Shown here piece by piece: positions 1 to 64,000 of a stretch of 64,000 nt of DNA (the stretch's first letter is position 1; the number at the start of each line of letters is the position of its first letter). The stretch comes from Promethearchaeia archaeon (GTDB lineage: Archaea > Asgardarchaeota > Lokiarchaeia > Sigyniarchaeales > SOKP01), in assembly GCA_029856155.1 (NCBI GenBank), contig JAHQWL010000052.1:1-64000 (forward strand), in the 5' to 3' direction. The position numbers were made by a program, and so were the translations under genes. The notes under the pieces are model-generated. The model did not search any database. It saw nothing but the letters and a program-made list of their open reading frames with translations, and had not been told where the DNA came from.

Positions 1-1262
1 CATTAAATTGTAAAATAAATCAAGAGTTTTGGTTCTTTAGAAAACAATATTTCTATGTAGACTTAGCTAAAGGTTTTCAAATTAGCCAGTATAATAAAGC
101 GGGAGGGAAAGCTTTTGCAGATAAAGGGAACCTTGCAATTAAATTAAATTCGCATAAAAAGGAAATAATGCTGAATCGAATTCATTTAGAAGAAGATCCC
201 GCAAGACTTGTTCATAAAGGAAGTATCGCAACGTCTCCATATACATTGGTAGATTATAATCGATCAGGGGTTTCATTAATTGAGATTGTTACTGAGCCAG
301 TATTAAGTTCACCAGAAGAAGCACGTGAATTTTTAAAAAAGCTTAAATCGATTGTTCAGTATTCGGGAATATCAAATCTCGATCTTGAAGGTTCAGTTAG
401 AGTTGACGCAAATATATCACTGAAAGGATATGAACGGAGTGAAGTAAAGAACATTAATAGTTTTAAAGAAGTAGAAAGAGCGTTAAGGCATGAAATTATC
501 AGACAGAAAAATCTTATAAAAAGAGGAAAAACCTTAATACAAGAAACAAGGCATTGGGATGATAAAAGAAGAATCACAATTTCACTAAGAACAAAAGAAT
601 TTGAGGCCGATTATAGGTATTTTCCAGAGCAGGATTTAGTTCCAATAGAAATTGATGATATTTTCATTCAAAAAGTTAAGGATGAATTGCCAGAAATGCC
701 TAGTGAGAGATCAAGAAGACTTCAGAGGGATTATAATTTATCAGAATTTGATTCAGATAATTTAGTTCTAGATAAAGATATTGCTGATTTTTATGAAGAC
801 GGAGTAAATTCAGACGCTTCATTTGGACCTAATGAATACAAGCAGTACTGCAATTGGTTGATGAATGATATATTAAGATGGTTAAATGAACAAAATAAAA
901 TAATAAAAGATTCAAAACTTCACCCTCACCAAATTGTCGATTTAATCAGGTATGTAAATGATGGTAAAATCACATCCAAAATTGCTAAAACATTTATAGA
1001 TGATATGATGGAGGGTTTTTCAATCTCTGAGATACTTGAAAAGAAAGGGAAAAAAAGAATTTCTGATGTAAAATTCCTTGAGAAGTGTAGTATGGAAGTT
1101 ATTGGAGAGAATGACAAGATTGTGAATGATTGTCGTGGAAATCCTAAAGCAATAGAAGCTTTAATCGGAAGAATTATGGCTAAAACAAGGGGCCAAGCAG
1201 ATCCGCATATAGCCAGGAAAATACTAATTGACATTCTTAAAGAACAAGATATTATTGATTAA
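1..1262 (+). CDS. gatB: Aspartyl/glutamyl-tRNA amidotransferase subunit B (GatB), 5'-truncated by the window edge
   Basis: The reading frame is open from base 3 (LNCKINQEFWFFRKQYFYVDLAKGFQISQYNKAGGKAF...) into the tracked ORF; GatB hallmarks 'SGVSLIEIVTEPVLSSPEEAREFLKKLKSIVQYSGISN...LEGSVRVDANIS', 'EVKNINSFKEVERALRHE', C-terminal YqeY-like tail. Confidence 0.95.
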   Translation, partial: LNCKINQEFWFFRKQYFYVDLAKGFQISQYNKAGGKAFADKGNLAIKLNSHKKEIMLNRIHLEEDPARLVHKGSIATSPYTLVDYNRSGVSLIEIVTEPVLSSPEEAREFLKKLKSIVQYSGISNLDLEGSVRVDANISLKGYERSEVKNINSFKEVERALRHEIIRQKNLIKRGKTLIQETRHWDDKRRITISLRTKEFEADYRYFPEQDLVPIEIDDIFIQKVKDELPEMPSERSRRLQRDYNLSEFDSDNLVLDKDIADFYEDGVNSDASFGPNEYKQYCNWLMNDILRWLNEQNKIIKDSKLHPHQIVDLIRYVNDGKITSKIAKTFIDDMMEGFSISEILEKKGKKRISDVKFLEKCSMEVIGENDKIVNDCRGNPKAIEALIGRIMAKTRGQADPHIARKILIDILKEQDIID

Positions 1263-1291
1263 AAAAAAATTATTGATTAATATAAAGCAGT

Positions 1292-2200
1292 CTATACTTT
1301 TATAAATCCACTCCACTTTAAACCGTTTATCATCATAACAATAAGTGCTTCAAATAGCTTCTCATTCCAAATTTTAGAATTAGGTGTGAAGGTTCTAAAA
1401 TATTTTGTTGTTATAGACTCAATTGATGGATCTTCGTTATACCATTCAATTAGTGAATTCTTGACCTTAAAATATAGATCTTCCATCTCATCTAATACTT
1501 GTTTACAATGATTATCTTTCCATAGTCCAAAATGAGTTAAAGAGATAGAGTTTAACTCATCCTTCATATTTCGTAATTTATCAAATGTTTTCAGAAGTTC
1601 TTCTTCATGAAAATCGGGTGGCATAAGAGGCACAAAAAAAGCATCTTGGTCTAATCTCATTAAAACTGCGTCCCCTACAAATATATTTTTATTTACTTTG
1701 TCAATGATCCCAATAGAATCCATGGTGTGCCCGAAAAAATTAACAATTTCTAATTCCAATCCATTTATATCAATAATATCACCTTCTTTTAAAGGAGTAA
1801 TCTCTCCTTCAAAGGCATATGTTGTATCAGCAAATCCTTCAAATCCATTTACCATTTTTTCTGGATGTTTTAAATTTTCTACAGCATTTTTTGCGGCTAA
1901 AACTTCAACTTCACTCTCTTTCATTGAATTAATTAATTTAGATAAACCTTGGGCATGATCCCAATGAGAATGAGTTAAAATGATTTTATCAATAGGATAT
2001 AGCCCTAAATCTTTAATCTTTTTTATGATTTTACGGGATTTTATTGTTTCTCCTACATCAATCATCAAACGCATTCCACCATGTTCAATAATATAAATTG
2101 AAAGAAATTTCTGCATTCCCATAGTCATTCCATCTATAAGATAATAATTGTCATTAATTTTGCCTTCAGAATTTATAATTACTATACTGGTCACCTTCAA
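1292..2200 (-). CDS. MBL-fold metallo-hydrolase
   Basis: 'LTHSHWDHAQGL' HxHxDH motif, 'FGHTMDSIGI' and 'FVGDAVL' metallo-beta-lactamase fold motifs. Confidence 0.85.
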   Translation of the reverse strand: MKVTSIVIINSEGKINDNYYLIDGMTMGMQKFLSIYIIEHGGMRLMIDVGETIKSRKIIKKIKDLGLYPIDKIILTHSHWDHAQGLSKLINSMKESEVEVLAAKNAVENLKHPEKMVNGFEGFADTTYAFEGEITPLKEGDIIDINGLELEIVNFFGHTMDSIGIIDKVNKNIFVGDAVLMRLDQDAFFVPLMPPDFHEEELLKTFDKLRNMKDELNSISLTHFGLWKDNHCKQVLDEMEDLYFKVKNSLIEWYNEDPSIESITTKYFRTFTPNSKIWNEKLFEALIVMMINGLKWSGFIKV

Positions 2201-2308
2201 ATTTTATTATAAAATAATTGTTTTGATTATAATTTAAATCTTAGGGAATGAATTTAGAAATGAAACTAATCCCACTAAAATATAGTTTGTTAAAAAAAGA
2301 ATAAAAAA

Positions 2309-2662
2309 TTATATCAATGCTTCTAGAGCTGAACTCGCAGCATCTAATTTTAAGTTTATTATACCTAATTTTGCTTCACGCGTTGTAATGATAGACAAAA
2401 TATTTCCTTTGATTTCGCTAAAAAGGATTTTTCCTTTTTCAGATTCTATAATAGCACTGAAAAATTGACCTTGCTCCAGTTCTTTAGTTGCTCTCTGGCT
2501 AGCTTTCAAAATTAATGTAACCATAGCGGCAACAGCTTCTGGATCAACCCAACCAGGTAGAGCACTTCCTTTTATTAATCCAAATTTCTCAATTAGGGCT
2601 GCACCGTGAACCCCTTTTATCGCCTTTAAACTATCGAGAATTTCAGTTATTCTTTCACTCAT
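2309..2662 (-). CDS. Roadblock/LC7 domain protein
   Basis: 117 aa; 'ILDSLKAIKGVHGAALIEKFGLIKGSALPGWVDPEAVAAMVTLILKASQRATKELEQGQFFSAIIESEKGKILFSEIKGN' fits the Roadblock/LC7 (MglB-like) pattern. Confidence 0.85.
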   Translation of the reverse strand: MSERITEILDSLKAIKGVHGAALIEKFGLIKGSALPGWVDPEAVAAMVTLILKASQRATKELEQGQFFSAIIESEKGKILFSEIKGNILSIITTREAKLGIINLKLDAASSALEALI

Positions 2663-2812
2663 TTAACTCAATTTAGTTTTGTGTTATTGAGAATATTAAT
2701 TCTTTAATTATTATGTAAGTTTTAATTATATTTAAGTATAGGAATCTTGCTTAAAAAAGCTAATTTTTCCTAATTTATTATCATAAAAATAAAAAACAGC
2801 AAAAGTAATCTA

Positions 2813-3958
2813 ATGAATAATATAATATTCCGACATTATCGGAAAGGTGATGAAAAGCAGTTAGCTAATTTATTTAACTTAGCTTTCCAACAGAATGGTA
2901 GTGGGTTTGTAAGAACTCCAAATAATTGGTACTGGAGATATGTTAAATCTCCAGGATTTGAACCCGAGATGTGTCAAATTGCTGAAGATCTCGATAAAGA
3001 AAAGATTGTAGGTGTTGTAATTGTTAATTTAATAGAGACGGTACCTATTGGTAAGAATATGTATTTAATGGGTGATATTAATGATGTTTCAACTCTTCCA
3101 GATTACACAAATAGAGGAATCGCAACAAAATTAATGGAAATGTCAATTGAATATATGAAACAGAAAAAATGCGATTTTTCAATACTTTCAGCAGGATTGA
3201 GGGGTTTTGCAAGAAAGAAGATTTATCAAAAATTAGGGTATTTTGATGTTGATCTTGGAGCTCTTTTTATACAATTTCCAAATATAATACAGCTTATTAA
3301 GAATGTGTATGCACTTGCTCTCTTTTTTCCGGTTTTTTTTGCTCTTTCATATATACCTCGATTATTAAATAGAATAAAACTAAAATTTTATCCCTTTTTT
3401 AAAGATTTTTCATATGAAATTAACCATAATAAGAAACACCTTGAATACATGAAAGCAATAAATAAGATCAATCCAAAATATTATGAAGGATATCCAGGAT
3501 ATAATAAAAGAAAATTTTTATGGGCAAGAATAAAAATTCCAGCTGCACAGCAAAAACCAACTTACATATTTATTAGAAAAAATGGAAAGATAATAGGAGA
3601 GTCTATATTCACCCAACAGAATATTTATTCTTTTAAATTTGGTATAAAGATAAGAATAGGGCTATTCCATGAAATATTTCTAAAAAAAAGTATGTATGAT
3701 AATTCTAAAAATCTAATCCTTGGATATATTTATCTATTAGACAAAATTATGAAAGCTGCAACGAGGAGATCGTTAGCTGTTTTAATGTATTTATCACCTT
3801 TAAAAGATAAAGATTTAAATAGAGCGTTTAAGGGGATGAATTTCTTAAAAATCAAGGCTAATGTAACAATGATTAAAGAGCTCAAGCTAAATCTTAAATT
3901 TCCTAACTTGAAAAAACCTCTTTTTTGCCCAACTTACGTGTCTTTTGGAGTGCCATGA
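2813..3958 (+). CDS. GNAT family N-acetyltransferase with C-terminal extension
   Basis: N-terminal GNAT pattern 'IIFRHYRKGDEKQLANLFNLAF...GDINDVSTLPDYTNRGIATKLMEMSIEYMKQKKCDFSILSA...YQKLGYFD'. Confidence 0.75.
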   Translation: MNNIIFRHYRKGDEKQLANLFNLAFQQNGSGFVRTPNNWYWRYVKSPGFEPEMCQIAEDLDKEKIVGVVIVNLIETVPIGKNMYLMGDINDVSTLPDYTNRGIATKLMEMSIEYMKQKKCDFSILSAGLRGFARKKIYQKLGYFDVDLGALFIQFPNIIQLIKNVYALALFFPVFFALSYIPRLLNRIKLKFYPFFKDFSYEINHNKKHLEYMKAINKINPKYYEGYPGYNKRKFLWARIKIPAAQQKPTYIFIRKNGKIIGESIFTQQNIYSFKFGIKIRIGLFHEIFLKKSMYDNSKNLILGYIYLLDKIMKAATRRSLAVLMYLSPLKDKDLNRAFKGMNFLKIKANVTMIKELKLNLKFPNLKKPLFCPTYVSFGVP

Positions 3959-4054
3959 ATTAGGAGCCCTAAGGTATAAAAAGATATAAACATAAATATT
4001 TTAGTTTTAATATTTATTGTAACTAAATTCGTCTAAACTATTATCCATATAGGA

Positions 4055-4846
4055 GTGGATTTTATGGGAAAAGAAGTAGATAAAGCCAAGAATATATTTA
4101 GAGACGCATTCGATGCGCTTAGTGATTTCTTCGAAGAAAAGCGTTCTGATACTGTTATGGAAGAAGAAGAAAAAGCAAAAAAGGGGAAAGTAGCTTTAGC
4201 CAAATTCTCTAAAGGTTTAATCGGCAAAACTGACAGTATTAATTTTAGAATATTAATTGGACAGAAAAAGGAACTAGGCGATTTTATTTATGAAGCTGTT
4301 TATTTAAGTGATAAAAAAGAACCCAAAATTTATGTTTATGAAGTAAATAAAGGAAAGCCATGTAATACGATTTTAACTAGCTTCAAAGAGGATGATTGGA
4401 ATGGATATAAAAGAGTTCAAAAGTATAAATCATTGACAAAATTCTTAGAATCTGCTTATAAGGACGGTATTTATATAGAAGGAAAGAAAGAAAAGAAAGA
4501 AGACGCATTGAATATATTAATAAAAGGTCTTGAACGATCATTAGAAGCCGTTGAAGATGATGAGAAATTAAAAGGACGAGAAGCTGGTCCAATTGCCAAA
4601 AAAATCGCGAAAGTAATTGCTGTCGCGGCAGTAACTACCATTGTATCAGCTGTCTTAACTCCCGCTGTAGGTATCATAGCCCAAGAAATTGCAGGTGGAG
4701 GTAGTATTACTAGTGATGTATTAGGTTCTGCTGCTCAAGCTGCTGGAGAAGGGCTAAAAAGCTTGGCTGATCCTGTTGATTTAGCAAAAAAAGTTGTAAA
4801 AAAAGCCATTACAAAAGGGAAAAATATACCAGGTGCGAACAAATAA
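4055..4846 (+). CDS. Hypothetical protein with C-terminal Ala/Gly-rich hydrophobic segment
   Basis: Open 263-aa frame; acidic/lysine-rich N-terminus and hydrophobic 'VIAVAAVTTIVSAVLTPAVGIIAQEIAGGG'. No family recognised. Confidence 0.6.
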   Translation: MDFMGKEVDKAKNIFRDAFDALSDFFEEKRSDTVMEEEEKAKKGKVALAKFSKGLIGKTDSINFRILIGQKKELGDFIYEAVYLSDKKEPKIYVYEVNKGKPCNTILTSFKEDDWNGYKRVQKYKSLTKFLESAYKDGIYIEGKKEKKEDALNILIKGLERSLEAVEDDEKLKGREAGPIAKKIAKVIAVAAVTTIVSAVLTPAVGIIAQEIAGGGSITSDVLGSAAQAAGEGLKSLADPVDLAKKVVKKAITKGKNIPGANK

Positions 4847-4938
4847 CTAAAATAATAGCAACTTTCTTATATTATTGTTTTTTTAAATTTTTAACTCTTT
4901 AAAAAAAATTTGATCATTTTATTTCCTTAAAACTTAAC

Positions 4939-5454
4939 TTGGTGAATAATATTTCTCTCAATTCTGATTATGCCAAAGAAAATAACTTAAAATTTGGGAT
5001 AGTTGTTTTTGTATCTCTTACTTTTTTTATATATAGTACAATCCGTTTAATTTATTATTTTTTTGGCATTCTTGGATTTTTACTTGGGCTCTATGCTTTT
5101 GTTGATTATCAATTTTTAATTGGAGCAATAGGTGGTGTAATTTATACCACAAAATATCGAAAAGAAGAACAATCGATTACAAAAATTAATGTTATCACGG
5201 TAGTTATTGGTGGATTGATTTCAGCACTTTCTACTACTCTTGTCGATGCAATTCTATACATAAAAACAATTACTGTTGAATTCTTCTTCTATTATTTCTT
5301 GGAGAGATCTATATATGGATTAGTTATTGGACTTGTTGTTGCGATGATAATTGGTGCTCGTTTTATGCATAAAGAATTGAAAGAAGAAGAGAAAAAAGAG
5401 AAGAAAGAAGAACCTTATGGCGATGAATTTTTTGAAGATTTAATTGACAAATAA
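4939..5454 (+). CDS. Multi-pass membrane protein, unknown function
   Basis: 171 aa with several hydrophobic segments and a charged EKKEKKEE tail; start TTG 4939 or GTG 4942. Confidence 0.55.
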   Translation: MVNNISLNSDYAKENNLKFGIVVFVSLTFFIYSTIRLIYYFFGILGFLLGLYAFVDYQFLIGAIGGVIYTTKYRKEEQSITKINVITVVIGGLISALSTTLVDAILYIKTITVEFFFYYFLERSIYGLVIGLVVAMIIGARFMHKELKEEEKKEKKEEPYGDEFFEDLIDK

Positions 5455-5622
5455 ATTATTAAAATTACTGTTATAATAATTATTTTATTTCTTATATGAT
5501 TTAGAGTCAGTTACACTTTTTTTTGAATAAAACAATAGAACTCAATAATTGGACTCTAAAAGAAATTAATTCAGTGCTATTCTCTTAATAACTAAGAATA
5601 AAATTAATTCTGAGGTTAAAAA

Positions 5623-5901
5623 ATGAGCAAAACAATCTTATTTCCATATAATGTGTTTGTTGAATCAAGAAAAGAAAAATTAGTTAATATGCTTATAAGT
5701 GAGATAATATTTTTAAAAACACGAGTTAAAAGAGCAAATAATAAAGATGATATCTCATATCTTAATGCTGCTCTAAATAAATTAGATTATCTTTTAAATA
5801 AGTTAAAGACTAATAGTGCTGATATGTCTGAAGAAGTTTTTGATAAAATAATCATAATAATTTATCATATTTTCAAAGAAATTGCAGATAAGTTAGAGTA
5901 A
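5623..5901 (+). CDS. Small hypothetical protein
   Basis: 92-aa ATG-initiated ORF, helical/charged composition; no family recognised. Confidence 0.45.
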   Translation: MSKTILFPYNVFVESRKEKLVNMLISEIIFLKTRVKRANNKDDISYLNAALNKLDYLLNKLKTNSADMSEEVFDKIIIIIYHIFKEIADKLE

Positions 5902-5962
5902 CTCTCTTAACATTATATTATGATTAAAAAAAAATAAAGAAAAAAATAGGATTAAAATTAAA

Positions 5963-6916
5963 TTACATCTTAACCAAATCGCCAAGAAGAGCATATAAAT
6001 TTTCTTTTTTTGGTGCGCCCTTCATTAATTCTCTTATCTTTTCGGCAATTAATTGGGGCGTAAAGGGTTTATGATCATTTTTAATTTGGTTAACAGTATG
6101 CCATCCTTGGAATAGCATAACACGATCAGCTACGACTCTAAATACCTCTCCATTAATCTTTTTAGCCTTGTCTGATGCTAAAAATACAACCATTGGTGCT
6201 ACATTAGTCGGATTGAAGACATCAAGTCCAGTTTCATCGAGTTTATTCATTATTTCAACCATTTGCGGAGTAGCATCTGTAGTTAAACGAGTTCGTGCTA
6301 ATGGAACAATACAATTGACTGTAGCATATTTTTTTAATTCTGCTGAAGCGTTCATAGTGAAAGCAGCGATACCTGCTTTTGCAGCTCCATAATTAGTTTG
6401 TCCAACGTTCCCCGTTAAACCTGCATCAGATGCAGTATTAATTACTCTTCCAAAGTTTCCCAAAGCTTCATTAGCTTTTCCTTTTTCTCTAAAGTAGGCA
6501 GCAGCATGGCGAGTCATGTTAAATGTACCTTTTAAATGCACTGCTATTACATCATCAAATTCTTGCTCTGACATATTGAAGAGCATTCTATCGCGTAAAA
6601 TACCCGCATTATTAACAAGAATATCTAATTTTCCAAATTCTGAAATGGCTTGATCAACCATAGCTTTAGCTTTATTGAAATCAGTTACAGAATCATAATT
6701 TGCAACCGCTTTAACTCCTAATTTTTTACATTCGTCTGCTACTTGATCGGCAATTTTAGTCTCAGCGCCAGAACCATCAAAAGCAGCACCTAAATCGTTA
6801 ACAACTATATTACAACCTTCTCTAGCCATAGCCAAAGCTTCTTCAAGACCCAAGCCTCGACCAGCACCAGTGATTATAGCTACTTTACCATCTAACATTC
6901 CCATAATTTTTTTCAC
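5963..6916 (-). CDS. SDR family oxidoreductase (3-hydroxyacyl-CoA dehydrogenase / MFE-2-like)
   Basis: 'GKVAIITGAGRGLGLEEALAMAREGCNIVVNDLG', 'LDILVNNAGILRD', 'YGAAKAGIAAFT' SDR motifs. Confidence 0.9.
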   Translation of the reverse strand: MKKIMGMLDGKVAIITGAGRGLGLEEALAMAREGCNIVVNDLGAAFDGSGAETKIADQVADECKKLGVKAVANYDSVTDFNKAKAMVDQAISEFGKLDILVNNAGILRDRMLFNMSEQEFDDVIAVHLKGTFNMTRHAAAYFREKGKANEALGNFGRVINTASDAGLTGNVGQTNYGAAKAGIAAFTMNASAELKKYATVNCIVPLARTRLTTDATPQMVEIMNKLDETGLDVFNPTNVAPMVVFLASDKAKKINGEVFRVVADRVMLFQGWHTVNQIKNDHKPFTPQLIAEKIRELMKGAPKKENLYALLGDLVKM

Positions 6917-6949
6917 TCTTTTAAATTATTTGTTTATTTTTAGTTCAAA

Positions 6950-8119
6950 ATTTTATGTGCTAAATAATATGTACTAATAAAAAATTATTTCTAAACTTAA
7001 GGATTTTTACAATTATTATTTTTATAAAGTCTTATAAGTGTTTTAACTAATAAGATAATGAATTTAGAGACGCATGTTTTAACGGGTATAATTATTCAGA
7101 TTTATTGCTTTATGATTTTTATTTTTCCATTTAACATTATTTTTACAATTTTATTTGCATTTTTATCGCATTTTATTATTGATGCCTTTGTTCTTATTAC
7201 ATATCATCCACCTGATCCTCAAAAAGGAGATACATTCTGGCTTTCATGGCAAATAATTACGTATGGTTCTGGAGGTATTTTAATACTCCTTTTTTACCCA
7301 TTTGTTTTGGGAATACTTTTTGCAAATTTAGTTGATCTTATCGATTGGGTTATTCTAAGGATACTTTATACAAGAATGATTAAAAAAGTGAAAATTGATT
7401 GGAAGTATAATCACATTTTTCATAGTATTATAGCCAAAATTAGAAAAAAAACCCTTTTTTGGCTTCCTAATTGGTATTATGAAAAAAAAGCAGTAATATC
7501 AGAAATAATAATTGATATTGCTCTATTTTTTGGAATTTTATGCGCTAAATAATATGTACCAATAAAAAATTTTTTCTAAACTTAAGGATTTTTATAAATA
7601 TTATTTTTATAAAGTATCATAAGGTTTTTGACTGAAAAGATTATGAATTTAATTACTCATGTTTTATTCGGTGTTTTCATTCAAATTTTATGTTTTATAT
7701 TTTTTACTTTTCCTTTTAACTTTTTACTTACCATAATCATTGCCTTTTTATCACATTTTATAGTCGATGCATTTTCAAAAATTACCTATCATACTCCTGA
7801 ACCACATTGGGATGATAAGTTCTGGGTTTTTTGGAATATTAGTGTACGCGTTGTTGGTTACATAGCAATAATTCCTTTTTTTCGTTACTATTTAGGAATT
7901 ATATTTGTTAATTTACCAGATATTTGGGATTGGACAATAGTAAGACGAGTTCAAAGGAGAAGAAATTTAAATGGAAAAATAGATTACCATCATAACAACT
8001 TTTTCCATAGGATTGTAGATAAAATCAGAGAGAAAACACTCTATTGGCTCCCAAATTGGATTTATGTAAAAAAAGCTGTTTTAGTGGAAATTATGATAGA
8101 TATTGTCTTATTTATTGGA
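6950..8119. repeat. Tandem duplication, period 585 bp (upstream region plus small membrane-protein gene)
   Basis: 'attttatgtgctaaataatatgtactaataaaaaatt...ctaaacttaaggattttta' at 6950 recurs as 'attttatgcgctaaataatatgtaccaataaaaaatt...' at 7535; homologous ATGs at 7058 and 7643 are also exactly 585 bp apart. The right end is approximate. Confidence 0.85.
7058..7552 (+). CDS. Small multi-pass membrane protein, copy 1 of tandem paralogs
   Basis: 'MNLETHVLTGIIIQIYCFMIFIFPFNIIFTILFAFLSHFIIDAFVLITYHPPDPQ' aligns with the following gene. Confidence 0.7.
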   Translation: MNLETHVLTGIIIQIYCFMIFIFPFNIIFTILFAFLSHFIIDAFVLITYHPPDPQKGDTFWLSWQIITYGSGGILILLFYPFVLGILFANLVDLIDWVILRILYTRMIKKVKIDWKYNHIFHSIIAKIRKKTLFWLPNWYYEKKAVISEIIIDIALFFGILCAK

Positions 8120-8140
8120 GTAATCGTTTTAATGGTTTAA
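7643..8140 (+). CDS. Small multi-pass membrane protein, copy 2 of tandem paralogs
   Basis: 'MNLITHVLFGVFIQILCFIFFTFPFNFLLTIIIAFLSHFIVDAFSKITYHTPEPH'. The homologous start is ATG 7643, not TTG 7628 as in the ORF track. Confidence 0.7.
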   Translation: MNLITHVLFGVFIQILCFIFFTFPFNFLLTIIIAFLSHFIVDAFSKITYHTPEPHWDDKFWVFWNISVRVVGYIAIIPFFRYYLGIIFVNLPDIWDWTIVRRVQRRRNLNGKIDYHHNNFFHRIVDKIREKTLYWLPNWIYVKKAVLVEIMIDIVLFIGVIVLMV

Positions 8141-8516
8141 ACTCTTTAAAATAAAGCAAATGGGATTTACAAAGACAATCTGATGATCCAAATTTATTAA
8201 TGTAGCCATCTGATATGTTTAATAATTCATTCGCTATTAAGCACTCTAGATTCTGAAAAGAAGGAATTAAATATAAACAGTAAACAAAAGTATATTTGCT
8301 TTTAAGCAAATAATCGATGTGCCAATGTATTTTTTTACTCTCTGAGGGAGATATGTGTCTTCTGACTCTATTGATAAGGGTTGTTGACCCAGAATTCGCC
8401 ATGGCTGAACCGATATAAAAGTAAAAGCCTTTCTTAAATTTAATACTCCCAAGAGCACCGATATTCAGTTCAATATTTTTTTGTATAAAAACAACTAAGA
8501 TGTAAGTACCTTTCAT
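8112..8516 (-). CDS. DUF123 / GIY-YIG-type nuclease family protein
   Basis: 'KGTYILVVFI...GSIKFKKGFYFYIGSAMANSGSTTLINRVRRHISPSESKKIHWHIDYLLK...' fits the DUF123 GIY-YIG-like family. Confidence 0.8.
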   Translation of the reverse strand: MKGTYILVVFIQKNIELNIGALGSIKFKKGFYFYIGSAMANSGSTTLINRVRRHISPSESKKIHWHIDYLLKSKYTFVYCLYLIPSFQNLECLIANELLNISDGYINKFGSSDCLCKSHLLYFKEFKPLKRLLQ

Positions 8517-8686
8517 TTCTTACAATTCTTCTTATGATCGTGATAACACCCATCACATAGATATTCTCCGCATTTTTTGCATATGTTCCCACACTCTTCG
8601 CATATTTGGGTAAAACAATCTGCACATTCGTATAATTCTGATGAAGTATTTTCGCCACAATTTTCACAAATAACTACTTTACTCAT
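8513..8686 (-). CDS. 57-aa Cys-rich zinc-ribbon protein (below the ORF-track size cut-off)
   Basis: My translation: MSKVVICENCGENTSSELYECADCFTQICEECGNICKKCGEYLCDGCYHDHKKNCKK. Multiple CxxC pairs; its TGA overlaps the ATG of the DUF123 gene (ATGA). Confidence 0.8.
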   Translation of the reverse strand: MSKVVICENCGENTSSELYECADCFTQICEECGNICKKCGEYLCDGCYHDHKKNCKK

Positions 8687-8874
8687 TTTGACTCTCCTAC
8701 TTTTTTTTCTAAATAATTATGTTAAGAAATTGATTATTTTTAAAAACCTGTTTTATTATATGATAAATAAATTCAAATACCTCCTTCCTTTTAGACTAAT
8801 TTTTTTAAAGCTAAAAGTTTTTTATAATCCTTTAATTCAAGATCTATAATTTAAATAGAGAAAGCTCGTTAATT

Positions 8875-10623
8875 ATGGGTAAATCAAAAGATAAAGAAAG
8901 ATCTCAATTTGAATTTAAAAGAGATCGGAAATTTTTTGAAAAAGAAGGGAGTTCGCGTGCAATTACTTCAGGCTCTCTCTATATGTTTTTTTCATTAATT
9001 AATTCGGGTTGTATCTGGATTTTTATTATTTTAGGAACGAATTGGCCGGGATTAACTTATTTTGGTTTAACAACTGCGATTAATGGGATTTTTAGCTTAA
9101 TTGGAATTGGAATTACCCGATATTTTATAGCAGAAATTAAAGCAGCCTTTGTTATAAATGAAGAACTTGGTCGGATTAAAGCTACAACATATTCAAAGTT
9201 ATTATTCATAATTGGTTTAGGTTTAGGATTAGTAATGATAGCGATTCCCTTTATTTTTGGGTTTTTCTTAACAAATAATTTGTTAAGAGAATGTATCTTC
9301 GCTTCTGGTTTTTCAACATTTTTAATATATGGTACTTATGTTTTTCAAATAGGATTAGAGATTAAAAACAGATATGATATAATTGCGTTTGCATCAATTT
9401 TTAATGGAATTTTTATTTTGCCATTAGGTATTATTTTTATTTCTTATGGTTTAGATCCTTTTTGGTTTGCATTTTATCCATATTTTAATCTAATTACATT
9501 AATTCTACTAATTTATTTCTTTAAGCGATTAACTCCGTATTCAGTTATCGAGATTTTTAGAGCAAGTCTAAGATCTCGAAACATGAGGAAAAGAGTTTCA
9601 CCTGAAGTTAGAGAACTTATTGAAAATTATCAAATTCTGATTTATATGAAAAATTCTATATATTCTATGATAACCAATATTCAGAATTCTAAATTTTTTG
9701 AATATATCTTATTCTTTATTGCTGCTGTATATTTGACAATTTTCACAGACACTTCATATCAAAATTTCGGTTTGAGTTTATTAACTGTTCTAATGGCTTA
9801 TGGAGCAGTAAAATCAGTGATTCTGTATTATTCTGCTCCTTTAAATATTGAAATTGCTGAAGCAACGGTTAAAAAAAGTCATGATACTATCGAGGAGTCA
9901 ATAAATGCATCTACACGAATTTCAAGTATTTTGGCTTTAGGGTTCTTAACAGCAATGGTCGCTCTATCTGAAGAAATATTACTTTACTTACATCATGATT
10001 TTTTTTACGAAGAGGGCGTTTTTAATAGTGATCTGTTTGTTATGGCACAAGTATTATTTATCTTGATTATTATTGGACAATTTCTTTATGGGTACTCGAC
10101 ATTATTTGGGAATGCTTTAATAGGTTCAGGCAACGCTGGTTTAGCCGCAATAGGTTTCTCTATAACGCTTCTAATAATACTTGTAACTTCTCCAATTTTT
10201 ATTTTCTTTTTTGGAATTTTAGGTATTGGTATTGTTATGCTAATTTCAGCACTATTTCTTTTGCCCTTTATTTTAATTCAACTTAAACGTAAACTCAATA
10301 TTAAATATAATTTCCGAATCTATAGATTAATCCCTAACTTAGTAATACTGCTTTTAATCTTGTTGCTATTTCCATTTAATAGCATTTTCAGCCTTATTGT
10401 TGGAATAATTATTAGTGCGGCTTTATATTTATTTCTAAATCCATTTTTTGGAGTATCTATTCCAGAAGATCTCCAGATGATAAATGATCTGTTTAATACA
10501 TTGAAATTAAAGTTTCTAGGGACTCTCATAGTAAACGGCATGAAAATTACTTACAATTTTAGCCCTTTAAACAAAGATAAAATTGTTCTTGAAGAAGATA
10601 GATTAATTTTAGTAAAAAAATAA
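8875..10623 (+). CDS. Oligosaccharide flippase-like (MATE/MOP superfamily) membrane protein
   Basis: 582 aa, about 14 hydrophobic segments, N-terminal 'SSRAITSGSLYMFFSLINSGCIWIFIILGTNW' typical of Wzx/MurJ-like flippases. Confidence 0.6.
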   Translation: MGKSKDKERSQFEFKRDRKFFEKEGSSRAITSGSLYMFFSLINSGCIWIFIILGTNWPGLTYFGLTTAINGIFSLIGIGITRYFIAEIKAAFVINEELGRIKATTYSKLLFIIGLGLGLVMIAIPFIFGFFLTNNLLRECIFASGFSTFLIYGTYVFQIGLEIKNRYDIIAFASIFNGIFILPLGIIFISYGLDPFWFAFYPYFNLITLILLIYFFKRLTPYSVIEIFRASLRSRNMRKRVSPEVRELIENYQILIYMKNSIYSMITNIQNSKFFEYILFFIAAVYLTIFTDTSYQNFGLSLLTVLMAYGAVKSVILYYSAPLNIEIAEATVKKSHDTIEESINASTRISSILALGFLTAMVALSEEILLYLHHDFFYEEGVFNSDLFVMAQVLFILIIIGQFLYGYSTLFGNALIGSGNAGLAAIGFSITLLIILVTSPIFIFFFGILGIGIVMLISALFLLPFILIQLKRKLNIKYNFRIYRLIPNLVILLLILLLFPFNSIFSLIVGIIISAALYLFLNPFFGVSIPEDLQMINDLFNTLKLKFLGTLIVNGMKITYNFSPLNKDKIVLEEDRLILVKK

Positions 10624-10629
10624 GAAAAA

Positions 10630-11418
10630 TTATTTTCTAAATTGATTAAAATCTGCTTTGCGCTTTTCTACAAAAGCATTTTTTCCTTCCATGGCTTCAT
10701 CAGTGTCATAATACATGGATAAGCCACCAACACCTAATTGAGTTATTCCTGTTACTCCATCAATTTCTGCTAAGAAAGCATACTTCAGCATTTTAAGAGC
10801 AGTAGGGCTCTTCTCTAATAATTCCTGGCACCATTGATCTATCTCTTCATCTAATTTCCCATACGGAACAACTGCGTTTACAAGTCCCATCTCTAATGCT
10901 TGTTGTGCTGTATATCGACGACATAAATACCATATTTCTTTAGCGCGTTTCACACCTACAGCACGCATTAAATCTCCTGTTCCATAGCCGGGATCAAATG
11001 AACCAACACGAGGACCTGCTTGTCCAAATTGTGCGTGTTCTGCGGCAATACTAAGATCACAATTAACATGCCATACATGCCCTCCTCCAATTGCATAACC
11101 ATTCACACGAGCTATGACAGGTTTAGGTAGCGTGCGGATTAAAAATGTGACCCGTTGCCAACCAACCTCTAGTGGTAATAATAGCTCTCCTTCATAACCC
11201 CCCTTCTCTCGAGTTGTTTGATCACCACCAGTACAAAAGGCTTTCTCACCAATTCCTGTAAAAACAATAACCCCAATTTCATTGTCCCAACATTGATCAA
11301 ATGCATCAATCAATTCATGAACAGCACGTAGATTGCATGCGTTATAACGTTGGGGTCTATTGATGGTTATTCGGGCAATTCTATCCTTTTTCTCAAAAAT
11401 AATTTCTTTATACTCCAT
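10630..11418 (-). CDS. Enoyl-CoA hydratase/isomerase family; BadI/MenB-like ring-active subgroup
   Basis: 'FCTGGDQTTREKGGYEG', 'PKPVIARVNGYAIGGGHVWHVNCDLSIAAEHAQFGQAGPRVGSFDPGYGTGDLMRAVGVKRAKEIWYLCRRYTAQQALEMGLVN', C-terminal 'YYDTDEAMEGKNAFVEKRKADF'. Confidence 0.85.
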   Translation of the reverse strand: MEYKEIIFEKKDRIARITINRPQRYNACNLRAVHELIDAFDQCWDNEIGVIVFTGIGEKAFCTGGDQTTREKGGYEGELLLPLEVGWQRVTFLIRTLPKPVIARVNGYAIGGGHVWHVNCDLSIAAEHAQFGQAGPRVGSFDPGYGTGDLMRAVGVKRAKEIWYLCRRYTAQQALEMGLVNAVVPYGKLDEEIDQWCQELLEKSPTALKMLKYAFLAEIDGVTGITQLGVGGLSMYYDTDEAMEGKNAFVEKRKADFNQFRK

Positions 11419-11645
11419 TTTTATATCCCTCTTTTTTTTTAATAATTTAATTTCTAATGATTTATCCTTAAATTGAGCTAAATATATTATTTTTGGTTTT
11501 TTAAACTTTTAAAATAGTAAACTGATGAATTTAGTAATTTGATCGTGAAATTCTTGTTTCACGAAATTTAAATCTAAAATTTTGATAATTTTTTAAGTTT
11601 TTCCTCTGCAGAAAAGATAAATAAATTGTTTTTTTTGAAGAAATC

Positions 11646-12173
11646 CTAAAAAATCAATTTTTGTTTAATCTCTTGGACCATTTTCTGTCCTTCATTATTT
11701 ATCTCAGTTATTAATTCTCTTAAAATTTCATTAATAGCAATTCCACTCAATTCACATGAAATATATAATAACGAGAGTATTTGTTTAGCTAAAACACGGA
11801 TATTTTTAATGTCACTAACGGGGATTCTAATACCAAGCGCTTTCAAATCCATATGTGTCTCTTTTTCTTGTTGTCGTATTGTAATTAAGATATCATTTTT
11901 TCTTCCCTTCCATTCTTCGGTAATTGCCCTTAGAGATAATAAATATCTTTTAGTAGGGCTTCCGATTCCCATAACATCCCTTGCAAATTCAAGAGGTTGA
12001 GAGTTTCGCACTGTTTTCAGGCCAAATGTTCTGTTAACCTTATAATTCTTATCTAATGTAGTTTTCATCTTTGAAATTTCGTCTGTTAACTGTTCAATTT
12101 TTAGAGATAATTTCTCAAATTTCTTTAGGAAGGTTTCTTCAGTGCTGGGTTTAAAATTACTCATATCAAACAC
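11646..12173 (-). CDS. Hypothetical protein with N-terminal coiled coil
   Basis: 175-aa ORF; 'FLKKFEKLSLKIEQLTDEISKMKTTLDKN' heptad-like. Confidence 0.5.
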   Translation of the reverse strand: MFDMSNFKPSTEETFLKKFEKLSLKIEQLTDEISKMKTTLDKNYKVNRTFGLKTVRNSQPLEFARDVMGIGSPTKRYLLSLRAITEEWKGRKNDILITIRQQEKETHMDLKALGIRIPVSDIKNIRVLAKQILSLLYISCELSGIAINEILRELITEINNEGQKMVQEIKQKLIF

Positions 12174-12325
12174 TAATTAGAAATTAAATATTATACTTTT
12201 TGAATTAGTGTTTAATAAAACTAATTATTAAACTATTAATCTATGAGAAATTTGTAATTTTTTTTGAATTAGTATAATATATAAAAAAAAAGCGAGTTTA
12301 ACAAAACTCTTGAGATTTATTTTAT

Positions 12326-13588
12326 TTAATAATTTAAATCTTTTTCTGGTTCATTATTATTTTTTTCCTTAAAACCTTCTTCTTTGGAATTAGCTGGATA
12401 TTTGTCTTCAATTGTTTTGCTTTCTTCAGTAATTGATTCAGGTTCTTCAATAGTAGATTCGGGGAATATTACTTCCTTTAATTTAACCTTACCCTCTTTT
12501 TTTGCTTTTAACTTCCCTTCAGAATATTTCATGATTTCATATAATCCTATTATTATTAGAAGGAGTACGAAAAATCCTAATACCGCAATATTTTTTACTA
12601 GATTAATAAGATCATTATCTATATTGTCAGCAAACCATTGAATCCAAGGAATTTGAATACCACTTAAAAGATCATACGGAAAATAATGTATAAATTCATA
12701 TGTTACCTTAGAGAGAATTAACCAGATAATTACTGTATCTAGCTCGAACCTTTTTAGCCTTTTGCTTAATAATTCTGCTTGTGAACCCATAAGAGTACTT
12801 AGAGTATAAAATATAATAAGCAAGTCTGGAATGATCATAGTAAGATAAGCCCAAATTGGACCAAAACCTTCAGTTTTTGTAGGAGTTAGACCAAGATAGA
12901 TTTTTATAACCAGAAATAGTGTATAGAAAGAAACCAATATTGCGAATATTCCAAACCATCCATTAAAGACTTTATGAAACTTATATGCAACAATTGTAAT
13001 TGCAAGTCCAATAAGAATAGCACCAACAAGGATATATACTCCATTTAAATACCACGGCATTGGTGCGTCACTAATAACTGAAAAATCGAATAATTTAGGT
13101 GCTATAATGAAGAGATATAAGAAAAAGATGGACGCAGCTAAACCTCCAATAAAAATAAGGGTTCTTATAAAAGGCTTTGCTTTTACTGTTTTTAAAGCTT
13201 GTTTATCTACTCTTCTCCCTATTAAAAAGCACCCATATAAAATAAACCAAGATGTAAAGAGGAAATAGGTAATAACTGAAATGATAAATAAAAGTATTAG
13301 AACAATTGAAATTAATGCCATAATTGGTAAGGAGACAAGTAAAAATAAAATAATCTTCCATGGAGGGTACTCAAAAATGCTTCTCTTAGAAATAAGAGAG
13401 AGCAAAAATAAGAACATTAAAAATACTAAAAACGGAAAAAAGATAATGATACCAATTAAAGAAACAACGGGATTGGGATAAGGAACTAAAGCCACTCCTA
13501 TTAATAGCCAAATTCCGACAGCTAATAACCGCCAATTCTTAGCTAATTTTTTTATATTCTCAATAAAATCCATAAAAAAATAGTCCAA
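12326..13588 (-). CDS. Multi-pass membrane protein, unknown function
   Basis: 420 aa, many hydrophobic segments and an acidic/Ser C-terminal tail (ESTIEEPESITEESKTIEDKYPANSKEEGF). Confidence 0.55.
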   Translation of the reverse strand: MDYFFMDFIENIKKLAKNWRLLAVGIWLLIGVALVPYPNPVVSLIGIIIFFPFLVFLMFLFLLSLISKRSIFEYPPWKIILFLLVSLPIMALISIVLILLFIISVITYFLFTSWFILYGCFLIGRRVDKQALKTVKAKPFIRTLIFIGGLAASIFFLYLFIIAPKLFDFSVISDAPMPWYLNGVYILVGAILIGLAITIVAYKFHKVFNGWFGIFAILVSFYTLFLVIKIYLGLTPTKTEGFGPIWAYLTMIIPDLLIIFYTLSTLMGSQAELLSKRLKRFELDTVIIWLILSKVTYEFIHYFPYDLLSGIQIPWIQWFADNIDNDLINLVKNIAVLGFFVLLLIIIGLYEIMKYSEGKLKAKKEGKVKLKEVIFPESTIEEPESITEESKTIEDKYPANSKEEGFKEKNNNEPEKDLNY

Positions 13589-13636
13589 TTAAATGTATTT
13601 AAAATTTTCTTATTTAATATCAGAATTTTTAATATA

Positions 13637-14440
13637 TTAAAATATAAAGTCAGTTAGGCTTTTTTGTTTATTAAAACTACGATAGGATAACCCAAATTTC
13701 TTTTTTATATTATTCGCACTTTCTGGGGCAAAACCTTGAAAGTGATTATTTACAATAATAAAAATTTCATAGATATTTGAGATTTTCACTAAGTTTTGAA
13801 TCTTCTTATAAAGGTTATTTATTGCTTCTTTTTGATCTCTTCGAATTCGGTTAAAAACCGTGAGTTCTCTATCTCCAATTAACCTTATATAATAAAAAAT
13901 TTGATTTTGCATATAATATGGGGTAATATCTGGCATATAAGTGGTTCCGAATATTACATTTTTTCCATCGATAAAATTTGAAAGAATATCAGGTTTAAAC
14001 CAAGAATTATCTCTTAGTTCAACTATGTATTTATTCTCAGATGGAAGTTTCTTGAATAAATAATTGAATTGTTCTAAATGTTTCTCTGAAAATTTAAACC
14101 ATGGTGGAAATTGAAGAAGAAATCCAAAAATTTTTCCTTGTAATGATTTAATCCTACTAAAAAAGTCAAGAATCCTTTGGTTTATTTCAGAATTATTAAA
14201 GTCATGTGTTATTTTTTGCCATAGTTTAACAACAAAACGAAAATGTTCTGGGACGCGGTTATACCAGTTAATTACCATATTTTCAGACGGTAAGTTATAG
14301 AATGTTGAATTGATTTCCACAATATTGAAATAATTGGAAAAAAATTCTAATTGATGGGATTTTTCCAACTTTTTTGGGTAGAATGGACCAGACCAATCTT
14401 TGTAATCCCATCCAGCTGTTCCAATTGTAATTTTAACCAT
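13637..14440 (-). CDS. DUF72 (YecE-like) family protein
   Basis: 'KITIGTAGWDYKDWSGPFYPKKLEKSHQLEFFSNYFNIVEINSTFYNLPSENMVINWYNRVPEHFRFVVKLWQKITHD' is the DUF72 N-terminal signature. Confidence 0.92.
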   Translation of the reverse strand: MVKITIGTAGWDYKDWSGPFYPKKLEKSHQLEFFSNYFNIVEINSTFYNLPSENMVINWYNRVPEHFRFVVKLWQKITHDFNNSEINQRILDFFSRIKSLQGKIFGFLLQFPPWFKFSEKHLEQFNYLFKKLPSENKYIVELRDNSWFKPDILSNFIDGKNVIFGTTYMPDITPYYMQNQIFYYIRLIGDRELTVFNRIRRDQKEAINNLYKKIQNLVKISNIYEIFIIVNNHFQGFAPESANNIKKKFGLSYRSFNKQKSLTDFIF

Positions 14441-14568
14441 TTAATAAAAATTAAACATTATGTTATTTTAATGATTCAATATTTTCTTAAACTGAAATAA
14501 TTAATTTTTATACATTATAATTTTTACTTTAAATTATAACAAAAATTCAATAAGAAGGTGATGGAAAA

Positions 14569-15276
14569 ATTTCAATCGACTGGATTAAAGCTGAGGAAAG
14601 ACCAGATAAGAAATTATCCATAGAAGGAAAATTTTTATTAGAACTTAGATCTAAAATTAAAGAATTAGAACTAGAATTGGAGAAAAATCAACAGAAATTA
14701 AATAAAACTGTACGTGTATTAAATGAAACTAAAGACAAGTTAGCTGGTCGTGAAAGAAGTTTAACAGAGCTCACAGAAAGAAAATCTACGGCTAGAAAAT
14801 CTTTAGATGAAATTAAACAAGAAAAATTACAGATAGATATTGAACTTGCTAAAGTGGCATCTGATAAATCAAATATAAATGAGAAACTCACTGAAGCAAT
14901 AGAAAAAATTACGCATCTGGAAAGTCAATTAAATCTCAACGTTGAAAAATCATCTCGGTTTGAACAAAAAATTTTAGAAAAGGATAAAGAATTTCAAAAA
15001 AAAGAAGAAGAGATGTTGAATAGAGCTAATGAACTTTTAAAAAAAGATGAAGAAATCCAACACCTTCATATTCAAATTGAGGATCTAAAGAAGAAATTAA
15101 ATGATGAAATAAAATTGAATGATAAGCAAATTAAAAAATTTAAAGCGTTTGAAGCTCAAATGTCTGAAGCCATAAACGCTAAAAAAACAATTGAAAAAAT
15201 TAAGCAATTAATAGAGGTTAAGGGGTTTTTATCTGATAAAGAACTTGAACCGCTACTTAATGAAAAAAAAGATTAA
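14569..15276 (+). CDS. Coiled-coil protein, paralog 1; start codon apparently ATT
   Basis: Frame from 14569 reads I/M-SIDWIKAEERPDKKLSIEGKFLLELRSKIKELELELEK, aligning with paralog 2 (MAIDWAKAEEKPDKKLSIEGKVLLDLRSKINNLEKQL); no ATG/GTG/TTG between the upstream TAA (14551) and this homology. The track start (TTG 14677) is internal. Confidence 0.7.
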   Translation: MSIDWIKAEERPDKKLSIEGKFLLELRSKIKELELELEKNQQKLNKTVRVLNETKDKLAGRERSLTELTERKSTARKSLDEIKQEKLQIDIELAKVASDKSNINEKLTEAIEKITHLESQLNLNVEKSSRFEQKILEKDKEFQKKEEEMLNRANELLKKDEEIQHLHIQIEDLKKKLNDEIKLNDKQIKKFKAFEAQMSEAINAKKTIEKIKQLIEVKGFLSDKELEPLLNEKKD

Positions 15277-15401
15277 TACTCATGTGTTCTATTTAAATTC
15301 AATTATTTTAATGTAAAATTTATAAATAATCAATTTTAAAAACATAAATATATAGCAATATAAAAATATAAATATCAAATATAAAATAGTGGTGAAAGAA
15401 T

Positions 15402-16133
15402 TTGGCAATAGATTGGGCAAAAGCAGAGGAAAAACCCGATAAAAAATTATCTATTGAGGGTAAAGTGTTATTAGATCTCAGATCTAAAATAAATAATTTA
15501 GAAAAACAATTAAGTCAAAAAACAAAAGATTTGGAAAGAACTACAGAAGATTTAAAAACAACTAAGGAAAAATTCACCGAAACTGAGAAAAAATTAACTG
15601 CTTTAAATGAGAATTTTTCTACATCACATAAAGATTTTGAGAGAATAAAAGAAGAGAAGCTGTATGCAGATGCCGAACTTAACAAACTAAGATCAGTAAA
15701 ATCAAATTTAGATACTAAACTAGCTGAATCTAATTCCAAGATTACAGAATTAGAAAATAAATTAAAGGAGTCCACTATAAAAATCGAGAGCTTAGAAGAG
15801 GAGAAAAATGATTTTAAGGCCAATTTAGAAAAAGAGAGAGAAAAACTCAAAGATAATCTTCAACAAAGAGAAAATGAAATTGAGAGCCTTAAAAAAGATT
15901 TACAAAAATCAAGATCAGATAAGTATGTAGAATCCGAAAGTCTAAAAGAAGAAATAACGGTAAAAGAAGATGAAATTAAAACGTTAAATCAAAAAGTTAC
16001 TTCACTTGAGGAGACAATTTCAGAAGCTAAATTAGCACCCCAACTCATCGAAAGTATCAAGGATATTATGATTAATAAAGGATTCCTCTCAGATAGAGAG
16101 TTTGACGCTTTATTAGAAAATAAAGAAATTTAG
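15402..16133 (+). CDS. Coiled-coil protein, paralog 2
   Basis: Long heptad-rich ORF; conserved N-terminal 'IDWAKAEEKPDKKLSIEGK' and C-terminal 'GFLSDREFDALLE' shared with paralog 1. Confidence 0.75.
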   Translation: MAIDWAKAEEKPDKKLSIEGKVLLDLRSKINNLEKQLSQKTKDLERTTEDLKTTKEKFTETEKKLTALNENFSTSHKDFERIKEEKLYADAELNKLRSVKSNLDTKLAESNSKITELENKLKESTIKIESLEEEKNDFKANLEKEREKLKDNLQQRENEIESLKKDLQKSRSDKYVESESLKEEITVKEDEIKTLNQKVTSLEETISEAKLAPQLIESIKDIMINKGFLSDREFDALLENKEI

Positions 16134-16158
16134 AATAACATTTCTTTCTATTATTAGA

Positions 16159-17253
16159 ATGGTTAAATTAATTTGGCAAAACAAAAAAGAGAATACTTTT
16201 AAATCAGAAGATCTAAAAAAATATATTCCTACTTTTTTTAAAACTTTCGAATATCATTCATTTAGTGATAAGGAAAAACTAGAAGGATTTAGAAATCCTC
16301 AATTCCGGTCGAACAAATTATTTTGGGGAAACAATTTAGAAGTATTATATTATTTATTAAACAATTTTGAAGATAAAATTGATTTAATATATATTGACCC
16401 TCCATTCTTTTCTGGAACTAATTATCAGATAAAAATTAAGGAAAATGACAAATTCTATGATTCTATCGCATATTATGATCATTGGGGTAATGATTTAGAC
16501 TCATACTTGCAAATGTTGTATGAAAGAATATTATTATTTAAGCAAATTATGTCAAAAACGGGTTTACTTTTTATCCACTCCGATTGGCATGCTAATCATT
16601 ACATACGACTGATTTTAGATGAAGTTTTTGGAGAAAATAAGTTTGTTAATAATATTGTTTGGTATTATTACAATAAGTATTCAGCTGGAAAGAAAAATCT
16701 TCCAAGAGCCCATGATACGATTTTGGTATATTCTAATTCTAGTAAGTACACTTTTAATGAATTAAGAATTCCTCGTAAAAGACCTAGAAAACAGTTGATG
16801 AGAGTAAATGTAGAGGGCGTATTAAAGAACGTGAAAGATAAGAATGGACATGTTAGATATCGGACAGTAAAAGATAAAAAACTTGATGATGTATGGAAAA
16901 TACCTTGTTTACAACCAGCCTCAAAGGAATGGACAGGGTTTCCTAATCAAAAACATCATAGTTTACTCGAGAGAATTATTAAATTGGGTTCCAATGAAGG
17001 AGATTTAATTGCTGATTTTTTTTGTGGCTCTGGAACAACTTTAGCTGTAGCTGAAAAATTGAAGAGGAGATGGATTGGATGTGATAATTCAGAGTATTCA
17101 ATATATTTGACCAGAAATAGGATTTTAGATTACCAAAATACGGCACAAAAATTTTATCCATTTGAAATTCTTACAACTATAGATACAAATAAAAATGCTA
17201 TAATCAAATCTGGATTTTTTCAAAAAGAGATTTCAATAAAAAGAAAGAAATAA
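16159..17253 (+). CDS. Site-specific DNA methyltransferase (N4/N6 amino-methyltransferase type)
   Basis: 'KIDLIYIDPPFFSGTNYQ' (catalytic DPPF) upstream of 'GDLIADFFCGSGTTLAVAEKLKRRWIGCD' (SAM-binding motif I); order IV then I is beta-like. Confidence 0.92.
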   Translation: MVKLIWQNKKENTFKSEDLKKYIPTFFKTFEYHSFSDKEKLEGFRNPQFRSNKLFWGNNLEVLYYLLNNFEDKIDLIYIDPPFFSGTNYQIKIKENDKFYDSIAYYDHWGNDLDSYLQMLYERILLFKQIMSKTGLLFIHSDWHANHYIRLILDEVFGENKFVNNIVWYYYNKYSAGKKNLPRAHDTILVYSNSSKYTFNELRIPRKRPRKQLMRVNVEGVLKNVKDKNGHVRYRTVKDKKLDDVWKIPCLQPASKEWTGFPNQKHHSLLERIIKLGSNEGDLIADFFCGSGTTLAVAEKLKRRWIGCDNSEYSIYLTRNRILDYQNTAQKFYPFEILTTIDTNKNAIIKSGFFQKEISIKRKK

Positions 17254-17350
17254 ATTTTTAGATTTGTATTTATTCTTATTTTACAAGAGAGTGAAGAATA
17301 GTTCTCTTTTTCATTATTATTATTAAAATATAGCATAACGTGATGATAAA

Positions 17351-18898
17351 TTGACGATTTTAAAAGCAATTAAAGATGAAAAAATCAGAGATTGGAAAAA
17401 ATCATCAATTGAACGTCATGATCTATATAACTTTGAATCAAAAATAGATTATACTTTGGAAATAACCGAAAAAAAAAAAACCTCATACCTACTTGCTACA
17501 TATTTCTTTATTCCGAGTTCTCTACAGATAAATAGGGATTCATATAGTAAAGAGCAATTTTTTTCAGATATAAACAATCGAATAAGGTTTAAAACCCCTA
17601 AAATGTCAATAGAGGGAATATTAGATGAGTTAAATGAGCTTTCCCCCATGACCACTATCCTAAAATCAATGAAAGTTATTGAATATGGGAAATTTAGTAG
17701 TGATATAATAACAAAAATTCAAAGAGAATTATGCTTACTTGCAGATATAATAAAAGTCTCTTTAAGAGATCAATTTAATTATATTCAGAATAATTATAAC
17801 GAGTTAAAAAAACCATATCATATACCCGATCTGATAAATAATAACATCGAATCGATAAAAAAATTACAAAGGAAACTGGAATTGATGGGAAATAGATTTT
17901 TAATGGCCCAAATTCCTATAAAGCTACGTGAGTCATTTCAATTTGCTGGTGAATATATTAGTTTACAGATTGAAAAGTGGCTTACAAGACTTTTAAAAGC
18001 TTTTGAAGATAAAGTTAATCAAGAGATCAAAATAAGTATAATCGAACTAATTGAAAAAGAACAAGAGCATCGTGAACATTTAAAGAGCGCATTAATCATT
18101 CTTGAAAATAATAATAATGAAACTTTTTCTTACCAGGAAGGGATTATGAAAAAATACGTTCAAAGTGTTTTATATTTAGAAAAAAAGAAAAAAGATCCAA
18201 AATCACAGTCATTAGAAATATTTTATTCTATAGCTGCTGGAGTTGCAATGTTTTTTTCATTATTTTTTGGCTTCTTAATCCTTTCATTCTTGCCCAAGTA
18301 TTCTATTCCCTTTATTATTGCTACAGTTGTAATTTATATGCTGAAAGATCGAATTAAAGATAATATTCGGGGAGTTTCACAGAAAGCAGTAGGATCAATG
18401 TTTCCCGATCAGCGTATTGATTTTGTAGATGGGTTTAATAAAGAAAAGATTGGAAAAAGTAAAGAAATTGTGAATTTTAAAAATAAAGATAAGATTCCTC
18501 CGGAAATTTTAAGAATTAGGAGATCGAGCAATATTAGTTCGATAGAAGAAAGAGGTAAACCAGAGGAAGTTATTCTTTATGAGAAAAAAATAACGCTATT
18601 TAACAATAAAATAAAGCAATTCCATACTAGAAGAAAAAATATATCTGATGTTATTCGTTTTAATGTTAGAGGTTTTTTAAGATATGCTGACGACCCAATT
18701 CAATTTTTATCAAAATGGAATAGTGATAAAAAGAAAATTGAAAATATCCCCGTTTCAAAAGTATATCATCTAAATCTTATTTTAAAGTTAACATCATTTA
18801 AAGGAAAGAAAGTAAATAAAATCTATTATAAAAAGTTTAGAGTTATACTTGATCAACAAGGGATTAAAAGAGTTTTGGAGCCTGAATTTCATTTATAA
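17351..18898 (+). CDS. Hypothetical protein with central hydrophobic hairpin
   Basis: 515 aa; 'YSIAAGVAMFFSLFFGFLILSFLPKYSIPFIIATVVIYMLKDRIKDNIR' looks like two TM helices between soluble regions. Confidence 0.6.
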   Translation: MTILKAIKDEKIRDWKKSSIERHDLYNFESKIDYTLEITEKKKTSYLLATYFFIPSSLQINRDSYSKEQFFSDINNRIRFKTPKMSIEGILDELNELSPMTTILKSMKVIEYGKFSSDIITKIQRELCLLADIIKVSLRDQFNYIQNNYNELKKPYHIPDLINNNIESIKKLQRKLELMGNRFLMAQIPIKLRESFQFAGEYISLQIEKWLTRLLKAFEDKVNQEIKISIIELIEKEQEHREHLKSALIILENNNNETFSYQEGIMKKYVQSVLYLEKKKKDPKSQSLEIFYSIAAGVAMFFSLFFGFLILSFLPKYSIPFIIATVVIYMLKDRIKDNIRGVSQKAVGSMFPDQRIDFVDGFNKEKIGKSKEIVNFKNKDKIPPEILRIRRSSNISSIEERGKPEEVILYEKKITLFNNKIKQFHTRRKNISDVIRFNVRGFLRYADDPIQFLSKWNSDKKKIENIPVSKVYHLNLILKLTSFKGKKVNKIYYKKFRVILDQQGIKRVLEPEFHL

Positions 18899-20320
18899 TG
18901 GAGTGTGAACATTCCATCCTAAATAATTAGAAAGAGCTTCAGTTACTACGTCTCCAATTCGATTCAATGATGCCGCAACATGATGCGCAAATCCCTCTTT
19001 ACATACTATCTTTAAAATATCTTGCAAGTTAGGGATTTCTATTACTCCATAGCCTCCAAATGTATCTAAAGGATCATCTGTATAGTTACCCTCTACGACT
19101 AACGCTTTAATTTCTCCAAAAAGATCATCGGTTTCTACTCGTAAAAGTGTACACGGTTTAGGTTTAATACGCCCCTGAATTGCTCCAAAACTTACTTCTC
19201 CACCTTTTTGATCAGCAATTATGGGATGAATAGTCATTTTTGTATCTTTAAAGAAGGATTTCGGAAGGTTACTACAGTGAAATAAAACCATTTTATTTGG
19301 ATCATCACCATAATTATTGTTCCAATCCAGTATAGCTGACGGACTTTCAGAGGCAAGTTGTAATATTAACATTCCTATTAAGCCTGAAATATCAACTTCA
19401 CAAGCAGCGGGAACAAGTCCTTCACTAAACATACTCATTACTGCACATGGTACAATTCCAAAGTTGTCTTGTATACTAGGCCAACATTGAAATGCAAATC
19501 CGTCTAATTCATTTCCTATAACCCAATTTTCAATTACAACCGCCAATTTTGCTAGTTTATTAAGGCTATCTTCAGGAATTACTTTGGTAGCGGTATAATT
19601 CTTTATAAAATTAGCTTTTTCTTTTACTTTTGTATCACTATCGTTTAATTGATTAATATATCCAAAAATTTCAGATAGATCAATTGGCTCTATGCTAATA
19701 CCATTATTTTCCAATATTTTTTCACTATATCTGACAGTTTCAAATGCATTTGGTCTTGTGCCAATTTGCCCTAATCTCGTGTTTCTTAATTTTTTCACAA
19801 TTCTGCAGATTTTTTCAAATCTATTCAAATCTTCTTTAAAAAGATCTGATTTAATAGGGCAAGTATGATATTTAGTTAGTGTAAAGGGAATACCATACTG
19901 ATATAATACACTTGTAACTGATATTTTTCCACAAAATGCATCTCTTCGATGTAACCTATCCATCTTATCAAGTTCATCTGAGGAAGCGTGAATTAAAATA
20001 GGAACATTGAGATTTGATAATTTTATTGTATTCGCTATGGCTTTCTCGTCACCAAAATTGCAAAGACATATGATTATCCCCAGAAGTTTATCAGAATTCT
20101 TTTTAAAAAGTTCTGCACATTTTTTAGCATCTGAGTACGTCTCAACTGCGCCTAGTGGTGTATCTTCCTCTTCTAAAATAATATATTCATATCCTAATTT
20201 ATTCATTACGTCTATAATATCTTTTCTACCCTCTTTGACTAAATGGTTTGGAAATACATCTCTATTTCCAAGAATAATCCCAAAAAGTGATTTCAATTCC
20301 TTTTGCAATATAAATGACAT
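18893..20320 (-). CDS. L-fucose/L-arabinose isomerase-like protein
   Basis: 'LGQIGTRPNAFETVRYSE', 'VIENWVIGNELDGFAFQCWPSIQDNFGIVPCAVMSMFSEGLVPAACEVDISGLIGMLILQL' signature. Confidence 0.85.
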   Translation of the reverse strand: MSFILQKELKSLFGIILGNRDVFPNHLVKEGRKDIIDVMNKLGYEYIILEEEDTPLGAVETYSDAKKCAELFKKNSDKLLGIIICLCNFGDEKAIANTIKLSNLNVPILIHASSDELDKMDRLHRRDAFCGKISVTSVLYQYGIPFTLTKYHTCPIKSDLFKEDLNRFEKICRIVKKLRNTRLGQIGTRPNAFETVRYSEKILENNGISIEPIDLSEIFGYINQLNDSDTKVKEKANFIKNYTATKVIPEDSLNKLAKLAVVIENWVIGNELDGFAFQCWPSIQDNFGIVPCAVMSMFSEGLVPAACEVDISGLIGMLILQLASESPSAILDWNNNYGDDPNKMVLFHCSNLPKSFFKDTKMTIHPIIADQKGGEVSFGAIQGRIKPKPCTLLRVETDDLFGEIKALVVEGNYTDDPLDTFGGYGVIEIPNLQDILKIVCKEGFAHHVAASLNRIGDVVTEALSNYLGWNVHTPL

Positions 20321-20557
20321 TATTTAAAACTTTTTAAGGTAATATTTGACTAAATAAGTAAATTTTCTTCTTGATTTAATTTTTTCCTAAAAAATAAAAA
20401 AGATTATGATTTATTATAAGAATGATTGGAAATCCTCTTCATACGGTCTGTATCTTGCTTAATATTACCTATTTTTTTTTTGTAAAATTGAAATTTTTTT
20501 AGAAGTTTAAAAGGTATAGTTTTTTGAATTAGAAAAAAAATAAAAAAACTTTTACTT

Positions 20558-22363
20558 TTATTTAGATATAATTTTCAATTTTCTTCCAATCAATATCAAA
20601 CTTATAGAAAAAGTTCCCAAGAACAGAAACAAGTTATATCCGGGAATTACTTCTGAAGGTATTACTTTTTTAAGTGTTATTTGTTGATATCCAATGTTTC
20701 CTGCTATATCTCTTGCGTAAAAAATAATGCCCACATCCCCTGTTGTTACCAAAACCCATTGATCTTGATCGATTGTACCAGTTAATCCCGTAAAAGTCAT
20801 TTTTGTTGTTCCACCATCTAAAATGTACCAAGTATCATTGAGATATTCCTCTATAATGGATACAGTGAAATTTGGAGCAACCTTTCCAAAAGTATCCCCG
20901 GTAAAATTTACTGTTATAACAGGATCATCCACATCCTTTATGATGTATAAACTTTTAGATATCATTTCTCCCGCAGAATTATTTGCATAGAATGTTAAGG
21001 AGTAGTTTCCAGTAGATAAAACACTCCATTGAGTTTGATTAATTGTACCACTAAATCCTGTAAATGATGTATTAATTCCGCTATTTAGCAAATACCATGT
21101 TGCATTTCGATACGGTTTTTCTGGATAAATTTGAAAATCTGGGGCAGTGGCACCATATCCTGCATTATTTACTGGTTTTGCTATTGTTAGATTTTCTGCC
21201 AAGGCTGCTGGAATGATATAATTTTCTATTAAATAATTAGGTGTATCTGACGCTAAGTTCAATAGTTCTGAAGTAAGAACTACTACGATATCGAGTTCTG
21301 GGATAATCGCTATTAGCTGTCCTAAAGCTCCTACTGCTGAATAATAATCTTCATGCAGCCAGAACAAGTATCCATATTCAGAACCCTCTCCTACACCTAT
21401 AGGAATAGAATGTGTCGTAGTTGCATTTTGGATCCATTCTGCTGAAACTACCTGCGTGCCATTCCAATTTCCATTATTTAAACACAACTCTCCAATGCGA
21501 GCCAACGCTCTCGGAGTCGCAAAAATTCCAAAACCTCCATGGGAAATAGTTGTCAAGGATCCCGAACCCCACTCCCAGGTATCCTCTATCCATTCCATAT
21601 CATTTTCATCTATTCCAATCGGTTCAAATAAATATTGCTGAGCATAATCTGCTAATTTTACACCTGTCTTGTTTTGTAATATTGCCGCCAGAAGTTCCGT
21701 GTTTCCCGTCGAATATTCGAATGTCGTGCTAGGTTCATGTACTAATGATTTATTAAGAATATAATCGAGACTATACCCTGTTTCAGGCCATATTTCAAAA
21801 GCATCAACAACTTCACTCCAATTAAGCCCTGATCTCATTGTGAGTAGATCCTCAATAGATATATTCTTCTTCGTTTCGTTGAGATAACTTGGTTTCCACT
21901 TATCTGGGAAGATGTCAAAGAATTTTTGTGAAACATTATTCAAATCTCCTCTCTCAATGGCAATGCCAACTAGCAAAGATGTGACCGATTTAGTCATACT
22001 CCAAATGTGATGTCTACTTTCATGAATTTGGTCCAAGATGAAATCGTCAGCCGGATTATAATAAAAATTATCTCCCGTACGCTGACATAAATATAAATAT
22101 TCATCGTGTATTATGTATCCATCTCGGGAAATCAATATGCTTTGAATATATTGCCCGTCGCCAAAAATGTAATTATACATTTCCTCTATGGTACCTGAGT
22201 CCAAACCTCTTGCTTCGAGAGTTTCAACTATCCAAGAATTGTCATCTTCTGCAAAATAATATTCTTCGTCAGCCAACACTATTTTTTGAGGTAGAAAACT
22301 AATGGTTATGATTGCAATAATAACTAAGTTTCCAATTTTAATTAAATTCCGTTTTTTTGTCAA
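20558..22363 (-). CDS. Secreted serine hydrolase (class C beta-lactamase-like) with C-terminal PG-TM-basic anchor
   Basis: N-terminal signal-like segment; 'SMTKSVTSLLVGIAIERGDL' (SxxK), 'YSTGNTELLAAIL'; C-terminal 'VIPGYNLFLFLGTFSISLILIGRKLKIISK'. Confidence 0.88.
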   Translation of the reverse strand: MTKKRNLIKIGNLVIIAIITISFLPQKIVLADEEYYFAEDDNSWIVETLEARGLDSGTIEEMYNYIFGDGQYIQSILISRDGYIIHDEYLYLCQRTGDNFYYNPADDFILDQIHESRHHIWSMTKSVTSLLVGIAIERGDLNNVSQKFFDIFPDKWKPSYLNETKKNISIEDLLTMRSGLNWSEVVDAFEIWPETGYSLDYILNKSLVHEPSTTFEYSTGNTELLAAILQNKTGVKLADYAQQYLFEPIGIDENDMEWIEDTWEWGSGSLTTISHGGFGIFATPRALARIGELCLNNGNWNGTQVVSAEWIQNATTTHSIPIGVGEGSEYGYLFWLHEDYYSAVGALGQLIAIIPELDIVVVLTSELLNLASDTPNYLIENYIIPAALAENLTIAKPVNNAGYGATAPDFQIYPEKPYRNATWYLLNSGINTSFTGFSGTINQTQWSVLSTGNYSLTFYANNSAGEMISKSLYIIKDVDDPVITVNFTGDTFGKVAPNFTVSIIEEYLNDTWYILDGGTTKMTFTGLTGTIDQDQWVLVTTGDVGIIFYARDIAGNIGYQQITLKKVIPSEVIPGYNLFLFLGTFSISLILIGRKLKIISK

Positions 22364-22583
22364 TTAAATTCACTCAAATTTGCTGTTTTTGATAATAACA
22401 TTTTTCAAGAAAAAATTAGTTTTCAATATTGAGTTACTATTCTTTGCTTTTTAAAATTTATCAATTAAAATGAATTAAATTAAAGTTTCAAAAAGTTTTC
22501 TTTTTGAAATAAATTTATAGCATTCTAATTTTTGTTACTTAATTCAAGAATTTAAAATAAAATTAAAATTTGATAAATACTCA

Positions 22584-23867
22584 ATGAATCTAAAATATAG
22601 ATTTATCGGCAGAATTAAAGAATTATTAGAGCAAAAAATAGTTAGATATGCCCTAATTCTCCATAGTTTTTATTTCATACTTTCGATTATTTTATTTTTC
22701 ATGGTATATCAAAAACAAAATGATTTCATTATTTTTTATCGTGTAGGAAAGATATTTCTTAATGATATTGAAAATCTTTACAATCAAACATATTACTTAT
22801 GGGATTTTAGATATTTTCCATTATCTGCTCTATTTTTTATTCCATTTTCCTTCTTCAATTTTCAATTTGCATTTGTAATTTTTAATATTTTTAATTTATT
22901 TCTTAACTTTTTAATATGTATTCTTCTCTATAAAATAATTTTTTTAGTCAAGAATGAAGATCATGAAAGAAATGATAGAAGAGTTATTTTATATATATGT
23001 ATTTATTTAATGGGTTTACCTCATGTGCTGAATTATATTTATGGGCAAATTAATTTATATATTACTTTTTTTATCTTACTGTCTCTTTACATTTTTCTTA
23101 AATTCTCAGATTTTAAGTGGCAATTATTAGGTGGTATTATTCTAGGATTAAGCATCATCATAAAACCCACTGCATTTTTCTTAATACCATTTTTAATCAT
23201 GATGAATTTTGATTTAGAGGTTAAAAAGATAAAATTTGATTTTTTGAGGAGTTTAATTCGGTTAATAGGTGTTTTTACTCCTATTTTGTTGAATATCATA
23301 CTCTTTTTATTATATCCATCTCTATGGGCAGGTTTTTTGGATACGAACTTTACAGGAAGCAATCCAATAGCGCTAAATTTTTCTTTCAGTATCACTAAGC
23401 TTATTACTAATTTCTGCTATTTTTATAATATTCCTTTTAATCAACTTTTCATTTTAATTGGAGTTATGGTGATTTTGGGAGGTTCAGGTTTTATGATATT
23501 CATACTACGAAGATTTGAAGAAAATTCTATTATATATGGTTATTTTTTTGGGATTATCATAATGTTACTCACATATTTTGACTCTTGGGACCATCATCTG
23601 CTCAATTTGACACCGATTTTAATTATCATTATTTTTAATCTACCTCGACACTCTAAAACTACAGAACCTATTAAATTGAGTTTATTTTTCTTTATTTTCT
23701 TTGATCTCGCTTTTGTGGGTATTTGGTATCTTACTTATCCATTATTTCCTTATAATTTTGAATCTACTTTCTTTCTTATTTTATCTTTCTATACGATTGG
23801 TAAATATTGTATAACAAAACAAGGAAAGAAAGAATATGAGGTCAAAAAAATTGAGATAGATTCTTAA
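22584..23867 (+). CDS. Glycosyltransferase 87 / DUF2029-like membrane protein, paralog 1
   Basis: 'FIIFYRVGKIFLNDIENLYNQTYYLWDFRYFPLSALFFIPFSFFNF...' and 'YFDSWDHHLLNLTPILIIIIFNLPRHS', multi-TM GT-C-like. Confidence 0.7.
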   Translation: MNLKYRFIGRIKELLEQKIVRYALILHSFYFILSIILFFMVYQKQNDFIIFYRVGKIFLNDIENLYNQTYYLWDFRYFPLSALFFIPFSFFNFQFAFVIFNIFNLFLNFLICILLYKIIFLVKNEDHERNDRRVILYICIYLMGLPHVLNYIYGQINLYITFFILLSLYIFLKFSDFKWQLLGGIILGLSIIIKPTAFFLIPFLIMMNFDLEVKKIKFDFLRSLIRLIGVFTPILLNIILFLLYPSLWAGFLDTNFTGSNPIALNFSFSITKLITNFCYFYNIPFNQLFILIGVMVILGGSGFMIFILRRFEENSIIYGYFFGIIIMLLTYFDSWDHHLLNLTPILIIIIFNLPRHSKTTEPIKLSLFFFIFFDLAFVGIWYLTYPLFPYNFESTFFLILSFYTIGKYCITKQGKKEYEVKKIEIDS

Positions 23868-23888
23868 TTACACTGTAGTTAGTAGACA

Positions 23889-25157
23889 ATGAATTTAAAC
23901 ATGTATTGTGCAAGAATAAATAATAGGTTTAGAGAATTATGGGAATACAAAATATTTCGAATTGCCATAATATGGCATTTAATTTACTTCTTACTATCGA
24001 TAGTTTTAACACTGAATTTCTTCAGATATCAAACTGATTTTCGAGTTTATTTTATGGCAGGCGAAGTTTTTCTTCATAATATCAACGATCTTTACACATT
24101 TGACTTTACTTGCCCATTTAGATATTTACCAATTTCAGCAGCTTTATTCGTACCTTTTTTTTTGATGGGTTTTGATTTGGGATTTATAATTTTTAATATA
24201 TTTAATCTGATATTGAATATTTTCATCTGCTTAGTTCTTTATAAAATCATTATTCTTATTAGAAAAGAAGATCATGAGAAAGATAATAAAAAAGTTATAT
24301 TCTACATATGTATTTTCTTAATGGGATTGCCTCAACTTTATAATTATATTTTAGGGCAAATTAATTTATATGTTACTTTTTTACTTTTAGTCTCTCTTTA
24401 TATATTTTTAATACATAAATCCCTCAAATGGGATTTATTTTCTAGTTTTATTTTAGGAATAAGCATAATTATAAAACCTTCATTATTTTTATTAATTCCA
24501 TTCTTACTTGTTTTTCAAATCGATTTTAAAAAAAGTAAGATTAATTTTGATTTTTTCAGAAGTTTAATAAGGATAACCGGAGTCTTAGCTCCTACTTTTT
24601 TTAATATTATCTTCTTTTTCTTGTATCCGCCTTTATTGGAAGGTTTTTTAGATACCAATCTTACAGGAGATAATCCTATTGCTCAAAGTTTTTCTTTTAG
24701 TATATCTCAATTAATTATAAATTTCTATTATTTTTACAACATACCATTTAATCAAATTTTTATTTTAGTAGGAGTTATAGGTATCATAGGAGGTTTTGGA
24801 TTTTTAATTTTCATATTCAGGAGATTTGAAGATAATTCTATAATATTTAGCTACGTAATAGGAATTCTTATCATGCTACTCGCATATTTTGATTCTTGGG
24901 ATCACCATTTACTCAACCTTATACCCATTTTGATTATAATTATATTTAATTTGCCAAAACACTCAAAAAATAAGAGTAGCATAATTTACAGTTTATTTTT
25001 CTTTAGTTTTTTTAGTCTTATGTTTTCAGGTATTTGGATGATTACCTTTCAAGTATTTCCATATAATTTTATACCTACACTCTTTTTGTTTATTGTGTTC
25101 TATGGAATAAGTAAATATTGGTTGCTTAAAGAAAAACAAATAGACATGGAGAGTTAA
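23889..25157 (+). CDS. Glycosyltransferase 87 / DUF2029-like membrane protein, paralog 2
   Basis: 'FRVYFMAGEVFLHNINDLYTFDFTCPFRYLPISAALFVPFFLMGFDLGFIIFN', 'YFDSWDHHLLNLIPILIIIIFNLPKHS'; end-to-end similar to neighbour. Confidence 0.7.
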   Translation: MNLNMYCARINNRFRELWEYKIFRIAIIWHLIYFLLSIVLTLNFFRYQTDFRVYFMAGEVFLHNINDLYTFDFTCPFRYLPISAALFVPFFLMGFDLGFIIFNIFNLILNIFICLVLYKIIILIRKEDHEKDNKKVIFYICIFLMGLPQLYNYILGQINLYVTFLLLVSLYIFLIHKSLKWDLFSSFILGISIIIKPSLFLLIPFLLVFQIDFKKSKINFDFFRSLIRITGVLAPTFFNIIFFFLYPPLLEGFLDTNLTGDNPIAQSFSFSISQLIINFYYFYNIPFNQIFILVGVIGIIGGFGFLIFIFRRFEDNSIIFSYVIGILIMLLAYFDSWDHHLLNLIPILIIIIFNLPKHSKNKSSIIYSLFFFSFFSLMFSGIWMITFQVFPYNFIPTLFLFIVFYGISKYWLLKEKQIDMES

Positions 25158-25161
25158 AAAA

Positions 25162-25908
25162 TTGAGGTTTAAATTTATTTTGTTAAATTTCATGTTTCTT
25201 TTCTTATTTTTAAGCAGTTTTGCATCAAATGTGAATGCTTCAGAATATCAAACTGGAGTAAAGAGTGGTCAGGAGTTAGTATGGAAATGTAATGCATGCA
25301 ATAAAATAGAGATGGCTAATATTTTTGGCCCAGAATGGGATGATTCAGGTATTTTTAAAAATTTAAGCAAAGGAACAAGGATGAAATGGAATATAAGTGC
25401 TGTAGAATTTAATGAAACACATATAATAATCAATTTTGATACTTGGGAGTGGACAAGTGAAAATAAATGGGATATAAAAGATAATGATTTTCAAATGACT
25501 TACTTATCCAATCCAAATGACTCTCAAGAAGTAAATTTTTCAAATGATTTACCTTTCGTACCATTTTGGTTTCCTATTCCTGTGGGAGATTATATGGGAG
25601 AATTAAGTCTAAATGAATGGTATGATGTTGACAATAGAGTTTTGCCTACTTTAAATGTAGATATTAAAGAAAATGAAATTTCACCCGGAGTTCCTTCAAA
25701 GGATATTAAAATCATCGTAATCTATAATGATCAAGGAATTCTAAATTCTTATAAATTCTATATTAAGGGAAATATAGTTATTTTAGATATTGCTTTTGAT
25801 TTTTTACCTGTTTACGTAATACCTACATTAATTGGATTATTATGCGTTTTCACTCTCAGTATACTATTATTTGTGTTTAAAAAAAGAAAACCTGTTAACA
25901 GAATATGA
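25162..25908 (+). CDS. Secreted/membrane-anchored hypothetical protein
   Basis: N-terminal signal 'FILLNFMFLFLFLSSFASNVNA', extracellular domain, C-terminal TM 'VIPTLIGLLCVFTLSILLFVFKKRK'. Confidence 0.6.
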   Translation: MRFKFILLNFMFLFLFLSSFASNVNASEYQTGVKSGQELVWKCNACNKIEMANIFGPEWDDSGIFKNLSKGTRMKWNISAVEFNETHIIINFDTWEWTSENKWDIKDNDFQMTYLSNPNDSQEVNFSNDLPFVPFWFPIPVGDYMGELSLNEWYDVDNRVLPTLNVDIKENEISPGVPSKDIKIIVIYNDQGILNSYKFYIKGNIVILDIAFDFLPVYVIPTLIGLLCVFTLSILLFVFKKRKPVNRI

Positions 25909-25915
25909 TTTAAAT

Positions 25916-27205
25916 ATGGAAATCGAGAAATTTTTTAATAATATAAAAGAGCAGTTCAAGAAGCTCTGGAAGTTTAAAATATTTAGATATGCAGTTATTC
26001 TGCACGGCATATATTTCATAGTTTCTCTAATTCTAACTTTAACTGTTTTTAGAAACCAAAATGATTTCTTAGTGTATTACAAAGTTGGAGATGTGTTTAT
26101 CAATGATATTAATAACCTTTACACTGCAGATTATAATTGGCCTTTCAGATATTTTCCAATTTCCGCACTCTTCTTTGTTCCTTATTATCTATTAGGTTTC
26201 AATTTAGGATTTATTGTTTTTAATATCATTAATCTAATTCTCAACATCTTAATTTGTATACTTCTATATAAAATAATTCTTATAGTAAAAGGAGTAAATC
26301 ACGAATCAGAAGATAATCGAGTTATATTTTATCTTTGTTTGTATCTTATGAGCTTACCACAAGTTTTTAATTACATTTTAGGCCAAATTAACTTATACAT
26401 TACCTTATTATTATTAATTTCACTTTATTTTTTTCTTAAACATACTACTTTAAAATGGAATTTTTTTGCTAGCCTTATTTTAGGAATCAGTGTTATTATT
26501 AAACCAATAACTTTATTCTTAATCCCATTTATTATAGTTATTAATTTTAATTTGGGTAAAAAAAAATTTGAAATTCAATATCTCAAATCAATAATTCGTT
26601 TAGTTGGCTTCTTGATACCAGTATCGTTAAATATTTTCATTTTTTTAATAAATCCCGAATTATTAAACGGATTTTTGAATGTAAATCTTACTGGGGAAGA
26701 TACTATTCTTATAAATCATTCATTTAGTATAACCAAACTTGTCCAAAACTTCCTTATAGCTATAGGTTTTTCACAATCACAATTATTAACCTTGCAATTA
26801 CCTATATTTATAACTACACTTATCATTTTCGGGGGATTAGGATTTATTTTCTATTTAATTAGAAGATTTGATAATTATTCTTTAATATATGGATATACAT
26901 TTGGTATTCTAATTATGCTTCTCGGATATTTCGATTCTTGGGACCACCATCTGTTAATTTTAACACCACTTTTGATAATTATTATATTTAATGTACCCCG
27001 AAACTCGAGTTTAACAAAAAAATTTGTGAAACCTACTTTTTTCTTTTTGAGTTTTTTTGATTTAGTATTTATGGGAATATGGTTCCTTTCACAGGAATTC
27101 TTTCCCTTTAATTTTGCAAGTACTATCTTTCTATTACTATTATTTTATGCCATGAGTAAATATTGTCTAATAAAAGATCTACAATTCAATAACAATAAAT
27201 TCTAA
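25916..27205 (+). CDS. Glycosyltransferase 87 / DUF2029-like membrane protein, paralog 3
   Basis: Likely start ATG 25916 (MEIEKFFNNIKEQFKKLWKFKIFRYAVILH) rather than 25832; 'FLVYYKVGDVFINDINNLYTADYNWPFRYFPISALFFVPYYLLGF', 'YFDSWDHHLLILTPLLIIIIFNVPRNS'. Confidence 0.7.
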   Translation: MEIEKFFNNIKEQFKKLWKFKIFRYAVILHGIYFIVSLILTLTVFRNQNDFLVYYKVGDVFINDINNLYTADYNWPFRYFPISALFFVPYYLLGFNLGFIVFNIINLILNILICILLYKIILIVKGVNHESEDNRVIFYLCLYLMSLPQVFNYILGQINLYITLLLLISLYFFLKHTTLKWNFFASLILGISVIIKPITLFLIPFIIVINFNLGKKKFEIQYLKSIIRLVGFLIPVSLNIFIFLINPELLNGFLNVNLTGEDTILINHSFSITKLVQNFLIAIGFSQSQLLTLQLPIFITTLIIFGGLGFIFYLIRRFDNYSLIYGYTFGILIMLLGYFDSWDHHLLILTPLLIIIIFNVPRNSSLTKKFVKPTFFFLSFFDLVFMGIWFLSQEFFPFNFASTIFLLLLFYAMSKYCLIKDLQFNNNKF

Positions 27206-27279
27206 ATATGATCATTAAAAATATATAAACAGATAAGAAAATCCCATTAATAGAGGACACATTAGAATTAAAAGCTATT

Positions 27280-28008
27280 ATGTTAGAATTTTACCCACCT
27301 CCATTATTATTAATATTTGCTCCAGCGTTCCTTTTAGGAATCCTGCACACGCTAATTCCTTGTGAAGACAAAGCAATATTCTTTTTTTGGTCATTTGGAA
27401 TATCTAAAACACCACAAAAGAGTGTGTTTATCTTAATACTTTATGGATTGGGATTGATGTCTTCGAATTTATTAATTGCCACAGGTACAATAATGATTAG
27501 TTTTATTCCCCGGATCTTAATCCCAGGGATTATTCCCGATTCTTTTACCGTTAATTTCTTCGGAGCTGTAAGTTCTATGTTTGCGGGATTTATACTATTG
27601 TTTTTCATAACCAGAAAAGATTATTTCCCCCATTCAAAACACAAGGATGAAATTTTTCAATTTAACTGGGAAAAGAAGAAAACACCATATCTTTTTGGGA
27701 TTGTTGCAGGATTTGCTCCTTGTATCTTTGAAGTTTTCATATATTCTCAATGCTTAACATATTCATTAGGTGGCGGGTTTGGTTTTCTTGATGGTATTTT
27801 TACTGTATTTTATTTTTCATTAGGGACGTTTATCGGTTTATTTCCCCTAGCACTTGCAAAACATGGAACATCTCAAATTATCAAATCTGATAAATCTAAA
27901 AAGAATTTGATATTAATAGTGATGATCCTAATAATAATCGCGTTTAATACCGTAGTAATGATATTGTCTTTTTTAAAAATTCGTGTGTTCCCAGCAGTAT
28001 CTTTTTAA
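27280..28008 (+). CDS. Membrane protein of the UreH/CcdA/TauE-like (LysE superfamily) type
   Basis: 'FLLGILHTLIPCEDKAIFFFWSFG...' and 'LFGIVAGFAPCIFEVFIYSQCL' repeated hydrophobic modules with a PC motif. Confidence 0.5.
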   Translation: MLEFYPPPLLLIFAPAFLLGILHTLIPCEDKAIFFFWSFGISKTPQKSVFILILYGLGLMSSNLLIATGTIMISFIPRILIPGIIPDSFTVNFFGAVSSMFAGFILLFFITRKDYFPHSKHKDEIFQFNWEKKKTPYLFGIVAGFAPCIFEVFIYSQCLTYSLGGGFGFLDGIFTVFYFSLGTFIGLFPLALAKHGTSQIIKSDKSKKNLILIVMILIIIAFNTVVMILSFLKIRVFPAVSF

Positions 28009-28168
28009 AGAAATTTTAGAATGGTTAAGAGAATGCAATAAAAAATTTAAAAACCTATAGAAAATTCCATTGAAATTAAAACAATAAAATTGGTCCCCCA
28101 ATAAAATATTAAGTTAGTATTTTTTCTAATATAATATAGACTCTAAAATTATAATTGTATTTCATACT

Positions 28169-30541
28169 ATGAAATGTTTATTCTGTGAAAACCAAAAAAT
28201 CGATTTTACATGTGAAAAATGCAAATCAAGTTTCTGTATTAATCATATAGCTACAACTGAAACACATGAGTGTAAAAAACATAATTTATTTTACTCAAAA
28301 GTTAAAGCAGTTGAAAGAAATTTTAAATGTACAGTTGTAGAAAATAGTGAGTGTCCCATATGTAAACACCTGTTAAGATTAGAAAGATTGTCATCTGGAC
28401 AGTATTATTTAGAGTGTACTAATCCCAATTGCCCTGAGTCATGGAATTCATACTTAAAAACACCCGGATTATTTTTTCCTTCAAAAGAAAAGCTTGCTCG
28501 CGAAGCGATAAGATATAACCTTATCAAAGGAAATAGATTAACATTATGTAGTAAAAGATTGCGATCTATAATAGGAAAGGAAGTTTGTCCTAATTGTTTT
28601 TTAAACTTATTAAAACGAGCTCCACTTAGTAATTTTTCCACAATAATGAATTCTTTCAATATTTCTGCTGAGCAAATGATCAAATTTATTAATAAATATA
28701 TGGATGAAGAACGAATTTATGGCATTATTGATCAAAAAAATCAGATGTTTTACTATATATCTTCAGAAATGCGTGAGAAAATACTTGCGAAATTCCATGA
28801 TGAAGGTATAATTAACGTGGCTGATTTAGGAATAATGCTTGATATGAGTTCTGAAATTGCCACAAAGGTGATTTACAAGTTAATTAACCAATTTCAGATA
28901 AAAGGTTCATTCACATTAAATAAAGAGATCTATTACACTCAAAAATACATAATGGACAATCTTATCAAAGAAATTAATAAGAATGGTAGAGTATCCTTAA
29001 AAGACCTTGCTAATAATTTTAATATTCCAAAAGAACTTATTAAATCATTTTGTGTCAATTTAATGAGAGCAAAAGCAGTAAATGGATTTTTCGCAGATCG
29101 AGGATATGAAATTATTACTGCAAATCAAATTTATACTGATATTAAAGATTATTCTAAAGAAACAGGGTTATTTGAACTTTCTAAACTTGCTTCAAAATTA
29201 AAAATAGCTGTAGAGTTAGCAAGAAAAAGTCTTCACGAGTTAATTAAAACTGGTAAAATCAAGGGGATATTTACTCAAAGAAGAGAATTCATGACTAACA
29301 AGCATTTAGAAAAAAAAATAAAGGAAATCGCTAGAGCTTATAGAACTATGCCTTTAAGAGAGCTTTCAAATAGATTAGGAGTTACAGAAGCAAGTATAGA
29401 AGAGAATTTAGCACAGATTATTTCACGCGGTGACATTGATGGTTATATTGACATGGCAAAAAGAACATTTGTAGCTTATTCTGTCCCAATTGAATCAAAA
29501 TCTCAAGATATACCAAAAACACCTAAAGTACCTACTGATGGAGGAAATGTTGAAGTAGTTCGTGAATATGATTTTATCGGAGGGCAATTACATATGAAAG
29601 TAGTTGTACGGAATAAAAGTACTATGGCGATCAATTCAGTAAAAGTCATTTTAGATGTTCCTTCTAGCTATAAAACTAAAGATCCTCTCATTAATATCCC
29701 ATTTATTGAAGCAAAGAATTCTAGAGGTGTTGATTTCTATTTAGAACCAAAAGAATGTGGAATCTCGAATATTGGTGGTGATGTTATCTACAAAACAGCC
29801 TCAGGGGATAAAAATACTGTACACATTCGAAAAAAAGAGGTCCAAATAAAATGTCCATTAGTTGTGTCGTGTTTAGCAACGATCGAGGATATTCAAATAG
29901 CCATCGCAGATCTTCCGAATGACGCTCGAGCTTTTTTAATTGCTGATATAGATCCACGTTTAGCTTTTCGAGCAGGTGTCAGGACAATAAAACGTTTTGA
30001 AGTAAGTACTGTAACCTCTCATGAAGGTAATGATACTAAAGGAAAATATGAGGCAGAGAGTTGGCATTGTTCCGAAGCGAAGGTAGGGGGGGGTAGAATT
30101 ATTACAAGAGTCTACGTATCTGAGGCTAATCAGTCATTAGAGGTTAGAGTTTGGTGTAACCATCCAGGACAGCTAACAGGCTTTCTTGCAAAGATAATTG
30201 AGTTATTGTTTGAAGAAATCAATATAATAAGGAAGATCAAATCGGATGAAAGAGAAAAAACTATTGATGTAATGGCGATAACTCAAAATTTAGCAGAAAT
30301 CTCTGATTATTGTATGTTAAGATGGAAAGCTCAAAACATTAGAACTAAGCTCCATGATACTTTTGTCCGCGTAAGAAAGATTTTAGGAGAAAATGAAGCT
30401 ATTTTAGGGAGAATGGAATACTGGCTTACGGAATTGAACAAATTTGGTAAAGACGATAAAATAACTGATGAATTAGCAGATAAGTTAGTAAATGATATCG
30501 AAAATTTTAGGAATGTTATCGCAAGATCGATTAAATTGTAA
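28169..30541 (+). CDS. AN1-type zinc finger + tandem winged-helix (UFL1-like) + beta-sandwich multidomain protein
   Basis: N-term 'CLFCENQKIDFTCEKCKSSFCINHIATTETHEC' (AN1 spacing); further CxxC pairs; tandem wHTH repeats (IINVADLGIMLDM..., GRVSLKDLANNFNIPKELI..., LFELSKLASKLKIAVELARKSLHELIKTGKIKGIF); then 'REYDFIGGQLHMKVVVRNKSTMAINSVKVILDVP' Ig/appendage-like. Confidence 0.65.
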   Translation: MKCLFCENQKIDFTCEKCKSSFCINHIATTETHECKKHNLFYSKVKAVERNFKCTVVENSECPICKHLLRLERLSSGQYYLECTNPNCPESWNSYLKTPGLFFPSKEKLAREAIRYNLIKGNRLTLCSKRLRSIIGKEVCPNCFLNLLKRAPLSNFSTIMNSFNISAEQMIKFINKYMDEERIYGIIDQKNQMFYYISSEMREKILAKFHDEGIINVADLGIMLDMSSEIATKVIYKLINQFQIKGSFTLNKEIYYTQKYIMDNLIKEINKNGRVSLKDLANNFNIPKELIKSFCVNLMRAKAVNGFFADRGYEIITANQIYTDIKDYSKETGLFELSKLASKLKIAVELARKSLHELIKTGKIKGIFTQRREFMTNKHLEKKIKEIARAYRTMPLRELSNRLGVTEASIEENLAQIISRGDIDGYIDMAKRTFVAYSVPIESKSQDIPKTPKVPTDGGNVEVVREYDFIGGQLHMKVVVRNKSTMAINSVKVILDVPSSYKTKDPLINIPFIEAKNSRGVDFYLEPKECGISNIGGDVIYKTASGDKNTVHIRKKEVQIKCPLVVSCLATIEDIQIAIADLPNDARAFLIADIDPRLAFRAGVRTIKRFEVSTVTSHEGNDTKGKYEAESWHCSEAKVGGGRIITRVYVSEANQSLEVRVWCNHPGQLTGFLAKIIELLFEEINIIRKIKSDEREKTIDVMAITQNLAEISDYCMLRWKAQNIRTKLHDTFVRVRKILGENEAILGRMEYWLTELNKFGKDDKITDELADKLVNDIENFRNVIARSIKL

Positions 30542-30605
30542 GCCTATTTTTTATCAAAAAAGATTTATTAAGTTATATATCTATATTTTATATTAAAAAA
30601 CTGTA

Positions 30606-31046
30606 TTGAAGAGAAGAGAAAAACTCATGTCCCCAATAATGTCTGTGTCGCTCAATGAGAATCTTAAAAAATTTATTAATAAACTTGTTAATAAAAATCA
30701 ATATGAAAATAAATCTAAATTAATTAGAGATGCTTTATTACGTTTAATGTCATCAGAAGAGATCTCCGCCAGTCTTGATGGATCAAGTGAGCTAATACCG
30801 TTAACAAAAAACATAATTGGAAATATGATTATTGTTGCTCCTAATGATTATTATGTTCAGAAGAAATTGAATAGAATTGAAAGTGAATATAAAGAGCAAA
30901 TTGTAAGTAAAAACCAAAATTTTATCAATCCACATTTTATAACTTTCATGGTGTTTGATGGAAGTCTTCATGATTTCCAAAAACTTGTTGTTGAAATAAA
31001 CAGTATTGAAGAAATAAAGAATTTCAGGTATTTAATTATAAATTAA
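30606..31046 (+). CDS. NikR-like CopG/RHH transcriptional regulator
   Basis: N-terminal ribbon-helix-helix 'MSVSLNENLKKFINKLVNKNQYENKSKLIRDALLRLM' and C-terminal 'NPHFITFMVFDGSLHDFQKLVVEINSIEEIKNFRYLII' resembling the NikR ACT-like domain. Confidence 0.7.
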   Translation: MKRREKLMSPIMSVSLNENLKKFINKLVNKNQYENKSKLIRDALLRLMSSEEISASLDGSSELIPLTKNIIGNMIIVAPNDYYVQKKLNRIESEYKEQIVSKNQNFINPHFITFMVFDGSLHDFQKLVVEINSIEEIKNFRYLIIN

Positions 31047-31126
31047 GTACTAGTTATCTTTACGAGATAACAAAATTTATTCTATGAAAACATTGTATTA
31101 GATTATTCGACTTTAGTGAAAGTATT

Positions 31127-31486
31127 ATGGGAAAAAATAAATATGGAAAAGGATTCCAGAAGGGAACACAATCAAAGGGAGGCGGTTCAAAACAAGGAGG
31201 GGATCCTGTTCATGGGGGAAAGATTAAAGCAAGCCACATTTTAGTGGAGAAGTTTAGTAAAGCGCAAGAACTTTATGAAGATTTAAAAGCAGGAGAAATA
31301 TTTGAACAATTAGCAAGGAAATATTCCACATGTCCAAGTAAGAAAAAGGGCGGCAATTTAGGTGAATTCGCTAAAGGTGATATGGTAGCTGAATTTTGGA
31401 ATGCGAGTGCTCAACTAAAAATTGGTGAAATTTCGCAACCTGTAAAATCTAAGTTTGGATATCATATTATTAAACGTACAGGATAA
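31127..31486 (+). CDS. Parvulin-type (PpiC) peptidyl-prolyl isomerase with basic Gly/Lys N-terminal extension
   Basis: 'KIKASHILVEKFSKAQELYEDLKAGEIFEQLARKYSTCPSKKKGGNLGEFAKGDMVAEFWNASAQLKIGEISQPVKSKFGYHIIKRTG'. Confidence 0.93.
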   Translation: MGKNKYGKGFQKGTQSKGGGSKQGGDPVHGGKIKASHILVEKFSKAQELYEDLKAGEIFEQLARKYSTCPSKKKGGNLGEFAKGDMVAEFWNASAQLKIGEISQPVKSKFGYHIIKRTG

Positions 31487-31506
31487 GATAATTATAAAAA
31501 GAAAAT

Positions 31507-31578
31507 AGCGGATAGCGGATTCGAACCGCTGTCTCGGGATTCAGAGTCCCAAATGCTTGACCTCTACACTAATCCGCT
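31507..31578 (-). tRNA. tRNA-Gln (anticodon CUG)
   Basis: Reverse strand AGCGGAT TA GTGTAGAGGTCAAGCAT TTGGGA CTCTGAA TCCCGA ... AGCGGTTCGAATCCGCT ATCCGCT: paired acceptor, anticodon and T stems; loop CTCTGAA gives CUG. Confidence 0.9.
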
Positions 31579-31779
31579 AAATTTATTATATTCCAAGGGA
31601 TTAGACTTCATTTACTAAAATCTATTGTAATTAATTTTTTAATATTTAAAATTTCTAAAAAACTTTACCTTAGATTTGATATCTGGCTTTATTTTATTAT
31701 AATTCTTAACTAAAAGGGATTTTTAATTAATAAAAAAATTAGGATAAATTTTTATTTACTCAGTACTATATAATAACTT

Positions 31780-31917
31780 GGACCACACCATAACATCTGG
31801 AGGACTTAAAAAGAGATCAGTTTAAAAACCTAATTTTTAATAACCCCGTGTGACTGAAAAAAAAACCCCGTATAAACTGAAAATACTTTTTTACTATATT
31901 CCTCCACGGTGTGATCC
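31780..31917. other. Candidate structured non-coding element closed by nested inverted repeats
   Basis: ggaccacacc (31780-31789) pairs 9/10 with ggtgtgatcc (31908-31917); tggagga (31798-31804) pairs perfectly with tcctcca (31900-31906); internal imperfect direct repeat aaccccgt..ACTGAAAA. Strand not determinable. Confidence 0.45.
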
Positions 31918-31997
31918 ACCTTTTTTAAATTAAATATTGATATCATATTGATATAATATATTTATAAAAGTAAATCTATTGCATAGAAAAAAGTAAA

Positions 31998-33215
31998 TTA
32001 TTTATTAGTTTGAAAGAGTTCATATATATCATTGAAATATTTGTCAGACATTCCCGCGATATAATCCCTCGCTATTAGAGTTAACTGTTTACTCTTTTTG
32101 AGAGTTTTAAAATAAGTACTGTAATTATGATTATCTATATATTCAATGTGATCTTTAAAAATAGGAGAACTATAATTATCTGTCTCTAAATCTTTTAAAC
32201 ATTTTTCAAAAATCAGTTCGAATTTTGCTTTTAACTTGTCTAAGAATGTTTTATCTGAAGAATTCTTCTTAAGTAAATCTCTTCTAACATAAATCATTTC
32301 ATAATTAAATGCCTTTAATTCCTTTAAGGCTTCAAAGATTTCACTGCTATAGCCAATCTCATCGGTATCTAAGCTATAATTTAATAAATCAGTAATTAGG
32401 GTGTTAATTATCTTAGGATTTGTATCCCCTAGAACTTTCTTACAATTTTCCGGAATATCTTCTCTCTTAATAAATTTCAATAGTATCGCATCTTCAATAT
32501 CTCTACCAATATAGCTGATAGTATCAGCAAATCTAGTGACAATAGCTTCATACGACATCGGTATTCTCTTAATTTTATTCTCATTAAAACAATCTTCATA
32601 TTCTCTAAAATGATCTTCCCACGTTTTTCCGTTTCTTTTGATTGGTCTCAAATTTTGTTCATTTACTTCTCCATCATGGCAAAGTATTCCATCAAGAACT
32701 TGTAAGCTCAAATTAAGTCCTTTCGCCGGTTTCTCTGGAAATCTTCTTTCAAGGTAAGAAAGCCATCTTATCCCTTGACCATTATGACTAAAACTTCCCA
32801 TATTATAATTACTGCTGATATTATTAAGTATTTCTTCACCTAAATGCCCAAATGGAGAATGACCAATATCGTGCCCTAAAGCAATTGCTTCAATTAGATC
32901 CGTATTAAGTCTTAACACTCGCCCAATTTGGCGAGCCATTCTTGAAACTATATGAACATGAAGCGAACGATGAGTGATATTAGCATTATTTACATTGAAA
33001 AAAACCTGAGATTTATCAATATAGCGGGCATACGCTTTTGAATGAACAATACGATCTACATCTCTAAAAAAGGGAGGTCGTATATCTACACTTGTCTCTT
33101 TATAGAATCTAATTGATTCTGAATCAAATATACCGTGAATTCCGACATTAACATCTCTTTTCATCCGTGTTTGTAACAAATCTATCATTTTATTGTCCAT
33201 TGTTTTAAAACCCAA
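31998..33215 (-). CDS. dGTPase-like HD-domain triphosphohydrolase
   Basis: 'DRIVHSKAYARYIDKSQVFF...THRSLHVHIVSRMARQIGRVLRLNTDLIEAIALGHDIGHSPFGHLGEE' with the HD motif. Confidence 0.9.
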   Translation of the reverse strand: MGFKTMDNKMIDLLQTRMKRDVNVGIHGIFDSESIRFYKETSVDIRPPFFRDVDRIVHSKAYARYIDKSQVFFNVNNANITHRSLHVHIVSRMARQIGRVLRLNTDLIEAIALGHDIGHSPFGHLGEEILNNISSNYNMGSFSHNGQGIRWLSYLERRFPEKPAKGLNLSLQVLDGILCHDGEVNEQNLRPIKRNGKTWEDHFREYEDCFNENKIKRIPMSYEAIVTRFADTISYIGRDIEDAILLKFIKREDIPENCKKVLGDTNPKIINTLITDLLNYSLDTDEIGYSSEIFEALKELKAFNYEMIYVRRDLLKKNSSDKTFLDKLKAKFELIFEKCLKDLETDNYSSPIFKDHIEYIDNHNYSTYFKTLKKSKQLTLIARDYIAGMSDKYFNDIYELFQTNK

Positions 33216-33360
33216 TATTCAATGTTAATATCTTCTATGCTATTGATATAAGATTAGATAGGCTATTATAAAGATTTTGCTTATATTATGAATTAGAAGT
33301 TAAAATTTTAATTTAATTTTAGGAGTTCTACCTTTAGAAATTAGAAATATATATAAAAAT

Positions 33361-34302
33361 TCAACCAAATTTTATATCAATTGCAGAATAGGGGCATTTT
33401 TCTTTACATTTCAGGCAGTAATTGCATTCTCCTTTACCAGTAAAAAATTCAAATGGTTCATCTAATATTCTTATTTGTTTTGGGCATACCTTTTCGCATA
33501 TTCCACATTCAGTTCGTCCAACACATCTTACAGGGCTTCGAGATAACTTTAAAAACGAATATTCACTAATTGCAGAAGAGACTGCGGCAAATGGGCAAAT
33601 ATATCTACAATAAACTCGAGGATACCATATCGATGCAATTATAATGATCAAATAGAAGATTGAGATGAAAAAAACTAAAAGATTGGAAAAAATCGGCCCT
33701 AAACTACTAGTTTGAAAAATTTCACGAATCATATTTGGAAAGAAGACAAAAATATATTCCGCTAAAGAAAAATAAGAGAGGGGTTTATCTCCTAAATCAC
33801 CTAGATTCGCTCTATAATCAATATAAAATGATACACTTGTAGTTGCTGTAATTCCTAGAGGGATAAGTATAATAACTAAAAAAATCACTAATGCATACTT
33901 AATCTTCAATAATGATTTATGTGTGCTTGGTTTTATAGTCTTCTTTTTTGTTGGAATTGCAGCACAGGCATCTTGAATTGTCCCAATAGGGCATATCCAT
34001 CCGCAAAAAAATCTACTTGTCAATATTATTATTACAATTAAAATTCCTATTAGAAAAATTGGAATTATTCCTTCTGTTATAGAAAAGAAAATATATTCTA
34101 ACATTCCTGCACCATTTGAAAGCGGATTTCTGGGAGAATTCAAAATTGGAAGTACCTTTAGTAGCCCCTCTAATCCAATCAAATTAATAGAAAAGATTAA
34201 TTCCAAGATAACATAATTAATAAGGATAAATGCGAAAATCTGAACTATTCTTCTAAATATAGTTATCAAATGATTTCTTAACTTAAAGTTTTTTAAATCC
34301 AA
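33361..34302 (-). CDS. NapH/NosR-like membrane 4Fe-4S protein
   Basis: 'RFFCGWICPIGTIQDACA', 'RVYCRYICPFAAVSS', 'CVGRTECGICEKVCPKQI', 'CNYCLKCKEKCPYSAI'; several TM segments. Confidence 0.88.
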   Translation of the reverse strand: MDLKNFKLRNHLITIFRRIVQIFAFILINYVILELIFSINLIGLEGLLKVLPILNSPRNPLSNGAGMLEYIFFSITEGIIPIFLIGILIVIIILTSRFFCGWICPIGTIQDACAAIPTKKKTIKPSTHKSLLKIKYALVIFLVIILIPLGITATTSVSFYIDYRANLGDLGDKPLSYFSLAEYIFVFFPNMIREIFQTSSLGPIFSNLLVFFISIFYLIIIIASIWYPRVYCRYICPFAAVSSAISEYSFLKLSRSPVRCVGRTECGICEKVCPKQIRILDEPFEFFTGKGECNYCLKCKEKCPYSAIDIKFG

Positions 34303-34528
34303 AAAATACCACTGAGCACTCTTTTTCTTAAAAAGATTAATTAATACTGTTTAAAAAAATTAATTTTTCTCAGAAAAAACAAAAAAAAGAAATTGCAGTT
34401 CAGTGAAATATACTCATTAATTTGGATTTCATATATAATCCAATATTGGATATTATTTCTCGAAGAATAAAAGGGATTTTAGATATTTAAATCATATCTC
34501 CTAGTAAGTTTACTATTTTGTTGAACTA

Positions 34529-36439
34529 TTACTTAAGAAAGAGAGTTTCCAGATTTTTAGGACTTTTTGTTGACTTTCTAAGCTTTTTATGTATCATAGT
34601 TGAAAGACTTATACATTTACTTTCTTCTCCGTGATTCACTATAACTGTTTTTGGGCGTGGTTGGATTCTCCTCAAGAATTGGGAAATTTGGCTTCGGGAC
34701 GAATGACCCGAAAAACCTTCTAATGTGAATACCTTTAAATTCAATTTTACTAGCTGTGTTCTCCCTTTCGCATCTACATATTGGAATTCTCGGAATCCAC
34801 GTTGAACACGGGAACCCAATGTACCATAAACTTGATAAGATACGAAGATCAGCGAATTATTAGCATCATTTGCTAGAGATCGTAAATACTGAACAGAAGG
34901 ACCACCAATGAGCATACCACTAGTAGCTAATATAATGCAAGGTCCTCCTTTAATAATGTCTAATCTTTCTTCTTGAGCAGAAACGGTCTCGAAATAATCA
35001 CTTAAAAATGGATTCTTCCCTTGATGTAAGATCTTTTCTCTTAGATCACTACTCAAGAAATCGGGATTAGCAGTATGGATAGCAGTAGCTTCACTAATCA
35101 GTCCATCAATAAAAATAGGTACTTTATCGATAAAACCTTTTGAAATATATTCTTCTAAGACTATTAATAATTCTTGAGCTCTCCCAACTGCTAAAACGGG
35201 AATTAAAACTTTTCCTCCTCTTTTCAGAGTTGCATTTAAAATCTGTTTAAGTTCTCTTTCAGATTCTTGCCTACTAGGAATACGATCTTGTGGTCCTCCA
35301 TATGTAGATTCAATTAATAGACTTTCTACTCTTGGAAATTTAACAGCAGCTTTTTCTAATAGCCGGGTTTTTTGATATTTAAAATCGCCTGTATACACAA
35401 AATTATAATCTCCCTTTCCAAAGTGAAGGTGAACCATTGATGATCCTAAAATATGACCCGAATTATGAAGTGTTAACTTAATATCTGGTGCAATATCGGT
35501 TACCTTTCCCCAAGAAAGAGGAATTGTATGAAGTACAGTTGATTTGACATCTCTTTTTGAATATGGTGATGGGATTCCTTCTTTTTCGCAAATTTGAATA
35601 AAATCTAATTGTAGCATTGTTGATAGATTACGTGTGGGTAATGTGCAATAAACTGGACCACGGTATCCATATTTATATAGAAATGGTACAAGTCCACAAT
35701 GATCTAAATGTGCATGTGAAATTATTACAGCATCGAGATCTCTTACTGAAAATTCAGGTACGTCGAAGTATGGAAATTTATCATTTGGATTCCCTACATT
35801 TAATCCACAATCTAATAATACATTACTATCCCTAGTTTGTATTAATATACACGATCTTCCTACTTCCCTAAAACCACCTAAGGCATGCATCCTAATATTC
35901 AAATCTCTAAAGAGAGCAGGTCTGTGAATTCTTTTCCCAATTTCTAATAAAATATCTTTTTGAGTTTGGCGTTCTTTTGTAAGCATTCCCCTAATTAATT
36001 GTATAGTTCTTGAAGTTAATGGAGGAGTTCGTATAGTTTTAGGTTGCCAAAAGGTATTGGTTCTTATCTCCTTTAGATTAGCGCCTTTTTTGCCAATAAC
36101 AAGCCCTGGTTTCCCAGATTCTATTATTACTTCGCCTCTTGTATGATCAAATTCAATAGCGGAAATCTCAGCATCTTCATTAATTAAATTTCTAATGTAA
36201 GCCTCGGTTTCGGCGGGATCCTTACGTTTTTCTACATTCCATCGAAAAACAACACGTTTTCGCATGGTTTTTGCTAAATCTTTTAATACTGTTGAACTTT
36301 CAGTAGCTTCTACATCTGAATTTTCTGAATATACAGCAATTTCAGGACCTTCAAATTCAATCTTTTTGACATTAATATCTGGTGGTAGATTTTGGATAAT
36401 TTCCTCTTTAATTCGCTCCAATTCACTTTCAAAACTCAT
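34529..36439 (-). CDS. fttA: aCPSF1/FttA: KH-domain beta-CASP ribonuclease (archaeal termination factor)
   Basis: N-terminal KH domain 'GEVIIESGKPGLVIGKKGANLKEIRTNTFWQPKTIRTPPL', MBL 'ISHAHLDHCGLVPFLYKYGYRGPVYCTLPTR', beta-CASP 'VLIPVLAVGRAQELLIVLEEY' and 'SGHSSRSQISQFLRRIQPRPKTVIVNHGE'. Confidence 0.95.
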   Translation of the reverse strand: MSFESELERIKEEIIQNLPPDINVKKIEFEGPEIAVYSENSDVEATESSTVLKDLAKTMRKRVVFRWNVEKRKDPAETEAYIRNLINEDAEISAIEFDHTRGEVIIESGKPGLVIGKKGANLKEIRTNTFWQPKTIRTPPLTSRTIQLIRGMLTKERQTQKDILLEIGKRIHRPALFRDLNIRMHALGGFREVGRSCILIQTRDSNVLLDCGLNVGNPNDKFPYFDVPEFSVRDLDAVIISHAHLDHCGLVPFLYKYGYRGPVYCTLPTRNLSTMLQLDFIQICEKEGIPSPYSKRDVKSTVLHTIPLSWGKVTDIAPDIKLTLHNSGHILGSSMVHLHFGKGDYNFVYTGDFKYQKTRLLEKAAVKFPRVESLLIESTYGGPQDRIPSRQESERELKQILNATLKRGGKVLIPVLAVGRAQELLIVLEEYISKGFIDKVPIFIDGLISEATAIHTANPDFLSSDLREKILHQGKNPFLSDYFETVSAQEERLDIIKGGPCIILATSGMLIGGPSVQYLRSLANDANNSLIFVSYQVYGTLGSRVQRGFREFQYVDAKGRTQLVKLNLKVFTLEGFSGHSSRSQISQFLRRIQPRPKTVIVNHGEESKCISLSTMIHKKLRKSTKSPKNLETLFLK

Positions 36440-36869
36440 AAATCTTCATTATTGTAGTTAATTAATTTTTCTATTTGATAATTTAATTTTACAGTTAAAT
36501 TGTGAAATTTAGATTCTATCTTCTTGGTTTTATAATTTGTCTCTCCTATTAATATGGCTCTATATTCGCGTATTTATTAATAACACTTGAAATTTCATAT
36601 ATACGTAAATACCGTTTTTTAATTTGTAAATGCTAATTTTTAATAAATAGTATTACATTCTCTTACAATATAGTTTACTTACAGAAGAGAATAATTTTTA
36701 GAATGAAATATTACTAAATTTCTAAGATAAATATGAATTAATAAAATAAAAACATTTTCATTATAGTTTATCTAAAAAATTATTATATTTTCTTTTTCTA
36801 ACTCTTTCCCCTTTGATAATTCTTCATTAATAAGTTATATTTTTTTGATAGAAAATTATAGATTATATT

Positions 36870-37502
36870 ATGGGAAAACTAAAAATAGGAGCAATTGCAT
36901 CTGGTTCGGGCTCGAATTTTGAAGCAATAGTTAACGCATGTGAAACGGGGATTTTAAAAGATAAAGCAACTGTAAAAGTATTAATTTGTAATAAAGTTGG
37001 AGCTTATTGTATGGAAAGAGCTAAAAATCATAATATACCTTATGTTTTAATTGAATCAGACAAGCATAGAGGAACAAGAGAGGAATTTGACCAGAAAATG
37101 ATAGAGGTGCTAAAAAAATACGGAGGTGAACTTATTGTGCTTGTTGGTTACATGCGTTATATCAGTGAAATGTTCTTAGACCATTTTAAAGGGAATATTA
37201 TGAATATTCACCCGGCTCTTCTTCCGAGTTTTAAAGGTATGCATGCCCATGAAGACACATTAGCCTATGGCGTTAAGGTCTCGGGAGTAACTGTTCATTT
37301 TGTGGATATTCATGAAGATCATGGACCCATAATCATCCAAAAATGTGTGCCTGTTTATGATACAGATACTAAAGAGACTTTAGGCCCTCGAGTTTTAAAA
37401 TGGGAACATAAGGTTTTTCCAAAAGCCATAGAACTTTTCTGTGATGGGAGATTGCATATTGATGGAAGAATAGTACGTATTGATGGTGAAGTTAAATTAT
37501 AA
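36870..37502 (+). CDS. purN: Phosphoribosylglycinamide formyltransferase
   Basis: 'KIGAIASGSGSNFEAIVNA', 'LVGYMRYISEMFLDHFKGNIMNIHPALLPSFKGMHAHEDTLAYGVKVSGVTVHFVDIHEDHGPII' PurN motifs. Confidence 0.93.
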   Translation: MGKLKIGAIASGSGSNFEAIVNACETGILKDKATVKVLICNKVGAYCMERAKNHNIPYVLIESDKHRGTREEFDQKMIEVLKKYGGELIVLVGYMRYISEMFLDHFKGNIMNIHPALLPSFKGMHAHEDTLAYGVKVSGVTVHFVDIHEDHGPIIIQKCVPVYDTDTKETLGPRVLKWEHKVFPKAIELFCDGRLHIDGRIVRIDGEVKL

Positions 37503-37521
37503 ATTCCTCTTACTAATAATA

Positions 37522-37622
37522 GGGAAATGATTTTTTAATGTGCTATCTGACCCAACTGAAATTGATAATATTATTATCAATTAAATGAAGAAGATCTTGA
37601 GTAGCGAGAAAAATCATTTCCC
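37522..37622. other. Candidate structured ncRNA / long hairpin element
   Basis: Perfect 14-bp inverted repeat gggaaatgattttt (37522-37535) / aaaaatcatttccc (37609-37622); nested gcta/tagc; internal perfect hairpin attgataat-att-attatcaat (37561-37581). Confidence 0.5.
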
Positions 37623-37710
37623 GCTTATTTTCATTAAACATAAATCCTAAGATTTTAATCAAAGTATTTATAATCTTAAATAATATCGTAGAAATGTTAA
37701 TCATTGAAAA

Positions 37711-39900
37711 ATGCCGCATCGAAAGGAAATATCCGAAATACTGAATTTAATGGAGAAAACTGAGAATATTAGAAATTTTGGCCTTGTAGGTCATATAGAT
37801 CACGGAAAGACTACGCTTTCTGATTCTTTATTAAGTGAAGCGGGATTTTTATCACCGGATTTAGCAGGTGAAGCACGAGCTTTAGACTTTCTTGAAGAGG
37901 AACAAAGAAGAGGCATTACTATGAAATCTGCAAACATTTCTTTATATTATGAGAAATCTCTTGAAGGACATGATCCATTTCTTATTAATTTAGTTGATAC
38001 ACCAGGTCATTTGGATTTTAGCGGAAAAGTAACTCGTGCCTTAAGGCTAGTTGATGGTGTTGTTGTAGTAGTAGATGCCGTTGAGGAAGTAATTACACAA
38101 TCTGAAACGGTAATTAAGCAAGCTCTCCAAGAAGGAGTTAAACCAGTATTATTCATTAATAAAATAGATCGTTTAATAAGAGAATTGAAGCTTTCTGATG
38201 AAGAGATTAAAAAGAAATATATAAGGATAATTAAATCATTTAACATCCTAATAGAAAGATATGCCGAACATCCATTCAATAAACGATGGAAGGTATCTCC
38301 ACTAGCGGGAAATGTGGCATTTGGTTCAGCACTTCATAAATGGGGGTTTAATTTAAATATTTTAGAAAAAAGTGCTATAAAATTTAAAGATATTAGGGAA
38401 AGATATAATAAAGACACGTATACAAAAGAAACTTATGCTGACTTACCTATGTATCTTCCAATTCATAGAGCAATATTGGAAATGGTTGTCGATCATTTAC
38501 CAAATCCAAAAGAAGCGCAAAAATATAGAATTGAAAAGATATGGGATGGGGATATTAATTCTGAATTGGGAAAAGCTATGGTTAACTGTGATCCTAATGG
38601 TCCTTTTATAGTATGTTTAAGTAAAGTACAAGTAGATAAACATGGTTTAATCTCAACAGGAAGGATCTTTTCGGGGAGCTGTACAAATAAAAAGGAGATC
38701 TTTCTTTTAAATGAAAATAGTTATGATAGAATTCAAAGAATTGCTATCTTTATGGGACAGAGAAGGGAACAAGTTGAAAAAATACCTGTTGGGAATATAG
38801 TAGCGATAGAAGGGCTCAAAAGGATAAAAAGTGGGGAGACAATAATAGATAGTAATAGTATTGATGGAATGGTACCATTCGAAAGTGTGAAATATATCAC
38901 AACGCCCGTTGTGACTGTCTCCATTGAACCAGAATATCTAAGAGACCTTGAGAAAATGAAAGAATTAATTGAGAAGGTATTAATTGAAGATCCAAATTTA
39001 AGATTCGAAATTAATGAAGAAAATGGAGAATTCTTATTATCTGGGATGGGTCCATTACATCTTGAAGTTACAGCTAATGAAATTGGGAAAAGAGGAGTAA
39101 ATATATCCACTTCAGAACCTAGAGCCGTTTTTAAAGAATCTTGTCGTAAACATTCTTCTTTAATTTCAGTAAACTCTCCCAATGGTCAAGGATCTCTTAA
39201 ATTGAAAATTGAAAGATTAGATGATAAAACTATACGATTTTTTCGAAATATTGATTACAAAACAATAAAACCTTTTAGCAAATTAATAGAAATCTTGAAT
39301 GAAAAAACCTCTCTAGGTAAAGAAGAAGTCGAAAATTTCTTGATGTGTGATTATGATCAAAACATATTAATTTACAAGGGAGATTTTGAACTAACTGACT
39401 TTTATAAAGATATAATTTTTGAAATTGTTGAAAAAATTCATCTAAACGGTCCACTAAGTTCTGAAAAACTTACAGAAATTAAGATAGTTGTTGAGTCTTT
39501 AGATATTGAAAAGATCTCTCAAGAAAATATATTTAATGAATTATCAGTAATGTTCTATGAAGCAATAAAAGCAGGATTAATTGAAGCAGAATTAATTCTA
39601 TTGGAACCAATTTATCATACAATCATCCAACTCCCTCCGGATTACATTAAAAATACGATTACTTTACTTTCAAAATATTCTGCAAAGATTAAAAGTATAG
39701 ACCAAGATAAAGAATACCAAGCAGTTATTGAGATCTTAATGCCGGTAAGGCATTCAATCAAATTTGCTGAAGAAGTTCGATCAACTACATCTGGTAGAGC
39801 TTTTTGGCAGAATGAATTTTTTGCATTTATGGAGGTTCCAAAACACGAATATCAAAGACTTATTAAAGACATTAATTTTTTTAAAGGAATTTCCTGGTAA
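37711..39900 (+). CDS. EF-2 family translational GTPase paralog lacking the diphthamide loop (aEF2-paralog type)
   Basis: 'GLVGHIDHGKTTLSDSLLSEAG', 'RGITMKSANISL', 'VDTPGHLDFSGKVTRALRLVDG', 'FINKIDRL'; the domain IV region lacks the HxDxxHRGxxQ motif. Confidence 0.92.
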   Translation: MPHRKEISEILNLMEKTENIRNFGLVGHIDHGKTTLSDSLLSEAGFLSPDLAGEARALDFLEEEQRRGITMKSANISLYYEKSLEGHDPFLINLVDTPGHLDFSGKVTRALRLVDGVVVVVDAVEEVITQSETVIKQALQEGVKPVLFINKIDRLIRELKLSDEEIKKKYIRIIKSFNILIERYAEHPFNKRWKVSPLAGNVAFGSALHKWGFNLNILEKSAIKFKDIRERYNKDTYTKETYADLPMYLPIHRAILEMVVDHLPNPKEAQKYRIEKIWDGDINSELGKAMVNCDPNGPFIVCLSKVQVDKHGLISTGRIFSGSCTNKKEIFLLNENSYDRIQRIAIFMGQRREQVEKIPVGNIVAIEGLKRIKSGETIIDSNSIDGMVPFESVKYITTPVVTVSIEPEYLRDLEKMKELIEKVLIEDPNLRFEINEENGEFLLSGMGPLHLEVTANEIGKRGVNISTSEPRAVFKESCRKHSSLISVNSPNGQGSLKLKIERLDDKTIRFFRNIDYKTIKPFSKLIEILNEKTSLGKEEVENFLMCDYDQNILIYKGDFELTDFYKDIIFEIVEKIHLNGPLSSEKLTEIKIVVESLDIEKISQENIFNELSVMFYEAIKAGLIEAELILLEPIYHTIIQLPPDYIKNTITLLSKYSAKIKSIDQDKEYQAVIEILMPVRHSIKFAEEVRSTTSGRAFWQNEFFAFMEVPKHEYQRLIKDINFFKGISW

Positions 39901-39960
39901 AAATTTGATCTTTTCCTTCATATTCTTGCTTCTGAGACATTTTTTACGTACCTCTCTTTT

Positions 39961-40773
39961 TTAAATTATAAAATATTGGTTAATGTTATTTTCAAATTCG
40001 TTAAATGGAGTAACATCTCCATTAAACTCTTTTATATAATCTCGGAACTGATAAAGAAATTCATCTGCAATGAGACACATATACCTTTGAAGTAGAGAAT
40101 TCATGTTTTCTACTAAAAAGGCAAAAATAACCTTACTTTTTGATATAACGTGGAACTGCTGATTCCCAAAATTTATTTCTTTTAATTTCGCACCTGTTTC
40201 TTTTCCAATTATAGTATTTGAAAACGATAGCAGAGCTGAAATAAATCCCCCAATATGGACTTCGTGATCTGCTATATTTGAACGATTTTTATTAATTTTT
40301 GAAATAAAGGGACTTCCTGTGGAACCTAAGATAAAAATCGCAATAATCCCATCAGTTTTTGGGATTTCAATTTCGGATTCGAAGATCTTAGTTATTTCTA
40401 AGATTGATGCATTTGCAAGAATTTTCTTATTAATTTTTTTTGATAAAAAATACAGCTCTGGGAATTTAACTGAACGTTCTTTTTCTTCCATATATATTAT
40501 TACAGAAATATTATTTTCCTTTTTCTTAAAATACTGAATAAAAATTGTAAAATTATCTAAAGAGATAATTGAATTTCCTTGTTTTTTAGTAATAATTTCA
40601 TTTTTATATAATTCAAGAATGTTTTGTATTAGGGGCATTCCTATTCCTTTTTGAAAGATTATATTAAATTTTCCTCCAGCATCAATTTCTGAGATTGTTA
40701 ATAAACCATAACCCAGCATTTGCAGTTTTTCTGAATTATTATTACTGTTTTGAGCCTTATTCATAGGTATCAT
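39961..40773 (-). CDS. Longin-like domain protein (two divergent halves)
   Basis: 'GYGLLTISEIDAGGKFNIIFQKGIG' and 'DGIIAIFILGSTGSPFISKINKNRSNIADHEVHIGGFISALLSFSNTIIGKETGAKLKEINFGNQQFHVISKSKVIFAFLVENMNSLLQRYMCLIADEFLYQF' longin/roadblock pattern. Confidence 0.6.
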   Translation of the reverse strand: MIPMNKAQNSNNNSEKLQMLGYGLLTISEIDAGGKFNIIFQKGIGMPLIQNILELYKNEIITKKQGNSIISLDNFTIFIQYFKKKENNISVIIYMEEKERSVKFPELYFLSKKINKKILANASILEITKIFESEIEIPKTDGIIAIFILGSTGSPFISKINKNRSNIADHEVHIGGFISALLSFSNTIIGKETGAKLKEINFGNQQFHVISKSKVIFAFLVENMNSLLQRYMCLIADEFLYQFRDYIKEFNGDVTPFNEFENNINQYFII

Positions 40774-41265
40774 ATTTTCTTCATACGGGTTTTTTATAGA
40801 TTCTGTGTTTATGAATAATGACCATGATTTTTCGATAATATTACAATTCTCTAATATAAAATAGTTAACACCAAACCAAATTTTTGTTGTAAAATATTAG
40901 TCGTTCTTTTAGTTTTTTAGTATTTTTCTTAATTATGAACTAAAAGATTTATATCGGAAAATATATATAAAGTTATTGTTATAAAAAAATGTTATCCAAA
41001 TGTAAAACACATTTTTTTTTTACATTTAATAAAATCAAATTGAGATTTGTCATCAGGGATATATACGCCTTTTTTTTAAATATAACCCTGTATTTTGAAT
41101 AAGTATATAGATGTTGACTATGACAATGATTTAAATATCTCAAAAAAAATTACATAATTAATAGATCTTTGAATGTCAAATTTCATTTAAAAATATATGA
41201 TTACATACAAATAATAGATTTGAACACAAAAACATTATTACAAATACTGAAGATAAGACATTATC

Positions 41266-41908
41266 ATGACTATTCAAGATAGAATAAAACCAGGAGGCGA
41301 TGAGTTTTTAGAAGAAATTCTAATTAGGTGTCCAAAATATTCGAACAATAAAAAGATAAAGATTCTCATAAAAGTAATTAACAGAGTAAACAATTGACTA
41401 CAATCTCAATTCCCTCAAATTAATGTTGCGACCATAGTTTTCAAGCTTTCGTTGACAAAAACTTCATTGTTAGAGGTTATCAGACTGTTGATTTTGAATT
41501 CACTCACATGGAGTTTTATGAAAGTAGTGATAACAAAGATGATACAAAAGACTTTACACTTTTACCAATCTTCCAAAAAATAATCCAATGTTAAGAGATT
41601 GTATAGAAGATAAAGAAGTAATCGGTTCAGCTATTTTCACCCTAATATGGAAAGTTATATATTCCTCATTACTTCAAACAACATTATTTAATATAATTCG
41701 AGAATTTGAAGTTAGAAATGAAAAAAATTTAATTGTTTTGAAGAAGATGTACCTTGAGCTTGAAAATAGTGAAAAATTTATTTCCAAATTCATGGAAATT
41801 AATGGAATGAAATTTAACCTAGTTTTGATGTTTTCTTTTCGCGTCAAATTTGGTATGGGTAATCTTTATCTGCGCGATGTATTAAGAAAAATAGAGAGAT
41901 TAATTTAA
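41266..41908 (+). pseudogene. Decayed hypothetical gene with at least two frameshifts and one in-frame stop
   Basis: MTIQDRIKPGGDEFLEEILIRCPKYSNNKKIKILIKVINRVNN / LTTISIPSN*CCDHSFQAFVDKNFIVRGYQTVDFEFTHMEFYESSDNKDDTKDFTLLPIFQ / KNNPMLRDCIEDKEVIGSAIFTLIWKVIYSS... coding-like segments continue across three frames. Confidence 0.6.
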
Positions 41909-42291
41909 TTTATATGTTAATCAATCTTTTATTTATCATTTTTAGTTAAACTGATTAAAGAAATTAACAAAAATGTGGTAATTCTTCAATAAATTAAGAA
42001 ACATCCATTATTTAAACAATATTTATTTTTTTTACCCACAAAACCAAATATAAATGATTTATTGATAAAAATTAGAGTATAAATGGAACAACTTTTTATT
42101 TAAAACTCTAAAATTTAATATCAAAAAACAACTATCATTTACAATTTTGCCACAAAAATTATTTTAAATTATTTACCAACCTATTTTTGTATGTAAATAT
42201 CAATTTTTAAATATAAAACCGAAAGCATTTATAAATTAAAATATACTTTTAATTTAAATAAATAAATTTTAATTTAATTGAGAGATCAGAT

Positions 42292-42546
42292 ATGTTTACA
42301 AAAGAAGATGATATTGATAAAAAAATGGTACTATGTAAAAATATTTTAGATGATACGTATGAGATCTTGGAGTTATTGAAACCATTGATTCCACTCTTAC
42401 TGAAAATGGAAGAAGCTAAAAAATATAGAGAGAACGGGACTTTTGAAAGAGTTGCATCTTTATTTGGTGAAATCTCTGATTTATGTAAAGAAATTGAATG
42501 TAGTTCTTCAGCTTCAAGTATAAATTTTGAAAATTTAGGGAATTAA
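42292..42546 (+). CDS. Small hypothetical protein
   Basis: 84-aa ATG ORF with a helical, coding-like composition; no family recognised. Confidence 0.45.
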   Translation: MFTKEDDIDKKMVLCKNILDDTYEILELLKPLIPLLLKMEEAKKYRENGTFERVASLFGEISDLCKEIECSSSASSINFENLGN

Positions 42547-42648
42547 ATTATCAATTGAGTCAATTTATCATTTTTCAAAAATTAATTTACTGTAAAGAGA
42601 GATTTAAAGCGATTTAACTTTTTATTGATTTAATAAGTCTATTAAAGT

Positions 42649-42731
42649 GCGCCCGCCGGGAATTGAACCCGGGACACTGACTTGGGAAGCCAGTATATTG
42701 CGTCTGCACATTACGCCTATACGACGAGCGC
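42649..42731 (-). tRNA. tRNA-Gly (anticodon CCC) with expanded D-arm (possible ~13-nt intron)
   Basis: Reverse strand: GCGCTCG TC GTAT AGGCGTAATGTGCAGACGCA ATAT A CTGGC TTCCCAA GTCAG TGTC CCGGG TTCAATT CCCGG CGGGCGC; all stems pair and the D-loop is about 20 nt. Confidence 0.88.
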
Positions 42732-43047
42732 AAAATTTTATAAACGTTCTACTAATTAAGTTTTACCACAGAAATATATATAAAAATAATTTGGGTTAAT
42801 AATTAAAACTTTATGTTACACAAGCTATAACTTTATTTCGTACCAGTATATAGTACAAATAGACAATATACTTAGAAATATAACTGCATATTTTTGTTTC
42901 TATTATATAGTTTGTATTTAAAGATGGCAAATTTTTAGAGATCTATAATAATTTTAGCTTAAAGGAAAATTGATCGACAGGGCTTGAAAAGTATACAAAT
43001 TTATGAAAAATCAATAACCTAATAATGAAAATATTGAGGAACTTAGT

Positions 43048-44565
43048 GTGCCGGAGGAATCTAAACGTAATGAGAAACAATTGAGTAAATCTGAAGAAAC
43101 TTATAAATTAATTTTGGATAATGCCAATGATTTAATTACAATTATTAATGAAAATTTAATATATGAATACATCAATGAGAAAGCTTATTTTGATTTATTA
43201 GGGTATAATAAAGAAGATATAATTGGAAAAACTCCACTCACTCCATTACATCCAGATGATGTGAAGAAAGCGACTAAAGTACTGAGAGATGGATTTAAAT
43301 ATGGTGAAGGAAGGGATGAAATGAGGTTAAGACATAAAGATGGTCATTACGTCTGGTTTGAACATAAAGGGAAATCGTTTATTGATACTAATGGAAAGAG
43401 GAAATCAATAATAATTTCAAGAGATATTACAGAACGAAAGAAAGCAGAACAAAAATCTAGGGAATCAGAAGAAAAATATCGCTTAATTTCTGAAAATGCT
43501 AATGATTTAATTTTTATTCTCGATCAAAATTTAAAAATTAAATATGTGAACGAAAAACCATTATTAAATCTGACAGGTTATTCAGTTGATGAAATTATTG
43601 GAAAAAGGGCATTGAATTATATACATTTAGATGATGTTGAAATGGCTTTAAAAATATTTACGGAAGCATTTAATAAAGAGGGTCATGGAACCATAGATGC
43701 AAGGGTAAAGCATAAAAAGGGACACTTTATACATGTAGAAATAAATGGAAGTTTATTTCATAACGAAAAGGGTCAGCCACGAGCTCTTTTAATTACTAGA
43801 GATATTACAGAACGTAAAAAAGCTGAAAATGTTAAAAACGAAGAATATAAGAAATTAGAAGAATTAAGCGAAATAAAAAGTGAATCATTATTGAGAGCCT
43901 CTCATGAACTCAAAACTCCTTTAAGCTCTGTTTATGCCGCATCCCAACTTCTCTTGAAGAATTTCAATCAACAATTAGGAGAGGACGGACTAAAACTCAT
44001 TGAAATCATATATAGAGGTAGTCAAAAATTAAGACATTTAATTGCAAATATGCTGGATGTATCAAGGCTAAAATCAAACGAATTGAATTTGAATTTGAAT
44101 GAAGAAAATCTTGTTGAAATCATAAATAACTGTATTAACGATTTAAAACTCTGGGCTGATAAGAGAAATCTTATTTTAAAAGCTGATTTACCTGAAAAGT
44201 CTATTTTAAGGGTTGATAAAATTAAAGTCGAACAGGTACTAATTAATCTATTATCTAATGCAATAAAATATACACCCCCAAATGGAAAAATTCTAATAAA
44301 TTTAAATGTTAGTGAAAATTACATAGAAATTTCGATTAAAGATACTGGTATTGGTTTAACTAAGAAAGAAAAGGAATTATTATTTCAAAAATTTGGGAAG
44401 AGTATAAGAGTATATAACGGTTCAGATATTGAAACTGGAGGTTCAGGTTTAGGTTTATATATATCAAAAGAAATCGTAGAACTTCACAATGGGAAGATTT
44501 TAGTGGAATCTAAAGGAAGAAATATGGGCTCAACTTTTATAGTAAAATTACCTAGATCTATATAA
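43048..44565 (+). CDS. PAS-PAS sensor histidine kinase
   Basis: Two PAS repeats ending 'IIISRDITERKKAEQ' and 'LLITRDITERKKAEN', HisKA 'RASHELKTPLSSVYAASQLLL', HATPase 'INLLSNAIKYTPPNGKI', 'GSGLGLYISKEIVELHNG'. Confidence 0.96.
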   Translation: MPEESKRNEKQLSKSEETYKLILDNANDLITIINENLIYEYINEKAYFDLLGYNKEDIIGKTPLTPLHPDDVKKATKVLRDGFKYGEGRDEMRLRHKDGHYVWFEHKGKSFIDTNGKRKSIIISRDITERKKAEQKSRESEEKYRLISENANDLIFILDQNLKIKYVNEKPLLNLTGYSVDEIIGKRALNYIHLDDVEMALKIFTEAFNKEGHGTIDARVKHKKGHFIHVEINGSLFHNEKGQPRALLITRDITERKKAENVKNEEYKKLEELSEIKSESLLRASHELKTPLSSVYAASQLLLKNFNQQLGEDGLKLIEIIYRGSQKLRHLIANMLDVSRLKSNELNLNLNEENLVEIINNCINDLKLWADKRNLILKADLPEKSILRVDKIKVEQVLINLLSNAIKYTPPNGKILINLNVSENYIEISIKDTGIGLTKKEKELLFQKFGKSIRVYNGSDIETGGSGLGLYISKEIVELHNGKILVESKGRNMGSTFIVKLPRSI

Positions 44566-45002
44566 TTCCTTTATTTTTCGAAATCCTTATTATTTTTTTC
44601 ATTTTATTTTTAATATTAAAGATTGCTTCAGCAATTATGTAGCATAAATCCCTTAATTTGAATTATTGATTTCGTTAAAATGGCGAAAGAATGGGAGATA
44701 AAGGAGGATTTAATATGATAATAACATCACTAACCAAGAAATAAAATAAAATAGCTTTATAGATTTAATGAGTTCTGAGTTAAACTCAAAACTTAAATCA
44801 TATATAATTTTTTTTAGTTAACCAATTTCATTTTATGTTCAAAATTTCTTAATATTTGCGAACTCTTAAAGTCTTTCCATCAAAAACAACAAATTTCAAG
44901 ACTTTTTTTATTGTTTATTTTTGGACAGAATTATTAAATATAAAAATATCATATTTAATCATAGTCTATAAAATTCTTACAAGATAATTAAAATTTTAAT
45001 TT

Positions 45003-45500
45003 TTGATTTATATGAAGTTAAAATATCTATTATTCTCAAGTCTGACATTTTTAATTTTAATTACAATTTCATTCCAAAATTCAGTGGCAATTTTTAAAAA
45101 TGATGGACCTTTACATATTAACGGAGAACCTGATACTACCTATTTAAAGCCTGGAGAAACAATCACAATTAGTTGGTCAATAACAGTTGATGAGTCTCAT
45201 TCTGCATCTGAGATTTCATGGTCAGTATCGGGACCAGGTGTGAATCAACAAGGAACAGGTCATTCCTTCTCATGTACGGCAAGTGCTCCTAATCAAGAAG
45301 GAGAGACTAATCATTATTTAGGTACCGCAAGTTATAAAGATTATGATGTGGGAGATTTATGTGGAGTAACCGCTACAAATGATGAGTCCCTCTTAGATAA
45401 CATTGAAGTTCCGGGTTTTGAAATATACACGTTTCTAAGCATATTCATGTTTTTAGCAGGAATTGTAATTGTAGTTTATAAGCGCAAATTTACTCAATAA
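45003..45500 (+). CDS. Secreted protein with C-terminal PGF-TM-basic sorting-like signal
   Basis: Signal-like N-terminus 'LLFSSLTFLILITISFQNSVA'; C-terminus 'NIEVPGFEIYTFLSIFMFLAGIVIVVYKRKFTQ'. Confidence 0.7.
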   Translation: MIYMKLKYLLFSSLTFLILITISFQNSVAIFKNDGPLHINGEPDTTYLKPGETITISWSITVDESHSASEISWSVSGPGVNQQGTGHSFSCTASAPNQEGETNHYLGTASYKDYDVGDLCGVTATNDESLLDNIEVPGFEIYTFLSIFMFLAGIVIVVYKRKFTQ

Positions 45501-45751
45501 AATATCATATGTTTTGGATATCTTTCTTTTCCAATTAAATATTTAAAGTATTCTTTTTTATTTCTTTTTTGTTTTATTATCAATTTAATATCTACTGAAT
45601 GAGTTAAATTCAAATTTTATAAATTACCCATCCCGAATTTGACGCGAAATGAATTTGTAAATCATAAAGAAAATTTTAATTAAGTAAAACATGTAGGAAA
45701 AATAATATGAATTTAGTTTAAATTCATAATAAAATATAAAATATCATTCTA

Positions 45752-46402
45752 ATGACGAAAGTTGATTCAGTTATCGAAAAGTTGAACAATATTATTCCAG
45801 GAAGCTTATTTGGGTTGTTTTCAATTATTTCGGGAATATTAGGGGATATTATTTCACGTATAATGTATCCCGGATATAATTTCATGAGGATGGCTGTAAG
45901 CGATTTATGTTTAGGACCAGGGGGATTGTTTTTTAAACTTGGAAACATATTTTCAGGTATTTTCGCTTTAGTTTTTGTCAATTATCTTGGAAGAACTTTC
46001 ACTGAGGGCAACATTAATCCGAAACTAAGAAAAACTGCGATAATTTGCGCAGATATTTCATGTATAGGTTTTATTTTTTTAGGAATTTTTTGTGGTTCGA
46101 ATTTGATAATAGCCTATATTCATGGTATTTCTGCTATAACCAGTATGGGATTTGGATTTTGCTACATTACTTTTTATAACATATTCATGATAAAAGACTC
46201 TAAATATTCAAATTCGCTAGGTTATTTTGGGTTTAGCGTTTCTTTTATTTTTGGTTTATTAATTACCCTCTTTCTCCTACACATTCTGCCAGTTTTAAGG
46301 TTTATAATGGTTGTATTACCCTTGATTGAGTGGGTGAATACCATTGCTTTGATTATCTGGTATCTAATCATCCCATTTTACATGATTCATAAGAAGATTT
46401 AA
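45752..46402 (+). CDS. DUF998-like membrane protein, paralog 1
   Basis: 'IIPGSLFGLFSIISGILGDIISRIMYPGYNFMRMAVSDLCLGPGGLFFKLGNIFSGIFAL' aligns with the next gene. Confidence 0.65.
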   Translation: MTKVDSVIEKLNNIIPGSLFGLFSIISGILGDIISRIMYPGYNFMRMAVSDLCLGPGGLFFKLGNIFSGIFALVFVNYLGRTFTEGNINPKLRKTAIICADISCIGFIFLGIFCGSNLIIAYIHGISAITSMGFGFCYITFYNIFMIKDSKYSNSLGYFGFSVSFIFGLLITLFLLHILPVLRFIMVVLPLIEWVNTIALIIWYLIIPFYMIHKKI

Positions 46403-46488
46403 TCTTGAAAAAGACACGCTCCTTTATAATATAATATTTTAAGTTAAAAAGAAAATTTTTATAAAGTAAAACATGTAGGGAAAATAAT

Positions 46489-47166
46489 ATGGAGAAAGTA
46501 AATGAATTCTTTGACAAACTTTTCAATTTTATACCTGGGTATATTTTTGGATTGATTGGATTTACCGCGGGGTTTCTAGGTAATACTTTAGCATTAATTT
46601 TTACCCCAGAATATAAAATGTGGAAATATTCTATAAGCGTTTTAGGGGATTTAACGGGTGGAATATATTTAAGAACAGGATTAATAATCTCCGGGTTATT
46701 GGCTATCCCATTTTACATTTACTTAGGAAAAACTTTAAAGGATGATAATGTTAATGAAATTCTAAGAAAGGGTGCTATCATCGCTGGGATTTTCTCCTCT
46801 ATTTGTGTCGCACTTACTGGTACTTTTTCTGGTGTTAATGATTTTATTAAGTTTTTACATGGGAACTTTGCAACATTTAGTTGGTTTGGACATACAGCAG
46901 TATTTATACTTTTTAGTTTGGCTATGGTAAAAAATCCTAAGTTCTCTAAAGCTCCTGTATATGTTAGTTATATAATTGCGGGAATTTTAATTGTATATCT
47001 GATTCCATTTTTTATAACAAATTTCTGCAATTATTTCAGAGAGATCTGTTATTCATTTGGGCAAATAATATTTACGATTATGCCTGTATTTGAGTGGGTT
47101 GTGTACTTTTCTATCTTATCTTGGATTCTTTTTATCTCCAGTTATATTTTATACAATAAGATTTAA
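46489..47166 (+). CDS. DUF998-like membrane protein, paralog 2
   Basis: 'FIPGYIFGLIGFTAGFLGNTLALIFTPEYKMWKYSISVLGDLTGGIYLRTGLIISGLLAI' aligns with the previous gene. Confidence 0.65.
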   Translation: MEKVNEFFDKLFNFIPGYIFGLIGFTAGFLGNTLALIFTPEYKMWKYSISVLGDLTGGIYLRTGLIISGLLAIPFYIYLGKTLKDDNVNEILRKGAIIAGIFSSICVALTGTFSGVNDFIKFLHGNFATFSWFGHTAVFILFSLAMVKNPKFSKAPVYVSYIIAGILIVYLIPFFITNFCNYFREICYSFGQIIFTIMPVFEWVVYFSILSWILFISSYILYNKI

Positions 47167-47216
47167 TTAGTACTATTGTGTATTGTATTCAATGAAATTG
47201 TACTTGTGAATATATT

Positions 47217-47891
47217 ATGGAACAGGTTGAGTTTGAAAAAAATATTAAAATTGATAAGAAAGATGCCTTAATTATTGTAGATATGCAATACGATTTCATC
47301 CCCGGAGGATCATTACCAGTAAAGGAAGGAGATCTTATTATAGAGGGGATTAATGAAATTACTAAATTATTTAAAAAAAAGACAGCACAGGTGGTGTTAA
47401 CTCAAGACTGGCATCCACATAATCATTTATCTTTTGCTAGTAGGCATCCTGGGAAATCTCCAGGGGATGAATATAAGTCTAAGGATGGATCTATAGGCCC
47501 AGTATTATGGCCGGATCATTGTGTACAAGGCACTAAAGGAGCAAAATTTCATAAAGATTTAAAGGTTGATTTGGCTGATAAAATATTTAAAAAAGGGATG
47601 AATCCAAGTGTTGATAGTTATTCTGGATTCCAAGATAATGACAAGAAATCTGAAACAGGTCTAAGAGAATATTTAAATTCAAAAAAAATCAAACAAATTT
47701 TTGTATGTGGTTTAGCTTTAGATTATTGTTGCTATTATACAGCTTTGGATGGTTTTAACTTTGGTTATAAAGTTTATTTTTTAGTAGATCTGACTAGAGG
47801 AGTTGATTTACCAGAAGGAAATATAAAAACAGCTCTAGAAACTATGAAAAAGACGGGAATTAAATTCGTAAACAATGAGAGTTTTAAGTAA
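47217..47891 (+). CDS. pncA: Nicotinamidase / isochorismatase-family hydrolase
   Basis: 'DALIIVDMQYDFIPGGSLPVKEGD', 'TQDWHPHNHLSFASRHPG', 'WPDHCVQGTKGA', 'VCGLALDYCCYYTALD' nicotinamidase motifs. Confidence 0.93.
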   Translation: MEQVEFEKNIKIDKKDALIIVDMQYDFIPGGSLPVKEGDLIIEGINEITKLFKKKTAQVVLTQDWHPHNHLSFASRHPGKSPGDEYKSKDGSIGPVLWPDHCVQGTKGAKFHKDLKVDLADKIFKKGMNPSVDSYSGFQDNDKKSETGLREYLNSKKIKQIFVCGLALDYCCYYTALDGFNFGYKVYFLVDLTRGVDLPEGNIKTALETMKKTGIKFVNNESFK

Positions 47892-47930
47892 TAAAAATAG
47901 TTATTTTACATCTATCTTTTCATCCATGTA

Positions 47931-48410
47931 ATGAAAAATAAATTTCATTATAAATCAATATTAATAGTTTGTAGTGTAAACACGGCTAGAAGTTGTATGG
48001 CTGAGGGATTTTTAAAAGATTTTTTCTTAAAATGTAACTTAAATATTAAAGTAAAGTCATGTGGTATATCATCTCATGCTAGAGATGGTATGTTGATATC
48101 AATGGATGCAAGAATGGCAATGGAAGAGGTAGGAATTAAATTATCAGAAAATTCTTTCTCAATCGATTTGAAGAAGCATCCTGAAATTCTTGAAGATGTT
48201 GATTTGATTCTGACATTGACGGGTAAACATAAAGAAGAAATCATTGAATTTTTTAATATAGATAGCAAAGGAATATTAACAATCAAGGAATTTGCGGGAG
48301 AAAATGGTGATATTGAAGATCCGTCAATGAAAGAACTTGAGGGATTTCGAGAAGCTCGTAATGAGATTATTGAATATTTAATGAAAGGATTAAATAGATT
48401 TAAGTTTTGA
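47931..48410 (+). CDS. Low-molecular-weight protein tyrosine phosphatase-like protein
   Basis: CX5R loop 'VCSVNTARSCMAEGFL', 'VKSCGISSHARDGMLISMDARMAMEEVGI', 'VDLILTLTGKHKEEI'. Confidence 0.88.
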   Translation: MKNKFHYKSILIVCSVNTARSCMAEGFLKDFFLKCNLNIKVKSCGISSHARDGMLISMDARMAMEEVGIKLSENSFSIDLKKHPEILEDVDLILTLTGKHKEEIIEFFNIDSKGILTIKEFAGENGDIEDPSMKELEGFREARNEIIEYLMKGLNRFKF

Positions 48411-48413
48411 AAA

Positions 48414-49259
48414 ATGATTGAATATATAATTATTGCACTATTACAAGGCATTTTTGAATGGCTCCCTATATCATCAAGTGGTCAAACATTTGTTATAGCC
48501 ATGAATTTATTTGGTATTTCTGCCGAAGAGGCATACAGCCTTGCAATTTGGTTACATTTAGGCACAACTTTAGCTGTACTCTTAAAATTTAGAACTGATT
48601 TTATTAAAATTTTTAAAAGTTTTTTACCAAAAACATATACCGTGGAAGAAATCGACATTAAAAAAAGAAATTGGTTAGTTTATGCTACGATAGGAACAGC
48701 AATTACAGCTTTACCACTCTATTTTATATTCAGAATAATTATTTCAGGAGCATTTAGCGCTTTCCAAGGAGATTTAATAACACTAGTTATTTCAGGTTTA
48801 TTAATTATTACTGGTATTATTTTACTTAAAACACGAAAAATCTATGGAAAAAGTACTCTTGAAGATGCTCCCCAAAATGAGATCACTAAAGATAGTTTTT
48901 TAGCAGGCCTAGTTCAGGGAGTCTCAATTTTACCGGGAATTTCCCGCTCAGGAGTTACTGTATCATCAATCTTATTAGAAAATTACAATCAAGGCAATGC
49001 ATTAAGTTTAAGCTTCTTAATGTCCGTACCAGTTGCTATTGCATCAATAATAGTTGATATTATTTTTGGAGAAGGTTTAGTTTTCGGATTAATAGATCCA
49101 TTTTTAATCATTTTACTGACTATTATAAGTTTTTTGATAGGTTATTTAACTATTGAAATTTTACTCCGTGTAGCTCAGAAAATTAGTTTTGGGTATTTTT
49201 GTATTGCTTATGGAGTTATCGCGTATTTAATAATAATTCCCTTTTTAGTAAATCCTTAA
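48414..49259 (+). CDS. uppP: Undecaprenyl-diphosphatase (BacA/UppP family)
   Basis: 'ALLQGIFEWLPISSSGQTFV', 'GLVQGVSILPGISRSGVTVSSILL'. Confidence 0.92.
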   Translation: MIEYIIIALLQGIFEWLPISSSGQTFVIAMNLFGISAEEAYSLAIWLHLGTTLAVLLKFRTDFIKIFKSFLPKTYTVEEIDIKKRNWLVYATIGTAITALPLYFIFRIIISGAFSAFQGDLITLVISGLLIITGIILLKTRKIYGKSTLEDAPQNEITKDSFLAGLVQGVSILPGISRSGVTVSSILLENYNQGNALSLSFLMSVPVAIASIIVDIIFGEGLVFGLIDPFLIILLTIISFLIGYLTIEILLRVAQKISFGYFCIAYGVIAYLIIIPFLVNP

Positions 49260-50161
49260 GGATTTAAAGCATAGTTTTTAAGATAATTTATTAACTCGTT
49301 TTCAATATTCGGAATTCCTCTAAAACTTGGGAAGTCATTTAAATCAATAAGGTAAAATTTATCTTTGTCTATAGGTCTTACTAAATCAAAACCAAAAATC
49401 TTAAGATTCAACTCATTAGATAAAATCCTTGATAAATTATAGATTTCTTTTGTAATTTTAAATTCTTCTCGTTCAATCAAGCTGACATCAATATTTTCGG
49501 GTTTTTCTCTTAAATATTTATAAATTGGGTTTTCTCTTTTAATACCAAAAACTTTATCTCCAATTACATATATTTTTCGCTCAATTCCATCACATTCTAT
49601 AAATTCTTGGACATATAAGTCGTAAAATAAAAACTCTTTATACTTTTCACAGAATTTATCAACTTCATTGATTTCTTGAACAAGGAAATTAAATCTATTA
49701 TATTTATCATGTTGATAATGACTTTTGATAACGATTGGTAATTTTTTTAAAGCCCATTCTTTAAACTTATTTACATCAGATAAAGATTGGTTCCATGAAT
49801 TAGGAATTAAAAATTTTTCTAAATTTTCTTCATGATTTTTAAACGCTTTTCTTAAAGCATAATCGAGAGCAATCTTATTCTTGCACGTTAAAATAGCATC
49901 GATATCATGCAATGTCTGGATTTTATAAATTTTGGCGAAGTGTAATAAATCAATAGAACACTCATTTCTTACTTTTACAATTATTTTATCTGCATTCTTA
50001 ATGAATTGAGGCATTTCTGAAAGGCAAAAATAGTCTTTTGTTGGATCATGAAGCTTTAAATTAAACTCCTTCATACTTTTTAGTTTATTAATAACTTTTT
50101 TTATAACATCATGGTTTTTCACTGCTGAAAAGACTACTACTTTTTTGACCATATTAATCAA
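49256..50161 (-). CDS. ATP-grasp kinase, inositol 1,3,4-trisphosphate 5/6-kinase (ITPK1)-like
   Basis: 'LPIVIKSHYQHDKYNRFNFLVQE', 'QEFIECDGIERKIYVIGDKVFGIKRE', 'LNLKIFGFDLVRPIDKDKFYLIDLNDFPSFRGIPN' parallel ITPK1 'YKVFVVG..', 'LFGIDIII...AVIDINAFPGYEGV'. Confidence 0.7.
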   Translation of the reverse strand: MINMVKKVVVFSAVKNHDVIKKVINKLKSMKEFNLKLHDPTKDYFCLSEMPQFIKNADKIIVKVRNECSIDLLHFAKIYKIQTLHDIDAILTCKNKIALDYALRKAFKNHEENLEKFLIPNSWNQSLSDVNKFKEWALKKLPIVIKSHYQHDKYNRFNFLVQEINEVDKFCEKYKEFLFYDLYVQEFIECDGIERKIYVIGDKVFGIKRENPIYKYLREKPENIDVSLIEREEFKITKEIYNLSRILSNELNLKIFGFDLVRPIDKDKFYLIDLNDFPSFRGIPNIENELINYLKNYALNP

Positions 50162-50251
50162 TAAAAAGGAGATATCTATTCTTAAATTTATTTAGTTTAA
50201 GATCTTCTTCTATAAATAATACTTTATCCAAATTCTCATATACCATTTATA

Positions 50252-52687
50252 TTAATTAGAGATTAAAACTTCTCTTCTACTAACTTTATCAAACTTTAAA
50301 TTTACTTCTATTTTATTAACTTCCTTAATATAATTCCATGAACTTATTAACTTATTATCAACTTGAATTGAAGTTGGTCTTTTTTCTGAATAAATTAATA
50401 ATTTAATGTCTGTATCTTCTATATTCTCTGCTATAAAATTTAAAGAATTCTTAGTGCCATCAACATGTATTATTAATTTTCCTGAGCAAGTTATAAATTT
50501 ATCAGGACACCCAATTAAAGCCATTTTATTTACTGTAATAGGGCAAATTACATAATATTTGTAATCATATCTTCTTAGTCGCCCTATTTCGATACAATCG
50601 TCAAATTTAATTCGATTTAAATTACCAGAATGATAATCGTATATAATATAATCATTTTTCTCATATCCAAGGTCTTCCAATGTAAAAAAAGTTTCTTTAA
50701 CTCTTCTTGGCCAGATATTGGAAACTAATATATATCTCCATGTTAAATTATTTATTTTAGTGTAACTATCACAAATATAGTACTTTTTATGTTTCTTAAA
50801 CATTAAATCATTTGCAGTTAAGGGTTTTTCAGGTTTCAGTAATAACCCATCATCCCTGCATGTTTTGTTTAGAAGCGGCCAATTGACATTTTCTTTTTTA
50901 TCTCCCGGAGCAACAATTCCTGCATTTAAGATTTGATAAAGACATTTAAAATTAGGATATCTTTCTCCAAATGGTCTTATTTTTACATTTTCCATTGATC
51001 TTGAACGAAATATGTCTGGATGTGAGTTAATACCTATAGCATTAAAAAGTATATTTGTTTGAGTAGAGTGAATATATCTATAAGTTAAAGGCCATCTTTG
51101 ATTATAATCTCCTGAACACCGAGAGATATTAATGTTTGAATGTTTTATACTATATAATAAGATTCCAGGAGTCTGCATACAATAGAAAATATCAACTCCA
51201 TTTTCCTTGGCAGCAGTAGCCATATTGTTTAACCAATCTTCCTGACTATTAAATTCTTCAGTTAAAATAGGCATACTAGCAATTTGATTTTTCATCCAAT
51301 CTTGTTCATAAACTAAAATCCCGCTTTCTTTAGCATGTTTCATCAACCATTGCCAGAATTCTTTTTTAAGGGGAATTGCGTGATTTTTATACGTTTCAAA
51401 CTCAAATTCTTCAATATATGGGGATCTTGCATCCCAACGACGACTATGAGCAGTAATAGGTTTTTGAAATTTATCACGATAAAATGTTTTTAAGCTTGTA
51501 GTAAAATTTTTAGGATCAACCTCCCACCGAAACGTATTACCATATAACCCACCTCCCATTAGTCGAACTAATGGTCTAAATATTGTTGTAAAAGTTTTGT
51601 TTGTATGTTTTAGGTACCACCAACTATCAAAATTATAATATCTTATTGGAATGTTATACTTATCAAAATATTCCTTGATTTCCACCATTGTATCCTCATA
51701 ATTCATTCCCTTTTCTGTTCTATAATAGTAATAACCACCATTATTTGTCCAGAAACCCAAATAGGATGTTACAATATTCGCATAAAGACTTTTACGCTTA
51801 GAATCGTGATATTTTAATAATATATCACCTAAACGTTCTATAGATTGGTTAATCCCTACTCCAAAAAGTAGAATAAATTTCTGTGAAAAATTTTTTGGTA
51901 TTTCTTTAATTTTCCCTTGAATACCACAGCTTATTCTATTATTTTTATCCTTTGAGATTACTGTATTTAAAAAACCATCTAATGGCGATAATACAAAACA
52001 GTTCAAATCATCATCATAAAAAACTACAGGTGCAGAGGTTGTGCTAATCTTTTTTGAGGGAGGACAAAATATTTTATTTCTATAGGTAAATATTTTAGTA
52101 TTAGGGCTCATATTCATCAATGAAGGAAAGGAAGTAATAATTTTCGAATACTCATCTGAAAATGTGTTATTTAATCCATCTGGGATTGAAAGCTCAAAAA
52201 TAATAAAACCTTTTGTGTTATAGTGTTTAATTAAGGCATCTACGATTCTACCTTCATTTTCTAATTGATATTCAATGTCAATAGATATATACTTCCCTAA
52301 TTTATCAGATCCATCATTTTTATCGACAGAAATTAACTTAAGTGTTTTTGATTGACTTTTGGAAGAAATATAATTGGAGTATTCGTTAAAGTTGTGTCTA
52401 ATTTTTATAATTCCATTTACTAGTTGTCTATTATCACCAAATGAAATTGAATAAGTGCCTCGATTCTTATCAAAATCCAATTGACCTATGTTATTTTGAA
52501 TTGGAAGTTGTATTGGCTTGGTTTTTTTCTTGAAATCTTTCGGATTATATATATATGTAGCGTTAAATTTTGGAGAAACAAAGAGATTAAAAAACCAAGG
52601 TAAGAGTAAATATACTAATGTGAAAAATAATATTAAGGTAAAAAGAATAAGAAGAATTAAGTTCAAGAGATACATATTAATTTCCAA
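50252..52687 (-). CDS. Membrane-anchored TIM-barrel glycoside-hydrolase-like protein
   Basis: 811 aa; N-terminal TM; beta-sandwich N-domain; 'IPIRYYNFDSWWYLKHTNK', 'ILVYEQDWMKNQIA', 'GVDIFYCMQTPGI' barrel-strand-like motifs; C-terminal beta domain. Confidence 0.5.
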   Translation of the reverse strand: MEINMYLLNLILLILFTLILFFTLVYLLLPWFFNLFVSPKFNATYIYNPKDFKKKTKPIQLPIQNNIGQLDFDKNRGTYSISFGDNRQLVNGIIKIRHNFNEYSNYISSKSQSKTLKLISVDKNDGSDKLGKYISIDIEYQLENEGRIVDALIKHYNTKGFIIFELSIPDGLNNTFSDEYSKIITSFPSLMNMSPNTKIFTYRNKIFCPPSKKISTTSAPVVFYDDDLNCFVLSPLDGFLNTVISKDKNNRISCGIQGKIKEIPKNFSQKFILLFGVGINQSIERLGDILLKYHDSKRKSLYANIVTSYLGFWTNNGGYYYYRTEKGMNYEDTMVEIKEYFDKYNIPIRYYNFDSWWYLKHTNKTFTTIFRPLVRLMGGGLYGNTFRWEVDPKNFTTSLKTFYRDKFQKPITAHSRRWDARSPYIEEFEFETYKNHAIPLKKEFWQWLMKHAKESGILVYEQDWMKNQIASMPILTEEFNSQEDWLNNMATAAKENGVDIFYCMQTPGILLYSIKHSNINISRCSGDYNQRWPLTYRYIHSTQTNILFNAIGINSHPDIFRSRSMENVKIRPFGERYPNFKCLYQILNAGIVAPGDKKENVNWPLLNKTCRDDGLLLKPEKPLTANDLMFKKHKKYYICDSYTKINNLTWRYILVSNIWPRRVKETFFTLEDLGYEKNDYIIYDYHSGNLNRIKFDDCIEIGRLRRYDYKYYVICPITVNKMALIGCPDKFITCSGKLIIHVDGTKNSLNFIAENIEDTDIKLLIYSEKRPTSIQVDNKLISSWNYIKEVNKIEVNLKFDKVSRREVLISN

Positions 52688-52826
52688 ACAACACTTTATT
52701 ATTTATAATTTTTCGCCTCCTCATAGCCATTAAAGTAAGAAATTTCTAATTTCACATAAATAGCTATCAAATCTTAATGGTTTTTTAAAATCATTTAAAT
52801 ATAATCATTTTATTATACAAAATATC

Positions 52827-53921
52827 ATGGCGAAAAATTTTATTAATGTTGCTATAGTTGGAGTCGGTGACGTGGCATCCGCTCTTGTACAGGGTGTTGA
52901 AAACTACAAGAAAAATCCAGAAAGAACAATAGGGATACTTCCAGAAATTACTCAATATAGTATAAATGATATTAATTTCATTTTAGGAATTGATGTTAAT
53001 TCAAATAAAGTCGGAAAAGATTTGAGTGAAGCGATTTTTGCAGAACCAAATTGTAATATGAGACTTTTTGAGCCTAGTTATTTAAATGCTCCTGTAATAA
53101 AAGGTCCAATAATGGATGGATTAGACAGCAATATTAAAAACATAATACCCGTAGATCTTAATCAAAACCCTGTTGATGTTACTAATGAAATAAAAAATAG
53201 AAATACAGATGTTACTATAATCCTGCTTCCAACAGGATCGCATGAAGCTGTAAAATTTTATGCTATGAGTGCGCTTGAAGCAGGATCATGTGTTATAAAT
53301 GGAATGCCTTCACACGTGGTTAAAGATTCCGAAATTGTTAAAAAAGCTGAAGAAAAAGGTCTCTCATTAATGGGAGACGATGTAAAATCCCAGATTGGAG
53401 CTACAATCATCCATAGAGCCTTAGCTAATCTCTTTCCAATGCGAGGTGCTATATTAGATAAAACAATTCAACTAGATTGGGGGGGTTCCAGCGATTTTTG
53501 TAATTTATTAACATCTATGCAAGACGGAAGATTAAGATATGAGCAAGGAAAACGACAATCAAAAACTGAGTCTGTAATTGCCAATCTCCAAAATAGAGAT
53601 ACAGTTAATTGCCAAATTTCTGCTGTAGATTATATCCCCTTCCTAAGAAATCAAAAAGAAGCGTATATGAGATTGGAAGGAAGAGTCTTTGGAGGTGCAC
53701 CCGTTAGAGTCGATATTACTATGTTTGTAGAAGATGGCAATAATTCAGCGGGTGTTATAGTAGATTGCATTAGAATTAGTAAAATTGCGAAGGATAGAAA
53801 AATTAAAGGTATTCTGCAATCGGCGTGTTCTTTTTTTGCGAAACATCCTCCAGAACAATTAGATGATTATATTGCCAAAAAGAGACTTATAGAGTTTATA
53901 GAAAATAAACGAGAGCGATAA
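52827..53921 (+). CDS. Inositol-3-phosphate synthase (archaeal/actinobacterial type)
   Basis: 'NVAIVGVGDVASALVQGVENYK', 'FILGIDVNSNKVGKDLSEAIF', 'LPTGSHEAVKFYAMSALEAGSCVINGMPSHV', 'GDDVKSQIGATIIHRALANLF', 'LDWGGSSDFCNL'. Confidence 0.92.
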   Translation: MAKNFINVAIVGVGDVASALVQGVENYKKNPERTIGILPEITQYSINDINFILGIDVNSNKVGKDLSEAIFAEPNCNMRLFEPSYLNAPVIKGPIMDGLDSNIKNIIPVDLNQNPVDVTNEIKNRNTDVTIILLPTGSHEAVKFYAMSALEAGSCVINGMPSHVVKDSEIVKKAEEKGLSLMGDDVKSQIGATIIHRALANLFPMRGAILDKTIQLDWGGSSDFCNLLTSMQDGRLRYEQGKRQSKTESVIANLQNRDTVNCQISAVDYIPFLRNQKEAYMRLEGRVFGGAPVRVDITMFVEDGNNSAGVIVDCIRISKIAKDRKIKGILQSACSFFAKHPPEQLDDYIAKKRLIEFIENKRER

Positions 53922-53959
53922 GTAGTTTATATGCTATGAATAAACTACTATCTCAAGTT

Positions 53960-54874
53960 TTAACCTCTAACTGAAGCACGTGTTTTATAGATTTGTTGTC
54001 GTAATAGTAAAGTATTGTATATATAATCTGATATTAGACTCACTGCTTCAGGAATGCTTTTAAAACTTGGAAAATCATTAATATCTATAATATATGGATT
54101 TCCTTCATTTGTTAATATGTAATCAATACCAAAAATTGAGAGTCCCATTTTTCTACCCAATCGTAATATTCGTCTCTTTAATTGTTTGTCAATTGGTACA
54201 CGAATATGAATTAGTTCTAAGGGAGATAGATTTTCTTTTTGTCGCAATCGATTATGGGAAGTTATTGAAACTGTCCATCGACCAATAATGTATATTTTGT
54301 AGATAATATCGAATTTGCCTAAATATTCTTGAAAAAATAACTCATTTTCCTTAAATCCTTTCGTTAATTCTTTAAAATCATATGAATTTTTAGCTATACC
54401 GATAATTCTATCATCTCTTGGCAAGTTTGGAATATTATGCCTATCCAATTTAATCACTATTTTAGTACCATTAGAACAAGCTTCAAAGGCTTCATTAAAA
54501 GAGTAAAAATTACGAGGAAAATATATTTTCTTACATTTTTGTTCAACATTTCTAAAGGTATCTCTTCTACTTTCACATGTCTGAACTGCATCTAAACTAT
54601 TTAAAAGAGGGATATGAGGCGTTATTTCTCTAACTGTTTTGTAAATTTCTTGATTATCTTTTTCAGATAACAATTTGACAATTATAAATGAAATAGGGTA
54701 TTTTTTAATTTGTTTCTTAAAATGTTTAACACTAAATATATTAGAATCTTTTTTTAAAAGATTAATTATCGAGATATTATAGTTCTTATTAAAGAACTTT
54801 TTGATCTCTTCAAAAATTTCGAGATCGCGATTACAAATAGAGCCTATATAGATTCTACTAAACTTATTTGACAC
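53960..54874 (-). CDS. ATP-grasp kinase, ITPK1-like
   Basis: 'FFQEYLGKFDIIYKIYIIGRWTVSITSHN', 'MGLSIFGIDYILTNEGNPYIIDINDFPSFKSIPEAV'. Confidence 0.7.
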   Translation of the reverse strand: MSNKFSRIYIGSICNRDLEIFEEIKKFFNKNYNISIINLLKKDSNIFSVKHFKKQIKKYPISFIIVKLLSEKDNQEIYKTVREITPHIPLLNSLDAVQTCESRRDTFRNVEQKCKKIYFPRNFYSFNEAFEACSNGTKIVIKLDRHNIPNLPRDDRIIGIAKNSYDFKELTKGFKENELFFQEYLGKFDIIYKIYIIGRWTVSITSHNRLRQKENLSPLELIHIRVPIDKQLKRRILRLGRKMGLSIFGIDYILTNEGNPYIIDINDFPSFKSIPEAVSLISDYIYNTLLLRQQIYKTRASVRG

Positions 54875-55113
54875 GTATAAAACCCTATTAATTTGATAAA
54901 TTATGAGTTAATTATGGTATATAAATATATTTATTATTTAGTATTTTAAGGGGTGACTATAGAAAAAAGTCTCGAAGTTTTAAAGATCCCATTTTCTGGA
55001 CTCTATGCTAAAAGGTTTAAAATTTAATTTTAATTGTATTTATATTATATATTTTTTTTATTTAATATTAAAGAGAAAAACCATTTTCTTTAAAAAAGGC
55101 TCTTAAGGTAAAT

Positions 55114-55932
55114 TTGTTGAAAAAAATAGGAATAATTATTGATAAATATCATTTAAAGTATAAAGTGACAGATTTCCTAAAATATCTAAAGTCTAAAGCA
55201 GATGTAATAATATATATTGAAGAAAATTTTCTTTTAAATAGTGAGAATATAAACTTCGATGAAGATTTATTCTTTCTTAAGGCGAAAGGAGATTTAGTAT
55301 TAACTTTTGCTAAATCTCTTGAAGATTGTACTTCGATTCCAGTAATAAACTCTTATAAAGGCACTTGGTTAGCAATTAATAGGTTTTTAAATAGCGTTTA
55401 TTTAAAAAAGGCAGGTATCCCTATTCCTGATTTTTCTTTAAATCCTAAAGGAATTATTCCACCTTTCAGGGATTATATTATAAAAAATATTATAGATCAA
55501 AAAAATTATAAATTTAAACCAGTAGTTCATAAAGAAAATGGACAATTAAGAGTAGCTGATGAGAGAGCCTTAAATGAAGTTGATAAGACTGATCCAAAAT
55601 ATAATTATCTATATTATCAGAAATTTATCAAAAGTAAATGGGAATATAAGATCTACGGGATTGGGGATGAAATATACTTTTTTAAACAATTACCTATACT
55701 TGTTAATCCCAATAAGATGGAATCGAGAAGAGAAATTGATGAAATTTCTGAATTAAAAGAATATTGTTATAAAGCAATGGAAGTAATGGATTTAAAATTA
55801 ACTTCATTAGATTTTTTAAAATCAAAAGAGCAATTCTTTCTAACTGATATAAATTGTACTCCAAATTTTAATTACATTAAAGATGGTCATAAAATTGTGG
55901 CTGATTTTTTATTAAAACAAGCAAAAAAATGA
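55114..55932 (+). CDS. Divergent ATP-grasp protein
   Basis: 'YYQKFIKSKWEYKIYGIGDEIYFFKQ', 'VMDLKLTSLDFLKSKEQFFLTDINCTPNFNYI' C-terminal ATP-grasp signature; TTG start. Confidence 0.62.
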   Translation: MLKKIGIIIDKYHLKYKVTDFLKYLKSKADVIIYIEENFLLNSENINFDEDLFFLKAKGDLVLTFAKSLEDCTSIPVINSYKGTWLAINRFLNSVYLKKAGIPIPDFSLNPKGIIPPFRDYIIKNIIDQKNYKFKPVVHKENGQLRVADERALNEVDKTDPKYNYLYYQKFIKSKWEYKIYGIGDEIYFFKQLPILVNPNKMESRREIDEISELKEYCYKAMEVMDLKLTSLDFLKSKEQFFLTDINCTPNFNYIKDGHKIVADFLLKQAKK

Positions 55933-55946
55933 TGGATTAAAGGAAA

Positions 55947-56750
55947 ATGAATATTGGAATTTTATCAAAAAGGAAAACTATGATGGCAAAAAAGTTAAAA
56001 GATTGCTTACAAAATAAAGGATATACGGTTTCTATTTACACATTAGAGAATTTGATTATTAATGAAACTCTTCTAAATAATGATTTATTCATATTAAAAT
56101 CAAAAAGTCTTATTTTTTTATATGCAGGTTTTTTTTTGGAAGCAAATAACATTCCAGTAATACCAAAACCTCAATTATCATTTTTACAGAAAAATCGAAT
56201 ACAATCACATTTCTTAATGAAAAGGATAGGTTTAATAACTCCAGACATATTTTTAGGTACTGCTGATACATTTAAGAATCAATTAGATTTAAAGGATTTT
56301 CCGTTTATTTTAAAGCCAATCATGGGTTCAGGCAGTAAAGGAATCAGAATTATTAGATCATACAAAGATTTAACATCAGAAAATAATTCAATATTATACT
56401 TAGAAAGGTATATTGAAGGTATTCATTATAATGTATATTTTATTGATAATGAAATCTGTACTTTAATTAAACCTCCATTATCAGATGAACATGTTGATAT
56501 GAAAAAAATTGAAACTCCAGATGATATAAGAGATGTAATTAAAAAATGGAAGGATTATTTTAACGGAGATCTATTATTCGGACATTTAGATATTGTTCGA
56601 GAAGAAGCTAGCAATAAATTATATGTTGTAGATCCAGGAAGTTTTCCTGAGTTCACCAATTGGAAGTGTAAAATTTCACCCGTCGAAAGTATATGCAATC
56701 TAATAATAAATAAGTATGAGAAATTACACAAAAATCAAAATAATATTTAA
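55947..56750 (+). CDS. ATP-grasp protein, RimK-like
   Basis: 'FPFILKPIMGSGSKGIRIIRSYKDL', 'LYLERYIEGIHYNVYFIDNEICTLIKP', 'LFGHLDIVREEASNKLYVVDPGSFPEFTN'. Confidence 0.68.
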   Translation: MNIGILSKRKTMMAKKLKDCLQNKGYTVSIYTLENLIINETLLNNDLFILKSKSLIFLYAGFFLEANNIPVIPKPQLSFLQKNRIQSHFLMKRIGLITPDIFLGTADTFKNQLDLKDFPFILKPIMGSGSKGIRIIRSYKDLTSENNSILYLERYIEGIHYNVYFIDNEICTLIKPPLSDEHVDMKKIETPDDIRDVIKKWKDYFNGDLLFGHLDIVREEASNKLYVVDPGSFPEFTNWKCKISPVESICNLIINKYEKLHKNQNNI

Positions 56751-56776
56751 TTTTTTTACATTATTATACATTTAAA

Positions 56777-57745
56777 ATGAGTACGCAAGAACAATTAGAA
56801 AAATCCAAGATTTATGGAAAAAAACAAAAAGTACGATTATACAAGATAAAACACTTCATTTTTGATTTTGGGGGCGTTTTGATTGAAAAGACCTTTGTTT
56901 TAAAGAATTTACTTGATATGATCGAATCAGATTTAAAGATTTCAATTCCCCGTGACGAAAACTCATATAGTAGAAAAATTAAAAGACATCTAAGCTCTGG
57001 AATAATTTCTACTCAGGAATTTTTACAGAAAATTTTTGAAAAATACTATTATCCTTTTCAAAAAAGTGATGGAGCATCATCCCCCAACAAAGTGGATGTA
57101 GAATATTATACTGAGCTTTGGTTAGATTTATATTCCCAAGTAACAAATATATCATCAGAAATGGCAGAAATAATAGAACGCTTACATCAAGCAGATTACA
57201 CGGTAAGTTTAATGTCAAATACCCATGATGTCCATGCAAAATCGAACTATTTAAAAGGATTCTATGATATTTTCGATAATATTTTCCTATCAAATGAAAT
57301 CGGTTATATTAAACCCGATATGGACAAATATAAATATGTTTTATCAAAATTAGATACAAGTCCAAAAAAATGTGTCTTTATCGATGATAAAATTCAGAAT
57401 TTAGTTCCAGCTCGAGATCTAGGAATTATAGTAATTAGATTTGAGTCATTTGAGAAATTTAAAAAGCAATTGCGCGAATTAGGAGTAGGTAATATTAGTA
57501 AGAATCTTCGCCATAAAATAAAAAAGAAATATACGCAATATAAAAAGACTAAAAAGGAGTATAAAAAAGCTAAAATGGAATACAAAAAAGCAAAAAATGA
57601 GTATCTTAAAAAGAAAGGGAAATCCTTAAAACGGAAAATGGAATACCAACAAAAACATGCTAAATATCATAAGAAAAAAGCTGAATATAAGAAAGAGAAG
57701 GAGAAAAAAAAACAAGACCTAATAACTAAAATCCGAGTTACATAA
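56777..57745 (+). CDS. HAD-superfamily hydrolase with repetitive Lys/Tyr-rich C-terminal tail
   Basis: 'FIFDFGGVLIEKT', 'VSLMSNTHDVHA', 'EIGYIKPDMDKYKYVLSKL', 'CVFIDDKIQNLVPARDLGI'; tail 'YKKTKKEYKKAKMEYKKAKNEYLKKKGK...'. Confidence 0.88.
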   Translation: MSTQEQLEKSKIYGKKQKVRLYKIKHFIFDFGGVLIEKTFVLKNLLDMIESDLKISIPRDENSYSRKIKRHLSSGIISTQEFLQKIFEKYYYPFQKSDGASSPNKVDVEYYTELWLDLYSQVTNISSEMAEIIERLHQADYTVSLMSNTHDVHAKSNYLKGFYDIFDNIFLSNEIGYIKPDMDKYKYVLSKLDTSPKKCVFIDDKIQNLVPARDLGIIVIRFESFEKFKKQLRELGVGNISKNLRHKIKKKYTQYKKTKKEYKKAKMEYKKAKNEYLKKKGKSLKRKMEYQQKHAKYHKKKAEYKKEKEKKKQDLITKIRVT

Positions 57746-57765
57746 AAATTTCTAATAGAATAAAT

Positions 57766-58872
57766 CTATTCTATACTTTCTTCTTTATTTTCTTGTTCTT
57801 TATTAAATTCTTCAACCTTTTTCATAACAGACTCTGATGGTGTTGTTGGTATGGGTATTTTTTCATAGATTTCTATGAATTTTATATCATCAATTTCTTC
57901 CCCCATATGAGTCTGAAGATCCATTGCAAGACCAAACTTAACATACGTTAAATTCTGAAAAATAAACATTTTAGGAATAGTTATCTCAAGAGTCTTACTC
58001 TTAGGAATATAACTTACATGAAAATCTGAAATATTATCTTTTGGAATTCCTTTGTTTATCATAAAATATTCTATCTTTTCATTAAAATCTTCAATTTTAT
58101 CTATAATTTCTAAATTATAATCTATATTTTGTCCCGCTAAAGGGTGATTATAATCAATAATAACTCTTCCTTGTACAACATTGGTTACTGTGCCCCTCTG
58201 TGTTTGCCCTTGAGTTTGCTTAATAAATTCTTTACCAATTTCAGGATTTTTTCCTTCGTTTAATTTTCTGAATTTTGCTATGCCTATTCTTTCAATCTTT
58301 TGGGGATCCCGTTTTCCAAAAGCTTTGGTAGGGGGGATCCTAACAGATTTTTTCTCAAAAAAGTTCATATCTTTAATAACTTCAGTAAGACCTTCATTCA
58401 CGAATCCTGATTTTTTTACGATCACGAATTCTGGAGTATAATATCCCTGTTTAGCCTTATTCTCATCATATATACCTGCTTTTTTTGCATCCTCTTCAGT
58501 TGAGACTCTAAAGATTTGACCTTTTTGGGTTCGTGCGGTTATTTTTACAAGAACAAAATCTCCCTCTTGTACTTTTTTCCCATGTAATTTTGCTTTTTTT
58601 TCTTCTAATTTTTTAGTTTCTTCTAAGATTTTCTCCTCATCTTCATCTTTTCCGCTTTCAATAGGTTCTTTTCCTTCCTCTTTAGTTTCTTGTTGGATTA
58701 ATTCTTTTGCATTATCAATCATTTTTTCAGCTGTAGCCTTCCCAATCCCTTTCAATTCAGTTAAATCTTCTAATTTAGAGTTTGCTAATTTTTCAACAGT
58801 ATCTATTCCCGCTTCTTTTAATGTGTCAGCTTTTTTGCCAAGTCCTTTAATATCTTCTAATTTAAGAGACAT
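57766..58872 (-). CDS. Helix-hairpin-helix domain fused to archaeal long-type FKBP peptidyl-prolyl isomerase
   Basis: N-terminal 'LEDIKGLGKKADTLKEAGIDTVEKLANSKLEDLTELKGIGKATAEKMIDNA' (HhH) followed by FKBP 'EGDFVLVKITARTQKGQIF...GTVTNVVQGRVIIDYNHPLAGQNIDYNLEI'. Confidence 0.88.
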   Translation of the reverse strand: MSLKLEDIKGLGKKADTLKEAGIDTVEKLANSKLEDLTELKGIGKATAEKMIDNAKELIQQETKEEGKEPIESGKDEDEEKILEETKKLEEKKAKLHGKKVQEGDFVLVKITARTQKGQIFRVSTEEDAKKAGIYDENKAKQGYYTPEFVIVKKSGFVNEGLTEVIKDMNFFEKKSVRIPPTKAFGKRDPQKIERIGIAKFRKLNEGKNPEIGKEFIKQTQGQTQRGTVTNVVQGRVIIDYNHPLAGQNIDYNLEIIDKIEDFNEKIEYFMINKGIPKDNISDFHVSYIPKSKTLEITIPKMFIFQNLTYVKFGLAMDLQTHMGEEIDDIKFIEIYEKIPIPTTPSESVMKKVEEFNKEQENKEESIE

Positions 58873-58969
58873 TTCAACTCATTTATATTTATTTTTAAAA
58901 GTAGAGTCGTAAAAAGTTAAATCTTACAATATTTGATTATTTATAGATTTTTCTAAAATGTAGAATTCC

Positions 58970-60082
58970 TTATGATACGGGCTCAAATATTATTCCTAAC
59001 TTTTGAGCATACATTTTTACTTCACGCATTTCATCAGACGTAGGTCTTCTATTTATTTCTTCATAATTAAACGCCTTATATTGAGGTCTATATTGCCCCA
59101 TGATGTTCATTACAGCCTTGGGGAGTTCTTTAGCAACATAATCTAAAATTGGTTTAGTACAGCATTCAATATGGTTTGGCATGACTAAATGTCTAATACA
59201 GATTTCTCCACTGCCCTCATCATGGATTCTTTTATGATTTCTGGTGATTATATCGAAGTAATTATCAATACCAGAATATTTTTTACCACATTCATTATTG
59301 CCATATTTAAAGTCAGGTAGCCAGAAATCCATAAAATCTATTATTAATGAAAGAGATTTATCAGTTAAGAAGAAATTTGAATTCCATAGCTGACATATAT
59401 TAGATTTTTGAAATTTTAAGCTCCCCACAATAGTGTGAATGTTTGGAATGGGATCGCCTCCTACATAATTTATGTTTATTGCACCTTTATCAACAAGTTT
59501 TTCAGCAATAGCTGCTAATTGGATAGTATCAACTTTCTGAGAAATATCTTCAATGTTTTTTTTCCCTTTCCATGCTTGAGAAATGTCATAATTTTGACAA
59601 AAAACACATCCAAAATTACACCCTTGAAAAAAAATAGTACCACTTGGGATTAATACGGGTTCTTCACCCATATGAAGGAAAGCAGAAGATACATAAGAAT
59701 CCTTAGAAATCAAACAAAAGCCTTTTTCACCACCTATACGATTTGCTTCACATTGTCTCTCACAGAAAATACACTTGACTAAATATTTAATTGCTATCGT
59801 TTCGGCGAGTGTTATGTAGTTAATTTCTTGAACAACATGATTTTTCAAATTATTTGAATCTTTATTAAGGAGTTCATTAAACTCTAGAGATTTTTCTTTC
59901 AATAAGCCCTCAAGCTTTTCTACGGGATCGCTTAGATCAAAATCGCAATTTACACTCTTAGCAACCAAATATCTTGCTAACCGTTTCCCATCAATTATCC
60001 CTCTATATTTTGAAAAGCGTTTAAGTATTTCTTCATTTTGCCATACAGATACAGAATCCGGCCGAAGAACTCTAAAAACCAT
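58970..60082 (-). CDS. Radical SAM protein (PflA-like)
   Basis: 'GCNFGCVFCQNYDISQAWKG' CxxxxCxxC-type cluster and upstream 'CIFCERQCEANRIGGEKGFC'; 'NYVGGDPIPNIHTIV'. Confidence 0.88.
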   Translation of the reverse strand: MVFRVLRPDSVSVWQNEEILKRFSKYRGIIDGKRLARYLVAKSVNCDFDLSDPVEKLEGLLKEKSLEFNELLNKDSNNLKNHVVQEINYITLAETIAIKYLVKCIFCERQCEANRIGGEKGFCLISKDSYVSSAFLHMGEEPVLIPSGTIFFQGCNFGCVFCQNYDISQAWKGKKNIEDISQKVDTIQLAAIAEKLVDKGAININYVGGDPIPNIHTIVGSLKFQKSNICQLWNSNFFLTDKSLSLIIDFMDFWLPDFKYGNNECGKKYSGIDNYFDIITRNHKRIHDEGSGEICIRHLVMPNHIECCTKPILDYVAKELPKAVMNIMGQYRPQYKAFNYEEINRRPTSDEMREVKMYAQKLGIIFEPVS

Positions 60083-60106
60083 AATAAAATGATTAAGGTT
60101 AATTAA

Positions 60107-60811
60107 CTAAATCTCAAAAGAGAGCCATTCGATAATATTCGACAGAAATTTAAGATTATCTCCCGCATCTAATCCAAAATCATCTTCTAAAAGCCAATCT
60201 GATGAACCAATGGTAACACACCTCCCATTATAGAATTCCGAGACAACACATATGGGTACAGGTCCAAGCGCACCAATATCATCATCAGCATAATATTTAA
60301 ATTCGGCTTTTTCAGATGTTATAATTAAATCTTCAACCTCCTCTTCTGTAAGGGTAAAAAAGGTGCAATTGGGTAAAACTAATTCAGTAATCCCTTCAGT
60401 AATAGGATGATTAAATAAATCTGTGATTAAAACATTCTTTTTTTTAATAAGATAATTTGAGGGTGCTTCTTGAATAACTCCATTCCAAAATCTTCGAACC
60501 CCCGTCATTTTATATAAGACTCTAATAGACCCTTGTTTCATTGGAATATCTTGATCCCCCCCCTCTCCACTAGTTAATAGGAGTCCTCCACCTTCCCCGA
60601 TATATTTTTTAATTGCTTTTAATTCGTCTTGTGTAAATTTATCTTTTTTCCCATCTTTCGTGTGTTGAATATTTCCTATGAATAGTATATCAAAATCTTC
60701 AAGCATATCAAATTCAATTGGTCCTTCAGTTTTATCAATATAACTAATTTCAAAATCATCTTCACCAAGAGCGAACTCTGGAAACTCTTCTAATTTTTCT
60801 TTATGAGACAA
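60107..60811 (-). CDS. GIFT/GATase-like domain protein resembling IFT52 N-domain
   Basis: 'KFTQDELKAIKKYIGEGGGLLLTSGEGGDQD...', 'DLFNHPITEG', 'VCVVSEFYNGRCVTIGSSDWLLEDD...NLKFLSNIIEWL'. Coding likely begins about 8-10 codons upstream of the tracked TTG. Confidence 0.6.
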   Translation of the reverse strand: MSHKEKLEEFPEFALGEDDFEISYIDKTEGPIEFDMLEDFDILFIGNIQHTKDGKKDKFTQDELKAIKKYIGEGGGLLLTSGEGGDQDIPMKQGSIRVLYKMTGVRRFWNGVIQEAPSNYLIKKKNVLITDLFNHPITEGITELVLPNCTFFTLTEEEVEDLIITSEKAEFKYYADDDIGALGPVPICVVSEFYNGRCVTIGSSDWLLEDDFGLDAGDNLKFLSNIIEWLSFEI

Positions 60812-61072
60812 GTCTACGATAATTTCATAAGGTATTTTAATACACCACTATTTTTTTGTTTTCTATTGACTAGTACCAGTTTTATTTAATAATTCCAAGT
60901 TCTATTAAGAGACAATCCTTCTAGCTTAAGAATATATAATATATTTTTATAAAGTTATGCTATCACTATTATTAAATATTTTCTTTTAAATTTTTTTAAA
61001 TCAAAATTATAATAAGTAAAACTTAAATAATAAGAGAAAAAATTAGATAGTTCCAACTTTTTAAATGTAGTT

Positions 61073-61765
61073 TCATATAGGTATAAATTCTCGCTCGGCA
61101 GGTTCAGAAGCTTTAATAACGGCAATGTCTATACCATTACCAGATGCCATATCTCGAATAATTGAAGCTGTAATCGCTTTTTTTATAATTTTCTTACCCT
61201 CTTCAACAGTTAAATTATCTTTATACCTGGCTTCTAACACACCATAAGAGAAATTTTGGCCACTACCTATTGCACAGTATTTTTCTGGTAAGATGGATCC
61301 ATACGCACCTATATCTAAAATAGTTGGTCCTTCCTCTTCTGTAACTCCACCTAATATTAGACCTACTTCATAGGGAAACATTTTATTTTGGTATAAAATA
61401 TTTGATAACATTTTTCCAGCAGATTTTATTAACATAGGTTTGCCATCATGTCCTAATTGATAAATTGTAGTTTCAGCTCTTAAAATATCTACTAAGTACT
61501 GGCAGTCTGCCACAGCCCCAGCAGTGCAAAGCCAAGTGTGCTCCTGTATCCTATAGAGTTTTTCAGCAGTTTTACTAGCAATAAAGTACCCCATCGTCGC
61601 TCTTTTATCTGTTCCCATTATAACAGCATCTTTAACTGTTATACCTACGGTGGTTGTGCCAGTCTTAAAGTTTTGAGCTTTCTTTATTTCAGAATTTAGT
61701 ACATTGACTCCTGCACTTCGTAAGAGTTCTGATTTGGTCGGTTTCAATATTTCTTCTTTTCTCAT
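61073..61765 (-). CDS. psmB: Proteasome beta subunit
   Basis: Catalytic Thr junction 'KTG|TTTVGITVKDAVIMGTDKRATMGYFIASKTAEKLYRI', 'GAYGSILPEKYCAIGSGQNFSYGVLE'. Confidence 0.95.
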   Translation of the reverse strand: MRKEEILKPTKSELLRSAGVNVLNSEIKKAQNFKTGTTTVGITVKDAVIMGTDKRATMGYFIASKTAEKLYRIQEHTWLCTAGAVADCQYLVDILRAETTIYQLGHDGKPMLIKSAGKMLSNILYQNKMFPYEVGLILGGVTEEEGPTILDIGAYGSILPEKYCAIGSGQNFSYGVLEARYKDNLTVEEGKKIIKKAITASIIRDMASGNGIDIAVIKASEPAEREFIPI

Positions 61766-61896
61766 AATTTCATTAAAGAACTCTCGTTTTTATAATTTTT
61801 TTTAATTTTTTATTAATTTTTAATCATTTTAGCATTAAGTTTTTTATTATCAAATCAATTAATTAGTATACAAAATCTATATTTTAAAGATTTAAG

Positions 61897-63075
61897 ATGT
61901 ATGATGTAATAATTTCTGGAGCAGGGCCAGCTGGTTCAAAATGTGCTGAAGTTTTAGCAAAAAGTGGATTTAAAGTCGCTTTAATTGAAAAAGATACCAC
62001 TTGGCGTAAGCCATGCGGAGGAGGAGTAAGTTCAAGAGTTTTTAAGTATTACCCTCAATTACGAAAATTAGATTTGATGCCTATTACCGGAATAACAATT
62101 TATTCTGGAGATTATCATAAGTTAGAGTATTCCTGGAAGGATATAACAGAGCCTTCATTGACTGTAGATAGATTAGAATTCGATAATTTCATAAGAAATA
62201 TAGCTATAGACGCTGGGGCTGAACTCTTTGATAAAAATCTCTCTATTGATTTTGTATATAAAAACCATCATAAAATTGGAGTAAAAACTAAAAGTCCGAA
62301 TGGAACTAAAGAATATTTAGGAAAAATTACAGTTATTGCTGATGGGATGAGTTCAAAATTAGCACCTTTGACTGGATTGAGAAACAAGTGGAAAATTGAT
62401 GAAATAGGTTTATGTAAGTGCGCAATAATGGAAGGAAAAAATTTACTTGATAAATCAGCAATTTCATTATTTTTTAGAAGATATAAAGGATATGGTTGGA
62501 TATTTCCGTTAGATGAAAGACGTTTTAATATTGGGTGTGGTACTTGGCTAGAAGCAAATATTAGTTATAATCTAAATCAACTTTATCAAGAATTTATTAA
62601 TGATCCCAATTTAAAAAAATTCTTTCCAGATAAAAAGTATAAAAAGATTTGGGCAGGAGCTTATCCAATACCCGCTTTAGGAGTCAAGGAAAAAAGTTTA
62701 TTCAATGATAATATCATGATCATCGGGGATGCTGCTGGTTTTGTATCTCCTATTAGTGGTGAAGGATTACATGCTTGTATAGTCTCTGGACAGGCTGCTG
62801 GGGATACAGCAATCAATGCATTAGAAAAGAATGATATTTCTAATCAAACTCTACGAGGTTATAAATCCAATCCAAATATTAAGAAAATAATTAGAAATTA
62901 TAAAATGAAAGTCTCTATAGTTGATTTCTTTTATGAAAACAATGGAGTAAATCTGAATAATATGTTTCGTCTGGCTGAAACAGACGATCAAATCAGAGAT
63001 GTTGTAGTTAACATGTTCCTATTTAATCAAGCCCCCACAAGAGATTTTTTATCCAAATTGAAATCAATGAAATAA
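61897..63075 (+). CDS. Geranylgeranyl reductase family FAD-dependent oxidoreductase
   Basis: 'YDVIISGAGPAGSKCAEVLAKSGFKVALIEKDTTWRKPCGGGVSSRVF', 'NIMIIGDAAGFVSPISGEGLHACIVSGQAAGDTA'. Confidence 0.9.
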   Translation: MYDVIISGAGPAGSKCAEVLAKSGFKVALIEKDTTWRKPCGGGVSSRVFKYYPQLRKLDLMPITGITIYSGDYHKLEYSWKDITEPSLTVDRLEFDNFIRNIAIDAGAELFDKNLSIDFVYKNHHKIGVKTKSPNGTKEYLGKITVIADGMSSKLAPLTGLRNKWKIDEIGLCKCAIMEGKNLLDKSAISLFFRRYKGYGWIFPLDERRFNIGCGTWLEANISYNLNQLYQEFINDPNLKKFFPDKKYKKIWAGAYPIPALGVKEKSLFNDNIMIIGDAAGFVSPISGEGLHACIVSGQAAGDTAINALEKNDISNQTLRGYKSNPNIKKIIRNYKMKVSIVDFFYENNGVNLNNMFRLAETDDQIRDVVVNMFLFNQAPTRDFLSKLKSMK

Positions 63076-63115
63076 AAACAATAATTTTAAAATTACTTTT
63101 AATAATATTTTTTAA

Positions 63116-64000
63116 ATGGTTGAATTAATAGGGTATATTTTCACCCTTGATGCGATAATTACATGGGCTTTAGCTTCACTCGTCTATAAAAAAGGTTTGG
63201 AAAAAACGCAGCCAAAGGCTAATTTATTTTTTAGATTATGTTGTACTACCCTTGGAACCTTTATATTCTCTTTGATATTTGGCAATTATATTATTCTAAG
63301 AAATCTAAATAATACAGAATTAATTTCTTATTTAATTGCATGTTTGATTTCAGGAATTAGTGTGACAATTGGAGATTTAATGTATTACATGTCATTAAAA
63401 AAAATAGATGCTTCACGTACTTATCCACTCGTGCAAATCTCACTAATATTTGTAATATTCTTTTCTTTTTCCCTTTTTGGTGAAGAAATCACATTTTCAA
63501 TTATACTGGGTGGTGCTTTAATACTCTCAAGTGTTTTTATTCTAAGTACAAAAGATAAGTCTGAAAAAACGGATTTAAAGAAGAGTATGAGAGAAAGAAT
63601 TTCGGAAGATTTAATTATAGGCGTTTTGTTAGCAATTGGTACCGCATTTTTCTGGGCGCTTGCTTATGTGTCATTTAACCAAGCTAGAATTTTAACGGGA
63701 GATGTTTTCATTTCTAATTTTTTGAGAGTAGGTTTTGGAATGATCATGATAGCGATATTAGGTCTATTTCAACGCGAATACTATGCTGGATTTAAAAAAG
63801 AAAACAGGAATAATTTGAAATATTTTATATACATCGGAATAGCTGGGATACTATCTTTAGGTTTCGCAGATGCAATATATATTAAAGCAGCAGAGATTAA
63901 TGGATTAATATTAACATCCACATTTACAGTAAATACACCTATGGTCCAACAAATTTTTTCAATTTTAATTTTGAAAGAAAAGTTTCGTAAAAGGTTTATA
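63116..64000 (+). CDS. EamA/DMT family transporter, truncated by window end
   Basis: Frame from ATG 63116 stays open to the end: MVELIGYIFTLDAIITWALASLVYKKGLEKTQPKANLFFRLCCTTLGTF...GDLMYYMSLKKIDASRTYPLVQISLIF...; two EamA-like halves. Confidence 0.85.
   Translation, partial: MVELIGYIFTLDAIITWALASLVYKKGLEKTQPKANLFFRLCCTTLGTFIFSLIFGNYIILRNLNNTELISYLIACLISGISVTIGDLMYYMSLKKIDASRTYPLVQISLIFVIFFSFSLFGEEITFSIILGGALILSSVFILSTKDKSEKTDLKKSMRERISEDLIIGVLLAIGTAFFWALAYVSFNQARILTGDVFISNFLRVGFGMIMIAILGLFQREYYAGFKKENRNNLKYFIYIGIAGILSLGFADAIYIKAAEINGLILTSTFTVNTPMVQQIFSILILKEKFRKRFI

Follow-up and report, generated by a model that had tools for sequence, protein, structure and literature searches.

The core of the human UFM1 E3 is odd in its construction: one of its winged helices is a composite domain shared between two proteins, half of it coming from the UFBP1 (DDRGK1) C-terminus and half from the UFL1 N-terminus (PMC9627666). 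The minimal catalytic module is a unit of three winged helices, WH1'-composite-WH1, which suffices to discharge UFC1~UFM1 (PMC9627666). UFC1 is recruited by the alpha-1 helix of UFL1 and contacted by Arg265 of the DDRGK motif in UFBP1, and every winged helix of the human complex except WH1' touches the 60S subunit (PMC10937380). Homologues of UFL1 and DDRGK1 have been reported in Asgard archaea and both have been proposed to predate UFM1, while UFM1 and UFC1 are described as exclusively eukaryotic; in the portions of that text considered here, UFL1 and DDRGK1 are treated as two proteins, with nothing said of a fusion or of a C-terminal adaptor half (PMC10183829). Asgard genomes also encode multidomain proteins that join Vps28-C, adaptin appendage, longin and HTH/PCI domains, for which an association with ESCRT-II has been proposed (PMC10936438).

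The gene studied here occupies positions 28169..30541 on the + strand of the analysed window (a stretch of 64,000 nucleotides of a Lokiarchaeal MAG; all features given below lie on the same strand). It is a single intact ATG open reading frame of 790 codons, and its 790-residue product, P0001, aligns with 52 near-full-length orthologues, all from Lokiarchaeia, at 38-95% identity to P0001 and a mean column identity of 72%, so that we regard the gene as real and conserved. All 62 loci in named genomes carry the labels Lokiarchaeota/ia, Prometheoarchaeum, Harpocratesius or Sigynarchaeum, and in a draw of 148 genomes matches were found in 27 of the 31 genomes of the family of P0001 and in 4 of the 5 of the neighbouring one, nearly all of them full-length. 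The source genome is of draft quality, with 97% completeness and 5.7% contamination, and those of the relatives are MAGs. The best Asgard matches to DDRGK (228 genomes) and to UFL1 (148 genomes) turn out to be one and the same P0001-type protein, ending in an adaptor-type half, which is new here; the Asgard 'UFL1' and 'DDRGK1' of PMC10183829 are, as far as the considered parts of that source allow, very probably the members of this family.

An AlphaFold2 model of P0001 (52 sequences as input; mean pLDDT 82.5, pTM 0.42) gives the order zinc-binding head, five winged helices, linker, β-sandwich, α/β platform and helical bundle; its domain boundaries are reliable, and the relative placement of the domains is not, because of the low pTM. 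The flexible linker (residues 439-458; 29483..29542) has a pLDDT below 50 and a mean identity of 26%. The unusual combination of domains bears out the distinctive architecture that had been read from the DNA alone; that first reading had overlooked the zinc ribbon and the helical bundle at the C-terminus, and had not recognised the first winged helix as DDRGK1-like. A search of a viral fold library returned nothing informative for P0001.

The five winged-helix units, about 59 residues each and modelled with pLDDT of about 80-93, form a stretch without a single insertion or deletion across the 52 sequences. Winged helix A (residues 141-197; 28589..28759) is the equivalent of DDRGK1/UFBP1 WH1', as supported by the model, by the profile of this repeat and by the Pfam DDRGK model PF09756, whose best stretch covers residues 142-219. 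Winged helix B (residues 199-257; 28763..28939) corresponds, as one continuous domain, to the composite pWH'-pWH of the human complex, gapless in all 52 sequences and colinear with an engineered DDRGK1-UFL1 chimera (PDB 8b9x) without the inserted helix, and winged helix C (residues 258-317; 28940..29119) takes the position of UFL1 WH1, both in the A-C register and in the alignment to PF09743 (E3_UFM1_ligase; residues 232-435 to profile positions 27-233). The model places winged helices D (residues 318-376; 29120..29296), again with the PF09743 alignment, and E (residues 377-438; 29297..29482) at the positions of UFL1 WH2 and WH3; E is also the best match to the PCI model PF01399 (best stretch 375-436). 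On P0001, PF09743 scores 61.6 bits (cut-off 23.2) and PF09756 50.4 bits (cut-off 27.8); both exceed their cut-offs in 52/52 members and match this gene alone in the source genome.

PF09743 by itself is weak evidence for UFL1 likeness, and we rejected it as sole proof, because the model also scores other Asgard proteins with tandem winged helices, often in other registers and including a WH-ABC ATPase. The argument is instead carried by the DDRGK specificity, the register and the ranking across the PDB. The profile of repeat A scores 25.9 bits against DDRGK1 WH1' and at most 5.6 bits against the other human repeats tested, and other repeats reach at most 13.1 bits (shuffled maximum 14.5). Repeats B-E are individually non-discriminating and their register is resolved only as a colinear set: repeats A-C align with WH1'-composite-WH1 of the chimera at 53.5 bits, compared with 31.9 for the best shifted register. 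When the winged-helix family profile was run against all PDB sequences, the top seven matches were all DDRGK1/UFL1 (chimera 8b9x, E 2.3e-14), and these were the only chains with E < 0.01; CSN2 (0.012), eS25 (0.016) and HTH regulators (0.08 or worse) followed. Foldseek against the PDB likewise ranked the chimera first (E 4e-11, target-normalised TM 0.72, 246 columns), and the best other winged-helix array was SelB (7e-5). The array thus unites naturally in one chain what the human DDRGK1-UFL1 E3 core divides between two proteins, with a DDRGK1-like first repeat and the remainder in UFL1 order, which substantiates the UFL1-like tandem winged helices of the original prediction.

A generic transcription factor was considered as the closest relative and rejected on these rankings (E of 0.08 or worse for HTH regulators in the profile search and 7e-5 for SelB in the fold search), as was a generic PCI subunit (CSN2, 0.012 versus 2.3e-14). 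The concern that the winged helices might be better placed with either group was thereby not confirmed in the PDB and fold searches, though the Pfam PCI model gives a higher total on P0001 (80.8 bits, summed over several stretches), PCI chains being far weaker in the PDB and fold searches.

Human UFL1-UFBP1 (UREL; PDB 8b9x, 8c0d, 8qfc, 8ohd) is the best match to P0001 by sequence profile and by fold among all solved structures, and shares with it the order and register of WH1', composite WH, WH1 and WH2 (plus one more). The two differ in that P0001 is one chain with five winged helices and the human complex two chains with seven, and the WH1'-composite-WH1 unit, split between two proteins in human, is one uninterrupted chain in P0001. 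The archaeal protein lacks UFL1 alpha-1, the UFL1 C-terminal domain and the UFBP1 membrane anchor and long helix, and bears instead zinc modules, an appendage and a Vps28-C-like bundle. In all 52 sequences the pWH' part passes directly into the pWH part, with no insertion where an alpha-1 equivalent would lie, and the alignment to the chimera is colinear; a counterpart of the UFBP1 N-terminal helix is absent from the model, and the ribosome-binding domain at the UFL1 C-terminus, PTC loop included, has none in the model or in Foldseek, the C-terminal half being appendage and bundle. At the position of the DDRGK motif, P0001 has D-Q-K-N-Q; D is found in 51/52 members and K or R at the Arg265 position in 44/52 (K 40, R 4), so that, as judged from the alignment, the motif appears only partly kept in this family, reduced to D-x-K/R.

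Ahead of the array lies a zinc-binding head in three parts. The first (residues 1-40; 28169..28288) was predicted to follow AN1 spacing, a claim that holds for most of the ligands and fails at the end of the motif. Across the 52 sequences, C3, C6, C15, C18, C23, H26 and C35 are conserved and the last conserved ligand is H38, past C35; the histidine of the expected H-x-C (H33) is found in 12/52 members and replaced by W/Y in 40/52. The family thus departs from the AN1 pattern C-x2-C...C-x2-C-x4-C-x2-H-x5-H-x-C, with C35-x2-H38 instead, and a Pfam search of P0001 returned no AN1 match. A 75-residue protein of another Asgard family, with 44% identity to residues 1-51 of P0001, retains H-x5-H-x-C. 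By its pattern of conserved residues, we read the P0001 finger as AN1-derived, with the seventh AN1 ligand apparently lost in most members. It is followed by a zinc ribbon (residues 60-95; 28346..28453) with C62, C65 and C83 in 52/52 and C88 in 49/52 sequences, for which three family members give a Pfam match to Zn_ribbon_Top1, and by a third cysteine cluster (C127, C140 and C143, all 52/52; residues 125-145; 28541..28603).

The C-terminal half is of a different kind. The domain predicted to be Ig/appendage-like proves to be a complete appendage with both lobes, made of a β-sandwich (residues 461-567; 29549..29869), for which three members also give a GAE_BBS1 Pfam match, and a TBP/helix-grip-like platform (residues 572-663; 29882..30157). 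In the Foldseek search with the whole protein, the DDRGK1-UFL1 chimera is followed by AP2/COPI appendage domains (AP2 beta2, E 2e-9), and the C-terminal half alone retrieves AP2 beta2, COPI and BBS9 appendages at E of about 1e-7 to 2e-9. The alignments to the bilobal AP2 and COPI appendages run over ~240 columns at a TM of no more than about 0.4, for which a different orientation of the lobes is the probable reason. P0001 thus shares the two-lobe fold and the lobe order with the appendages of AP2 beta2/alpha, COPI and BBS9 (GAE-platform), from which it differs by its low identity (about 10-14%), an apparently other lobe orientation and the absence of the adaptin trunk and hinge. No appendage paralogues were found in the source genome. 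The helical bundle that closes the protein (residues 666-787; 30164..30529) matches the Pfam VPS28 model (PF03997) in 46/52 members, with a best E of 4.7e-9; P0001 itself scores 22.3 bits, just below the cut-off of 24.5. In a profile search of the PDB, Vps28-C chains rank top with an E of 0.11, which is suggestive only, and Vps28 is not among the top 50 structures listed by Foldseek for the C-terminal half. Homology of the bundle to Vps28-C is, at the level of sequence, moderately supported.

We tentatively favour, at a probability of roughly 0.45, the reading that P0001 works as a soluble adaptor with several domains, of the ubiquitin/ESCRT type known from Asgard archaea, and that its core is a DDRGK1(UFBP1)-UFL1 array in one chain, because the combination of appendage, Vps28-C and HTH/PCI domains is a published Asgard one (PMC10936438) and the source genome encodes a Vps22-like ESCRT-II protein (53.5 bits, cut-off 26.8). 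The three ubiquitin-type E1/E2 pairs of that genome, and the failure to detect a UFM1-type system in it, speak for the same reading. Like the proteins described there, P0001 combines PCI/HTH-type winged helices with a downstream appendage of sandwich and platform and, after this, a Vps28-C-like bundle, and it has the makeup of that adaptor class (Vps28-C or SB, appendage and HTH/PCI), granted that its own Vps28-C match is sub-threshold; unlike them, as far as the considered parts of that source go, its family bears zinc modules and lacks a longin-like domain. The same parts make no mention of UFM1, and the exact architecture of P0001 may be drawn in Fig. 6B of that paper (PMC10936438). Related Asgard proteins swap these modules, either as zinc finger, ribbon and five winged helices followed by a longin-like domain, or as appendage and bundle followed by one (longin recognised by inspection, with no Pfam call). 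In such an adaptor, the zinc modules and the five-unit rod would bind a client, be it cargo, an E2~modifier or a particle of ribosomal/RNP type, the appendage would gather partners bearing short linear motifs, and the bundle would dock the assembly on ESCRT-II. Against this reading stand the sub-threshold and weak Vps28-C match, the place of Vps28 outside the Foldseek top 50, the appendage TM of about 0.4 and the genomic surroundings, where no ESCRT or ubiquitin genes adjoin P0001. P0001 joins the scaffold of UFMylation to ESCRT/adaptin-type modules in a single polypeptide.

The main rival to an adaptor, which we consider rather doubtful, is that P0001 is a scaffold E3 for a ubiquitin-type cascade, whose core would activate E2~Ub(l) while the appendage and bundle would choose substrates, the eukaryotic UFM1 E3 being a split and re-specialised descendant. 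It draws on the fact that repeats A-C match in register (53.5 bits) the very triple that suffices for UFC1~UFM1 discharge (PMC9627666), on the basic residue aligned with UFBP1 Arg265 (PMC10937380), and on the three E1/E2 pairs of the source genome (C35, C44, C54), two of whose clusters also contain JAMM proteases and Ubls. Set against it are the missing UFC1-recruiting alpha-1 helix, the E2s, all three of which carry HPN and match UQ_con and not the UFC1 model, a candidate zinc E3 of 395 aa (by inspection) that the C44 cluster has of its own, and the absence of any E1/E2 gene adjacent to P0001. The one E2 profiled against the PDB matches ubiquitin-type E2s, and the compact E1 at C54 matches yeast Uba1 more closely than UBA5. 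A continuous composite domain in an archaeal protein offers a direct explanation, gene fission, for the divided human domain, and the protein can serve as a testable proxy for the scaffold's ancestor. We think it unlikely, but worth stating, that P0001 descends from an ancestral single-chain UFL1-UFBP1 scaffold E3 that acted on a ubiquitin-type E2 and was already tied to ESCRT, and that eukaryotes divided it inside its second winged helix and adapted it to UFM1 and the ribosome; fusion in Lokiarchaeia is the alternative to such a fission in eukaryotes.

Less probable still is a ribosome-associated factor, in which an ancestral, UFM1-independent UFL1-UFBP1 rod would have clasped the large subunit before UFM1 chemistry arose. 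This would accord with the 60S contacts of all human winged helices but WH1' (PMC10937380), with the proposed greater age of UFL1/DDRGK1 (PMC10183829, in the parts considered), with the resemblance of winged helix D to ribosomal S25 and with the genes for FttA and EF-2 encoded near P0001; both ribosome-gripping ends of the human complex (the UFL1 C-terminal domain with the PTC loop and the UFBP1 N-terminal helix) lack a counterpart, and the C-terminal half points to trafficking. The conserved neighbours of P0001 are an RHH/NikR-like regulator, a PPIase, a DsbD-like protein, GT87 proteins and FttA. The first of these, recognised by Pfam, lies downstream on the same strand (30606..31046), 64 bp past the P0001 stop, and a gene of this kind follows in 43/50 loci with room for it, at a median gap of 80 bp. 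Together with weak Pfam matches of the P0001 family to many HTH families, it could point to a regulator that binds DNA and carries zinc fingers and tandem winged helices, a reading we hold to be very unlikely, given that HTH-family and transcription-factor matches in the PDB fall orders of magnitude below DDRGK1/UFL1 and that, to our knowledge, an appendage with a bundle is unprecedented in transcription factors.

The original prediction proposed a UFMylation-type E3 scaffold, a role for which the source genome gives no support: the core lacks the UFC1-recruiting helix and the C-terminal ribosome part of UFL1, Pfam models detected neither UFM1 nor UFC1 (the latter also undetected with an Asgard-specific UFC1 profile), a search for UBA5 found none, and CDK5RAP3 (PF05600) is absent, with only weak partial matches elsewhere. 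The ubiquitin-like machinery expected in the genome is thus present in its ubiquitin-type form and not in that of UFM1. As the UFM1 pathway is undetectable there, the scaffold probably had another job, which fits the suggestion on UFL1/DDRGK1 in the considered parts of PMC10183829, and P0001 can show the role of such a scaffold before, or without, UFM1.

Searching relatives for UFC1 uncovered a patchily distributed Asgard operon with a UBA5-type E1, a UFC1-type E2, a UFM1-like modifier and a JAMM protease. Its E2 occurs in 19/228 Asgard genomes, and among the related Lokiarchaeia that carry the operon are two genomes of the genus of P0001. There is no sign of coupling to the P0001-type gene, which does not track the operon across genomes: within the family of P0001, where 54/65 genomes have a DDRGK match, nearly always in an ORF of the 790-aa type, the UFC1-like gene of the operon is found in 9/54 genomes with such a match and in 1/11 without. 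That P0001 is a true UFM1 E3 served by an unrecognised UFM1-like system in the same cell is therefore, despite the operon in its relatives, highly improbable and for the source genome largely refuted, the system being undetected in a genome 97% complete with a profile that gives E <1e-50 in most carriers, and the operon having its own winged-helix protein in most copies.

In the nine operon regions examined, the UFC1-type E2 is always accompanied by the UBA5-type E1 and the JAMM protease (9/9), the modifier is recognised in 8/9, sometimes fused to the E2, and a winged-helix protein (EAP30-like in some members) occurs with an SPFH protein in 6/9. The E2 profile retrieves only UFC1 chains from the PDB (26/26, best 3e-7), and one E1 matches UBA5 at 2e-43 versus MoeB at 1e-25. 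For the modifier, Pfam proposes nothing but Ufm1, at 14.4 bits and E 0.037 with an alignment colinear to the end, and UFM1 appears in the PDB profile search at E 0.39 among equally weak unrelated matches; because these matches are weak, its UFM1-like identity rests on context and on the C-terminus, which in seven aligned copies ends in a VG motif or joins the E2 after VG. If confirmed, this UBA5/UFC1/UFM1-like operon would call for a correction of the view that UFM1 and UFC1 are confined to eukaryotes.

The N-terminal module of P0001, the UFL1/DDRGK1-like winged-helix protein encoded in the window, is swapped between different tails, as seen from two relatives of its class (L126:1275-3443 and L125:1227-3272) in which its zinc ribbon and five winged helices are kept and the appendage half is replaced by a sequence that is longin-like by eye, together with two further winged helices. 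The N-terminal finger of P0001 is also found in the L126 relative. Proteins of one genome (L127, L128 and L130) join TPR or HTH units to an appendage and a helical bundle and end in a sequence that is likewise longin-like by eye.

The UFL1 model PF09743 also matches tandem winged-helix arrays of other Asgard families. These arrays (L133:1216-2379, L134:397-2283 and L136:703-2622) score 30-47 bits against it and start with a hydrophobic segment, by eye a membrane anchor, and DDRGK1 likewise carries an N-terminal membrane anchor. The UFL1 and DDRGK models both match a fusion of four winged helices to an ABC-type ATPase (L129:2403-4262), an odd protein in itself and a warning on their specificity.

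UFM1 and UFC1 have been described as eukaryote-only (PMC10183829). A patchy Asgard operon, whose E2 is found in 19 of 228 genomes and which was examined at loci L176-L184 (e.g., L176:3237-9989, L177:4554-9284, L178:3809-8315, L179:4252-8402 and L180:3323-9909), encodes a UBA5-type E1, a JAMM protease, a UFC1-type E2 and a UFM1-like modifier ending in VG, which is fused to the E2 in some copies. Most of these operons also include an SPFH protein and a winged-helix protein, the latter EAP30-like in some copies. No operon of this type was found in the window's genome. This genome has three separate ubiquitin-type E1/E2 pairs, at C35 (L059), C44 (L060) and C54 (L061). C44 also encodes a membrane zinc protein, and the Ubl proteins there end in TAG. 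At C54 the pair is accompanied by a JAMM protease, an 85-aa Ubl with GGS at its end and tandem GTPase-like proteins.

Downstream of the P0001 gene, on the same strand, lie an RHH/NikR-like regulator and then a parvulin-type PPIase (window 30606-31486), which recur as same-strand downstream neighbours of P0001-type genes at 43 of 50 and 32 of 47 loci, respectively. Upstream are three tandem related membrane proteins (window 22584-27205), conserved in about 40 loci; the one scanned belongs to glycosyltransferase family GT87.
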